A stretch of 41,132 bases of DNA, taken from IMG/VR virus record IMGVR_UViG_3300025282_000084, positions 1 to 41,132 of that record. The stretch is one strand, 5' to 3'. Made by a program: the position numbers and the translations under genes. This DNA is from a virus. This document shows positions 1 through 41,132 of the stretch, piece by piece. Below the pieces are notes generated by a model. That model did not search any database. It saw nothing but the letters and a program-made list of their open reading frames with translations, and was not told the DNA's origin. Position 1 is the first letter of the stretch, and each line of letters starts with the position of its first letter.

Positions 1-84
1 CCAATAAGAGGGATCATCACTATAAGAATAATACCAGTCATGCGATAATAGTTGTTTCTTGAATTCTTGTTTCGTTTCGCTCAT
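1..84 (-). CDS. Partial unknown protein, paralogue of the 1859-2179 gene
   Basis: These are the first 28 codons of a gene that runs off the left edge. Its ATG lies two bases after the stop of the preceding gene, and its ribosome site (AAAGGAATAGCA) is formed by that gene's last codons. The readable part shares the pattern KQEF-x-KQL-x2-HDWY-x2-YSDDPSYW with the protein at 1859-2179, 19 identities in 24 aligned residues, so the two are close paralogues. I recognise no family or function. Confidence 0.75.
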   Translation of the reverse strand, partial: MSETKQEFKKQLLSHDWYYSYSDDPSYW

Positions 85-86
85 TG

Positions 87-269
87 CTATTCCTTTCCGC
101 ACATATCGCATGCGATGTCATTATCGCAATCATTGTAAATGCGTTCGCTATCTTGTAGCGGTTCTCTGCTCAACATTGTGGCCAAACAACCACCACACAT
201 ATATACCGGGTCTGAATCATTGTTGACATGTACGCTAAAGTTCCCCGGTTGGAACATATACTTTCTCAT
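87..269 (-). CDS. Small zinc-ribbon-like protein (60 aa)
   Basis: Two CxxC knuckles (C25/C28 and C54/C57, counted from the chosen start) with an extra Cys at 48 suggest a single zinc site. An in-frame ATG seven codons upstream exists, but the strong ribosome site AAAGGAATAGCA sits directly before the ATG at 269, and the same string precedes the next gene. The function is unknown; a nucleic-acid or protein-binding role is only a guess. Confidence 0.7.
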   Translation of the reverse strand: MRKYMFQPGNFSVHVNNDSDPVYMCGGCLATMLSREPLQDSERIYNDCDNDIACDMCGKE

Positions 270-286
270 TGCTATTCCTTTCGCTT

Positions 287-580
287 TCATTGTGGATTGT
301 CACAGTGTTGTCCATAATAATCCCAGTTGCACTGGTCATCATCATAATAGAAACAACGATACTCGTAGCAACCATCTCCCACGTACCACTCACAGCACTC
401 CCTAATCTCATATACCTCGCACCATTCAGCGCGGTGCTCATAGGGTGGCTCATTACAACCCTCGACCTCTCCTTCAACATAGTGGTCATGGTAATGGACT
501 CGTTCTTCTTCCTCTGTCTCATCCACCACGATAACACATCCGTTAATAAATAGCAAGCAAATGATCGCAAATTTTTTCAT
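287..580 (-). CDS. Cys/Tyr-rich small lipoprotein
   Basis: The protein begins with a lysine pair and a hydrophobic core ending in the lipobox-like I-N-G-C (C15), so it should be exported and lipidated. The mature part is about 80 residues, very acidic and rich in Tyr, with eight further cysteines, an even number that fits four disulfides in the periplasm. A GGAG site six bases before the ATG at 580 fixes the start; a TTG five codons earlier is less likely. The stop overlaps the upstream alternative start of the next gene. I know no homologue; a surface or superinfection role would be speculation. Confidence 0.75.
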   Translation of the reverse strand: MKKFAIICLLFINGCVIVVDETEEEERVHYHDHYVEGEVEGCNEPPYEHRAEWCEVYEIRECCEWYVGDGCYEYRCFYYDDDQCNWDYYGQHCDNPQ

Positions 581-591
581 CTTAAACTCCC

Positions 592-834
592 TCAAACCAC
601 AGTATACTTATCCAAATCCTGCGCACACCGCGCAGGATAAACAAATGCCATCACACCCTTATCAACAATCGTTGTCATTGTATCGCCCAGCAACAAGAAT
701 GCCTCATTGACAACACGTATGTTTTTCGACGGTTTTTTTCCTATATAGACAGCATATCGCTGATTCAATGAGCATCCACTATAGACATACTCAAACCACA
801 CTAAGTCACCCGGTGATATATCTAACGTTGTCAA
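592..834 (-). CDS. Small SH3-like barrel protein
   Basis: An 80-residue protein opening with an I-x-P-G-D-L-V-W strand, the signature shared by many small genes in this window, and followed by alternating hydrophobic strands. The start is a TTG at 834 preceded by AAGGAG at eight bases; no ATG is available. The fold call is inference from the GDLV pattern. The ligand is unknown. Confidence 0.7.
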   Translation of the reverse strand: MTTLDISPGDLVWFEYVYSGCSLNQRYAVYIGKKPSKNIRVVNEAFLLLGDTMTTIVDKGVMAFVYPARCAQDLDKYTVV

Positions 835-921
835 TCTTTTTTCTCCTTGTCTGGGTGTGCAGGATATATCCTACAAAAAATGTCTAGACATATATATGCC
901 AAACAGAATACAGCAACCGAC
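835..921. promoter_or_regulatory. Intergenic region with two perfect 12-bp palindromes
   Basis: The 87-bp gap holds AGGATATATCCT at 861-872 and ATGTCTAGACAT at 880-891, two perfect palindromes seven bases apart and upstream of the genes at 592-834 and 287-580. They resemble paired operator sites. No convincing -35/-10 pair was found here, so promoter activity is uncertain. Confidence 0.4.
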
Positions 922-1125
922 TTAAGCACCATGCTTCACCTTCGCCGCCCGTGACGCTTCTTGTGCCGCCTCCCTATCGGCGCGCTTTTGCGCCTTTGCA
1001 TTTCTTCTATTTACTGCTGACTTTTTCCAGGCTGACATGTCATCGTTCCTCTGTTCTCTGCTTTGGTGCAACCATTGCGCACGTCGTTTCTCATTCGCTT
1101 CTTTGGTGAGTCTAATCGTTTCCAT
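922..1125 (-). CDS. Small highly charged helical protein
   Basis: This 67-residue protein is almost entirely Lys, Arg, Glu, Gln and Ala and is predicted to be one long charged helix. The ATG at 1125 has an AAAGGA ribosome site about ten bases upstream. The composition suggests nucleic-acid or ribosome binding, but no family is recognised. Confidence 0.65.
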   Translation of the reverse strand: METIRLTKEANEKRRAQWLHQSREQRNDDMSAWKKSAVNRRNAKAQKRADREAAQEASRAAKVKHGA

Positions 1126-1143
1126 CGTGTGGTGGTCCTTTCT

Positions 1144-1230
1144 CTACAGATTGTTTAAAGCAACAACCCCAATTAATATTACAGTTACCATCATCATTAC
1201 AAAGCCAACATTCATTACTATGTCTGTCAT
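1144..1230 (-). CDS. 28-aa single-pass membrane peptide, copy A
   Basis: A 29-codon ORF with a strong GGAAAGGA ribosome site seven bases before the ATG. The peptide begins MTDIVMNVGF, has one hydrophobic segment of about 20 residues and ends VVALNNL. The same length, start pattern, central MMVT and end (VALNN-I/L) occur in the peptide at 5874-5960, so this is a real gene family rather than chance. It should sit in the inner membrane. A holin-like, pore-forming or regulatory micro-peptide role is possible but unproven. Confidence 0.75.
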   Translation of the reverse strand: MTDIVMNVGFVMMMVTVILIGVVALNNL

Positions 1231-1253
1231 TGTCTTATCCTTTCCCTTCGCAT

Positions 1254-1487
1254 TTAGATATCATAATCGTGGTAGTGTTCTAAATCCCACTTGTAAGCGT
1301 AGGAGTAATACTGTGGTGCCTCAGAGACAAGACGCCCATCGTCACACAGCACCCCCTGCCAACGCACCTTATACGTCACCTCATGCTTGCCCAATACGAA
1401 CCCAATAGCATCTGTAAGTTTGTGCTTTACTAGGCACCCTTTTCTAATGTCACCCAAGGTGCTGTCGTCATCAAAATTAAGACTCAT
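1254..1487 (-). CDS. Small SH3-like protein (77 aa)
   Basis: The core reads RKGCLVKH, then GFVLG and YKVRWQG, a beta-barrel pattern of the G-x-L-V type seen across this window. The start at 1487 has an AGGAGA site and overlaps the stop of the preceding gene by four bases. An upstream in-frame extension exists but belongs to the overlapping 52-residue gene. Function unknown. Confidence 0.75.
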   Translation of the reverse strand: MSLNFDDDSTLGDIRKGCLVKHKLTDAIGFVLGKHEVTYKVRWQGVLCDDGRLVSEAPQYYSYAYKWDLEHYHDYDI

Positions 1488-1642
1488 GATATTTCTCCTG
1501 CGTCCAGCAACGCTTGTGCTGTACGACCATAGTGTCCTTGTAGTACCCACGCCATGCCGGTATCTACCAATCCTTGAAAGAAGTCAATCACTTCTTCGTA
1601 CTCCATCTCGCCATTCTCGTAGGCGATAATATCATTAATCAT
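1484..1642 (-). CDS. Conserved small phage protein (52 aa, DUF7417-like)
   Basis: The protein carries the pattern I-x-A-Y-E-x-G-E, then E-E-V-I-D-F-F-Q-x-L-V-D-T-G-x-A-W-x-L-Q-G-x-Y-G-R-x-A, which I recognise as a small family found in many tailed phages. I believe it is DUF7417 but cannot check the number. It overlaps both neighbours by ATGA junctions, implying translational coupling. The function in phages is unknown. Confidence 0.85.
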   Translation of the reverse strand: MINDIIAYENGEMEYEEVIDFFQGLVDTGMAWVLQGHYGRTAQALLDAGEIS

Positions 1643-1857
1643 TTTCTTTTTTCTCCGTTTGTATCTCTTGTATATCCACTTACAAACCAGCCATAAGTAT
1701 CTGACAAGTGTTCGAGTATTGCCTCATTAAATTGTTCTTCATTTTCTAATGAGTAAGCATCAAGTTCTGCTATATCGATTGTTGCGTTTTCTGGCAAATC
1801 AACTTCTTCGCCATCTGTTTCCCAATCAATTTCACATATTTTAATCGTGTTTTCCAT
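1639..1857 (-). CDS. Conserved small acidic phage protein
   Basis: A 72-residue acidic protein with D-W-E-T-D-G-E-E-V-D-L-P near the start and H-L-S-D-x-Y-G-W-x-V near the end. Proteins with this LSDxYGW ending are common small genes in large phages and often lie beside the 52-residue family found next door. GGAG precedes the ATG. Function unknown. Confidence 0.75.
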   Translation of the reverse strand: MENTIKICEIDWETDGEEVDLPENATIDIAELDAYSLENEEQFNEAILEHLSDTYGWFVSGYTRDTNGEKRK

Positions 1858-1858
1858 C

Positions 1859-2179
1859 TTATTTTTTCTCCAATCCTAGCCATTCCTCAATCTCATTGCC
1901 GAGTGATTGACTAATCAGTTCTTCTTTTGATACTGATGCTGCATACTTCGCTCTAGGCATCTTATACCATCTCCCTGGTTCTTCCTCTGAGAAGTCCTCC
2001 AGGATATACCCATTACACCACATCCTCAATTGAGACATTGCATAGGGGCACCTAAGTTGTGAGTGCAAAGTTTGCAAATTTTGCATCTGCTCTCTCCCTC
2101 TTCGCCAGTAAGATGGATCGTCACTATAAGCATGATACCAATCGTGCCCTTTTAATTGTTTAACAAACTCTTGTTTCAT
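1859..2179 (-). CDS. Unknown protein, paralogue of the gene at the left edge
   Basis: The N-terminal 25 residues are closely repeated in the partial gene at 1-84. The 106-residue protein is rich in Trp and Tyr in its first half and acidic at its end. GGAG lies six bases before the ATG, and the start overlaps the previous stop as ATGA. I recognise no family; it is not a zinc protein despite two Cys. Confidence 0.75.
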   Translation of the reverse strand: MKQEFVKQLKGHDWYHAYSDDPSYWRRGREQMQNLQTLHSQLRCPYAMSQLRMWCNGYILEDFSEEEPGRWYKMPRAKYAASVSKEELISQSLGNEIEEWLGLEKK

Positions 2180-2607
2180 TTTGCTCTCCTATAAAGTTCT
2201 TCATCCCACACCTCTATCACCACGTCGTCGGATAACTGCCTGACAGATACAAATCCTTCGTTCTCGTCGAGTGGTCCTCTCAATTCTAGAACTTCGACTT
2301 TTCCGGATTTAAAACCATCATCTTCGGGATTATCCCACCACACAATATCACCAACTTTTAAGTTTCTCATCTCACTCTCCTCTCTCCCTAATAGCAGCAA
2401 ATGATATTCGTGGTGTGTCGCGGTGGCGGCAGGGCGGCCCTTGAATTCAAACCACTTAACCCTTACATCACCATATTTGTTTGTCTCTGGTAGGGTCGCA
2501 ATTATAATGCCCCTAGCAGCGCTGCCATCCTTATCAGTGCAATGGAATGATACCAAGTCACCAACTTTCAAATTACCTATACTCTCTGGATATATCGTCA
2601 CTGTCAT
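2176..2607 (-). CDS. Tandem SH3-like protein with possible internal start
   Basis: Two copies of the same opening strand, IGNLKVGDLVSFHC at residue 10 and MRNLKVGDIVWWDN at residue 80, show a duplicated SH3-like domain. The second copy begins at an ATG (2368-2370) with its own strong GAGGAG site, while the first ATG (2607) has only a weak GA-rich site. Both the 143-residue full protein and a 64-residue second-domain product may be made. Ligand unknown. Confidence 0.8.
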   Translation of the reverse strand: MTVTIYPESIGNLKVGDLVSFHCTDKDGSAARGIIIATLPETNKYGDVRVKWFEFKGRPAATATHHEYHLLLLGREESEMRNLKVGDIVWWDNPEDDGFKSGKVEVLELRGPLDENEGFVSVRQLSDDVVIEVWDEELYRRAK

Positions 2608-2723
2608 CTCTTAACTCTCTCTCTTTTTTTTGGGGCATTTTTCTGTGGGCCCTTTTTAAATCTGTCAAAATTTCTTAGCGCTCTATCGAACGTGCCTGCT
2701 CGGGCATTTTGCGTTCCCCACAT
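2604..2723 (-). CDS. Small basic protein (39 aa)
   Basis: This reading frame begins with ATG at 2723 and ends in a TGA that overlaps the next ATG (ATGA). The peptide holds G-T-F-D-R-A-L-R-N-F-D-R-F-K-K and a Lys/Arg-rich tail. The F-x-x-A-L-R-x-F pattern recalls the start of ribosomal protein S21, which some phages carry, but the match is too short to assign. No good ribosome site is visible, so the start is uncertain. Confidence 0.5.
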   Translation of the reverse strand: MWGTQNARAGTFDRALRNFDRFKKGPQKNAPKKRERVKR

Positions 2724-2737
2724 GTGCGACTTACATT

Positions 2738-2766
2738 CGGGGTAGGGGGAGGGGGGATCCCCCCCC
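2738..2766. repeat. G-tract run and 14-bp palindrome
   Basis: On the plus strand three G runs (4, 5 and 6) are followed by the perfect palindrome GGGGGGATCCCCCC. The element lies between the 2772-2960 gene and the basic peptide gene. It could form a hairpin or a G-rich structure, but no U tract follows, so it is not a standard terminator. Confidence 0.45.
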
Positions 2767-2771
2767 TGCTG

Positions 2772-2960
2772 TTAGCGCTTCGCCTTCAAGTTTGGATTAG
2801 CACAACTAAGAAAGCATAACAGTTCTGTTTCATTCCTCTCATAGTAACAATCGCTACACACTAAGGTACCTTGTTCATCCTCGATGATGCTGGTTTCATA
2901 TTCATTAGCATCACATATGTTACATGTATCATCTTCATCTGTGTCTTTATGTATTGGCAT
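2772..2960 (-). CDS. Small four-Cys zinc-ribbon protein
   Basis: C13/C16 and C35/C38 form two CxxC knuckles with an acidic surround, a classic small zinc ribbon. The ATG at 2960 has only a weak A-rich ribosome site. It follows a 56-bp A/T-rich spacer, so it may start a transcript, although I see no consensus promoter. Function unknown. Confidence 0.7.
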   Translation of the reverse strand: MPIHKDTDEDDTCNICDANEYETSIIEDEQGTLVCSDCYYERNETELLCFLSCANPNLKAKR

Positions 2961-3016
2961 AACTGTATTGTCTTTCTTTGTTTAAGTTTATTATTTTTAT
3001 GTATCGAGTAAATGAA

Positions 3017-3220
3017 TTAGACTACGTGGTCTAACTGTTCCATGTGCACGTGCCATCGTAGCAGGTTAACACCATCAAGGATAGCGGCGTCTGGATTAGG
3101 GTTAGATAAGACCCACTCTTGTTCTAGTTTGCTAGGGGGTAATGGTGTGTTCATATATGATTGCTTTCTTAGGTTGATGGTTGATGTACGTTGTTGTCTT
3201 AGGTGCTGAGAGAGTGTCAT
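3017..3220 (-). CDS. Unknown small protein (67 aa)
   Basis: The gene starts one base after the TAA of the preceding gene and has a GAAG-type ribosome site. The N-terminal third is basic and Gln/Arg/Thr-rich and the remainder is compact with a Trp-rich end. No motif or family recognised. Confidence 0.6.
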   Translation of the reverse strand: MTLSQHLRQQRTSTINLRKQSYMNTPLPPSKLEQEWVLSNPNPDAAILDGVNLLRWHVHMEQLDHVV

Positions 3221-3221
3221 A

Positions 3222-3470
3222 TTATTTCTTCGCTTTCTTTGAGGGTGAACGTTTCTTTTTTAATTCTTTTGTATCGCCGATGATATCAAAGACCATCTTA
3301 AGATCGCTAGGCGTTACATAGCGTTGCGCCTGGTAGCGCTCTTTGAGTTTACCGATGTCTTCTTTTTGATCATCGGTCACACTGCGATATTCAGAGATAT
3401 AAGTAAGCACACCGTAAAGGCTGCCTATCTTATTTCCCCCGTATCCGATTGTATTATATGTCCAAGGCAT
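3222..3470 (-). CDS. Unknown small protein with basic tail (82 aa)
   Basis: AAAGGAGA precedes the ATG at 3470. The start is Tyr/Gly-rich, the middle helical and charged, and the last 15 residues almost all Lys, Ser and Pro, suggesting nucleic-acid contact. It sits in a run of four closely spaced small genes. No family recognised. Confidence 0.7.
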   Translation of the reverse strand: MPWTYNTIGYGGNKIGSLYGVLTYISEYRSVTDDQKEDIGKLKERYQAQRYVTPSDLKMVFDIIGDTKELKKKRSPSKKAKK

Positions 3471-3471
3471 A

Positions 3472-3741
3472 TTACTGTTCTCCTTTCCCTGGGATACCCC
3501 AAGTCACTACGGCCTCGTTGGCCAGGGCGTTTAGTTGTTTTTCGATGTTATGTATTGATATGTTAGCGTGCGCAAGGTTCTTTCTATAGCGAGTGTAGGT
3601 TGCGCCGGCATCGTTATTGGGATCCTCACAGGAAAGAGAATGTTCTAAATCCTTTTTATATTTTTCGATAAGATATAATAGGTCTCTCGGGAAGGTCGCC
3701 TTCCCTGGGGTGTATAGCATGTGTAAGGTTACTTGTCTCAT
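3472..3741 (-). CDS. Unknown helical protein (89 aa)
   Basis: An AGGAGAAG site lies before the ATG, and the stop is one base before the next start. The sequence is mostly alpha-helical with heptad-like spacing in the second half. No catalytic motif is visible and no family is recognised. Confidence 0.7.
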   Translation of the reverse strand: MRQVTLHMLYTPGKATFPRDLLYLIEKYKKDLEHSLSCEDPNNDAGATYTRYRKNLAHANISIHNIEKQLNALANEAVVTWGIPGKGEQ

Positions 3742-3761
3742 TGTTCTTCTTCTCCTAGGGA

Positions 3762-3944
3762 TTAGTTACGAGGCGGGTGATCATACCCGCGACGGTTGGA
3801 CATCTCGTTAGTTATAACTGCAAACAGTTTAACAAGGTGCGAATCACTAAGCAGGTTGGCTTCACTGATCAGGTCGCGGACGATGACATCAACCATCGCT
3901 TTAGCGTGGTCTTCTTCGGTAATCAGTCTTTCTTTTTTGGGCAT
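3762..3944 (-). CDS. Unknown small protein, paralogue B of a tandem pair
   Basis: The start at 3944 is chosen because GGAGAATAAC ends directly before it; an ATG four codons upstream lacks such a site. The core (D-V-I-x2-D-L, then L-x2-L-x-A-V-I-x-x-E-x-x-x-R-R) matches the upstream neighbour at 3946-4215, so the pair arose by tandem duplication. The helical core suggests a small binding domain of unknown partner. Confidence 0.75.
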   Translation of the reverse strand: MPKKERLITEEDHAKAMVDVIVRDLISEANLLSDSHLVKLFAVITNEMSNRRGYDHPPRN

Positions 3945-3945
3945 G

Positions 3946-4215
3946 TTATTCTCCATGGTATGCAGCGATCACTTCGCTGTGCTCTGTTGCGGTGTCGTAA
4001 TTGTCCTCGGGATACGCTGCGGCGTAATCTGCGTCATCTTTGCGGCGCAGTTGCTCCGCGCAAATAGCAAGGTAAAGGCGGGACAAGTTCTCGTCGGTAA
4101 TGTCCCCTGGGTTGCGGCACAGGTCGCCTGCGATAATATTGATCATAGGGCGTCTATGTCCTTCAGAAAATGTTTTGCCATGGTAATTCATATCGTTTCT
4201 CACTTCCAAGATCAT
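3946..4215 (-). CDS. Unknown small protein, paralogue A of a tandem pair
   Basis: First gene after the promoter at 4246-4274. The ATG at 4215 follows a TTG that could also serve, with an AGAAAGAGA site. The middle portion (I-N-I-I-A-G-D-L ... L-S-R-L-Y-L-A-I-C-A-E-Q-L-R-R) parallels the next gene, and a Tyr/Ala/Glu-rich tail is unique to this copy. No function recognised. Confidence 0.75.
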   Translation of the reverse strand: MILEVRNDMNYHGKTFSEGHRRPMINIIAGDLCRNPGDITDENLSRLYLAICAEQLRRKDDADYAAAYPEDNYDTATEHSEVIAAYHGE

Positions 4216-4245
4216 CAAAGTGATCTCTTTCTAGGGGTTATAATA

Positions 4246-4274
4246 ACCATATCACGCCCAGATCACCCTGTCAA
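4246..4274 (-). promoter_or_regulatory. Sigma70-type promoter for the leftmost gene block
   Basis: TTGACA at 4269-4274, a 17-base spacer containing GTGATCTG, and TATGGT at 4246-4251, about 30 bases before the start of the 3946-4215 gene. Upstream is the block CAGATCTG, then CGATTATAC, also present before the promoter at 12678-12706. Confidence 0.8.
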
Positions 4275-4556
4275 GTATAATCGACGTGCAGATCTGTCTT
4301 TTTTTTGTTCAATTATATCAAATACTTAGAGGATCGCCGTAAACCCGCATTAAATAGCGCTTATTTGCAACCCCCTAATATATATAAGGAAAAAAAATGC
4401 TTAAAATAGGTTGCTTTTTTCCCTAAAATGTGCTTAATACCACTCCACTATTCGCCTTTTTCGCTTACCATCCTAGAATCTCGCCTTTTCATTGCATCTT
4501 TTATTATAAACCCCATAGAACATGGAGAGCATAACCATAAAGGGATATAAGCTTAC
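4275..4556 (-). other. Non-coding A/T-rich intergenic region
   Basis: No credible gene is seen in these 282 bp. The part near 4275-4300 carries an A-run and the CAGATCTG palindrome that form the upstream side of the promoter. Near 4388-4424 a hairpin of GGAAAAAAGC against GC-A-TTTTTTTTCC ends in a T-rich stretch on the minus strand and may terminate the 4557-5039 transcript. Short ORFs of 14 and 21 codons lack ribosome sites. Confidence 0.5.
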
Positions 4557-5039
4557 TTATGGGTATAAGAAGCGAGAGCGCGGTCTTTGGTGGGCAGGCA
4601 ATTGCTTATCTTCATTAGGCCAATCTCTCCCATTACCAGGATAAGATTTCCTCACTTCCTTGTACGCCATGGGCGTCTTCGCTTTCATTATTTCTCTAGC
4701 GAACTCAATAAGAGTATTGTCCCAGTGTTCTCCAAGTATACCACGCTCGTGCATCCACTCTTCTTCCATCTGTCTCACATACCCGTTAGGAGTACACTTC
4801 CCCCAGTATATGATAGTGGTGGGTTTTCCAAATACTTCTTTGCATTGCGACCGATTGCACTTATGGGTGCCCAACGGTTGACACTCTCTTATGCTGAGAC
4901 TCTTGCACGATGGACACGCCTCTCTTTCAACTGGTTTCTTGTCGCTTAATGTTTTTATTGGATCAAACCCATCACCTTGGTCATAAAGAGCATCTATCTT
5001 CTCTCTTGCCGCCTGCTTCTCTGGATCTTTATATGACAT
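4557..5039 (-). CDS. Zinc-ribbon protein of unknown function (160 aa)
   Basis: Cysteines at 42, 45, 53, 61 and 66 form a zinc-ribbon-like centre flanked by an acidic N-terminal helix and a helical C-terminal half. The stop is followed by a long non-coding region, so this is probably the last gene of its transcript. The ribosome site is weak. No enzyme motif is visible; DNA or RNA binding is a guess. Confidence 0.7.
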   Translation of the reverse strand: MSYKDPEKQAAREKIDALYDQGDGFDPIKTLSDKKPVEREACPSCKSLSIRECQPLGTHKCNRSQCKEVFGKPTTIIYWGKCTPNGYVRQMEEEWMHERGILGEHWDNTLIEFAREIMKAKTPMAYKEVRKSYPGNGRDWPNEDKQLPAHQRPRSRFLYP

Positions 5040-5043
5040 TGGC

Positions 5044-5370
5044 TTATTCTACTTCTATTCCCAGTTTGCGCAATTCATAACGGTATATCGCCTTATACTT
5101 CAATCCAGTAGGGTGGGACTTTACCAAATACGTATCACTTTGATTTGTTAGTGCCCATTTAACTTGTTGCAAAACCGCGCCATATATACTCCTATCAACA
5201 CAAGGCAAATCGTAATACGATGCGTAATTAATCAAAAACCTTTCAGCAGCCCCTTTCTTTTCTGCATGCGTAAATCTACACGCAGCACCACTTTTGTTTA
5301 GCTTCTTTGCCATCTTATGAATCACACGCGACAACAATTCCATATTCTCTGGTTTTCCTATCCATTCCAT
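5044..5370 (-). CDS. Unknown basic protein (108 aa)
   Basis: A Lys/Arg-rich mostly helical protein that ends five bases before the next start. A GA-rich stretch (GAGAGAGAT) precedes the ATG. No domain recognised; the basic charge suggests nucleic-acid contact. Confidence 0.65.
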   Translation of the reverse strand: MEWIGKPENMELLSRVIHKMAKKLNKSGAACRFTHAEKKGAAERFLINYASYYDLPCVDRSIYGAVLQQVKWALTNQSDTYLVKSHPTGLKYKAIYRYELRKLGIEVE

Positions 5371-5377
5371 ATCTCTC

Positions 5378-5573
5378 TCACTCCCTCTCTTGTGCCCTTA
5401 ACACGTTACAACCTTCTTCAATATAGCGCTTATCAAGCCAATGACAATATTCATTATAACCTAATACATAAACCCTATATGAATCTGGTCCTTTATCCTT
5501 ATCTATATCCACAACCATTCCTATCTCTTCTGGATATTCTTTATCCGCAAGAAGGGTTCCTGTTGAAAGCCAT
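5378..5573 (-). pseudogene. SH3-like small gene with disrupted 5' end
   Basis: About 60 codons read as a convincing small protein (S-T-G-T-L-L-A-D-K-E, I-G-M-V-V-D-I-D, Y-R-V-Y-V-L-G-Y), typical of the SH3-like family here. The frame has no canonical start: it begins right after an in-frame TAA. The ATG at 5571-5573 is one base out of frame, and removing one G would give a normal start with an AAGAAG-type site. Either a one-base frameshift, a sequence error, or initiation at the internal ATG at 5516-5518, giving 46 residues. Confidence 0.55.
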
Positions 5574-5614
5574 TACTTAATCTTCTTTTTAATCTTTTTC
5601 TTTTTCATTCTTTA

Positions 5615-5848
5615 TTACTCGCCTCTTATTATGCGACCCTCAAATGTTTTAGTTAACGTAGATAGCGAATCCTCGGCTTCCGCCAAGCATCTTGTTTGGT
5701 CTTTCATTATATCCAACAACTCTGGGTGGTCTCCAACCGCCAAGGGGTCTGTTAGATACAACTCCAAGGTGGCCGCATGCTTCTTTATCTGCGCCTCATA
5801 GTGAGACTTGAGCGCCTCATAGAAACCGACATTAATTTGTTTATTCAT
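5615..5848 (-). CDS. Conserved small phage helical protein (77 aa)
   Basis: The central Y-L-x-D-P-L-A-V-G-D-H-P-E-L and the following A-E-A-E-D-S-L-S-T-L resemble a family of small helical proteins common in large phages, in which a P-V-G-V-G-E-H-P motif links two helices. AAAAGGAAG precedes the ATG. The family's role is unknown to me. Confidence 0.75.
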   Translation of the reverse strand: MNKQINVGFYEALKSHYEAQIKKHAATLELYLTDPLAVGDHPELLDIMKDQTRCLAEAEDSLSTLTKTFEGRIIRGE

Positions 5849-5873
5849 CTTATCTTCCTTTTCTTTCTTTATA

Positions 5874-5960
5874 TTATATATTGTTTAGAGCGACGATCCC
5901 TACCATTATTAGAGTTACCATCATTGCCACAAAACCAATATTTATTACTACATCTATCAT
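5874..5960 (-). CDS. 28-aa single-pass membrane peptide, copy B
   Basis: Twenty-eight codons beginning MIDVVINIGF and ending IVALNNI, with one hydrophobic segment. It matches copy A at 1144-1230 along its whole length with conservative changes. The ribosome site (GAAGAAGAG) lies in the last codons of the preceding gene, so the two are translationally linked. Likely an inner-membrane micro-peptide. Confidence 0.75.
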   Translation of the reverse strand: MIDVVINIGFVAMMVTLIMVGIVALNNI

Positions 5961-5964
5961 TATT

Positions 5965-6432
5965 TCACTCTTCTTCTAAGGCGAGCAACATTTCATCAAA
6001 CTTCTTCCTTGATAGGCTGCAAACAACATCATTACGTCCTGCGATACCATCATATATATCCTTTCCCGGTAGTGCATTAATATACTCTATTATCTTTTTC
6101 TTTTCGGTGTCGCTCTTTGCGGCCGAATCTATCATAAAGCATCTGCTCTCTTCCGCTGCCTTTACCAACCGTTCTAGTTCTTGCATCTGAGACTGAGCAT
6201 CTTCTAATTTCTTCTTCATGTCTCGGCATTTCTGCACTGAATTTGCGTGATGTTGATAGTGTCTAGCACTCAACATTCGCACCCGCTCTGTTTCTTCTAG
6301 AGCGTTATCATAGTTAGTAAGCAATCGCATTAAGAATGTGACACCCGCAATGGGTCGCTTGCGCAAGTCTTTTATCTCTCTGTGTGAAAGAGGAATCTCT
6401 TTGAAGGGTTGTTTTTTCTGTGGGGCATGCAT
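5965..6432 (-). CDS. Coiled-coil protein of unknown function (155 aa)
   Basis: A long coiled coil spans roughly residues 40-100, flanked by a basic N-terminus and a compact C-terminal domain ending in Glu. GGGGGAATAA precedes the ATG at 6432. The order of genes and spacing suggest one operon from 6.8 kb down. No family recognised. Confidence 0.7.
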   Translation of the reverse strand: MHAPQKKQPFKEIPLSHREIKDLRKRPIAGVTFLMRLLTNYDNALEETERVRMLSARHYQHHANSVQKCRDMKKKLEDAQSQMQELERLVKAAEESRCFMIDSAAKSDTEKKKIIEYINALPGKDIYDGIAGRNDVVCSLSRKKFDEMLLALEEE

Positions 6433-6771
6433 TTATTCCCCCCGCGTTATCAATCCAGCGAATTCCCTCATATCCTCAATCGCCTTTAGTTTGAATCGCA
6501 GATTAGATAAGTCAGTTTGGAATCCTGCCCAATCCTTCCAGACCTCAAAGGGTATATCTTTGCCTCGCACATCGGGGATGTCTCCATCTCCTTCTGGGGG
6601 TTGCAGCGTGTCCAATAATTGCTTTATCCTTTCCGCCGATGCAACAATCTTATCAATATCACTCTTTGAAGACGCAATTGTTCCTGAAAGAGTCCTGGTT
6701 CCACCGCCCGGTATTGACAGTTCAAGTTCTTCTCTGATTATCTCTTGCAATTTTGATTTGGTGATTTTCAT
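6433..6771 (-). CDS. Unknown protein with N-terminal MKITKSKLQEIIREEL tag
   Basis: The start at 6771 has a GGGAGAAA site and yields a protein beginning MKITKSKLQEIIREEL. Short basic amphipathic N-terminal helices of this type recur on otherwise unrelated proteins of large marine-type phages and may be a sorting or packaging tag; that role is inference. The rest is helical with a Gly/Pro-rich linker near residues 55-75. An upstream start would overlap the preceding stop and lacks a good site. Confidence 0.7.
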   Translation of the reverse strand: MKITKSKLQEIIREELELSIPGGGTRTLSGTIASSKSDIDKIVASAERIKQLLDTLQPPEGDGDIPDVRGKDIPFEVWKDWAGFQTDLSNLRFKLKAIEDMREFAGLITRGE

Positions 6772-6787
6772 TTTCTGTTTCTCCCGG

Positions 6788-7651
6788 TTAACCATTAACA
6801 GCCACCCTTACAGCGTTCCTTACCCTGTCTATGTATCCAGAGTCGCTCTCAGGGAAACTGATTTCGTTTCTAAAGTCTATAATCCTAAGCATGGTATCCA
6901 TGAAGGGGTATCGCTCTCCAAGTTCCTCAGAGAGCAACTCCATCGCCTTCAGTTGCTTCTTTCTGGCGAGCGCGAAGACATCTCTAGGCGCAATCCCAAG
7001 GGCGGTAAAGTCATCCTTCAGGGATCTAAGCATCTCAAACTGCTTCATGTATCCAAAGAATTGCCACACTATCAGTTCCACCTTTTGAACGGTGGACATT
7101 TGTGATAACACCTTGGGCAAATACATTGTACCTAACGCGACATGTCTCGCTTCATCTCTTTCATACATTACCAGCAAATCGGATAGGATCGGATCCACAT
7201 TCTTCTCTCTCACCAGTTTAAACAGCGTGAGCGCCATTGGTTCCACCATGAGTTGCATCCCCAAGAGCATCTTGGCCACCGTATCGGCTTCCAATATGGA
7301 CCCCAAGAATTCCTCTGCGTTCTTCTCTATCTTATCTGGCACGTGCCCAAGTAGTTCAAGGTAATCTCTCATAACATAGTAGTGCCGCGCCTCATCGTGC
7401 GCCTGCGAGGTCGCCGCCATCCGTGCCGCATCATTATCCAAGGTGAATGCTAGAGCGGAAGAAATCTTCCAAGCTGCTAACTCTCCCCACAAGATGATAC
7501 CAAATATGTTTTGCAACGCTTGAGCGTCATCATCGGACATATTTGGGGTACCGTGCTTCTCTATGCACTCCTGCAAAAACTCTTTGCCATCCCAGATATT
7601 CTTCTGACCTTTGTGATATAGCTGCTCTATTTTGGTGTCTAGTTCAGTCAT
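6788..7651 (-). CDS. Ferritin-like di-iron protein, ribonucleotide reductase R2-like
   Basis: The four-helix di-iron ligand set is visible: E57 (WGELAAW), E87 and H90 (DEARHYY), E137 (VEPMAL), E167 and H170 (RDEARHVAL). The spacing and the RDEA-x-H motif resemble class I ribonucleotide reductase beta subunits, R2-like oxidases and other ferritin-like oxygenases. At 287 residues it is somewhat short for R2, and no R1 subunit lies in the window, so a reductase role is not established. Alternatives are an N-oxygenase, desaturase-like or hydroxylase enzyme. AAGGATCGGGA precedes the ATG. Cytosolic. Confidence 0.8.
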   Translation of the reverse strand: MTELDTKIEQLYHKGQKNIWDGKEFLQECIEKHGTPNMSDDDAQALQNIFGIILWGELAAWKISSALAFTLDNDAARMAATSQAHDEARHYYVMRDYLELLGHVPDKIEKNAEEFLGSILEADTVAKMLLGMQLMVEPMALTLFKLVREKNVDPILSDLLVMYERDEARHVALGTMYLPKVLSQMSTVQKVELIVWQFFGYMKQFEMLRSLKDDFTALGIAPRDVFALARKKQLKAMELLSEELGERYPFMDTMLRIIDFRNEISFPESDSGYIDRVRNAVRVAVNG

Positions 7652-7668
7652 TTTTTCCCGATCCTTCT

Positions 7669-8256
7669 TTACTGGTCTACCACAACCACATCCATATGCC
7701 CTGTGGCGACATCACCTTCAGTGGTTGTAGTAAAATTTATTCGCTTCGCGGGTGGTTCACCTTCTGGTGTTTCTAAATACTCCACCTCAATCTCAACCAT
7801 ATTTACTATATCATCGTAGGTCCACTCTCCCGGCATCATACCAGAGCATACAATGGCCTCCACATAAAGATCTTCTTCCTCTCTCTGCACCGCTGAAGGC
7901 AGAAAGCGATGCACGTATCCTGGTTCCATCTCCGGGCTACCAATTCCTCCGTGAATGGAGAATCCAACCATCGCAGATCCCTGGACACCCGACATAACAA
8001 GTTCAACTGAGGTGAAATCCCCTTCATCAAATCCTTCAATGCTGGTAGGGGAATCATCAATATTTCTTACCTCTCCAATGTCCCCGCTAAGAAGACTGCC
8101 CACAATGTCAACAAAAACGTCATCGGAATTAGAAAAGAATCCATACTGCTGATATCTTATCATCTGCGCCTGATCTGGCGGAGAGTCGTATTCCCTTTGC
8201 GTCATGCACCCCGAAAGGAATGCTAGTGTCATAATAAATGCTAATATGTTTTTCAT
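7669..8256 (-). CDS. Phage-encoded lipoprotein of unknown function
   Basis: The signal is K-N followed by a hydrophobic stretch and the lipobox L-S-G-C (C17). The mature part of about 180 residues is acidic, beta-rich and ends in a run of Val. AAGGAG precedes the ATG. It lies between an ADP-ribosyltransferase-like gene and the di-iron protein gene. One of five lipoproteins in this window; likely anchored in the host envelope. Confidence 0.8.
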   Translation of the reverse strand: MKNILAFIMTLAFLSGCMTQREYDSPPDQAQMIRYQQYGFFSNSDDVFVDIVGSLLSGDIGEVRNIDDSPTSIEGFDEGDFTSVELVMSGVQGSAMVGFSIHGGIGSPEMEPGYVHRFLPSAVQREEEDLYVEAIVCSGMMPGEWTYDDIVNMVEIEVEYLETPEGEPPAKRINFTTTTEGDVATGHMDVVVVDQ

Positions 8257-8259
8257 GCT

Positions 8260-9459
8260 TTATGCTCCTTGTACTTGCTTTATCTTCTCTTCTAGGTGCT
8301 TAACCAGTTCACGAACATTAGCAAGTTCATTTTGTCTCATATAAGATGTGAATTGTTGGAGGTAAGGGCGCATATACGGCCGACTGCGCGCACCCTGAAA
8401 CTCTGTCCCGAAAATACTCGGTGCCTCATAATTAAACCGCGTGAGGCGCTCTATTATGCCATCAATGTCTTGTTCCGTAACTATTATTTGCCCTTCAAAA
8501 AACTTTCTCCTTATCTCTTCCTTTTGCGGATCGTCGTAATCTGGTGGTTCTGTTTCGGAGAAGTTTGGGGTGTTAGACCAGTTATATAAATCAGTCTTCA
8601 CGGCAATCATAGCATCTCTGCGTGGATATCCTTCCGAAGAGAGTTCTCCGCGCTCTAGCATGTTAACAACTTCCGCAAGTCCCGGCAAAAGAGAGTAAGT
8701 GGTTGCATTCCTCAGTTTGGTATGAAATGCATCACGCTCTTTGCCTGCAAAACTAGTTTCTTTTGGATCTACCCCCAACTCTTTTCTCATTTTCTCAAAA
8801 TCATCGTAGGTTATCGCTGATAATTGCTTGTTCATGTAAAATTCGTTCTCTTTTTCTGCTGTTGGGATTATCTTAAGGGGTATCCCGTTAGACTGGGCAT
8901 AATCATTTATTTCTTTCAGATCTCTCATTTCGGAATACCTAATGTCCAGGTTGGGGATATATTCATACTTTGTCATTTTCCCTGACGCAATCGCATCAAG
9001 TATACTGTCTGGGTCGGTCACCCTTCCCTTCAGCATGGGAAGATAGACAACAATCTCTTTAATATAATCAGAGGCGTTCTCTATCCACGCTTCGTCTGTC
9101 ACTATCCGGTCTTCCATCTCTGACTTGCCACCACTAGTCCTATCTCTCCAATAATCAAGTGGAGTGCCGCCATACTTCTGACCCAGCTTCCTACCGTCCA
9201 AAGTAAATCGCACCTTCCCATCCTTGACTAGGGGGTATCCTTCCTTGAAGGCGAGTGGGGATCGTGCTGTGGAGAGAAAATAGAACTTCCCCTTGTTTCC
9301 AATTTCGTCTGAATCGCTGCCGAAGGTACCAGAAGTCATGATGCGATTGGTCTTGGCGATGTCCGCCATTCTACCAAGAGTAGTGCCGTGATAAACAATG
9401 TCGCTTATGCCTTCCATGACATATCCCCGCCAACTTTCAACTATAAGTTTCATAACCAT
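8260..9459 (-). CDS. ADP-ribosyltransferase-like protein
   Basis: The N-terminal domain has V-Y-H-G-T-T (H24), F-Y-F-L-S-T-A-R-S (Y60, S63, T64) and E-M-E-D-R-I-V (E114/E116), in the order of the H-Y-E triad of PARP/Tpt1-like ADP-ribosyltransferases. Such domains in phages commonly modify host proteins or nucleic acids. Residues after about 150 are helical and of unknown function. The N-terminus MKLIVESWRGY resembles a short tag-like helix seen on other phage proteins. Either ATG of MVMK could start. The target is unknown and activity unproven. Confidence 0.7.
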   Translation of the reverse strand: MVMKLIVESWRGYVMEGISDIVYHGTTLGRMADIAKTNRIMTSGTFGSDSDEIGNKGKFYFLSTARSPLAFKEGYPLVKDGKVRFTLDGRKLGQKYGGTPLDYWRDRTSGGKSEMEDRIVTDEAWIENASDYIKEIVVYLPMLKGRVTDPDSILDAIASGKMTKYEYIPNLDIRYSEMRDLKEINDYAQSNGIPLKIIPTAEKENEFYMNKQLSAITYDDFEKMRKELGVDPKETSFAGKERDAFHTKLRNATTYSLLPGLAEVVNMLERGELSSEGYPRRDAMIAVKTDLYNWSNTPNFSETEPPDYDDPQKEEIRRKFFEGQIIVTEQDIDGIIERLTRFNYEAPSIFGTEFQGARSRPYMRPYLQQFTSYMRQNELANVRELVKHLEEKIKQVQGA

Positions 9460-9471
9460 AAGTAGTTTCTC

Positions 9472-9552
9472 TCACATCTTAAAGTATGCTACAGCACCTA
9501 TCGCCAGGAGTGCGGCGCATGCCAACCCGTACACAACAACTGCCTCACCCAC
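9472..9552 (-). CDS. Candidate 26-aa membrane peptide (GTG start)
   Basis: Between two well-supported genes lies a GTG-initiated frame coding for a peptide that is one hydrophobic helix ending Y-F-K-M. The GGCGGGATGATGA stretch before the GTG could be a ribosome site. It fills the gap exactly, ending 13 bases before the next start, as the other tiny membrane genes here do. No paralogue was seen. Confidence 0.5.
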   Translation of the reverse strand: MGEAVVVYGLACAALLAIGAVAYFKM

Positions 9553-9575
9553 TCATCATCCCGCCGAGGTCCATC

Positions 9576-9860
9576 TTAGTCTTCCTCCTCCAGAGGTTCG
9601 TAATCCACCATCATGCTCCCATGGTCAGCGACCACAGACTCTCGCACAGACATGTATCCCATGTAATCAACAACCTTGCCCACAATCTCTTTCATCAAAG
9701 GGCTCCTGCCTGTAATTATCTTTACGGGCATCGCGCCATTGTCAATACTCTTGTAAAGAAAGTCTGACACCGTGTCAACCGCATCTTCGTGCTTTGTCCG
9801 GTGCAAGTCTAAAATCCTATTTTTATACTTTCTCTGCTTACTTCTTTTGATACTTTTCAT
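9576..9860 (-). CDS. Smr-domain protein (94 aa)
   Basis: The sequence L-D-L-H-R-T-K-H-E-D-A-V, then V-K-I-I-T-G-R-S-P-L-M-K-E-I-V and a final hydrophobic segment matches the Smr (small MutS-related) domain, whose signature is LDLH then a TGxG-like turn. Smr domains bind or nick nucleic acids, and some are endonucleases. The canonical HGxG turn is here T-G-R-S-P, which may alter activity. GAGGATT precedes the ATG. It is stand-alone, without MutS2 parts. Confidence 0.85.
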   Translation of the reverse strand: MKSIKRSKQRKYKNRILDLHRTKHEDAVDTVSDFLYKSIDNGAMPVKIITGRSPLMKEIVGKVVDYMGYMSVRESVVADHGSMMVDYEPLEEED

Positions 9861-9868
9861 ATAATCCT

Positions 9869-10078
9869 CTAATACCTTGCAAAAACATTTATAAGGTTCC
9901 CCTTATCATCAAAAATACATTGCACTACTGCGTCCTGTATAAGCCCTCGTTGTCTTATTTCAATTCTCCCCGCACCCGATTTTGGATCTTCCTCTGCACA
10001 CAATAATCCCGCTCTCTCTAGCATCTCCTTGAGCGTCTCATAGTCGTTTGGGATCGGGTCGGAATCTTCTTTCTTCAT
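9869..10078 (-). CDS. Unknown small protein (69 aa)
   Basis: A short alpha/beta protein whose end, F-D-D-K-G-N-L-I-N-V, is a beta-hairpin style common in small phage proteins. The ribosome site is weak. It lies eight bases upstream of the Smr gene. No function recognised. Confidence 0.6.
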   Translation of the reverse strand: MKKEDSDPIPNDYETLKEMLERAGLLCAEEDPKSGAGRIEIRQRGLIQDAVVQCIFDDKGNLINVFARY

Positions 10079-10105
10079 ATACCAATAACTAGAGGTAAAA
10101 TGCCT

Positions 10106-10813
10106 TTATTTCGTGATCGCCTTTTTGCGTCTTCCGCCGAATGGTTTAACCTCTTTCTCGCGAAACTGGATGGTAGCAGATCCTTTGGTGGTGCGGTGGC
10201 GCGCAGTCGCCCACCACGAAGGAGACTCTTTCAAAATGTGCCCCTCATACCACCTACCCCCCTTACAGGGGTCAATCAGAGTCTTCACTTCCGTCACAAT
10301 ATAGAGTGCACCGGCATGCTCACGCTTCCCCTGCCTTCCTTCTACCATATCCCCCGACTTAAAACGAGGAATAGTATTCTTTTCACCCACCCACCTCTGA
10401 AAGTAGGGGTTATCTGTCATCCTGCCAAAAAGAGAGATGCTAGGAATGAAGTTTTCCGGATCTTCGCGATACTCCCTCACTTTGGTGGTAAAATATCCTG
10501 CTTGCGAATAGTATGTAATCGCATCCTTGAAAAGTTCTCTCTTCTTGAGAGATTTTTTATAATCTTTCTCCCAGGATTCCAATGATTTCACCGCTTCGGG
10601 TGAACAATACTCTGCTTCCCACTTTACAAGACTCTCTGCTTGCCTCGCAGTCAATCCTCCATATTTCTCACACTGCTTTAGGAAAGCTTTCGCCATTTCC
10701 TCAAGAAAAGAATACTTCACTTTCTTGAATACCTCTATGCACTTTTTTATGCGCGCAGGGTGATCTGTCTGCTCAGATCTGTAGTGCGTTGTGCTGTAAG
10801 TCTGATATGTCAT
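10106..10813 (-). CDS. Unknown protein with C-terminal SH3-like domain (235 aa)
   Basis: The first 145 residues are helical and charged, with many Trp and Tyr. From about residue 150 the sequence R-F-K-S-G-D-M-V-E-G-R and later Y-I-V-T-E-V and G-H-I-L fits the SH3-like barrel seen in many small genes here. The C-terminus is basic. AAAAGGAC precedes the ATG. A nucleic-acid adaptor is plausible, not shown. Confidence 0.7.
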   Translation of the reverse strand: MTYQTYSTTHYRSEQTDHPARIKKCIEVFKKVKYSFLEEMAKAFLKQCEKYGGLTARQAESLVKWEAEYCSPEAVKSLESWEKDYKKSLKKRELFKDAITYYSQAGYFTTKVREYREDPENFIPSISLFGRMTDNPYFQRWVGEKNTIPRFKSGDMVEGRQGKREHAGALYIVTEVKTLIDPCKGGRWYEGHILKESPSWWATARHRTTKGSATIQFREKEVKPFGGRRKKAITK

Positions 10814-10831
10814 AATCTTTGTCCTTTTCTA

Positions 10832-11014
10832 CTAGGTTCTTCGTTTAAGTAGGATTCTAAGCGAGGAAAACACTTCCTCAAGGCGAGGGTGTTCTCCGTT
10901 CTGTATTTGAACATTTCGCAATAACCATCGCACATTAAATTGTCTTTTAATATCTTTCCTGTCTTCAGGCAAGTCCATCGTCTCCAGAATAGTTGCAAGA
11001 CGGTTTTCAAGCAT
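10832..11014 (-). CDS. Unknown helical protein (60 aa)
   Basis: The pattern L-P-E-D-R-K-D-I-K-R-Q-F-N-V-R-W-L-L-R-N is typical of a real amphipathic protein, whereas the overlapping alternative frame at 10810-11010 is Cys/Trp-rich without pattern. The ATG at 11014 overlaps the end of the preceding gene by eight bases, suggesting coupled translation. No family recognised. Confidence 0.7.
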   Translation of the reverse strand: MLENRLATILETMDLPEDRKDIKRQFNVRWLLRNVQIQNGEHPRLEEVFSSLRILLKRRT

Positions 11015-11243
11015 CAAAGGTGCCCGACTTTCTTAAAAAGATCCACGCGCCAATCGTAGAAGTAGTGATGGCGGCCGCCCCTGGTACAAAAACCTCCATC
11101 CAGGAAATTGTAAACGTGTCGGCACCAAGATATGTCACTCCCTTGAGTAGAAGGACTACCAAAAAAGTAATCCAAAGAACGGTATCAATCGCTACCAACC
11201 CTCTCATCTTATTATCCATTTTGTATAACGCATCAAAAAACAT
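11007..11243 (-). CDS. Two-span small membrane protein (78 aa)
   Basis: From the ATG at 11243, which has an AAGGAGAAG site, the protein has hydrophobic spans at about residues 22-42 and 50-70 joined by a short loop. A longer upstream reading frame overlaps a 24-residue gene and lacks a start signal. Two-span topology is seen in class II holins and other phage membrane proteins, but no lysis gene is adjacent, so function is open. Confidence 0.75.
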   Translation of the reverse strand: MFFDALYKMDNKMRGLVAIDTVLWITFLVVLLLKGVTYLGADTFTISWMEVFVPGAAAITTSTIGAWIFLRKSGTFDA

Positions 11244-11257
11244 AACTTCTCCTTTTT

Positions 11258-11332
11258 CTATAATGCTAATCCCACAAGAAATCCTAATGTAAGTCCCGCA
11301 ATAAACGAGGCAGCAATCATTGGCAAAACCAT
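11258..11332 (-). CDS. 24-aa single-pass membrane peptide
   Basis: AGAGGA lies nine bases before an ATG that opens a 24-residue, almost wholly hydrophobic peptide beginning MVLPMIAASF. The gene sits between two accepted genes with no overlap and its stop is followed at once by the next ribosome site. It is in a different frame from the neighbouring long ORF. No paralogue was found. Confidence 0.65.
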   Translation of the reverse strand: MVLPMIAASFIAGLTLGFLVGLAL

Positions 11333-11346
11333 ATTCGCGCATCCTC

Positions 11347-11604
11347 TCACTTGGTACGCTCCAACCGATCCCACTCCTCGCATAAATCGATGGTGGATAA
11401 CTGCCCATAACTCTGCGCCATCAGTACCCATAAGATTCGCTTCGCTTCGTCGCTTGTAATAGAATCCGTGCAGTTGTCTTTCACATAGTCCGCTAAACCC
11501 ATAGCAAATGGAATAGGGTTAGGCGGGAACGACTCACTAAACATTGCGTTCATTAGGTTCTTCACCTGATTTTCAGTAAGGTTTTTTCGTTGTTGATCAG
11601 TCAT
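11347..11604 (-). CDS. Unknown small helical protein (85 aa)
   Basis: GGAGAGAG precedes the ATG at 11604. The protein is helical with a short Pro-rich turn near residues 27-32. The start overlaps the end of the preceding gene by eight bases. No motif recognised. Confidence 0.7.
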   Translation of the reverse strand: MTDQQRKNLTENQVKNLMNAMFSESFPPNPIPFAMGLADYVKDNCTDSITSDEAKRILWVLMAQSYGQLSTIDLCEEWDRLERTK

Positions 11605-11842
11605 GTGTTGCTCTCTCCACTTCGCTTGCTGGTATCCACCCCATCCACCGGGGGGAATTGACGTGTTTGGTGTCTCTTTCTACGCTCTCAAACAAAATAC
11701 ACTCTACATCTGGAAACGCCTGAACGCGATTTGATGTGCGACCTTGCTCTCCCGAAGGTCCGATCACCAAAGTATGCTCCTTAAAGCGATTCTTGGTTCG
11801 ACTTGTTGCATCTTTGTTTGGTTTATAAGTAAATTGTCTCAT
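11597..11842 (-). CDS. SH3-like small protein (81 aa)
   Basis: The ATG at 11842 with AGGAGAAC is chosen over an in-frame start further upstream that overlaps the preceding gene. The N-terminus is basic; later strands F-K-E-H-T-L-V-I-G and W-M-G-W-I-P-A-S-E-V-E fit a small barrel of the type repeated in this window. Function unknown. Confidence 0.7.
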   Translation of the reverse strand: MRQFTYKPNKDATSRTKNRFKEHTLVIGPSGEQGRTSNRVQAFPDVECILFESVERDTKHVNSPRWMGWIPASEVERATHD

Positions 11843-11852
11843 AGTTCTCCTG

Positions 11853-12146
11853 TTAGGGTTCGTTTGCGCGGCAGTCGCCCCCCATTTGGAGGCAATATCC
11901 GCAAAGTCCTTTATCATAACACGGTCCTTTTTCTATATCTAACGCTTCTACTTCGTGCTCGGCGACCAGGGGTGAATCCCCGAATGGCCAACCGCCGATC
12001 CAATGCACCTGATATACGGGCAGCATGAGATTATCAAAGCGTTCAGTCACGACTCCTCTCAGAGGGAGCGTCTTCTCTCCGTGAACAACCCTCAAATATC
12101 CATGAGGTTGTCTCTTGTGAGTTATCAAATCACCTGGCTTGAGCAT
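11853..12146 (-). CDS. SH3-like protein with Cys-rich tail (97 aa)
   Basis: From the ATG at 12146 (AAGGAAAG site) the protein starts MLKPGDLITH, then Y-Q-V-H-W-I-G-G-W, the barrel pattern. The last 20 residues hold four Cys (C-x5-C-x2-C-x5-C), possibly a zinc site. It follows another SH3-like gene, so tandem duplication is likely. Ligand unknown. Confidence 0.75.
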   Translation of the reverse strand: MLKPGDLITHKRQPHGYLRVVHGEKTLPLRGVVTERFDNLMLPVYQVHWIGGWPFGDSPLVAEHEVEALDIEKGPCYDKGLCGYCLQMGGDCRANEP

Positions 12147-12394
12147 GTTACTTTCCTTAGTTGGTGCGTCATGTGTACTGTTGGATGTTCCATTATACCA
12201 TCTTCGCCTATCCAAGACACGGATGTAAAAGAGCGAGAATCAAAGTATCCTGGTTGCCTGCCTCTTGCGAATTCAGAATTTTCGTCTGAAACCGTTACAC
12301 CCAGACACCCGCGCTTATGCCCCTGGTCTGTTACGAGATCGCCTATGTTGAGCACTCTATCCCACCAACTTTTCGATTTGAAACTGCGAAACAT
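12125..12394 (-). CDS. SH3-like small protein (89 aa)
   Basis: The core V-L-N-I-G-D-L-V-T-D, G-C-L-G-V-T-V and T-S-V-S-W-I-G-E-D is the same pattern as the next gene downstream. The ATG at 12394 has GGAAAC about nine bases upstream; a start at 12427 is possible but overlaps more of the previous gene. It overlaps both neighbours. Function unknown. Confidence 0.7.
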   Translation of the reverse strand: MFRSFKSKSWWDRVLNIGDLVTDQGHKRGCLGVTVSDENSEFARGRQPGYFDSRSFTSVSWIGEDGIMEHPTVHMTHQLRKVTCSSQVI

Positions 12395-12632
12395 AGAAGC
12401 GTTTCCAATTCGACGGCAGTTCAGCAAGATACATAGAAATGTGCTTGCTGGTGGTGCGACTATTTAGATGTTGACTGGTATCTGGTCCAACCTTCTGGTC
12501 ACTAACAAACACCCTGGTGGCGGGTTCAGAAGTAGTTACCACCACTGGCGTATTATAGCTATAAAAAGTTGTTAATCGCCCGGTGACGATTTCGGTTTTA
12601 TTGGCTCCAAGATTAGTTAGTTTAACACCCAT
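12357..12632 (-). CDS. Conserved small phage protein with TTSKHI motif
   Basis: First gene after the consensus promoter at 12678-12706, with AAAGGAAC before the ATG. The sequence F-Y-S-Y-N-T-P-V-V-V and later R-T-T-S-K-H-I-S-M-Y-L resembles a small family found in many large phages in which a Y-x-T-P-V strand pairs with a TTSKHI segment. I do not know its function. The first position in the operon suggests early, strong expression. Confidence 0.75.
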   Translation of the reverse strand: MGVKLTNLGANKTEIVTGRLTTFYSYNTPVVVTTSEPATRVFVSDQKVGPDTSQHLNSRTTSKHISMYLAELPSNWKRFYVSQFQIEKLVG

Positions 12633-12677
12633 TGCGGGTTCCTTTCGTTTGTGGGATCACCCTGATCACATCTTATC

Positions 12678-12706
12678 ATTATAGCACATAGAGATCCCCA
12701 TGTCAA
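12678..12706 (-). promoter_or_regulatory. Consensus sigma70-type promoter
   Basis: TTGACA at 12701-12706, 17-base spacer, TATAAT at 12678-12683: a perfect match at both elements. Immediately upstream are CGATTATAC and the palindrome GCAGATCTGC followed by an A-run, a block shared with the promoter at 4246-4274. It serves the 12357-12632 gene and probably the small genes below it. Confidence 0.9.
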
Positions 12707-12804
12707 GTATAATCGTCATGCAGATCTGCTTTTTTTTCACTAGTAATATCACTGAGTTGGGTGCTAAAAAAGGGAGTAATATTTTATTCAACGATTTCAG
12801 TGAG
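12707..12804 (-). other. Non-coding region with palindromic upstream element
   Basis: The GCAGATCTGC palindrome and its A-run lie beside the promoter. The remaining A/T-rich stretch up to the end of the 12805-13029 gene has no gene and no clear terminator hairpin. It separates two gene blocks. Confidence 0.45.
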
Positions 12805-13029
12805 TTAGGGGCGCCTCGTTTCCTCAACAATATCAAGACCTTGGAAATCCTCGCTCCCTTCGGGGACTTCGGCCGATTCGAGCCATCGCTCAGAAATGAT
12901 CTCGTGTTTTTCGCCTGCAATCCAATACACTTTCAATATTTGACCCCACGGTCCCTTCATGCGACCCACCACCAGACCAATTTGTTCCCATTGAGAAGTA
13001 GGGTAGGTGGTATATCGCGAATACCGCAC
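12805..13029 (-). CDS. SH3-like protein, possibly a -1 frameshift extension of the upstream gene
   Basis: The SH3-like pattern begins upstream of any start codon in this frame: the codons before GTG 13029 read Y-E-V-G-D-L-V. That frame is open through a run of ten A, where the preceding gene (13038-13271) is one base shifted. Either translation starts at the GTG, which has GGAG five bases upstream and truncates the first strand, or ribosomes slip -1 on the A run to give a fusion. A homopolymer error would look the same. Confidence 0.65.
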   Translation of the reverse strand: MRYSRYTTYPTSQWEQIGLVVGRMKGPWGQILKVYWIAGEKHEIISERWLESAEVPEGSEDFQGLDIVEETRRP

Positions 13030-13037
13030 CAGATCTC

Positions 13038-13271
13038 CTACTTCATAGATTCTTTTTTTTTTCGATTGGAGGGGGAAATTTCTTCAAGAAAATCTTTCAT
13101 AGACTCAACATTGGTTCCGAGGGGCGGATTAACAAAAGGCAGCACGGCATGCACCATCTGAAAAAGCGATGCCGCAAAACACTTAGCAGAGACACGGGTC
13201 GCCGCTCTAAAGTGCTCCCAATACGTCTCTCCAACGCTCTCTGGGTGCTTAGTCAGCAGATTCCTTAGCAT
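13038..13271 (-). CDS. DUF6356-like small protein
   Basis: The N-terminus holds H-P-E-S-V-G-E-T-Y-W-E-H-F, followed by a hydrophobic helix and H-A-V-L-P-F. I recognise this as the pattern of a small bacterial and phage family (I believe DUF6356). The hydrophobic stretch suggests membrane association. GAGGAGCG precedes the ATG at 13271. It ends in an A10 run with a possible frameshift into the next gene. Confidence 0.75.
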   Translation of the reverse strand: MLRNLLTKHPESVGETYWEHFRAATRVSAKCFAASLFQMVHAVLPFVNPPLGTNVESMKDFLEEISPSNRKKKESMK

Positions 13272-13454
13272 CTATTCTCGCTCCTCGGTTTCTTCTATAT
13301 ACTTTACACCATCAATATCAAACCGCTCTCTCCAGTAAACCCCATCCACCAGAACATATGTTTTGTGCGCCTCTAAGACCATGCCAACACCTGGAGATCC
13401 TTCTACATCAACCTTAACTATATCTCCTACTTTGGGGAGGTATTTTTGATTCAT
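13272..13454 (-). CDS. SH3-like small protein (60 aa)
   Basis: The sequence L-P-K-V-G-D-I-V-K-V, then G-V-G-M-V-L-E-A and Y-V-L-V-D-G-V-Y-W is a compact example of the barrel family repeated here. AAAGGATTGAGAA precedes the ATG, which overlaps the preceding stop. Its stop abuts the DUF6356-like gene start. Confidence 0.75.
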   Translation of the reverse strand: MNQKYLPKVGDIVKVDVEGSPGVGMVLEAHKTYVLVDGVYWRERFDIDGVKYIEETEERE

Positions 13455-13693
13455 TTCTCAATCCTTTTTCGAACGATCTGAGACAGTCGCCCCACATTAA
13501 GATACACCGCCCAAAGATTTATTGCAGTCAATACACCTACAAACAGAATGTGCGATATGTTATCGGCGCCATGCTTGAAGAGCGTCATCCCTACGTCCAT
13601 ACAAATAAAAGTGCAGAACGCACTAATCGCCAGCATTAATGTAGCGATACCCAGTTCGTGCTTGCTTGTTAATTTTTTTAATCTTTCCAACAT
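13451..13693 (-). CDS. Two-span membrane protein (80 aa)
   Basis: Hydrophobic spans at about residues 15-37 and 46-67 flanked by Lys/Arg-rich ends predict two membrane helices with both termini in the cytoplasm. GGAAGAC precedes the ATG. A CTATTTA motif lies 38 bases upstream. A holin-like role is possible but not supported by neighbours. Confidence 0.7.
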   Translation of the reverse strand: MLERLKKLTSKHELGIATLMLAISAFCTFICMDVGMTLFKHGADNISHILFVGVLTAINLWAVYLNVGRLSQIVRKRIEK

Positions 13694-13774
13694 TTTTGTC
13701 TTCCTCTTTCCTCTCGTGTTACCAAGTTAGTAAATAGATCTTAAATCTTTATATTTCTTCGCTGCACCAGCATA

Positions 13775-13984
13775 CTAAACCATATGTGTCTCCACGTACT
13801 CCCGAAGCAGAAAAAGATCTTCCCGATCCTCAAAAAGATCCGAATCGTATCCGAGTCGCAACTTTGTATCAATCACGTGAATTTCTTCTGAGATTTCTTT
13901 AAGAATTTTATATGTATCGCAAACCAAAAAATTATACACCGAATCTCTCCTATAAATTGTGTCGCATTTCCCGCAGAAGTACAT
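13775..13984 (-). CDS. Unknown small Cys-containing protein (69 aa)
   Basis: The N-terminus carries Y-F-C-G-K-C and a later single Cys, so a partial zinc knuckle is possible. The ATG at 13984 with GAAGAAT is chosen; an in-frame TTG four codons upstream is an alternative. It overlaps the end of the preceding gene by 35 bases. The middle is helical and acidic. Function unknown. Confidence 0.6.
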   Translation of the reverse strand: MYFCGKCDTIYRRDSVYNFLVCDTYKILKEISEEIHVIDTKLRLGYDSDLFEDREDLFLLREYVETHMV

Positions 13985-14171
13985 TGTATTCTTCAAGGTG
14001 AAAGTCTTTATCGATATCGTACACTACCGTGTAATGCCCCTCAATATAAAAATCGCATAAATCACGATAGCACACCCAAGCATCCTGATACCTCTTGAAG
14101 TCTTTTTGAAAAATTATGGAACTCAGTTCACAATATTGTGGGTGGTCCAAAACGACAGTAATCATATGCAT
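13950..14171 (-). CDS. Unknown small protein (73 aa)
   Basis: An aromatic-rich alpha/beta protein with a GGCAAGC-type site before the ATG; the ATG starts at the last base of the preceding stop. No motif or family recognised. Confidence 0.6.
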   Translation of the reverse strand: MHMITVVLDHPQYCELSSIIFQKDFKRYQDAWVCYRDLCDFYIEGHYTVVYDIDKDFHLEEYNVLLREMRHNL

Positions 14172-14395
14172 TAGCTTGCCTTTTTTGTAGATGTGCGAGT
14201 TTCCAAAAGATCTTTCGCTTTAGATATCATGTCGCTAAAATCTTCCATGGGCAGAACGCTTCTCTCAAATTCCCTCTTCTTTCTTGCGCGCAGAAGAAAA
14301 CAATGCTCCAACAACTCTCCTTCGGAAGAGAGTGGGCCCACAACAACTTCTGCATCGCTAACATACGCCACCATCATTTTAGTTTTCTTCGCCAT
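14171..14395 (-). CDS. Unknown small protein (74 aa)
   Basis: A strand-rich first half (M-M-V-A-Y-V-S-D-A-E-V-V-V-G) and a basic helical second half. It follows a GGGCGTAG stretch. It shares one base with the next start. No family recognised. Confidence 0.65.
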   Translation of the reverse strand: MAKKTKMMVAYVSDAEVVVGPLSSEGELLEHCFLLRARKKREFERSVLPMEDFSDMISKAKDLLETRTSTKKAS

Positions 14396-14465
14396 TTCTA
14401 CGCCCTACAAAAGAGTTTTTCACCAACAACAATCCACTTATTATCACCATCGCGTAACAATACAC
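14379..14465 (-). CDS. Doubtful 28-aa membrane peptide (GTG start)
   Basis: The 69-bp gap between two genes can encode a GTG-initiated peptide with one hydrophobic stretch and a charged tail that overlaps the next start. AGGAAAG lies twelve bases upstream, farther than usual. A second frame in the gap also looks partly protein-like, so the call is weak. Confidence 0.25.
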   Translation of the reverse strand: MYCYAMVIISGLLLVKNSFVGRRNGEEN

Positions 14466-14680
14466 TACAACAAATATCTTTCCTGGTTTCCTAAAAGCCA
14501 TCTTTGCGCCTCCACCCTTGTAGAGAATCCATCTAGCAATCCAAACACTCCGGTCCTCTCGTCTTCTTCAATTCTGCGAATGGTATATCTTTTATCTAGA
14601 TCAACCACCCTAGAGGTGATGAAATATTTTTGTTTATAAATACCCGACTCAATATCAATGCCTGCTATACTAAAATTCAT
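14465..14680 (-). CDS. Unknown small protein (71 aa)
   Basis: The gene begins two bases after the preceding stop with a weak AAGTATAG site. The sequence alternates strands and short helices. The C-terminal half, with F-S-T-R-V-E-A-Q-R-W-L-L, looks like a helical cap. No family recognised. Confidence 0.65.
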   Translation of the reverse strand: MNFSIAGIDIESGIYKQKYFITSRVVDLDKRYTIRRIEEDERTGVFGLLDGFSTRVEAQRWLLGNQERYLL

Positions 14681-14682
14681 CG

Positions 14683-15123
14683 CTATACTTCATTGGAGGT
14701 TTTCCAGCTGATTTCTATCCACCGATTATTGCGGCTATTGGATGACTGAATGTATACATCCGGCAGGCGAATCCTCAGTGCCTGAAGAGTGGGATTCAAA
14801 TAGTCTTGTCCAAGTTTGTTCATGTCATACACGAATTTCCACTCTCCTGCATCGGCAGACAAATATACCCACTCAGCAATATTAAGAGCGACATCTCGCG
14901 CTTTCGCTTCGATTTTAGCAAGTTCTTGCGGAGAGGAGGAAGCACTTAAATCTTTCTTTTTCAGAAGGGCGCTCCGCGTAAGAGATATGAGGTCTTCTTT
15001 AGATAAGGGCGTTAAACTATCTAAAGGATCGCCTTCATCAGGAATATCCTCTTCTTCCTGCTTTAAAAAAGTCTTTTCTTCTTCCGGCTCGATGTATATA
15101 TCAAATTCTGTAAAGTTTTCCAT
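14683..15123 (-). CDS. Unknown acidic protein (146 aa)
   Basis: The first 45 residues are highly acidic, the middle is a helix rich in Lys, Glu and Ala, and the C-terminal 60 residues have a Trp-rich fold. GAGGGTTG lies before the ATG. The acidic N-terminus may bind a basic partner. No family recognised. Confidence 0.7.
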   Translation of the reverse strand: MENFTEFDIYIEPEEEKTFLKQEEEDIPDEGDPLDSLTPLSKEDLISLTRSALLKKKDLSASSSPQELAKIEAKARDVALNIAEWVYLSADAGEWKFVYDMNKLGQDYLNPTLQALRIRLPDVYIQSSNSRNNRWIEISWKTSNEV

Positions 15124-15147
15124 TTTTTCAACCCTCGTTGTTTTTCC

Positions 15148-15420
15148 CTATTGGATATTTACTGTTATAAGCACCGCTCTCTTGGCGACTACTTCAAAAA
15201 GATAATCAGAAAAAAGTACCTCTTCCTCCATCTCCGATTGAGATTTCCACATCACCCAAGCGTCCATATAATCTTGTAAAATAGTAGAAGCTTCAGTGAA
15301 AGGTTTCACCCCTTCGTCTGACGCCTCCATCTCCGAAATCGCGGCCGCCAAAGCTCCCATGCTATGGTGGTTAAATATTCCCTCATCGAAGACAAACGAA
15401 CCTGATATGCTATCACTCAT
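15148..15420 (-). CDS. Unknown acidic helical protein (90 aa)
   Basis: GAGAGGAAG precedes the ATG at 15420, and a CTATTTA motif lies 22 bases upstream. The protein is acidic and helical with a hydrophobic C-terminal strand pair. It is the first gene after the VWA/metallopeptidase gene and may belong to the same transcript. No family recognised. Confidence 0.7.
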   Translation of the reverse strand: MSDSISGSFVFDEGIFNHHSMGALAAAISEMEASDEGVKPFTEASTILQDYMDAWVMWKSQSEMEEEVLFSDYLFEVVAKRAVLITVNIQ

Positions 15421-15450
15421 AACTCACTTCCTCTCTCTAGGTAAATAGTA

Positions 15451-16629
15451 TCACCGAAGAACTAAAACCCTCTCTTTTGTTTTGAAATATGGAGAAGACG
15501 ATCCTCCTCGATCTGTAATCCACACCCGCTGACACTTCGATGGCCCGGGCTTCGGCGCGTACATATCAGTAAGAATAATATGCCCATCAAACCCATGCTT
15601 GTTGACATAGCTTGTGGGGGCATCAAAATTAGTGCCACCGCGCAGCACCCTGTTGTGCTTTCGCTTCTCTCCTTTTTTCCAAACAAAAATCTCAGATTCA
15701 AAAACCTGATCGTCAAAAGGTATCACTACAAACTCCGCTATCTTTGCTAACTCTTCTAGTTCGGCAAAGAACGCACTCAACATTCCATCACTAACAGATC
15801 CAGATTGATCAATGCTAATAGCAATCCTCGCTTGCCTTTGAGACTTCTTCCCTGCGTGGATATAGGGGTACCTTCGGTTAATCTTCTTTATCGATGACTT
15901 CTTTGTGACCACCTGAGACGTTCTCACGAAGTATCTAAGCAACTTTCTCCAGTCAAGGGTACTGCCAGCAAGGAATTCCCTGATATGGTCTCTCACGCGA
16001 TGTGAGACGCTCCCCCACGACCCATCCTTGTCGCACTCTTGTGCCGCTTTTCGGGATATTTCCTTAAGTCTTTCTTTGGCAATCTCTTTAGTTTGTGCAT
16101 CCACCTCTCGCCAAGATTCGTGACTATCAAATTGACCTGAATCCTGCTTGGCACCATTCCCATCCCCGTCTCCATCTTTACCCTTCTCTTTTGGTTTTGA
16201 CTTCTGATCCTTCTTCAGACGCTCCAAATACCATTCAGATGCTTGGTGAAGGGGGTAATTAGCATAGTCTCCCTCTCCGGGAACGCAACACCCTTTTGGA
16301 AGTTCATCTAAAATAAATCCATTGATAGCGAGATCGGTCGCGATGTTCCATAGGGTGCTCATGCCATCGTGAGGCAGTCGTTCAGTTACGTGCTCGAATA
16401 CAAGATGATAAAATTCATGCTTCAAGACTCCAGACTTTTCTTTGTCAGTGAGACCGGCAAAATATTCAGGATTATAATATAGTTCAAAATATCCCGTATC
16501 CTTGCTTACCCCAACGCCTGCGGTTGGTACCACGTAACTCACCCTTTTGTCTACGCGCCGCGATAAGGCGGCGAAGAATGGTTCATCTTGCAGCAATCTA
16601 TAGATATGCTTGTTCAAATCAAACGACAT
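15451..16629 (-). CDS. DUF2201-type metallopeptidase/VWA-like protein
   Basis: Residues 71-75 are H-E-F-Y-H, the zinc-binding HExxH, with D99 (A-T-D-L-A-I-N) a likely third ligand. A low-complexity Lys/Gly/Asp linker follows near 140-165. The C-terminal domain is VWA-like: I-D-Q-S-G-S at 273-278 (D274, S276, S278), T333 and D355 form a MIDAS metal site. This architecture matches the DUF2201/COG3864 family of putative metal-dependent peptidases, usually paired with a MoxR AAA+ ATPase, which lies upstream at 17342-18430. A client-remodelling complex in the cytosol is inferred. Confidence 0.9.
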   Translation of the reverse strand: MSFDLNKHIYRLLQDEPFFAALSRRVDKRVSYVVPTAGVGVSKDTGYFELYYNPEYFAGLTDKEKSGVLKHEFYHLVFEHVTERLPHDGMSTLWNIATDLAINGFILDELPKGCCVPGEGDYANYPLHQASEWYLERLKKDQKSKPKEKGKDGDGDGNGAKQDSGQFDSHESWREVDAQTKEIAKERLKEISRKAAQECDKDGSWGSVSHRVRDHIREFLAGSTLDWRKLLRYFVRTSQVVTKKSSIKKINRRYPYIHAGKKSQRQARIAISIDQSGSVSDGMLSAFFAELEELAKIAEFVVIPFDDQVFESEIFVWKKGEKRKHNRVLRGGTNFDAPTSYVNKHGFDGHIILTDMYAPKPGPSKCQRVWITDRGGSSSPYFKTKERVLVLR

Positions 16630-16861
16630 TTCTTTTCTTCCTTTTCCTTTTTTCCTTGAATATTCTTATTCTCTTATCATTTGGACTTACCAAGCTTTCC
16701 TTATACCCGCGTGATCCGTCCAGCCACCAAATCTTATAATACAATTTTAAATAATGATTAATTTCATTTCCGGGTCCATAGTACCTGGAGCATACCAACC
16801 CCAGAAACCCAGTTTCAAGGTGTTCGACAAGATCACCTAACTTAAATTTATGCTGGCGCAT
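16619..16861 (-). CDS. SH3-like small protein (80 aa)
   Basis: The ATG at 16861, with a GAGAGAGTGG site, gives M-R-Q-H-K-F-K-L-G-D-L-V-E-H, then G-F-L-G-L-V and Y-K-I-W-W-L-D-G, the barrel pattern. It overlaps the genes on both sides and sits inside the MoxR-VWA block, so it may serve that module. The tail is very basic. Confidence 0.75.
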   Translation of the reverse strand: MRQHKFKLGDLVEHLETGFLGLVCSRYYGPGNEINHYLKLYYKIWWLDGSRGYKESLVSPNDKRIRIFKEKRKRKKRNVV

Positions 16862-17312
16862 CCCACTCTCTCTCGGATGCCCAATCAACATATGTCATGA
16901 TGCATTTGGCAGCACAGCTTTCATATGCTGCTTCGTCTATCTTCACGCCTAGTCCCTCAGCAAGTTCTTTACCATTCTTCCATGCTTCCATTTCCTCATC
17001 AATAACCTGAACCCTGTAGGCGTATGACTTGATCGGCTTGCCAGTGATATCTGACTTTGCTAGCAGTTGATATTTCCCATAGCGATATGCGCCATTAGAA
17101 CCAACTTCACGGTTCATGGCATGCCCAATCTCATGCAAGAGAGTGTAAAATTGGTTCTCATCAGTCTGGGATCCGTTTATGATAATTAGTCTGTCTTCCG
17201 GAAGATATCTGTCAACCTGACCTGTCGTAAAGACAACGGTAATCTGCTTCACCTCTTTCGCCCATTTCACAACCTTGCTCATGTACTTGCTATATTTACT
17301 CTTATAAGGCAT
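16848..17312 (-). CDS. HExxH zinc metallopeptidase (154 aa)
   Basis: L-L-H-E-I-G-H-A-M-N (H60, E61, H64) is the zinc-binding motif and D-E-E-M-E-A-W near residues 105-111 is a plausible third-ligand region, as in small ImmA/IrrE-like and related peptidases. The gene lies between the MoxR ATPase and the DUF2201-type gene. No signal peptide, so cytosolic. Substrate unknown; a role in cutting host regulators or maturing module proteins is inference. Confidence 0.8.
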   Translation of the reverse strand: MPYKSKYSKYMSKVVKWAKEVKQITVVFTTGQVDRYLPEDRLIIINGSQTDENQFYTLLHEIGHAMNREVGSNGAYRYGKYQLLAKSDITGKPIKSYAYRVQVIDEEMEAWKNGKELAEGLGVKIDEAAYESCAAKCIMTYVDWASEREWDAPA

Positions 17313-17341
17313 TTTTTTCAGCCATCCTTTCTCTTTGTGGT

Positions 17342-18430
17342 TTATTTATTTTCTTCTGGAATCTTCGCGACAAGTGCTACCAGGTGATCGCCAATTCTTT
17401 TTCCCTTTATTTCAGTACCATGAAACTTAAGAATATTTTCTTTCATCGATGATTTGCCCACAACAGCAAACAATTTCATCGCCATTTCGCCTGGCAACGA
17501 AACAAAGTATAGTGCTAAGTTAGTCAGTTGGTTCTCGGAAAGAAGAACGGTCTCAAAAACATTTGAAGCGTCCATTTTTTCGATCAAAGCGCCATGCTGA
17601 TTGATGTCAAACTCTGCGGTAAGATCAATCTTGCCCTCATCTAGGATGTCTTCCACCGTTACCAGTTTCTCATAGTTGGTAATAAAATCCCTAAAAGAGA
17701 TGGCGGCCTCAAACCCCACGAACCCCTGCGCCAGCGTGAAAAGAAGTAAACTATTTTTCTCCGCCAACGGTTCCTCCATTGTGGTGAGGGTGTCTGCGAG
17801 TCTCACCCAGGAACGACGGCTTGGATATACCTTTCCGGGTTCAAAATTCCCCTCAGAATGCTCCAGGTGATTTCTGTTTTGATTAATAAAGTCCCATATG
17901 GTGTGCTCCACCACATCTTTGGACCACGTAAGCCAATCCTCCACGGTTGGTTCAACATCGAAAACAGTATATCGATCTAACTCGGCGGGATCCATTTCCC
18001 CCACTTGATATTCTGATGAGTTTTCTCCGCCATTCACAGCGGCAACAACAACTGTATCCTCATGGAGAGTGTGTCCATTGATTTTTCGAGAATCAGTGAG
18101 TTCAAAAATTCCCTGTCGCACCTCTGGAGTTGCTCGATCAATCTCATCCAAGAACAACAACACCCCGCGATCACACGCTTCCTTGAACCAATCTGGCGGA
18201 TTCCACTTGGTGGAGTCACCTTCAACCGATGGCAACCCCATAAGGTCACCTTCGGTCATCTGAGACGCTCGACGCTCGATAACGCCATCTGTATAATCAA
18301 GTTCCTCCTCAATCTGATACACGATCTCAGATTTGCCGATTCCGTGCCTTCCTCTTAAGATTATAGGGTAGCGTGCATTCAAAATATGCGGCGCCGTCAA
18401 AAGAAATGTTTTAAAGTCAACTGATGCCAT
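17342..18430 (-). CDS. MoxR-type AAA+ ATPase
   Basis: Walker A G-R-H-G-I-G-K-S (27-34), Walker B L-L-F-L-D-E (91-96), sensor-1 A-V-N (131-133) and a candidate arginine finger R153 are all present, as in MoxR/RavA ATPases that partner VWA proteins. The C-terminal region is helical as in the family. AAAGGAAAAAC precedes the ATG. It leads a block with the 16848-17312 peptidase, a small SH3-like protein and the VWA/metallopeptidase. Likely drives ATP-dependent remodelling of a client. Confidence 0.9.
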   Translation of the reverse strand: MASVDFKTFLLTAPHILNARYPIILRGRHGIGKSEIVYQIEEELDYTDGVIERRASQMTEGDLMGLPSVEGDSTKWNPPDWFKEACDRGVLLFLDEIDRATPEVRQGIFELTDSRKINGHTLHEDTVVVAAVNGGENSSEYQVGEMDPAELDRYTVFDVEPTVEDWLTWSKDVVEHTIWDFINQNRNHLEHSEGNFEPGKVYPSRRSWVRLADTLTTMEEPLAEKNSLLLFTLAQGFVGFEAAISFRDFITNYEKLVTVEDILDEGKIDLTAEFDINQHGALIEKMDASNVFETVLLSENQLTNLALYFVSLPGEMAMKLFAVVGKSSMKENILKFHGTEIKGKRIGDHLVALVAKIPEENK

Positions 18431-18483
18431 CTGTTTTTCCTTTTTTGTTTGGAGTATTTGTTGAGGTTAAAAATTACATTTAT

Positions 18484-19134
18484 TTAGTCAATAGATCTAC
18501 ACTCTCGCTGTCCACCTAGCTGACTCAGATCAGCAAAATGCTCTTTCACTCCATACCATCCTTGCATGAAATCAAAAGGGCGATTCTTCGTTAGTTGCGC
18601 ATACGAAACACGCACCGGAGACGCTACTTTCCAATATCCTCCAGATGCACCAGCACCCAATTCTAAATATTGAGATTCAGACATCTTCTTTAGTTCGCCC
18701 CTATATTTAAACCTGTGACCATCGTCGCACCATTCTTTTTTCAGTTCGTGTTGCGGAAAACGGATCCTCCATCTTTTCCCTCTAATGTACCCATAAGAAC
18801 CACCCACTACAGAGTGTTCACCAAGAACGTGCACTTCAATCCATCTTTTCCCCGGTTTTCTGAAAAATAAGTCTTTCCAGCTAAATTGAGTAATGATTGC
18901 CAATGCTGTTGTCTTTTTCTTGCCGTTCTGCGTTTGAATATATTCTACAAGGGCGCCGGCACCGATTCCCTGTTCCTCTATGTCATCTTGAACGAGTTGC
19001 AAGTATGCCCTATTTATTTTTGCAAACTTAGCCCTATCGAGGGATAAATCGTTGCACGTCCTTCGGTCATGCCCCGTTTCAATACAATAAGAACATTTCC
19101 TCGCTTTTCTCTTCTTTTTGGGGAGATATTCCAT
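18484..19134 (-). CDS. CCHC zinc-knuckle protein (216 aa)
   Basis: A basic N-terminus leads to K-C-S-Y-C-I-E-T-G-H-D-R-R-T-C (C14, C17, H22, C27), a CCHC zinc knuckle that usually binds single-stranded nucleic acid. A beta-rich domain of 150 residues follows with several Trp. AAGG lies in the overlap with the previous gene. Function unknown; proteins of this form are common in large phages. Confidence 0.75.
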   Translation of the reverse strand: MEYLPKKKRKARKCSYCIETGHDRRTCNDLSLDRAKFAKINRAYLQLVQDDIEEQGIGAGALVEYIQTQNGKKKTTALAIITQFSWKDLFFRKPGKRWIEVHVLGEHSVVGGSYGYIRGKRWRIRFPQHELKKEWCDDGHRFKYRGELKKMSESQYLELGAGASGGYWKVASPVRVSYAQLTKNRPFDFMQGWYGVKEHFADLSQLGGQRECRSID

Positions 19135-19137
19135 TCT

Positions 19138-19410
19138 CTACGCCTTCCCTATGAGGTGATCCGTGAGTTGACTGCCAGATCTCATGCGAAGTAATTCAAA
19201 CAATGAGGAAAACTGAATCCACTGAGATCCTTTATCCGTCATTTTATCATAAGAGACAATAATCATATATTTCTCCGCATCATATACTGACATAAGATCG
19301 AGTATCGTTCCCCGATCCTCATCATCAACTTCCAATTCTTCTACCAAAATGGGTGCTGTTGCAAAAATGCTTTCTTCCCCTTCTTTTTGATAAATTTTTA
19401 CTAGAATCAT
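19138..19410 (-). CDS. Unknown acidic protein (90 aa)
   Basis: First gene after the promoter at 19447-19475. GAAAGG then GAAGGC precede the ATG. The sequence alternates strands and acidic helices. No family recognised. Confidence 0.7.
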   Translation of the reverse strand: MILVKIYQKEGEESIFATAPILVEELEVDDEDRGTILDLMSVYDAEKYMIIVSYDKMTDKGSQWIQFSSLFELLRMRSGSQLTDHLIGKA

Positions 19411-19446
19411 GCCTTCATACCTTTCTTCAATTTAGTTCCGTTCCTT

Positions 19447-19475
19447 ATTATCGCACAGATCACATTAGATGTCAA
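19447..19475 (-). promoter_or_regulatory. Sigma70-type promoter inside the end of the 19465-19908 gene
   Basis: TTGACA at 19470-19475, a 17-base spacer ending GTGATCTGTGC, and GATAAT at 19447-19452. AAAGC lies just upstream. The -35 overlaps the last codons of the preceding gene. It should drive 19138-19410, the zinc-knuckle gene and perhaps MoxR. Confidence 0.85.
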
Positions 19476-19908
19476 GCTTTATCTTCGGGATCTCATAAGT
19501 CACCGGTTTTGGTACACTTTTTTCCGGATCTTTCGCAGATCTCCGTAAGGCACTGTTTTTGTTGGGTTTCTTATAAGACCGTGATTTTGCTGTCCTTTTC
19601 GAGGGTGTTTTTGCGGAATCACGTAAAGCGCTGATTTTGTTGCACTCTTCGATTTTCTTCTTTAATTCTAGGGAGATAGACTTATTCTCCCCCTCTAGGG
19701 CCGCAATGCGATCCCTCTGATATGAGATTAGATCTTCCAATTCGCCGATTTCTCTTTTCGATTTGCCTAATTCTTGAAACAAATCTTCAATCCGCTTCTC
19801 TCTCTCTTGGATAATCTGGGCTAACTGCGCTGGGACTCCTTCCGCGTTTTTCTTATTTAATCCATCCGCTACTTGTTGCGCGACGGGGATGTATTTTTGT
19901 AATGGCAT
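19465..19908 (-). CDS. Coiled-coil protein with Lys-rich repeat tail (147 aa)
   Basis: A long coiled coil covers roughly residues 30-90. It is followed by two related segments of the type K-x-S-A-L-R-x-S-A-K near residues 92-100 and 118-126, which show a short internal duplication, and a basic Pro-rich tail. AGGAGAAAAA precedes the ATG. The C-terminal codons also carry a promoter for the next gene. Function unknown; a scaffold or DNA-binding role is a guess. Confidence 0.7.
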   Translation of the reverse strand: MPLQKYIPVAQQVADGLNKKNAEGVPAQLAQIIQEREKRIEDLFQELGKSKREIGELEDLISYQRDRIAALEGENKSISLELKKKIEECNKISALRDSAKTPSKRTAKSRSYKKPNKNSALRRSAKDPEKSVPKPVTYEIPKIKLDI

Positions 19909-20094
19909 TTATTTTTCTCCTCTTCTTATGCTTTCACAAATCTTATGGTGGTGCTTTTCGCAAACAAACTTTCTATCTTTGGTTTGCCATTTCCACTCGC
20001 TAAAACAATACTCACATTTCTTACTAAAATCAATATCAATCCCGCGAAGCAAAAAGAGCGCAACTCGTTTGCGAACCTCTATGAGTAATTTCAT
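19909..20094 (-). CDS. Small zinc-binding protein (61 aa)
   Basis: C27-x2-C30 and C45-x2-H48 with nearby His residues suggest one zinc site. The ATG at 20094 begins two bases after the previous stop with a weak site. The N-terminus is a basic helix. Function unknown. Confidence 0.7.
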   Translation of the reverse strand: MKLLIEVRKRVALFLLRGIDIDFSKKCEYCFSEWKWQTKDRKFVCEKHHHKICESIRRGEK

Positions 20095-20095
20095 T

Positions 20096-20362
20096 TCAAA
20101 ACCCTGGACTAACCTGGGTGGCGTAATATAAAAGTGCTCCTCCATATAAAATAATTGCGACCCACTCTCTCTTCATCTGCTTAAAGAGCAATCCATAACT
20201 TCTCACAACCAGCATCCATGCTAGTGAATACTTTACAATATTGTGATCCGAAACAAACAAAGACGCAATAAGCATCACAAAAGAAAAGAATACTATTACC
20301 GAGTACGCCCCTCCAAGTGCCTCAACTTCATCTTTGTTCTCATTTTTTTTCTCGTCAGACAT
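20096..20362 (-). CDS. Three-span membrane protein (88 aa)
   Basis: An acidic cytosolic start is followed by hydrophobic segments at about residues 18-38, 45-60 and 68-83. AAAAGGAG precedes the ATG. It sits immediately downstream of the VanY-type endolysin gene, so it is a reasonable holin candidate by position and topology; that is inference only. Confidence 0.75.
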   Translation of the reverse strand: MSDEKKNENKDEVEALGGAYSVIVFFSFVMLIASLFVSDHNIVKYSLAWMLVVRSYGLLFKQMKREWVAIILYGGALLYYATQVSPGF

Positions 20363-20373
20363 ATTTTCTCCTT

Positions 20374-20913
20374 TTAAATATAATTACCCTTATTATTTTT
20401 TGTTTGCGGTCTTTTCTTTTTCTTGACAATTCCATCCTTGATGAATGTCCAATGCCAAAGTTCTTCTTCTACATCATTATAAAATCCATACTTCCTTGCA
20501 TTCCTCACCATCCACCAATACAATATTGTTCTATACTTCTTACCGCCAATTGTCTTGGTGGTGCCGCAAATATCAATCGACATTCCTTGCTGGTGGGTAC
20601 TCCATCCTGGTTTCGCAGCGAAATCTCCCTTCCTTCTTTTTAAACGAAATTGCTGCCGGTAAGTACGATACGCACTTGTGACTCTTAGATAGAATCCATC
20701 TTGGGCGGCCGCAGTTGTCATCTCCCTAAACCTTTCGGCGGCAGTAGATGAAAGAGAAAGAGAATCTCCGCCAGAGTCTTTCTGGTGTATTGACGATACA
20801 TACAGAAAGTAGGGTTTCCCATGCTTGTATCCCTTTACTCCACTTTGCGGCAAATCGCCGCTTCCCCCATTTCCCAAAACAGACAAAACAAATAAGATGT
20901 TAGAAACTAACAT
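20374..20913 (-). CDS. VanY-type D-Ala-D-Ala carboxypeptidase, probable endolysin
   Basis: An N-terminal hydrophobic segment suggests export or a signal anchor. The catalytic signature is S-T-H-Q-Q-G-M-S-I-D-I (H107, D114) with the later L-W-H-W (H154) and E151, the Zn and catalytic residues of LAS-type VanY/endolysin peptidases; Y-R-T-Y-R near 82-86 is also typical. The enzyme would cut peptidoglycan stem peptides in the periplasm. AAAGGATT precedes the ATG. The adjacent membrane protein may be its holin. Confidence 0.9.
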   Translation of the reverse strand: MLVSNILFVLSVLGNGGSGDLPQSGVKGYKHGKPYFLYVSSIHQKDSGGDSLSLSSTAAERFREMTTAAAQDGFYLRVTSAYRTYRQQFRLKRRKGDFAAKPGWSTHQQGMSIDICGTTKTIGGKKYRTILYWWMVRNARKYGFYNDVEEELWHWTFIKDGIVKKKKRPQTKNNKGNYI

Positions 20914-21212
20914 TAATTAATCCTTTCTTGCAGTAAAGCAATATCTTGCTTATCCATCCACATCCGCTTATTTTCTCCAACCCACAATACAAATATCTTG
21001 GGAACCGATGCGGGATCTCGTTGGTTTATAAAGCATGTGATCCCGAGATCTCTAAAATCACAAATGTCAAAACTCCTGAATGTTGTTAACAAAACAATTC
21101 CAATTCCCGCTTCCAGTGCAGGATCATTTCTGAAGTATACCACATCCCCTATGCGGATGTCAAGCTCTTTCTTTGCTTTTCTCTCTAACGGATTACCAAC
21201 ACTCGCCATCAT
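20913..21212 (-). CDS. SH3-like protein (99 aa)
   Basis: The pattern L-D-I-R-I-G-D-V-V-Y-F, then G-I-G-I-V-L-L and I-F-V-L-W-V-G-E-N is the barrel type repeated in this window. The ATG at 21212 has no ribosome site and a CTATTTA motif ends only six bases upstream, so a leaderless transcript is possible. It ends one base into the endolysin start. Confidence 0.65.
   Translation of the reverse strand: MMASVGNPLERKAKKELDIRIGDVVYFRNDPALEAGIGIVLLTTFRSFDICDFRDLGITCFINQRDPASVPKIFVLWVGENKRMWMDKQDIALLQERIN
21134..21163 (-). promoter_or_regulatory. Possible promoter inside the 20913-21212 gene
   Basis: AGCTTGACA with -35 at 21158-21163 and TATACT at 21134-21139, separated by 18 bases rather than 17. 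It lies within coding sequence and could drive the endolysin gene separately. The match to the module seen elsewhere makes it worth keeping; a chance match within codons cannot be excluded. Confidence 0.5.
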
Positions 21213-21225
21213 ACTAGTAAATAGT

Positions 21226-23205
21226 CTAGTTTGATAACTCCGTCCCACCATCAGCACCTTCTGGCATGCAAACATTCGCAAATATATCTTGCAGCATCAT
21301 GGTGTATCTATTTCCATCGGCCGGACCAATCTCATAATACCTATCTAACTCCCCGTAGAGTATTGAATCCCAATTCCACAGGTATGTCGTCTTCGATATA
21401 ATAAATACCTCTATCTTATCTCCGGGTACACAAGATCCTATCTGACAATCGATGATATAGGGAGATATGTGTGATTGTCCTAAATTAGACCACGTTTGGG
21501 CCGCCTCATCTGTAATCATTATTATATAAGGATAGGCGTCATTTCTCCACCCTATGCCAGCAGGATCGCTTGGCAATACCAGATCATACAATGTATCATA
21601 ACTCGGCTCCATGCCTCCCCCGTCACAATCAAGAATTGCTAACCGGGCAAGAAAAGAAGTAACATCCACAAGGGGAGGAATAGTTATAACCTCATATCGT
21701 GGTTGGTACGCGCCCATTGGTGCGTGATTGGAAGGCGGAAGAACAACCAACCCAAAGCGATGCTCCGTATCTGCGAAGTCCGCAACATAAGCAGAAATCC
21801 CTTGTGCTAGTGCGTGAATATACGGGCACATAGATCCTGATATATCGATAGCAAATACCATGTCCACCTTTTCGTGAATATTTAAGTCTTCATCTATCTC
21901 GCCATCGCAGTCATTGTCCAACTCGTCACACACTTCTTCTGTTGGTCCAATCTCGCCAACACACTCTCCCCACTCGCCTTCCTCGCAGGTCGCGACGCCT
22001 GCTTTACATTCGCCGACGCCTAGAGTTTCTGAGGATTGGACGCCGCATGCCGACTCCATCATATCGATAACCCCGTCACAATCATCGTCCCAGTTGTTGC
22101 ATACCTCTTCTTCAGTTCCAAACCAAAAGCACTCTCCCCACATACCGAACTGATCACATATTTGAACGCCGACACCACAACTCATCATAGCGCCAGTGTA
22201 TTGATCTTCCATCGGATCCTCAACGCAAGATTGGGCGTCTCCTTCGATGCATGGGCACCCCTCGTCTACTTCGCCATCGCAGTCATTATCAAATCCATCA
22301 CAGTATTCAATCCCCGGCGTTGCAGCGGTGCAACCCTCCCAAGATCCATAAGAGCAGAACTCTACGCCAAATCCGCAATCTGTCTCGCACAATCGTTCCA
22401 ATCCTTCATCAACGATGCCATCACAATTATCATCTGCACTATTGCAAACTTCATTCTGTGGGTATTGAGCGTCAATGCAAAGCATTTCTCCGCTAACGCA
22501 AGTGTTATATCCGTAATAACACGCTCCCCAACTTTCGGCGGGCCCGCACGCATCCCCTTCCCCGAGAGAAAAATCATCCACAATGCCATTGCAATTGTTG
22601 TCCACGGTATCACACTGCTCTGGAGTCGGAAACACTTGCCCCTCACACCCAGTCCACGCGCCGCGTTCGCATGTAACAATGCCCGCCTTGCACGGGGAGT
22701 TTCCGCCGAAGACTGTATCTTCTCCCCCCGTCCAGCACTCAAACGGTCCTATCTCGTCTACTTCACCATCACAATCATTATCCGCGCCGTCACAAATTTC
22801 CTCGTGACCGGGATGCGCTGCTGGATTTGTATCATCACAATCTGTTTTTGGTCCCAAGCACGATTCGGGATCGTTGAACGAATCTCCGTCCTCATCGATA
22901 AACAATCCATTGTCTATCACTGCATCACAATCGTTGTCTAATCCATCACATATTTCGTCAACTGGACCTATTTGTCCTACGCAAATATCTTGATTGTTTT
23001 CGTCGCATTCTGTATGCCCAAGTCTGCATTCCCCTTTCGTGCGAGAAATATAATCTTCTCCGACTACTTCCATTCCACCGTCAGCGAAGGAAACACAAGC
23101 CTGCGTGGCAGGGCATTCAAAAAAGAGATTCCCATCGTCACAATCACAAGCGTTAAAGAATGCTAAAATGGCGAATGGTACGAACCAATATTTGCTAACT
23201 CTCAT
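21226..23205 (-). CDS. MopE-repeat and VWA-domain lipoprotein (659 aa)
   Basis: An N-terminal signal ends in a lipobox-like F-N-A-C (C20). Seven MopE-type repeats of the form C-D-G-x-D-N-D-C-D-G-x-x-D lie at about 86, 138, 198, 254, 302, 369 and 426, with a D-E-D-G-D Ca-binding loop near 104 and many paired Cys. A VWA domain follows (447-640) with MIDAS D-I-S-G-S at 454-458 and D566. MopE repeats are frequent in Myxococcota-like secreted proteins, so transfer from such a host is likely. It should be anchored outside the inner membrane as an adhesion or Ca-dependent binding protein; no enzymatic motif is visible. Confidence 0.9.
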   Translation of the reverse strand: MRVSKYWFVPFAILAFFNACDCDDGNLFFECPATQACVSFADGGMEVVGEDYISRTKGECRLGHTECDENNQDICVGQIGPVDEICDGLDNDCDAVIDNGLFIDEDGDSFNDPESCLGPKTDCDDTNPAAHPGHEEICDGADNDCDGEVDEIGPFECWTGGEDTVFGGNSPCKAGIVTCERGAWTGCEGQVFPTPEQCDTVDNNCNGIVDDFSLGEGDACGPAESWGACYYGYNTCVSGEMLCIDAQYPQNEVCNSADDNCDGIVDEGLERLCETDCGFGVEFCSYGSWEGCTAATPGIEYCDGFDNDCDGEVDEGCPCIEGDAQSCVEDPMEDQYTGAMMSCGVGVQICDQFGMWGECFWFGTEEEVCNNWDDDCDGVIDMMESACGVQSSETLGVGECKAGVATCEEGEWGECVGEIGPTEEVCDELDNDCDGEIDEDLNIHEKVDMVFAIDISGSMCPYIHALAQGISAYVADFADTEHRFGLVVLPPSNHAPMGAYQPRYEVITIPPLVDVTSFLARLAILDCDGGGMEPSYDTLYDLVLPSDPAGIGWRNDAYPYIIMITDEAAQTWSNLGQSHISPYIIDCQIGSCVPGDKIEVFIISKTTYLWNWDSILYGELDRYYEIGPADGNRYTMMLQDIFANVCMPEGADGGTELSN

Positions 23206-23218
23206 ACATCCTACCTTC

Positions 23219-23431
23219 TCATTTCGTCCCGCCGTCTTCTTGCTTTTGCAAAATCATTTCCAGTATATATTCTCTTCTTTCTTCTGTCAAGCTTATAATC
23301 CATTTTGAAACAATATTGTCTGACGCTTGCACATACACGCTTCCGACTCCATCGCAATAATTGCATGTATAGGTCTTATTACGGCATACCATGCAGATGC
23401 TCCTAACATACAGTCTATCATCTTTATCCAT
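23219..23431 (-). CDS. DnaJ-type zinc-finger small protein, start uncertain
   Basis: C13-x2-C16 and C23-x2-C26-x-G-x-G form a DnaJ-like Cys-rich zinc knuckle pair. The ATG at 23431 has no good ribosome site. The frame stays open and protein-like for another 34 codons up to a TGA at 23534-23536 (V-I-L-E-D-E-D-L-K-K-R-K), but contains no ATG, GTG or TTG, so a rare start, a frameshift or an error may hide the true N-terminus. It lies between the Hsp20 terminator and the MopE gene. Confidence 0.65.
   Translation of the reverse strand: MDKDDRLYVRSICMVCRNKTYTCNYCDGVGSVYVQASDNIVSKWIISLTEERREYILEMILQKQEDGGTK
23262..23290 (-). promoter_or_regulatory. Sigma70-type promoter for the MopE gene
   Basis: AAGCTTGACA with -35 at 23285-23290, a 17-base spacer and TATACT at 23262-23267, inside the last third of the 23219-23431 gene. 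The MopE start is 57 bases beyond the -10. Confidence 0.8.
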
Positions 23432-23542
23432 GTTTTTGAATATTTTTCCCGGATCAACCTCAACAACTCTAACCCTTCCCCTGCCGTTTATCTTTCTTTT
23501 CTTGAGGTCTTCATCCTCTAAAATAACTAGTATTCAATCCCC

Positions 23543-23574
23543 CAAAAAAGAAAAACGCACCAAAAGGTGCGTTT
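23543..23574 (-). terminator. Intrinsic terminator after Hsp20
   Basis: A nine-base stem AAACGCACC / GGTGCGTTT with a four-base loop, followed on the minus strand by TTCTTTTTT. It lies 18 bases after the Hsp20 stop. Confidence 0.85.
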
Positions 23575-23591
23575 CTCGTCGGGTATGGGTG

Positions 23592-24017
23592 CTAATTTAT
23601 AGCAATAGATGTCGCCCTAGATTCCTCCGTGGGAGGAATGCGTATCCTGAGTAACCCATTCTCAAACGAAGCGCTTGACTGCCTCATATCGAGTTGGTGA
23701 TCGTAATCAACAAACGATCTCGTAAAAGATCTGCGAGCGATTCTTCGGGAATTCTTATCTCCCTCCGAAATAGATTCACAAAAGATCGCAATCGAGTTAT
23801 TTTTAACCTCGATGTTCAAATCTTCTTTAGTGAACCCTGCTAGTGCTATCTCGATGACTTGATTATCCTCATCATCTTTGTAGAGATCCGTTAGAGGATA
23901 TCCCTCCGTTGATCGCCTTACCATCGTAAATGGATCGCTAAATACTTGATCAAAAAACTGATCAAAGGTATTTCTCCCCACGATTGAGGGAATTGTTTTT
24001 ATCATTGCGTTAGTCAT
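23592..24017 (-). CDS. Small heat-shock protein, Hsp20/alpha-crystallin family
   Basis: The core has Y-P-x-T-D-L, V-I-E-I-A-L-A-G-F-x-K-E-D-L-N-I-E-V and the C-terminal A-S-F-E-N-G-L-L-R-I-R-I-P, the alpha-crystallin signature. At 141 residues it is a typical holdase and would keep unfolded proteins soluble in the infected cytosol. AAAGGAG precedes the ATG, a promoter lies at 24083-24111 and a terminator follows, so it is an independent unit. Phage Hsp20 genes are known in cyanophages and others. Confidence 0.93.
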   Translation of the reverse strand: MTNAMIKTIPSIVGRNTFDQFFDQVFSDPFTMVRRSTEGYPLTDLYKDDEDNQVIEIALAGFTKEDLNIEVKNNSIAIFCESISEGDKNSRRIARRSFTRSFVDYDHQLDMRQSSASFENGLLRIRIPPTEESRATSIAIN

Positions 24018-24082
24018 ATTTGTTCTCCTTTATAAGCAAGCTTGTGACTTGGTTAGTACGCCCCGTTATGGCGGCGCATTAT

Positions 24083-24111
24083 TAATATAAACACCACAGA
24101 ATGGGTGTCAA
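24083..24111 (-). promoter_or_regulatory. Sigma70-type promoter for Hsp20
   Basis: TTGACA at 24106-24111 directly after the tRNA 3' end, then 17 bases and ATATTA (or TATATT at 16). The Hsp20 ATG is 66 bases further on. Confidence 0.65.
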
Positions 24112-24112
24112 G

Positions 24113-24187
24113 TGGTGGACCCGGTAGGATTTGAACCTACGGCCAACCCGTTATGAGCGGGTCGCTCTACCACTGAGCTACAAGTCC
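24113..24187 (-). tRNA. tRNA with CAU anticodon (Ile2 or Met)
   Basis: A 75-base cloverleaf with encoded CCA: acceptor stem GGACTTG/CGGGTCC, D-arm with GCTC/GAGC, anticodon stem ACCCG/CGGGT around loop CTCATAA, T-arm GTAGG-TTCAAAT-CCTAC. The CAU anticodon could be elongator Met or, after lysidine modification, Ile(AUA). The TTGGCC variable region resembles bacterial Ile2 more than Met, but identity is not certain. Confidence 0.9.
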
Positions 24188-24214
24188 AAAAAATGTTCAA
24201 TAAGTTTGATAACC

Positions 24215-24247
24215 CATAAGAGGGGGGGGGCATGCCCCCCTCTTATG
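24215..24247 (-). other. G/C-tract hairpin between the GHKL gene and tRNA
   Basis: A 13-bp perfect stem (CATAAGAGGGGGG against CCCCCCTCTTATG) with a seven-base loop begins right after the stop of the 24248-26155 gene. On the minus strand no U tract follows directly; six T occur 28 bases later, just before the tRNA. It may terminate, stabilise the mRNA end or mark tRNA processing. Confidence 0.55.
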
Positions 24248-26155
24248 TTATTTCTTTTTCTTACTCTTCCTGGGGAAGACTATTTCTTTCTCATTCATCA
24301 GCTTCATCGATATATAATTGCATACGAACGGATCGAAGGTTTCATAGGTTATTACACGGATTTTTCTTTTCGCCCCCATTAATGCAACAATGGAGTCTAT
24401 CTTTCCCTGTAAACCGGATTCCACAGTTTCCGAAACAAAAGTAAAATCGTGTTTGTTTTCTTCTATGATGGGAATCCCGTATCTCAGAAATTGGTCGATG
24501 GTGCCGCCCCAATCCAGGTGTCCCGTCTTTAGTTCCACATATCCCCGAGTAGGGTGGAGGGCATCTACCGAAGGTGTGCCGCCATCACCCCAAAGTAGGT
24601 GCTTGCCATTAACACTGGCGCCCGGTTGAACTTCAAAGCTCCACTTATCCCCATCCTGCATTTTCCGCACGCACTCTTGAAACGCCGGATGCACATCCTT
24701 AACTTCATCCACAGTCACCTCTTTATTTGAGCGGACTGATTTGACGTGCTTGACATATTCATTTTCTGAGGCGTCTTCGCCAAAAGTTTCCAATACCCTA
24801 TTGATGATATCCGCAGGTATTGGACTCCCTAACTCAATCTTGTGACCGCAGGTGGGGAAGTGAGTGCTGCCTTTGGTAGTTCTCACGTCAAGATATTGGA
24901 CTGCCCGGTTGAGGCGATACAATTGAGCGGGATCCTCCTCGCGAAGATCTGCGAGCAAATCTATGTCCTTTCTAGAGAAGATATTTTCGTGAGCGATCAC
25001 AAAACCATTGACCATTATCGGAAGAAGATACGACTTTCGATGTATTTTTCCGCCTCTTAGAAGATCGTTGATTGTGTTAAACACTTTCGCATTTTCTTCC
25101 CACTGTTTTTCCAGCATCGCGCAATCTAGCTTTTTCTCTTTTGCCAGCTCTGTGGTCCTAGATAAGTCTGCCGCAAGAGACTCTCCATAAATAAGACGCG
25201 CCCTGGCGCCGGAATCATCGATTTTAACAAACGGTCCACATTTATATGCGCCCAGTTTTCGTGATGACGACGGTGGTTGTCCTATCTCATACGCGGCCGG
25301 ATTCTGCGGATCTCTCACGGGATATACGCCCGCGCCTTCTTTGTGGGCGTCGATAGTTCCCTCGCAATAAATCTGTTCACCATCCAAATAAACAGTTCCC
25401 CGAAATTCAATAGACTCAATCGGATCCCATCCATAGCTCTCTGCGGCGGCGCTTGTCGCACCCAAGAACTCATCATAGAAAGGAGTATTAGAGCAAACGC
25501 TCTGCAAGAGTTTGTTCATCGCACTCTTCACCGAAGTCTTAAATTTTTTAGTCTCAGTTTTGTCCTCTAATGTGAACTCCGGTAAATATGGGTCTTTCCA
25601 CCAGTAAGTTAGACCCTGAAGGGGTTGTGGTGCACCACTGCCGCACAATTGAGAGAGGTGCTGTTCTGCCTCCTCTTTATCCATTGTTGCCGTAGGCGTC
25701 CAACGATCATCCCCGGCCGGATTGGTCCAATAATCGGTCACAAAAACATTTGCACTGTTTCTGTCTGGAGCAAGAATGGTCGCAAAGTGACACTTTTCTG
25801 ACAATTTCTCCAGTTTTGACTTGATGAACTGAGCATATATATAAGAGGTACCCTTCCCGTGCTCATGCATGAGTTCGATTTGGGGTGCTCCCACTTTTCC
25901 CATGCTTTCCAGTCTGTCAAGCCCTGCGCGTCCAGGGACGCCTCCGACGTTATCTGACAGTTTTAGAGCGATCACCGAAGCTTGTCCGGTGACGGGATCG
26001 GTGATCAAAAAGAGATCAAAGTCCAAAACAGGAGCAGGAATCCCGTATTCGTGCGCCGCATCGATGACGTTTGCCCACGCCTCCTTTATGGCGCTTAGGG
26101 TGGTCCCCCCGGCAACCCTAGATCTTAATGACTTGTTTGTTAGGTTTTTCTTCAC
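24248..26155 (-). CDS. GHKL ATPase fused to a PD-(D/E)XK-like domain
   Basis: The N-terminus carries the GHKL ATP site: E25-A-W-A-N29-x2-D32-A (N box), D68-N-V-G-G-V (G1-like) and H99-G-K-G-T-S (G2-like), as in Hsp90, MutL and MORC ATPases. The C-terminal region has D531, then E541-L-K543 after ten residues, fitting a PD-(D/E)XK nuclease core. A middle domain of about 350 residues is unassigned. The start is GTG with GAGGAAC. ATP-dependent DNA cleavage or anti-host function is inference; I know of no named family. Confidence 0.7.
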   Translation of the reverse strand: MKKNLTNKSLRSRVAGGTTLSAIKEAWANVIDAAHEYGIPAPVLDFDLFLITDPVTGQASVIALKLSDNVGGVPGRAGLDRLESMGKVGAPQIELMHEHGKGTSYIYAQFIKSKLEKLSEKCHFATILAPDRNSANVFVTDYWTNPAGDDRWTPTATMDKEEAEQHLSQLCGSGAPQPLQGLTYWWKDPYLPEFTLEDKTETKKFKTSVKSAMNKLLQSVCSNTPFYDEFLGATSAAAESYGWDPIESIEFRGTVYLDGEQIYCEGTIDAHKEGAGVYPVRDPQNPAAYEIGQPPSSSRKLGAYKCGPFVKIDDSGARARLIYGESLAADLSRTTELAKEKKLDCAMLEKQWEENAKVFNTINDLLRGGKIHRKSYLLPIMVNGFVIAHENIFSRKDIDLLADLREEDPAQLYRLNRAVQYLDVRTTKGSTHFPTCGHKIELGSPIPADIINRVLETFGEDASENEYVKHVKSVRSNKEVTVDEVKDVHPAFQECVRKMQDGDKWSFEVQPGASVNGKHLLWGDGGTPSVDALHPTRGYVELKTGHLDWGGTIDQFLRYGIPIIEENKHDFTFVSETVESGLQGKIDSIVALMGAKRKIRVITYETFDPFVCNYISMKLMNEKEIVFPRKSKKKK

Positions 26156-26192
26156 GTATCGTTCCTCTCTTGTTGGTTTATCAACAGATCAC

Positions 26193-26221
26193 ATTATAGC
26201 AGATCACTTTTAATCTGTCAA
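26193..26221 (-). promoter_or_regulatory. Consensus promoter for the GHKL gene
   Basis: AGAAATAGC then TTGACA at 26216-26221, a 17-base spacer ending AGTGATCTGC, and TATAAT at 26193-26198, followed by another TGTGATCTG. The 15-base string ending in TTGACA is shared with the dnaE promoter at 41061-41089. Confidence 0.9.
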
Positions 26222-26246
26222 GCTATTTCTCAATGTTTTTTGTTTT

Positions 26247-26636
26247 CTATTGAACTACGGAGCCTTCGGACCAGAACCTTTTATTCTTGCGTTCGTCTGT
26301 TATCACCAGAACTTCAATAGCATCAGGAATAATCTTGTGTTTGTAATATTCCAAATATCCATATAGCGAATTAGGTTGCTTCTTGTGAAACTTTTTCCTT
26401 GGTGGTGGCAGATTTAAATGCGCCAGGCAACCTTCCACTACCTCTTTCTCTGAAAGTCCCCCATCAAGATATTTCTGAAAGTCCCCTTTCAGATATCCTC
26501 CGACAACCCATCTTTTGGTGCCAAACCCTTTAACATCCCAAAACATTGATCCGTGGTATCTGCCATCTTTCTTTTCGTCTTTGGCGGATCCAAATCCGTA
26601 TTCATCAATTGGTTTCCAACTGCATGCGATTTCCAT
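26247..26636 (-). CDS. Unknown protein (129 aa)
   Basis: A Gly/Trp/Lys-rich mixed alpha/beta protein starting after GAAGTGAGGATGT, a ribosome site very like that of the MopE gene. No motif recognised. It is the last gene before the promoter at 26193-26221. Confidence 0.65.
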   Translation of the reverse strand: MEIACSWKPIDEYGFGSAKDEKKDGRYHGSMFWDVKGFGTKRWVVGGYLKGDFQKYLDGGLSEKEVVEGCLAHLNLPPPRKKFHKKQPNSLYGYLEYYKHKIIPDAIEVLVITDERKNKRFWSEGSVVQ

Positions 26637-26642
26637 ACATCC

Positions 26643-26906
26643 TCACTTCCTATTTTTTTTGTTTTTGCTAAGATGCTTCTCAAGTTCCATAAACCCGCCA
26701 AGAAGTTCCATTTTGCCCCGACTATCACAGTCAAGCACAACAGGAACCGTATGGTGGTTAAACTGGCCCTTTACCATCTCAAAATATTTCTCTGACTTGT
26801 CCACAACCGTCACTACATATTGCGATCCCTTCTCTTCCAGAAGACCTATCGCATCCTTGCAGTAAGGACAATCTACCTTTATAAAAAGGTGGAAAAACGA
26901 AAACAT
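26643..26906 (-). CDS. Glutaredoxin-like protein
   Basis: C13-P-Y-C16 is the redox motif and T53-V-P55 the cis-proline loop of the thioredoxin/glutaredoxin fold; residues 27-36 form the second strand. At 87 residues it is a compact glutaredoxin. It likely supplies electrons to a reductase in the cytosol. AAGGGATAAG precedes the ATG. A link to the di-iron R2-like protein at 6788-7651 is attractive but unproven. Confidence 0.88.
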   Translation of the reverse strand: MFSFFHLFIKVDCPYCKDAIGLLEEKGSQYVVTVVDKSEKYFEMVKGQFNHHTVPVVLDCDSRGKMELLGGFMELEKHLSKNKKNRK

Positions 26907-26911
26907 ATCTC

Positions 26912-27196
26912 TTATCCCTTCAAAAGGCGAGATTTAGAAGCGTAGCATTTCTCCACAATTTGCGCTGGAGTGCCTACCACTGTTATATTTTCTGGTTGCG
27001 CGCCAGATCGCAAGGTGACTATAGAGAATGACTGTTCTTCGTGCAAATCCCAAGGCAAAGTGCCTTCCTCAAGCAACTTATTTGTTGCATCATCAGACTT
27101 TACACTCACCACACTCTCTGGATTTACATAAATCTCTTTCATTTCATATTTGTTGTTTGTCATCTTCCAATTTACTTCTACAAGTTTTACTAACAT
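26912..27196 (-). CDS. Unknown small phage protein (94 aa)
   Basis: The segment I-Y-V-N-P-E-S-V-V-S-V followed by F-S-I-V-T-L-R is a beta-rich pattern found in small phage and bacterial proteins of unknown role. GGAGAT precedes the ATG, and the gene lies five bases upstream of the glutaredoxin gene. Confidence 0.7.
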   Translation of the reverse strand: MLVKLVEVNWKMTNNKYEMKEIYVNPESVVSVKSDDATNKLLEEGTLPWDLHEEQSFSIVTLRSGAQPENITVVGTPAQIVEKCYASKSRLLKG

Positions 27197-27199
27197 TTT

Positions 27200-27409
27200 T
27201 TATCTCCTAACCACAAATTCAAATGCAGAATCTTTATGTAGCGTCCACACTTTCCCCATGCAAAAAACTTTACAATACTTCTTTAATGAATCACTTCCAA
27301 TAAACACTCCCACTTCTGGTTTTGTGGTAAAAATGTAATTACCCAGATCTAGCACTTCGTCAACCAACAACACATTTGATGGCACGTGCACCAGATCACC
27401 CTTCCTCAT
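27200..27409 (-). CDS. SH3-like small protein (69 aa)
   Basis: It starts M-R-K-G-D-L-V-H-V, then I-F-T-T-K-P-E-V-G-V-F-I-G, fitting the barrel family of this window. It overlaps the end of the preceding gene by 14 bases and has no strong ribosome site, so translation is probably coupled. Confidence 0.7.
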   Translation of the reverse strand: MRKGDLVHVPSNVLLVDEVLDLGNYIFTTKPEVGVFIGSDSLKKYCKVFCMGKVWTLHKDSAFEFVVRR

Positions 27410-27740
27410 CTATATCTGTCTCCTCAACATCTGTCTCCTCAACATCTTCGCTGATGGCGAGTTCGGGCGTCTTCATTGCAAGATTGCAATATTGATAGAG
27501 GATATTCATACAATCCTCCATCCTTGCATCAATCTTTGCAATCTTTTTCCTAGCGGAGTCCAGAACCACAATGCCCTCATTACAGTCGTTTACTTTACCA
27601 GATCGCTCCAAAGAATCTGCCAAATCTAGCAAATCTGCATCCTCCATGTCTCGAAGGCGGGCCCGAATATCATTTACCAAAACCGCCGCCTCTCTTGGAA
27701 TATCCTCTAAGAATGTCGTATACGATATTTTTACATCCAT
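27396..27740 (-). CDS. Helical protein with acidic repeat tail (114 aa)
   Basis: A helical body is followed by an acidic tail of D-V-E-E-T-type units encoded by two perfect 15-bp copies (27415-27429, 27430-27444). GGGAGAT precedes the ATG, and a promoter lies just upstream. No family recognised. Confidence 0.7.
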   Translation of the reverse strand: MDVKISYTTFLEDIPREAAVLVNDIRARLRDMEDADLLDLADSLERSGKVNDCNEGIVVLDSARKKIAKIDARMEDCMNILYQYCNLAMKTPELAISEDVEETDVEETDIDEEG

Positions 27741-27765
27741 ATCAATATCTCCCTCCTAAGAGACT

Positions 27766-27794
27766 ATGATACTCCTCTTCTTTTCACTTGTCAA
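27766..27794 (-). promoter_or_regulatory. Sigma70-type promoter for the 27.7-26.2 kb genes
   Basis: AAGCTTGACA with -35 at 27789-27794, 17-base spacer, TATCAT at 27766-27771. It precedes the 27396-27740 gene by 25 bases. Confidence 0.8.
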
Positions 27795-27801
27795 GCTTTT
27801 T

Positions 27802-28086
27802 TTAACTTATTATTTTTGTTATAATATAAGATATTACACCGATCATTGAAGAAATAAGCATCCACATCAATTTGGAAGATGTTTTCTTCCAACCTTCCAA
27901 CTCTCTCAGTCTCGCGTATAGTCCTTCATCGGGGTGGTAAACCGCTTCCTTTACTTTAGATATATCTTGCGCCATATCTTCTTGCTTTTCCTTTAGCTCA
28001 TCAATTTTTATAGCGAGGACATCCAATTTCCCATCTAAATGGGCCAAAGTGGTTTTAGTGTTTGTCTTACAATCCTCATCACCCAC
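27802..28086 (-). CDS. Coiled-coil protein with C-terminal membrane anchor (94 aa)
   Basis: A coiled coil spans residues 14-50, followed by the motif Y-H-P-D-E-G-L-Y-A-R-L-R-E-L-E-G-W and a hydrophobic helix at 73-91. This layout matches small phage proteins of XhlA-like type, which in some phages act with lysis proteins. The start is GTG with AGAGGATTAA. A CTATTTA motif lies 27 bases upstream. A lysis role is inference. Confidence 0.75.
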   Translation of the reverse strand: MGDEDCKTNTKTTLAHLDGKLDVLAIKIDELKEKQEDMAQDISKVKEAVYHPDEGLYARLRELEGWKKTSSKLMWMLISSMIGVISYIITKIIS

Positions 28087-28123
28087 ATCTTAATCCTCTC
28101 GCGCAATAAGTATAAATAGTATC

Positions 28124-29695
28124 TTATGTATCAATAATGGCGTGGCTAGTTGTAATAAGTGTGCCGATTGCCGATACAGAATTCTGAAGAGCACACCTTG
28201 TTACTTTTGTCGGATCTATGATGCCTTTCTTCATCAAATTAACCACCTCTCCTGTCGATAAATCAAATCCCTCTCCATTTTTCGCCTCCAGCGCACGCCC
28301 CAGAACAACATCTGGTTTACTTCCCGCATTCTGTGCCATCTGTTTCAGTGGATCTTCAACCGCTCTAAGAACTATCTTGGCGCCGAGTTCTTGATCGGAG
28401 TTGGTTGCATCAATTTTCACATCTCTAGATGCCTGAATGAGCGCCATCCCTCCGCCACAAACCATTCCCTCTTGCTGGGCTGACTTCACCGCTTCCAAGG
28501 CGTCCTCGATGCGATGCCTCTTTTCCACCATTTCAACTTCGGTATTGCCACCAACATTAATTATGGCGATTCCGCTCGCCAATCTAGTAATCCGCTCTTG
28601 TATCCTCTCGCACACTTGCATATTATCTGTCTGCTCAAACTGTGACTTAAGAAAATCGATTCGCTCGCTAATAGATGAGTCACTACCTTTGCCTCCAACA
28701 ATAGTTGTTAGCACCTTGGATGATTCAATAGTCTTAGCGTTTCCCAGATGAGACAACTTAACATCCCTTAGTTTCAATCCGGATGCACGAGAAACAAATG
28801 TCGCCCCTACGCTAATTGCCAAATCTTCTAAAATACTCCGGCGCTCTTCGCCATATCGTGGGGCTTTTATCGCCGCCACCTTCATCGTTCCCCTCACGGT
28901 GTTCATAATCATCGCCGCAAGAGCTTGACCTTCAATATCTTCCGCCACCACAATCAAAGGGCGACCATCTCTAGCGATCAATTCCAGAACAGAAAGAATG
29001 TCTTCGACAAACTCTATCTTTTCATCAGTAATGAGGAAGAGGGGGTCATTGTGTTTGAGAACGCCTCTACGCTCGTCTGTGACAAAAGCGCCAGCGGCGT
29101 ACCCACTATCAAACCTAAACCCCTCTACGACATCTAGGCTCGTCTCAAGGGACTTCCCGTCCTCTATTGTAATAGACCCATCTTTACCTATCATGTCTAT
29201 CGCTGTAGCAATAAGTTTACCTATGGACCTATCACCATTCGCTGAAATGGTGGCGATATCTTCAATGTCACTGAGACTTACCACCTTCTGGGAAATGCCT
29301 TTTAAATTATCAACAATCACATCTGTCGCTTTATCAAGGCCCCGCTTTAATTCAACGGGAGATGCTCCTGCAACAATGTGCTTCTGCGCTTCTATGAAAA
29401 TCGCACGCGCTAAAACAATCGCAGTCGTTGTTCCGTCGCCGGCCCTTGCATTAGTCTCCTCGCTCGCTTGCTTTATTACTTGTGCGCCCACGTTCTCAAA
29501 CGGATCATCAAAGTCAACAAATCTTGCGACCGTTACTCCGTCTTTTGTGATTATTGGGTTGCCGTTCTTTGGGTGGAGGATAACATTTCTTCCTCTCGGT
29601 CCCATTGTGGCGGCGACATTATCCGCCAACTTGTTTATTCCGTCTAATATTTTTTGATTTAGACCTCTCTGTGCGTCAAGATATTCTTTCGACAT
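28124..29695 (-). CDS. groEL: GroEL-type chaperonin
   Basis: The full class I chaperonin is recognisable: M-G-P-R-G-R-N near 31-37, K-D-G-V-T-V-A near 51-57, the catalytic A-G-D-G-T-T-T (D87, same number as in E. coli) and I-E-D-A-L-E-A-V in the equatorial domain. At 523 residues it lacks the GGM tail of cellular GroEL. GGAGGAATA precedes the ATG. No GroES lies in the window; some phage chaperonins work alone or use a host or phage cochaperonin. It folds phage or host proteins in infected cells. Confidence 0.97.
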   Translation of the reverse strand: MSKEYLDAQRGLNQKILDGINKLADNVAATMGPRGRNVILHPKNGNPIITKDGVTVARFVDFDDPFENVGAQVIKQASEETNARAGDGTTTAIVLARAIFIEAQKHIVAGASPVELKRGLDKATDVIVDNLKGISQKVVSLSDIEDIATISANGDRSIGKLIATAIDMIGKDGSITIEDGKSLETSLDVVEGFRFDSGYAAGAFVTDERRGVLKHNDPLFLITDEKIEFVEDILSVLELIARDGRPLIVVAEDIEGQALAAMIMNTVRGTMKVAAIKAPRYGEERRSILEDLAISVGATFVSRASGLKLRDVKLSHLGNAKTIESSKVLTTIVGGKGSDSSISERIDFLKSQFEQTDNMQVCERIQERITRLASGIAIINVGGNTEVEMVEKRHRIEDALEAVKSAQQEGMVCGGGMALIQASRDVKIDATNSDQELGAKIVLRAVEDPLKQMAQNAGSKPDVVLGRALEAKNGEGFDLSTGEVVNLMKKGIIDPTKVTRCALQNSVSAIGTLITTSHAIIDT

Positions 29696-29706
29696 TATTC
29701 CTCCAG

Positions 29707-30645
29707 TTATTCTCCGCGATTAGTAGGGTAGGGATTATTATACAGCTTTGGATTCTTTTGTTTAAAAATTTGTTTTAGCTTTTTTGTCTCTTTTTTGCTT
29801 GTGCCGAGAATATAAACATACTTGTGTTTTGAAACCACTTCTCGGACCTGACAACTTTCCCTGTACGCCTTTTCCCTTTCCTTAATTTTTTCCTTGATGC
29901 TTGAAGTCGAACATATTGCTATACCTGAAGGCATCTTATCCCAGTCAGGACTATATTTCTTCATCCATTTTGACCACTGATCTTTGCTAATGCCTATCTC
30001 TGCGGCATAGCGATAATACTTTGACTTCTTTCTAAACTCTCTTCCGCTAAACCATCCTTGCTTCTTGTTGTTGGGATCAAAGTATTGCCTCGTTACTCCC
30101 GCACCTTTGCCTAGGTAAAAGAAATTACACGCTTGATACAGCGTCCCTAACTCTTTCGCCTCCGGATCAGAGTACGCTGTGAAGTATCTGAACGCGGTAT
30201 TTTGAACCGTCCAGCGGATGGATTTCATTATCAGCCATGATCCAAGATTCTTGGGTGACCAACTAATACAAGCGCCGCGAGATATCAACTTCTCAAGATC
30301 GCTATTCTCCCTACCAAGCAGATGGGAGAACGTATTCGGAACTGCCATAATGATTACACCTGCGAGGATGTTCCCTTCCTTGAGGCGAGCAGTGAATCGT
30401 TGGGTTGGGCGATTAGGAAGTTTACCAAGCCACTCGTGCTTCTTTATGAAGTCACGAACCTCTTCGCACTTCTCCTTTTCCGTCTTGTCAACATATTCAA
30501 AGGAAAAATCTTTTGTGGACAATTCTTTGTAATCAACCCAAGGAGGGAGATCTTCCAAATCTTCCCTAAGATTATCTTCCCTTATTTGATACTGCCAGCA
30601 ATGATCTTTATCGTAGTCTTTCCATCTCTCGTGTGGATCTGACAT
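29707..30645 (-). CDS. Mom-like GNAT acyltransferase
   Basis: The core (about 65-180) contains R-F-T-A-R-L, L-A-G-V-I-I-M-A-V-P-N, S-R-G-A-C-I-S-W-S-P-K-N and Y-S-D-P-E-A-K-E-L-G-T-L-Y-Q-A-C-N-F-F-Y-L-G, the pattern of the Mu Mom family of GNAT-fold proteins, which modify adenine in phage DNA to block restriction. The C-terminal 110 residues are basic. Start at 30645 has GGAGGAATA, the same site as groEL downstream; they form one operon. Modification of phage DNA is inferred from family. Confidence 0.75.
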   Translation of the reverse strand: MSDPHERWKDYDKDHCWQYQIREDNLREDLEDLPPWVDYKELSTKDFSFEYVDKTEKEKCEEVRDFIKKHEWLGKLPNRPTQRFTARLKEGNILAGVIIMAVPNTFSHLLGRENSDLEKLISRGACISWSPKNLGSWLIMKSIRWTVQNTAFRYFTAYSDPEAKELGTLYQACNFFYLGKGAGVTRQYFDPNNKKQGWFSGREFRKKSKYYRYAAEIGISKDQWSKWMKKYSPDWDKMPSGIAICSTSSIKEKIKEREKAYRESCQVREVVSKHKYVYILGTSKKETKKLKQIFKQKNPKLYNNPYPTNRGE

Positions 30646-30676
30646 TATTCCTCCGATCAATAAAATGATCTGTTCT

Positions 30677-30705
30677 ATTATACTCGCGTCTTATATGGTT
30701 GTCAA
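30677..30705 (-). promoter_or_regulatory. Consensus promoter for the mom-like/groEL operon
   Basis: TTGACA at 30700-30705, 17-base spacer, TATAAT at 30677-30682, followed by CAGATCA and TTGATC. About 32 bases before the start of the Mom-like gene. Confidence 0.92.
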
Positions 30706-30711
30706 GGGATA

Positions 30712-32847
30712 TTATGAGTATGGTTCAATTTTAAATTTGGAAGCGGTTTCTTCTGCCATTCCCTCTATCTTGTAACTAAAGTTGGCCAACCTATTGATAA
30801 ACTGTAATTTCAAATAAACTGGTTCAAGGGTTTGAGTCTTCTCGCCCATCCTCGCTCCCGTCATCATAGAGGCGTAAAAAGCATTATAGTTTGGTTCTGA
30901 ACCATCCAACATCTTGGTGCTGCTCTTGCCAACCTGAATTTCCATGAGAGGATATTTATCAAATTTCCCCATTTCGATATCCTTTTTCGAAGATTCCTTG
31001 TATTGTTCTACAGTCTTTGGTCCCCATACCCCGTCGCCAGTTCCATAAGCGATGAATAGAGGGAGTTTGGTGTTGCCAAATTTCGCATCAGCAATGGTGT
31101 CAACAGAGGTTTGAACCAGGGCGGATCTCGCCTCTTCGGCAGTCTTGCTGCTATTTAAGATTTGTTGGAGCATCTGATTGAGAGTCTGGAAGGAGGCGAA
31201 ATTGGTGCATAGTTTTACGCAGTTTGCCAAAAGAGTTTTTTCTATAACTCTTTCCATCCTGGGTCTTCCTTTCGCGGGTTCATCATAATCAGGTTCTGCC
31301 ACCTTGGAGGCGCCCTTCATGTATTCTAGCAAAGCTTTGGCAGATTCCTGAAAAGCTTTGATGTTATCCTCCGAAAATTCAGAGTTTCCATCTATAAATC
31401 TAACCAGATCTGATCCGTCTGACAACCCATTGATGGCATCAATCTTTTCAATCATCATCTTTCTTTCTTTTTCAAACTGACCCTTGTTTTTTGGCGACAA
31501 CATATTCCCGCTCAATGTCTGCACTTGTCTGTAAAGTTCTACCGTGATCTGTGTTCTTTCTCCCTCGCTTAAGTTCTCCGCTCCCTCCATTGATTGCAAG
31601 AGATGAAAAAGTTTATCACCCGCCTCATTCATTTCAGTGCCGCCCGCTTCTGTGGCGGCGGACTGTCCCGCACCCCAAACCTTCTTGGCGAGTCCAGAAA
31701 TGAATTCTTTTACTTTTTCATAGACTGATTTGACAACTCCCAATCCCCTTTTGGCGAAGTCAGCGAGCGCACCTTCATTGAGTCCCTCTGCGATTTCTTG
31801 GTCATAGTACATAGCTCCGGACGCCATTAACTCTTTCTCTGATAGTTTCCACCAGTTATCACCGTGGGTTTCTCGCATCCACGCGCCCAACTGATCTGCG
31901 TTCGCCGACAGTTTGTCCTGCTTTTCAATGGCGCCTGCTGCATAAGCGATTGCTGCAATAAAAATAGCCAGCGCTGCGTCCTGCTCCCCCATGCGCCCCA
32001 ACGACATATCTAATCCTGCCGTCTGCATAAGATCCTGTGGCGATACCGACAATTGTCCCAGGTAATCATTGAATGTCCTAGAAAGTTTGCCGATTCTGGC
32101 GCCTTTCTTAGATTTCTTAAGCGAAACCTGTATAAATTCTATGTCTCCCCCCACCGTAACAACACCCGTCTTTTCGTTAGCTTCCACGGATTTGTTTTCT
32201 GCAAGTGCCGCCAAGAGATCGCCTCTAGTGCCCTTGGTGACAATAACCATGTCTGCCGTGTTCGGTTTTATATCTTTTCTTTCTGATTTTGTAAAATTAA
32301 GTTTTTCGGCATCACTGTGGTTGGCAATGGCCGAATAGTAATCCCCAATGCTGGCGTTGATCAAACTCAACCCAGTGCCCCAGTTTTTGACAGGAGGAAG
32401 TTTCTTGATGTCGCCGCCTACCCACTGGATAAAGGCGGGCAAAGAGGCGGCCGCCTCCCCGTTTTCGTCATTCAAAACTTTCTGCATCCATGCGGCGCCT
32501 TTGGGGATCATATCCACACTTTCGTGTTCGTTAGTCAGCGCGATGATCTCCTCTGTAGTTGGAAGGGTTCGGTCGCCATCCAGTTTTGCCACAATAAGGG
32601 CGCAAGTCTCATAAACAGTAGCACCAGCAGTTCCGGCGGGAGGTTTATGTCCTAGTGCAGTAAGATTTGCCTCCGCTTCGGGACCACCCAAAGATGAGGC
32701 GCCCTCCTTCAGAATCCCCAAGGAATACTCTATCTCTTTATCAATAAACTCTAATACTGGATGCTTCTTTGCATTAACGCTTTTCTTTGGATTTATGCCT
32801 AACTCTCTATCAATGAACTCTGATAATATTTGGGCGCCATCTTTCAT
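30712..32847 (-). CDS. Large unknown phage protein (711 aa)
   Basis: The first 50 residues hold two related helical segments (I-L-S-E-F-I-D-R-E-L-G at 7 and V-L-E-F-I-D-K-E-I-E at 31), followed by a helical body. Around D199 and I239-Q-V-S-L-K244 there is a beta-strand pair with a D ... Q-x-S-x-K arrangement that loosely recalls a PD-(D/E)XK-type core, a low-confidence idea. Large size, repeats and Ala/Gly-rich helices also fit an internal virion protein. AAAAGGAA precedes the ATG. I do not recognise the family. Confidence 0.75.
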   Translation of the reverse strand: MKDGAQILSEFIDRELGINPKKSVNAKKHPVLEFIDKEIEYSLGILKEGASSLGGPEAEANLTALGHKPPAGTAGATVYETCALIVAKLDGDRTLPTTEEIIALTNEHESVDMIPKGAAWMQKVLNDENGEAAASLPAFIQWVGGDIKKLPPVKNWGTGLSLINASIGDYYSAIANHSDAEKLNFTKSERKDIKPNTADMVIVTKGTRGDLLAALAENKSVEANEKTGVVTVGGDIEFIQVSLKKSKKGARIGKLSRTFNDYLGQLSVSPQDLMQTAGLDMSLGRMGEQDAALAIFIAAIAYAAGAIEKQDKLSANADQLGAWMRETHGDNWWKLSEKELMASGAMYYDQEIAEGLNEGALADFAKRGLGVVKSVYEKVKEFISGLAKKVWGAGQSAATEAGGTEMNEAGDKLFHLLQSMEGAENLSEGERTQITVELYRQVQTLSGNMLSPKNKGQFEKERKMMIEKIDAINGLSDGSDLVRFIDGNSEFSEDNIKAFQESAKALLEYMKGASKVAEPDYDEPAKGRPRMERVIEKTLLANCVKLCTNFASFQTLNQMLQQILNSSKTAEEARSALVQTSVDTIADAKFGNTKLPLFIAYGTGDGVWGPKTVEQYKESSKKDIEMGKFDKYPLMEIQVGKSSTKMLDGSEPNYNAFYASMMTGARMGEKTQTLEPVYLKLQFINRLANFSYKIEGMAEETASKFKIEPYS

Positions 32848-33035
32848 TTTATTTTTTCCTTTTCAGATTCTATCTGTTTGCGAATCTCTTCGCTCTTTCT
32901 AAATTCAGTAGCTAGTCTGCCAACCTGGTGCCTTCTCTGAAGTTCAACACATTTATTCCATTGCTTCTTATGCTTCCGCAGCAAGAAGAAAATGATGATA
33001 GTATAGTATATCCTATACCAAGTTCTCTTAAGCAT
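32844..33035 (-). CDS. Small N-anchored membrane protein (63 aa)
   Basis: Residues 8-19 are hydrophobic after a Lys/Arg start, followed by a long basic charged helix, predicting a single membrane anchor with a cytosolic helical tail. AGGAAAGATC precedes the ATG, and the promoter at 33088-33116 drives it. The end overlaps the next start by four bases. Confidence 0.65.
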   Translation of the reverse strand: MLKRTWYRIYYTIIIFFLLRKHKKQWNKCVELQRRHQVGRLATEFRKSEEIRKQIESEKEKIK

Positions 33036-33087
33036 ATTGATCTTTCCTGGTCTGATCTCATAATTCTAAAATAAATAGTTTCGAGTA

Positions 33088-33116
33088 AGCATAAAGGATC
33101 TGTTTCTCTTTGTCAA
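33088..33116 (-). promoter_or_regulatory. Sigma70-type promoter directly after a terminator
   Basis: TTGACA at 33111-33116, a 17-base spacer containing CAGATC, and TATGCT at 33088-33093. The -35 abuts the U tract of the terminator at 33117-33151. Confidence 0.8.
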
Positions 33117-33151
33117 ATAAAAAAAACCACCTGCTTAAAGGGTACAGGTGG
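33117..33151 (-). terminator. Intrinsic terminator after the acidic repeat protein
   Basis: On the minus strand, CCACCTG pairs with CAGGTGG across an 11-base loop and is followed by eight T. It lies about 30 bases after the stop of the 33183-33800 gene. Confidence 0.9.
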
Positions 33152-33182
33152 GTTTTAGGGTGGTATAATTATTAAGTGTATA

Positions 33183-33800
33183 TTACTTTTTAGATTTAAA
33201 AAGTCTTTTCTTGACTCGCTTAGTCACTTCAGCGACAATATCATCCAAGCTCTCTTGTTGATAATCGCGCATTGCGGGTGCTTCCTCTTCGGGTTCCACC
33301 TCAGCAGATGCCATTTCCACGTCGCCTACTTCCACTTCTGCTTCCTCGCCAGGCTCTTCCAGCGGTGCTTCTGCTTCGTCGCCAGAGACAGCGACTTCTA
33401 CTCCAGTGTGAGCACTGATAGCATCAGCAATCGCCTTAACCAGCCCCTCGATATCACCTCCAGCGGCGGGTGGTTCCTCGGCGGGCGCGTCCAAGGGAGC
33501 GTCAAGCACTGCCTCTTCCTCTCCGAATTCCTCTTCCTCGGCAAACTCTTCTTTCACAACTTCATCAGTCACATCTTCGTCAACGACACCTTCAGTTACC
33601 TCTTCGTCAACGACACCTTCAGTTACCTCTTCGTCAGCACCCTCAGTAACATCATCGGCGGAAGAATCTTGATTCTCCTCGATCTCTTCCTCTTCCTTGA
33701 CAAACTTTTCATTGATGAATCCATCCGAAAGTGGAGCGAGGTTGGCCAACTTCATAAATTGACGAACTGACCCTTCTTCCAATAAAGATTTTTTAGACAT
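33183..33800 (-). CDS. Acidic repeat protein, probable phage structural protein (205 aa)
   Basis: From the ATG at 33800 (GGGAGAAAG site) the protein reads S-L-L-E-E-G-S-V-R-Q-F-M-K-L-A-N-L-A-P-L-S, an N-terminal motif I associate with structural proteins of T4-like marine phages. A long Glu/Asp/Val stretch follows, with two perfect 27-bp copies (33574-33600, 33601-33627) encoding a nine-residue unit and a third imperfect copy. The C-terminus is a basic helix. Its own terminator makes it a strong unit. A scaffold or decoration role is inference. Confidence 0.75.
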   Translation of the reverse strand: MSKKSLLEEGSVRQFMKLANLAPLSDGFINEKFVKEEEEIEENQDSSADDVTEGADEEVTEGVVDEEVTEGVVDEDVTDEVVKEEFAEEEEFGEEEAVLDAPLDAPAEEPPAAGGDIEGLVKAIADAISAHTGVEVAVSGDEAEAPLEEPGEEAEVEVGDVEMASAEVEPEEEAPAMRDYQQESLDDIVAEVTKRVKKRLFKSKK

Positions 33801-33822
33801 AATTCTCTTTCTCCCTCTAAAA

Positions 33823-33839
33823 TGCCGCTTCTTGCGGCA
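33823..33839 (-). terminator. Possible weak terminator hairpin
   Basis: TGCCGC pairs with GCGGCA around a five-base loop and is followed on the minus strand by only four T. It lies between the stop of the sigma-like gene and the start of the acidic protein. It may terminate weakly or be a 5' UTR structure. Confidence 0.45.
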
Positions 33840-33891
33840 AAGAAATTCCAAATCACTAATAAGTAGTATTTAAAAACATAAAAAACCCTTT

Positions 33892-34131
33892 TCAATGCTG
33901 CACGGCAAGCATTCTTTTGCCCACCTTTTGAAGCGTCTTATCTTGGATTTGTTTTACTCTCACATAACTGATATTTAACCTCTCGGCGACCTCGTGAAGA
34001 GTCATGTCTCCATTCTTCTCAATCGCGATCAGAGCACAGTTGTGGTCATCTTCATAATCAATCCACATTCGGCACCCACTCTCTCGGCAACTAACATTTT
34101 CTTTCATACATTTCGTAGCACACTTTCTCAT
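33892..34131 (-). CDS. Sigma region 4-like HTH protein with zinc-binding N-terminus
   Basis: The C-terminal half, M-T-L-H-E-V-A-E-R-L-N-I-S-Y-V-R-V-K-Q-I, matches the sigma70 region 4 helix-turn-helix. The N-terminus has Cys at 4, 8, 15 and 20, a likely zinc site. Small proteins of this form occur in many large phages. It lacks region 2, so it cannot open a -10 alone. It may redirect host polymerase or recognise -35-like elements; inferred. The promoter at 34206-34234 lies upstream. GAGGAAATGG precedes the ATG. Confidence 0.85.
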   Translation of the reverse strand: MRKCATKCMKENVSCRESGCRMWIDYEDDHNCALIAIEKNGDMTLHEVAERLNISYVRVKQIQDKTLQKVGKRMLAVQH

Positions 34132-34430
34132 AATTCCATTTCCTCTTCAAACATATCAAAGATGTCTTCGATCTCGTCTTCTGATAGTCTAAACTTCTTA
34201 TTTGTATTATGAGTCATTTTTCTTTCTTTGTCAAGTGTTTTTTGCTTATTTTTTACATAAAGATTTTTTCTTTTCTTAAATTCTATTATATAATCAATAA
34301 AAGTAGGATCGTCTTCAAGAAATGACGCGACCACTCCCCTAAAGAATTGGCGCTTAGTAATTCCTTCATGCTTAAGTTTGATTAGCAGATTAGCATAAGT
34401 TGTATCTGCATCCTCGAATCCAATAATCAC
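34128..34430 (-). CDS. Unknown helical protein (100 aa, GTG start)
   Basis: A GTG start overlaps the previous stop as GTGA. The protein is helical, with a basic middle and an acidic C-terminal helix. The internal M-T-H-N segment has its own AAAGAAAG site and could be a 29-residue product. The gene also carries the promoter for the sigma-like gene. No family recognised. Confidence 0.65.
   Translation of the reverse strand: MIIGFEDADTTYANLLIKLKHEGITKRQFFRGVVASFLEDDPTFIDYIIEFKKRKNLYVKNKQKTLDKERKMTHNTNKKFRLSEDEIEDIFDMFEEEMEL
34206..34234 (-). promoter_or_regulatory. Promoter inside the 34128-34430 gene
   Basis: TTGACA at 34229-34234, a 17-base spacer and CATAAT at 34206-34211. It lies 75 bases before the sigma-like gene start and inside coding sequence. 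Confidence 0.7.
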
Positions 34431-34684
34431 ACACGACCCGCTTCAACAGACTCCACCGCAGATATGGCTGCGGACCAGCACTTGGGGCAGTAAAGTCTTA
34501 CAACATTTTCAGTGTTCTTAACCACCACATGCCACGCCTTTACCATTTCTTTGTCTTGCTTGTCAAAGAGACCCAGGCATGCGCTACATTCGCTGGGAAG
34601 TCTATCAAACATATTGAGCTTTTGCTGCACGTCTTTTTTAGCGCGCTTGCGGGAAGTCGTAACCCTTTTTATTTTCTTCGGCAT
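34427..34684 (-). CDS. Conserved zinc-ribbon phage protein (85 aa)
   Basis: The core reads M-F-D-R-L-P-S-E-C-S-A-C (C33, C36), then W-H-V-V-V and R-L-Y-C-P-K-C-W (C66, C69), a zinc ribbon I recognise from small proteins of large phages. The N-terminus is basic. It overlaps the end of the preceding gene by 47 bases. The function is unknown. Confidence 0.8.
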   Translation of the reverse strand: MPKKIKRVTTSRKRAKKDVQQKLNMFDRLPSECSACLGLFDKQDKEMVKAWHVVVKNTENVVRLYCPKCWSAAISAVESVEAGRV

Positions 34685-35282
34685 AATTTAAATCCATCAA
34701 TCTAAGGATTGCGTTTATTTCTTTAATGAACAAGGTGTGCTCCGGAGTCCACCCTTGGTATTGATCGCCTTCGTGATCCGGATCTCCTTGCCCGCCTGGG
34801 TTTGCTGCCCGAATAGATGCATGAATAAGTTCATGTACCAAAGAAGTGTCGTAGATGTTCTGACCGCTTTCAATTTTTACAACTATGTGCCCTTTATCTA
34901 AAGTAAGACCCACGGCCTTTCCTTCCACCACAAGAGTGCCGTCAACTCTATATCCATTTTTAAATGGGAGTGAGTGCGGCTTCCACTCAATCATTATATT
35001 GTTCAAATTATTGAAAACAGCATCCGCCGGATCTCCAAACCACTCCTCCCAATAAACATAAAAAAGTTGAAGAGCCATTGAAACATCCGTTGTACTTGGA
35101 AAATTACATTCCGATTCAATCTGATATGAAAACTTCCATCCCGTAATTCTAGTCAACTCATTCTTGGTTGTGCAATCATTTATTCCATCTTTTCTAAAAT
35201 TTCCCGAGAACGTGAAACACCCTACAGCGACACAAATCGCAGTTACTAGGATAAAAAGAGGATAAAAGATTCTCTTATACAT
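34638..35282 (-). CDS. Exported zinc metallopeptidase-like lipoprotein (214 aa)
   Basis: A signal sequence ends in V-A-V-G-C (C22), a lipobox. H150-E-L-I-H154 is a zinc motif and G-D-P-D-H170-E-G is a likely third ligand. The body is beta-rich with Trp. It would act in the periplasm or outer membrane, perhaps on envelope proteins. The ribosome site is weak. No named family. Confidence 0.75.
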   Translation of the reverse strand: MYKRIFYPLFILVTAICVAVGCFTFSGNFRKDGINDCTTKNELTRITGWKFSYQIESECNFPSTTDVSMALQLFYVYWEEWFGDPADAVFNNLNNIMIEWKPHSLPFKNGYRVDGTLVVEGKAVGLTLDKGHIVVKIESGQNIYDTSLVHELIHASIRAANPGGQGDPDHEGDQYQGWTPEHTLFIKEINAILRLMDLNYAEENKKGYDFPQAR

Positions 35283-35299
35283 TATAACTAACTAGTTTT

Positions 35300-35779
35300 T
35301 TATCTGCTAATAGACATAATAGTGGGAGACAGTCCTCGGTGATACCAATTAAATACTACTACCGCAGACGGAAAAGGCGCACCAGTTTTTGCATCTCCAA
35401 ACTTCAATCTTCCTCTAATAAAGTAGATCTCGGCCGCTTTCATGCAGTAATCGTGCCAGTATGAAGTATCCGTTCTTGCGGGGAGGAGCATCACCACGAT
35501 ACTTCCATGCTGACGGGATTCCTCATATGCTTTCTTGATCCACTTCTTTATATCTTTGCCGTAGGGGGGATTAACAAATACTTTTTTGTTACGCCCCCAA
35601 TCCTTTGTCAATCCGTCGTCTTCTTCTGTGTAATATTCTTTACACTTCGCGTTCTCCTTGGTAGCGCAAGGATCCAAGTCAAAACCAAATCTCTCATCTA
35701 ATATATCGTAAAAATACTGAGGGGTTTCCCAGCTCATGTCCTTGCTACTAAACATAACATCCTTAGTGTGCTTATCCAT
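35300..35779 (-). CDS. dam: Phage DNA N6-adenine methyltransferase (Dam-like, PF05869)
   Basis: The sequence L-D-P-C-A-T (35-40), a strand K-V-F-V and the catalytic N-P-P-Y (70-73) form the alpha-type N6-adenine methyltransferase signature of phage Dam-like enzymes. It may methylate GATC or another site, which is not shown. An apparent N-terminal extension is read from the tRNA-Gly 3' end, so I take the ATG at 35779 (AAAGG site). The tRNA lies 27 bases upstream. Confidence 0.88.
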   Translation of the reverse strand: MDKHTKDVMFSSKDMSWETPQYFYDILDERFGFDLDPCATKENAKCKEYYTEEDDGLTKDWGRNKKVFVNPPYGKDIKKWIKKAYEESRQHGSIVVMLLPARTDTSYWHDYCMKAAEIYFIRGRLKFGDAKTGAPFPSAVVVFNWYHRGLSPTIMSISR

Positions 35780-35806
35780 TGTCAAAACCTTTCTGTGTTG
35801 TGTTGG

Positions 35807-35881
35807 TGGAGCGGGAAATGGGATTCGAACCCACGACTTCAACCTTGGCAAGGTTACACTCTACCACTGAGTTATTCCCGC
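35807..35881 (-). tRNA. tRNA-Gly (GCC anticodon)
   Basis: A 75-base cloverleaf with acceptor GCGGGAA/TTCCCGC, anticodon loop TTGCCAA (GCC), T-arm GTGGG-TTCGAAT-CCCAT and an encoded CCA. It resembles bacterial tRNA-Gly. Confidence 0.95.
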
Positions 35882-35882
35882 A

Positions 35883-35987
35883 AAAAAAGTGGGAGGGTTC
35901 ATTGCGCCGTCCTGCCCTCCCAGTCAGGAGCATGAGGATTGCCTACATGCTTGCCGATGGAGGCGCGTAAAGATTGTCTATGCGCCC
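35883..35987 (-). ncRNA. Three-hairpin structured region, candidate small RNA
   Basis: Downstream of the outer-membrane gene, the minus strand contains a 7-bp GC-rich stem (GGGGCGC/GCGCCTC), a nine-pair stem AGCATG-AGG/CCT-CATGCT with one bulge and a CAAT loop, and an 8-bp stem TGGGAGGG/CCCTCCCA followed by seven T. The last is a good terminator; the three together could be a structured 3' UTR or small RNA. No ORF with a ribosome site is present. Confidence 0.45.
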
Positions 35988-36686
35988 CTAAAAAGAAATA
36001 ATTGCGTTTACCGCAACAACGTGTCCGTTTTCGGGAGTGCCAAGTTTCAGATCGGGAGTAAGAAGATCCCCTTCTGATTGCAAAAAGTATTCTGCTACCA
36101 ATGAATAATTCTCATAGGCCGTCAATGAAACTCCAGCGAGCACACGATTCTCAATAAATCCGCCTTCACTCAAGAAAACCTCATCTCCGATATGAAATCC
36201 AAAATTCATATTATAAAGCGACTGAGAATATCCCAAGGTGGTTTTTTCGCGAAGAGCGAAAGAACCCAACCCTACGTCAGTAATATCTGCGCTATTCACC
36301 GTCTGCTGCAACCGCGTTCGTTTGGAAATTTCCAAACCACGATAGCTATACTTAGCATTTCCATCCACTTGCAAGCGGCTAGTGTTAACACCTGCTTCGT
36401 TGGCATTCCTAGCGCCGACTGCAACTCCAACACCAGTGCCACCAATCGAAAAAAGATCAGCGAACTCTTTACTCAAAGTTAGCTGCGTATGATTATACGC
36501 CGGCAATGAAAAAACATCAATATTATTGATGTCAGTTTCAACATTTTCTCTTACTTGTTCTTGGATAGATACATCCACTCCTTTTAAATTTACTTCTCCT
36601 GTGGCTGATATCCTTACGTGAGATTGTGCATGTAACACGCCACTCCCCAGCAAGGAAACCACAAAAATATACATTATATTTTTCAT
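35988..36686 (-). CDS. Outer-membrane beta-barrel protein (232 aa)
   Basis: A cleavable signal (M-K-N-I-M-Y-I-F-V-V-S-L-L-G-S-G-V-L-H-A-Q) is followed by alternating amphipathic strands and ends in I-I-S-F, the aromatic C-terminal beta-signal of outer-membrane proteins. It would insert in the host outer membrane during infection; superinfection exclusion is one possibility. AAAGGAGA precedes the ATG. The DUF2490-like fold is a guess. Confidence 0.85.
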   Translation of the reverse strand: MKNIMYIFVVSLLGSGVLHAQSHVRISATGEVNLKGVDVSIQEQVRENVETDINNIDVFSLPAYNHTQLTLSKEFADLFSIGGTGVGVAVGARNANEAGVNTSRLQVDGNAKYSYRGLEISKRTRLQQTVNSADITDVGLGSFALREKTTLGYSQSLYNMNFGFHIGDEVFLSEGGFIENRVLAGVSLTAYENYSLVAEYFLQSEGDLLTPDLKLGTPENGHVVAVNAIISF

Positions 36687-36700
36687 AATTTTCTCCTTTT

Positions 36701-37222
36701 TTATCTCTCACTTTCGTGATCGATATAAATATCAGCATATTTTAAGTCGAGCTGGCGACTGTCTTTCTTATCTGTGCTTCCTAAAGCACCATCCTTCCTA
36801 TCGCTCATCGCGATAGGATAATAGTTGTACAAATCTTTATCGTGTTTTTCAAACGCTTTAAAATGAACAACTGGATACATTACAACTTGAGCGATCTTGT
36901 CGCCCAAGTAAATTGTTTGAGTTTCTTTACCCACGTTATGAAGGTTGACAAATACTTCTCCGTCGTAACCAGGATCAATAATACACGCGCCCACCAGCAG
37001 ACTGCGCTTGGAAGCGTTACCTGATCGGTTCTTTACTTCCAAGCAGTATCCGTGAGGGATGCCAAACCTATATCCTGTTTGAAATAACGCCGTAGACCCC
37101 GGATTTAAAGTTATCTCTTGTCCGCCTTCTGGATTATAAAACAGATCTAATCCAGCATCACTTGGGTTTGCCCTAGAGGGCGGAATAACGTTATCTCTTA
37201 CTCTAACATACTCTAAAATCAT
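36701..37222 (-). CDS. dut: dUTP pyrophosphatase (dUTPase)
   Basis: All five trimeric-dUTPase motifs are visible: D-A-G-L-D-L (22-27), N-R-S-G (65-68), I-I-D-P-G-Y-D-G (81-88, catalytic D83), G-D-K-I-A-Q (107-112) and R-K-D-G-A-L-G-S-T (142-150). It cleaves dUTP to dUMP and keeps uracil out of phage DNA. GAGGATAAA precedes the ATG. It lies two bases after the stop of the 57-residue gene. Confidence 0.95.
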   Translation of the reverse strand: MILEYVRVRDNVIPPSRANPSDAGLDLFYNPEGGQEITLNPGSTALFQTGYRFGIPHGYCLEVKNRSGNASKRSLLVGACIIDPGYDGEVFVNLHNVGKETQTIYLGDKIAQVVMYPVVHFKAFEKHDKDLYNYYPIAMSDRKDGALGSTDKKDSRQLDLKYADIYIDHESER

Positions 37223-37224
37223 TT

Positions 37225-37398
37225 TTATCCTCTTGACGAGAAGAAGGGGATTTGCTTCGGAATAATGCTTACACTATCCCCGTCGATGGCCACCTCAAAT
37301 TCAGTTTCATTATATGACCTCAAGTCACCATCATAATCAATGATTGTGAAATCATCTTCTCTTCCATCCGGGTCTCTTACGAGTTCAATTCTAATCAT
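37225..37398 (-). CDS. Small unknown protein (57 aa)
   Basis: An AGGAGAAAAG site and ATG at 37398 open a frame of 57 codons with strands M-I-R-I-E-L-V-R-D and F-T-I-I-D-Y-D-G, ending R-G. The gene is shorter than a 60-codon cut-off. Its stop is two bases before dut, so it is translated with it. No family recognised. Confidence 0.75.
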   Translation of the reverse strand: MIRIELVRDPDGREDDFTIIDYDGDLRSYNETEFEVAIDGDSVSIIPKQIPFFSSRG

Positions 37399-37409
37399 TT
37401 TCTTTTCTC

Positions 37410-37580
37410 CTATCGTTCAAAATGTACTAACATGTCTGGAAACGCAACAATCTGCGTTCCAACACATCCGGCGTCTTCACCGGCATCAACGATACCTCCA
37501 TCAAGATCATCGCACCTTACTCTATCATCTTCTACGCACCCTGTCAAGGACAAAATGCCTGCTACTATAATTTTTTTCAT
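37410..37580 (-). CDS. Small lipoprotein (56 aa)
   Basis: M-K-K, a hydrophobic core and L-T-G-C (C15) form a clear lipobox signal. The mature part holds D-D-L-D-G-G-I-V-D-A-G-E-D-A-G-C, an Asp-Ala-Gly style common in Myxococcota-type lipoproteins. AAAAGGAG precedes the ATG. A TTGACA inside the coding sequence is probably chance. The role is unknown. Confidence 0.8.
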   Translation of the reverse strand: MKKIIVAGILSLTGCVEDDRVRCDDLDGGIVDAGEDAGCVGTQIVAFPDMLVHFER

Positions 37581-37591
37581 ATTTACTCCTT

Positions 37592-40500
37592 TTATCCTAG
37601 TAATCTAAAAGTATGACGTATACTTCTAGTGCTAAATCCCCATACGGGATCGTACTCTAATTTCGCCACATAGGGATGGTTTACGTGAATCGTGTCCTTC
37701 CCTTTTTGAATTCCCCAGCACTTGATCGCTGTTACTTCGCTGTTCTTGTCAATCGCTTCCACAAGCCACCAATCTTTACCATGCTTCGTCTTCTTGGGAA
37801 TAATCTTGCGAGGAATAAACCACACAAGTTTCAAGTCTGGATCATACTCGCTAATAGGCGGCACAAACTTCTCTTCCAATCTTCTTTCCACTTCTCTGGT
37901 CATAACCAAGTCAAAAGGAAACAGTCCAGTCAAATCAATAAGATTTTCCATCTTTTCTCCCGAAGTGAAGTCGCCTTCCTGCACATACTTCTCTATGTTT
38001 TCCAATAGATTCTTTTCCTTGCGCGGCCGCTCACTCGCTACTGCTTTCCAAAAATGCTTCATCCCACTAAACCGATCATCAATCAATTCATTCAACGCTT
38101 GCGAGCGCACCAAAGCATCAATACTCTTTTTGTTAACCTTCGAGTAAAGCATCCTATCATCAAACAAGAACTCCTCAATTGTGTTGAATGGGCGGTGATC
38201 AACAATCTCTTTGATTGCTGCATCGCCTAGACCTTTAATGCTAGAGAGTGGCTGGATCAGAGTCTTTCCATCTTCACTAATTTCCCAGGTAAACCCGCTC
38301 GTGTTGATATCAAGTTTCTTTATGCCGAACCCCATACTCCGAGCGACATTAATCGCCTTTTCCTTGCGAGACTCTGGTTCTTTATCAAGGAATGCTGCTA
38401 CCCATTCCGATGGATAATAATTTAACAGCCACGCACACTGAAACGATAGAATACTATAACTCAAAGCGTGCGATTTATTAAATCCATACCCAGAGAAAAA
38501 CTCAAATGTATCCCACAATTTCTGAGCGGCATCTGCGCGCATTCCCTTCTCCAAACACCCCGTGATAAACTTATCATGGATTCGCGTCTTAACTTTATTC
38601 TTTTTGGATCCTCGCTTTGTCAAGATCTTTCTCAGCATATTGCCTTCATCCAAACTAATATCATTTCCTAGTCGATGCGCAAGCAATGCGATCTGTTCTT
38701 GAAAAATAAGGAATCCATAGGTTTCTTTTGTAACTTCCTTCACAATTTTATGTGCATATTTAATCTCACCTGGATTGCGCTTGGCAGCGATGTAATGCTT
38801 GTCCACTTTGGCAGACAACGGTCCTGGTCGATAGATGCTAGTAATCGCAGACAAGTCAACAATATTTTCTGGTTTTACTTGTTTGCAGAACCTTTGCGCA
38901 CCACCTTCTGTAAACTGAAACACGCCTGCCCACTTTCCTTTACAAAAAACATTCTTATATACCTTCTGATCATTCATGTCCAAAACTCTGGGATGAAGAT
39001 TTTTGTCATAAAAAGCTTTTATTTCTTCAAAAGATGGATCCTTTTTGTCGTAGTGACGTTTAAGTATATGAGTGATGGCACCTTCCATCATCCTCAGCGT
39101 AGTCAATCCCAAGATATCAAACTTAATAAACCCCATCGGTTCTAGATGCCTAACATTCTGTCCTTCACTCCACGGAGTTTGCTTCACTCCTCCGCTGTTA
39201 ATCAGCGGCATGTGCTTATCTAAGTTATCTCCCACAACCACACCACCAGCGTGGCGAGAGCAACTCCTTATTTGCCCATACAAAGCGTTTACGTTTGTCG
39301 CTACATCCGGATACCTTCTAAAAAAGTCTTGAAGCGACGGGCTATGCTGACGCAGTTCTTCAAAATTCGGAATGTATAACCCCGACATTATTCCTTTCGC
39401 TGCTTTTGCAGCGGGCGTCGCTTCCCTCATCATCGCGTTCGTAACCATGTTCACCTCTTTAAAGGGAATTCCCTGAATCTTGCTGATGTCCTTTAGCAAA
39501 GACTTTAGTTGCAGCGTGTTCCAGTTGCTAATGGGTACCACTTTGTCATCTCCCCACTCCTCAATCAGCGCTTCCTTCAGTTCCATAGGATCAGAAACAT
39601 CATAATCGATATCTGGAAATCCCATTTCTTTTTGGTTCTTCGTCATAAACCTCTCAAAAAGAAGATCATATTTGATTGGATCTACCTGAGTAATGCCGAG
39701 GGCGTAAGCAACCAAAGAACCGGCCGCACTTCCACGTGCGGGCCCGACCAATTGTTTAGACACCGCAATATCTGCAATCGCTTTCATTGTCAAAAAATAC
39801 TGAGCAAATTTGTTAGTATTGATTATTTCAAGTTCTTCTTCTAATCGTTCTACATAAACGGTCTTTTCACCCAAGCCCAATTCCCCGAGTGCTTCAGTCG
39901 CATAATCAACCAAGGTTGTTCCGGCGTCTTTACCTGCGGGGACCACAAAACTTGGAAGCCGTACCTCGTTGCTTGGTAGAAACCGGGATATTCTTTCATG
40001 GGCAATGTGATGTGTCTCGGTGATAGAGTCGCGTACCACATTATCATCATATTCGAATCCACATTCTCTTGAATATGATTTGTAGGATTCCCACATCTCG
40101 TCTCCGTTCTTTGGGTAAAGTTGGTAAGACATTTCCTCAATTGAATTAGGCAAATTAGCATCCACGCCTCCTTTTTTTATCCATCCTAAACTTCTATAGA
40201 TCTCTCGATGTTTCCACGCTTCTGGATTCGGATAATGACTATCCGCTGTGCTTATCAAGCGAATTCCAAACTCTTTCGCAACCTGAATAATGTGCTTGTT
40301 TAGATGATGCTGTTCTTCTACTCTATTCCACTGAAGTTCTGCATACCATCTATCCCCGAATATCTCCACCATTCTTCGAGATGTATTCCTCATCGCCTCT
40401 AAGACCGCTTCAGCGCCCGTCTCACGGTGTTCCCAGAAATCTCCCGCGTATACTCCGCCCAAACAAGCAGACGCCGCAATGACGCCCTCATTGTGCTCCT

Positions 40501-41026
40501 GGAGCATATCGTAATCTACACGTGGAAAGCGATAATAGTTTCCCTCCTTGTGGCTTTTGCTTATAAGCTGAAAGATGTTGGTTAGCCCTTTTTGGTTTTG
40601 CGCTAGCAGAATTAAATGTCTTCGCTTATTCAGAGAATTTTTTATTACTTTCTTGGTCTCGCCTTCATCTTCTACCGTTACGCCAGCGATATCGCCATCC
40701 AGTTTCGCTTGTCTTTTTTTGCTTGCCGCTCTTTCTTCCTTGACACGCTCATAATCCTCTTTCCAATCCTTGACAGAAGGAATAAAATACGCCTCAACAC
40801 CAAAAATTGGTTTGAAGTCTTTACCTTCTTCTTTCATCTTCTTTGCGTGTATCACTTGATACGCCAGTCCATTCATGTTGCCGTGATCGGTTAACGCCAA
40901 GGCATCCATGCCATTACCATATGCAAAATCCATATGTTCTTGGGGATATCCTAATCCGTCAAATACGCTTGCTACGCTATGAGCGTGTAGTCCAACAAAG
41001 GGAATCGATGATTCTTTTCTTTCCAT
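37592..41026 (-). CDS. dnaE: DNA polymerase III alpha subunit (DnaE-type replicase)
   Basis: The 1144-residue protein has an N-terminal PHP domain (G-L-H-A-H-S near 12-17, L-T-D-H-G-N near 45-50), the catalytic P-D-I-D-Y-D (D472, D474) and the third Asp in F-I-K-F-D-I-L-G (D637), all in the C-family order, plus thumb/finger parts and a C-terminal OB-like segment around residue 1085. It copies the phage genome; most phages use family A or B enzymes instead. No proofreading exonuclease domain or clamp loader is here. Start at the ATG 41026 (AGGAAA site); a TTG six codons upstream is less likely. Confidence 0.97.
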   Translation of the reverse strand: MERKESSIPFVGLHAHSVASVFDGLGYPQEHMDFAYGNGMDALALTDHGNMNGLAYQVIHAKKMKEEGKDFKPIFGVEAYFIPSVKDWKEDYERVKEERAASKKRQAKLDGDIAGVTVEDEGETKKVIKNSLNKRRHLILLAQNQKGLTNIFQLISKSHKEGNYYRFPRVDYDMLQEHNEGVIAASACLGGVYAGDFWEHRETGAEAVLEAMRNTSRRMVEIFGDRWYAELQWNRVEEQHHLNKHIIQVAKEFGIRLISTADSHYPNPEAWKHREIYRSLGWIKKGGVDANLPNSIEEMSYQLYPKNGDEMWESYKSYSRECGFEYDDNVVRDSITETHHIAHERISRFLPSNEVRLPSFVVPAGKDAGTTLVDYATEALGELGLGEKTVYVERLEEELEIINTNKFAQYFLTMKAIADIAVSKQLVGPARGSAAGSLVAYALGITQVDPIKYDLLFERFMTKNQKEMGFPDIDYDVSDPMELKEALIEEWGDDKVVPISNWNTLQLKSLLKDISKIQGIPFKEVNMVTNAMMREATPAAKAAKGIMSGLYIPNFEELRQHSPSLQDFFRRYPDVATNVNALYGQIRSCSRHAGGVVVGDNLDKHMPLINSGGVKQTPWSEGQNVRHLEPMGFIKFDILGLTTLRMMEGAITHILKRHYDKKDPSFEEIKAFYDKNLHPRVLDMNDQKVYKNVFCKGKWAGVFQFTEGGAQRFCKQVKPENIVDLSAITSIYRPGPLSAKVDKHYIAAKRNPGEIKYAHKIVKEVTKETYGFLIFQEQIALLAHRLGNDISLDEGNMLRKILTKRGSKKNKVKTRIHDKFITGCLEKGMRADAAQKLWDTFEFFSGYGFNKSHALSYSILSFQCAWLLNYYPSEWVAAFLDKEPESRKEKAINVARSMGFGIKKLDINTSGFTWEISEDGKTLIQPLSSIKGLGDAAIKEIVDHRPFNTIEEFLFDDRMLYSKVNKKSIDALVRSQALNELIDDRFSGMKHFWKAVASERPRKEKNLLENIEKYVQEGDFTSGEKMENLIDLTGLFPFDLVMTREVERRLEEKFVPPISEYDPDLKLVWFIPRKIIPKKTKHGKDWWLVEAIDKNSEVTAIKCWGIQKGKDTIHVNHPYVAKLEYDPVWGFSTRSIRHTFRLLG

Positions 41027-41060
41027 AGTAGGTTTTCCTGTCAATTAAGGTTCGAAGCGT

Positions 41061-41089
41061 ATTATAGCAGATCACTTTCCGGTTGTCAA
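41061..41089 (-). promoter_or_regulatory. Consensus promoter of dnaE
   Basis: AGAAATAGC then TTGACA at 41084-41089, a 17-base spacer ending AGTGATCTGC, and TATAAT at 41061-41066, 35 bases before the dnaE ATG. It shares its upstream 15 bases and the AGTGATCTGC spacer end with the promoter at 26193-26221. Confidence 0.93.
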
Positions 41090-41090
41090 G

Positions 41091-41132
41091 CTATTTCTTG
41101 CGAACTCCATAAGATGCTGATACTACGAGAGT
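41091..41132 (-). CDS. Partial C-terminus of an upstream gene
   Basis: The minus strand is open from the window edge for 13 codons, reading L-V-V-S-A-S-Y-G-V-R-K-K and ending in TAG two bases before the -35 box of the dnaE promoter. This resembles a normal protein end, but only 13 residues are visible. Confidence 0.4.
   Translation of the reverse strand, partial: TLVVSASYGVRKK

Follow-up and report, generated by a model that had tools for sequence, protein, structure and literature searches.

Only recently were nucleases gated by a GHKL ATPase confirmed to serve bacteria as weapons against phages. VcSduA, a GHKL-type Shedu protein (type I-D), is a single-gene system that consists of an N-terminal GHKL domain, a clamp-like middle region, and a C-terminal PD-(D/E)xK domain; either of the exchanges E27A or K557A abolishes its anti-phage activity (PMC12137116). 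The bacterial paraMORC3 proteins likewise join a GHKL domain to a C-terminal RE-fold domain with E-D-ExK motifs; they contain an S5 domain, and some of their genes stand alone (Iyer et al. 2008, PMC2292703). These two cases bear out the suggestion of a preliminary description of the locus studied here, namely that the combination of GHKL domain and nuclease occurs in defence proteins. In phages, the rIIA orthologues consist of an N-terminal GHKL domain and a highly variable C-terminal domain and are considered counter-defence proteins (PMC7824862).

The window, i. e. the whole stretch of DNA that was analysed, comes from IMG/VR, where it forms a virus record 41,132 bases long. Its minus strand encodes at positions 24248..26155 a fusion of a GHKL-like ATPase and a PD-(D/E)XK-like nuclease, which comprises 635 residues and starts with GTG. 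We assign a probability of about 0.45 to the reading that this gene belongs to the accessory cargo of a lineage of marine phages and that its product is a conflict nuclease which is gated by ATP and works like VcSduA. Both proteins have the same layout, and the distance between the critical residues (E27 to K557 in VcSduA, E25 to K543 here) is in both cases about 520-530 residues, which is an agreement at the level of motifs; note that this comparison is one of layout and motif spacing only. Differences from VcSduA are that the protein is phage-borne, that a valine replaces the first glycine of its G1 motif, and that SduA_C is not matched. As the Shedu domain SduA_C/DUF4263 (PF14082) gave no match in the protein, membership in Shedu is not claimed, and judged by its sequence the protein appears to belong to no known family. 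The paraMORC3 proteins differ in being bacterial and in having an S5 domain, whereas the protein considered here is without a detectable family match and an S5 domain was not demonstrated.

The sole relative in IMG/VR is a protein encoded in record IMGVR_UViG_3300024261_000026 (G001; locus L104), which is 64% identical over the full length, begins at the same start position, and is free of stops. The frame proposed in the preliminary description is therefore intact, with 635 open codons and a full-length homologue. The residues named there were likewise found in place (E25, N29, D68, G72, G100, G102, D531, E541, K543), and E25, N29, G72, the G2 glycines, D531, E541, and K543 are kept in G001; one deviation had been missed, which is the valine at the first glycine of the canonical G1 motif DxGxG (DNVGG). 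Searches with the protein gave no match in Pfam, PHROG, NCBIfam, PADLOC, and PDB, none in genome scans, and none by tblastn against phages and plasmids. Scans of viral contigs with the single sequence, the alignment, sub-alignments, and two motif patterns identified no relative besides G001; the two pattern scans, which used motif spacing, were independent of each other, covered the entire viral collection, and each had G001 as the only full-size relative. In addition, backbone relatives were fetched by means of the neighbouring pol and GroEL genes, which gave 102 loci of related marine phages; among nearly all records of these loci, only G001 contains a homologue. These findings indicate that the family is very small in the collections searched; two members are known.

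The core of the GHKL half (25838..26107, minus strand) consists of the N-box E25-x3-N29, the G1 motif D68-N-V-G-G72, a lid-like GKVGA, and the G2 motif G100-x-G102. Its motif runs are identical in both members; fully identical are S21-V30, S67-V73, and E98-I106. Both residues that define a GHKL N-box are thus invariant, as is the G2 stretch HGKGTSYI with its glycines, and G1 retains in both proteins the aspartate and the second glycine next to the valine. Asp32 of the N-box is an alanine in the G001 homologue. A profile built from both sequences over residues 1-206 brought N-box, G1, lid, and G2 in or near register with E. coli HtpG, GKVGA corresponding to the Hsp90 motif AKSGT. Comparison of an eight-sequence Hsp90-type profile with the two-member profile yielded a score of 31.2 (pairwise P 0.0013) for an alignment that covers residues 21-92 and has the N-box, G1, and the AKSGT lid motif in register. 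Shuffling the columns 500 times never gave as high a score (maximum 25.4), and among 44 windows from other real two-sequence gene pairs of these phages no score exceeded 21.5; in a separate set, one of 150 shuffles reached 32.4 and thus exceeded the value of the Hsp90 profile. Similarity to the N-terminal domain of Hsp90/HtpG is about 27-29% identity and confined to the core, and Hsp90 differs from the protein by the nuclease located here at the C-terminus. The MORC motif GhXhhpXXRhl, searched for as a regular expression, is absent from both proteins. AlphaFold2 runs on the two-sequence alignment gave a pLDDT of 31.4 for the full length and of 35.6 for residues 1-190, and Foldseek found no significant match for the low-pLDDT model of residues 1-190. 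Because these pLDDT values are too low to demonstrate a GHKL fold, we infer it, like the PD-(D/E)XK fold, from motif and profile. Of the proposal that the N-terminal half is a GHKL ATPase, motif, conservation, and the in-register alignment with the Hsp90 profile stand; structure prediction added no support.

Profiles of rIIA, MutL, and GyrB compared with the N-terminal half did not score above shuffles, which bears on a reading of the gene as an rIIA-like counter-defence factor. Such a protein, with an N-terminal GHKL domain and a variable C-terminal domain, would shield the phage from abortive defence of the host and would not cut foreign DNA. The published layout of the phage-borne rIIA orthologues fits (PMC7824862), but the rIIA profile scored 16.0, which is within the shuffles (mean 14.3), a tblastn search did not reveal any annotated homologue in phages, and the reading leaves a conserved nuclease core unexplained that sets the protein apart from rIIA. 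We therefore regard it as distinctly unlikely.

This nuclease core was identified by conservation and a pattern scan (24476..24640, minus strand) and consists of E508, D531-x9-E541-L-K543-x-G, and Q555-x3-Y559. D531, E541, K543, Q555, and Y559 are invariant in both members, giving the D-x(n)-ExK arrangement, and residues 531-583 form the most conserved window of 53 residues (81% identical). The window contains a single match to a wobble-coded nuclease pattern, where zero matches are expected. A scan of 2.9 million viral contigs for the spacing of the nuclease motif identified 49 stretches, most of which belong to small proteins of 110-240 aa that are PD-(D/E)XK-like. Four of these were looked up; two have subthreshold matches to PDDEXK_3, Cas4, or DpnII-MboI, and one has a subthreshold match to a RusA-like resolvase family. 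The D-ExK spacing is thus in use among proteins that resemble nucleases. The similarity of the nuclease region to small PD-(D/E)XK proteins was no higher than that of motif-keeping shuffles, and the PD-(D/E)XK half has no match in Pfam. The earlier assignment to PD-(D/E)XK is thus backed by the motif, the most conserved window, and the scan of the collection; a profile or fold match did not join them. For both halves together, regular expressions composed after inspection of the sequence were applied to 20,000 shuffles of the protein: a relaxed GHKL expression occurred in 3 and the motif D-x(6-20)-hE-h-K-x-G in 84 of them, and no shuffle contained both. The middle region, which resembles a transducer or linker (residues about 201-480; 24717..25555, minus strand), is 62% identical between the members; a family search of this region gave no match and no recognised domain.

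The surroundings of the gene reveal how it came to its position. Its upstream neighbour is a conserved gene of 129 aa with no assigned function (26247..26636, minus strand), downstream follow a tRNA-Met (CAT; 24113..24187, minus strand) and Hsp20 (23592..24017, minus strand). In four relatives lacking the gene (L078, L079, L080, L091), the 129-aa gene is followed by tRNA-Met and then by Hsp20 or a MopE-type gene. In one of these (L079), the stretch that separates the 129-aa gene from the tRNA contains the promoter context ACATTGAGAAATAGCTTGACAGATTA..., which likewise precedes the GHKL gene in the window and in G001. Since this promoter directly precedes tRNA-Met in relatives without the gene, the GHKL gene sits between tRNA-Met and its promoter. 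The promoter itself (26193..26221, minus strand) is present as had been described, with TTGACA-17-TATAAT matching the sigma-70 consensus in 12/12 positions and an extended -10. It is not the gene's own, however, but the ancestral promoter of tRNA-Met captured by the inserted gene. The expectation of high early expression, which was derived from an own strong promoter, is consequently not supported, all the more as the phage has many promoters of this kind: 11 sites of the window agree with the consensus in at least 11 of 12 bases, and they all lie on one strand. Immediately past the stop codon lies a GC-rich palindrome (24215..24247) that has a T-rich tail in the plus direction only; as this tail faces the opposite direction, read-through into the tRNA is possible. 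Several consensus promoters, those at 26221, 41089, 12706, and 19475 (minus strand), have in common an element resembling GTGATCTG or GATCT within the spacer or behind it, which is possibly the site of a phage regulator.

Known homing enzymes include some of the PD-(D/E)XK type as well as phage enzymes linked to tRNA genes, and a free-standing homing endonuclease could in principle have created the locus. It would cut the empty tRNA-Met loci of co-infecting phages, the GHKL part would serve as a regulator, and conflict would be a by-product of spread. Free-standing phage homing endonucleases beside tRNA genes likewise show single-gene insertion at the tRNA and gene exchange, and here a clean insertion of one gene beside a phage tRNA is found at the same site in both carriers, near relatives have empty sites, and the exchange is recent relative to the backbone. 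Homing endonucleases are, however, usually small and without ATPase domains, ordinary recombination accounts for the same pattern of exchange, and recognition of the site is putative, which makes this an unlikely explanation. Less probable still is a combination of both functions, in which an ATP-gated GHKL nuclease acts as a phage mobile element that inserts between tRNA and promoter and excludes or converts co-infecting phages with an empty site, being homing enzyme and anti-competitor weapon in one.

A comparison of substitution rates between the window and G001 separates the history of the gene from that of the backbone. At fourfold-degenerate sites, identity is 0.70 in the GHKL-nuclease gene and 0.45 in pol, 0.45 in GroEL, and 0.28 in MopE; the sites of the backbone genes are near saturation. 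Correspondingly, dS is 0.64 in the GHKL-nuclease gene versus about 1.8-2.1 in pol and GroEL. The difference between 0.70 and about 0.45 indicates that the gene has been exchanged between the backbones since their split. Its dN/dS value of 0.44 (0.04 in pol/GroEL) shows that the protein is under purifying selection, though fast-evolving at the protein level. This combination is as expected for exchanged conflict cargo. Positive selection in the nuclease domain, which fourfold sites had led us to suspect, was ruled out by a dN/dS of 0.57 for residues 531-635. The rates also bear on a role of the protein as the phage's own nuclease for DNA repair or recombination. The logic of MutL, which is that of a GHKL domain plus nuclease, and the phage's own Pol III alpha would suit this role; the gene is, however, accessory and missing from near relatives whose replication genes are the same, and it was exchanged and evolves faster than those genes. 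We consider such a function improbable.

If the preferred reading of an ATP-gated conflict nuclease is right, binding of ATP would, by analogy, close dimerised N-terminal domains, the middle region would clamp either DNA or some partner by which foreign DNA is marked, and clamping would license the C-terminal nuclease to cut. The target might be DNA of a competitor phage, of a plasmid, or of the host, as proposed for VcSduA. Dimer gating, the DNA substrate, and the function in conflict are deduced here from this analogy. A phage-borne version from an orphan family, exchanged between backbones, would show that phages turn the architecture on competitors or hosts, and it would give a small single-gene system for studying how a GHKL ATPase switches a nuclease.

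The window further encodes Pol III alpha, GroEL, Hsp20, a MoxR ATPase, and a DUF2201-type metallopeptidase-vWA protein, features which have been reported for large (jumbo) phages (PMC7824862). The pair of MoxR ATPase and metallopeptidase-vWA protein (15451-18430, minus strand) resembles that of group 2.2 jumbo phages (PMC7824862). At 21226-23205 (minus strand), a protein of 659 aa has seven metal-binding repeats of the MopE type, together with a weak vWA-like match; in one relative (L102), the homologous gene is inverted relative to its neighbours.

A Mom-like DNA modification gene (29707-30660, minus strand), 45% identical to that of Vibrio phage 501E54-1, is missing from most near relatives. 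Together with this gene, the GHKL-nuclease might form a split restriction-modification pair based on momylation, of which it would be the nuclease half, as both occur in the window and in G001 and neither in L102 and other near relatives. This co-occurrence is based on one pair of close relatives, though, and L051 and Vibrio phage 501E54-1 possess Mom without the GHKL-nuclease gene. Moreover, fourfold sites of Mom are near-saturated (0.50), unlike those of the GHKL-nuclease gene (0.70), which indicates different histories. A joint system is thus highly improbable.

A polymorphic locus lies at 30712-32847 (minus strand), between the homologue of 33183/33892 and GroEL. In the window it encodes a protein of 711 aa, whereas L102, L078-L083, L091, and L092 have different large ORFs of 336-486 aa instead, which share a leader-like N-terminal stretch (LLLEFIDEEM / ILSEFIDREL). 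A segment of the 711-aa protein, ADMVIV...EFIQVSLKK, resembles a nuclease core. With a fourfold identity of 0.91 between the window and G001, the 711-aa gene was also recently exchanged.
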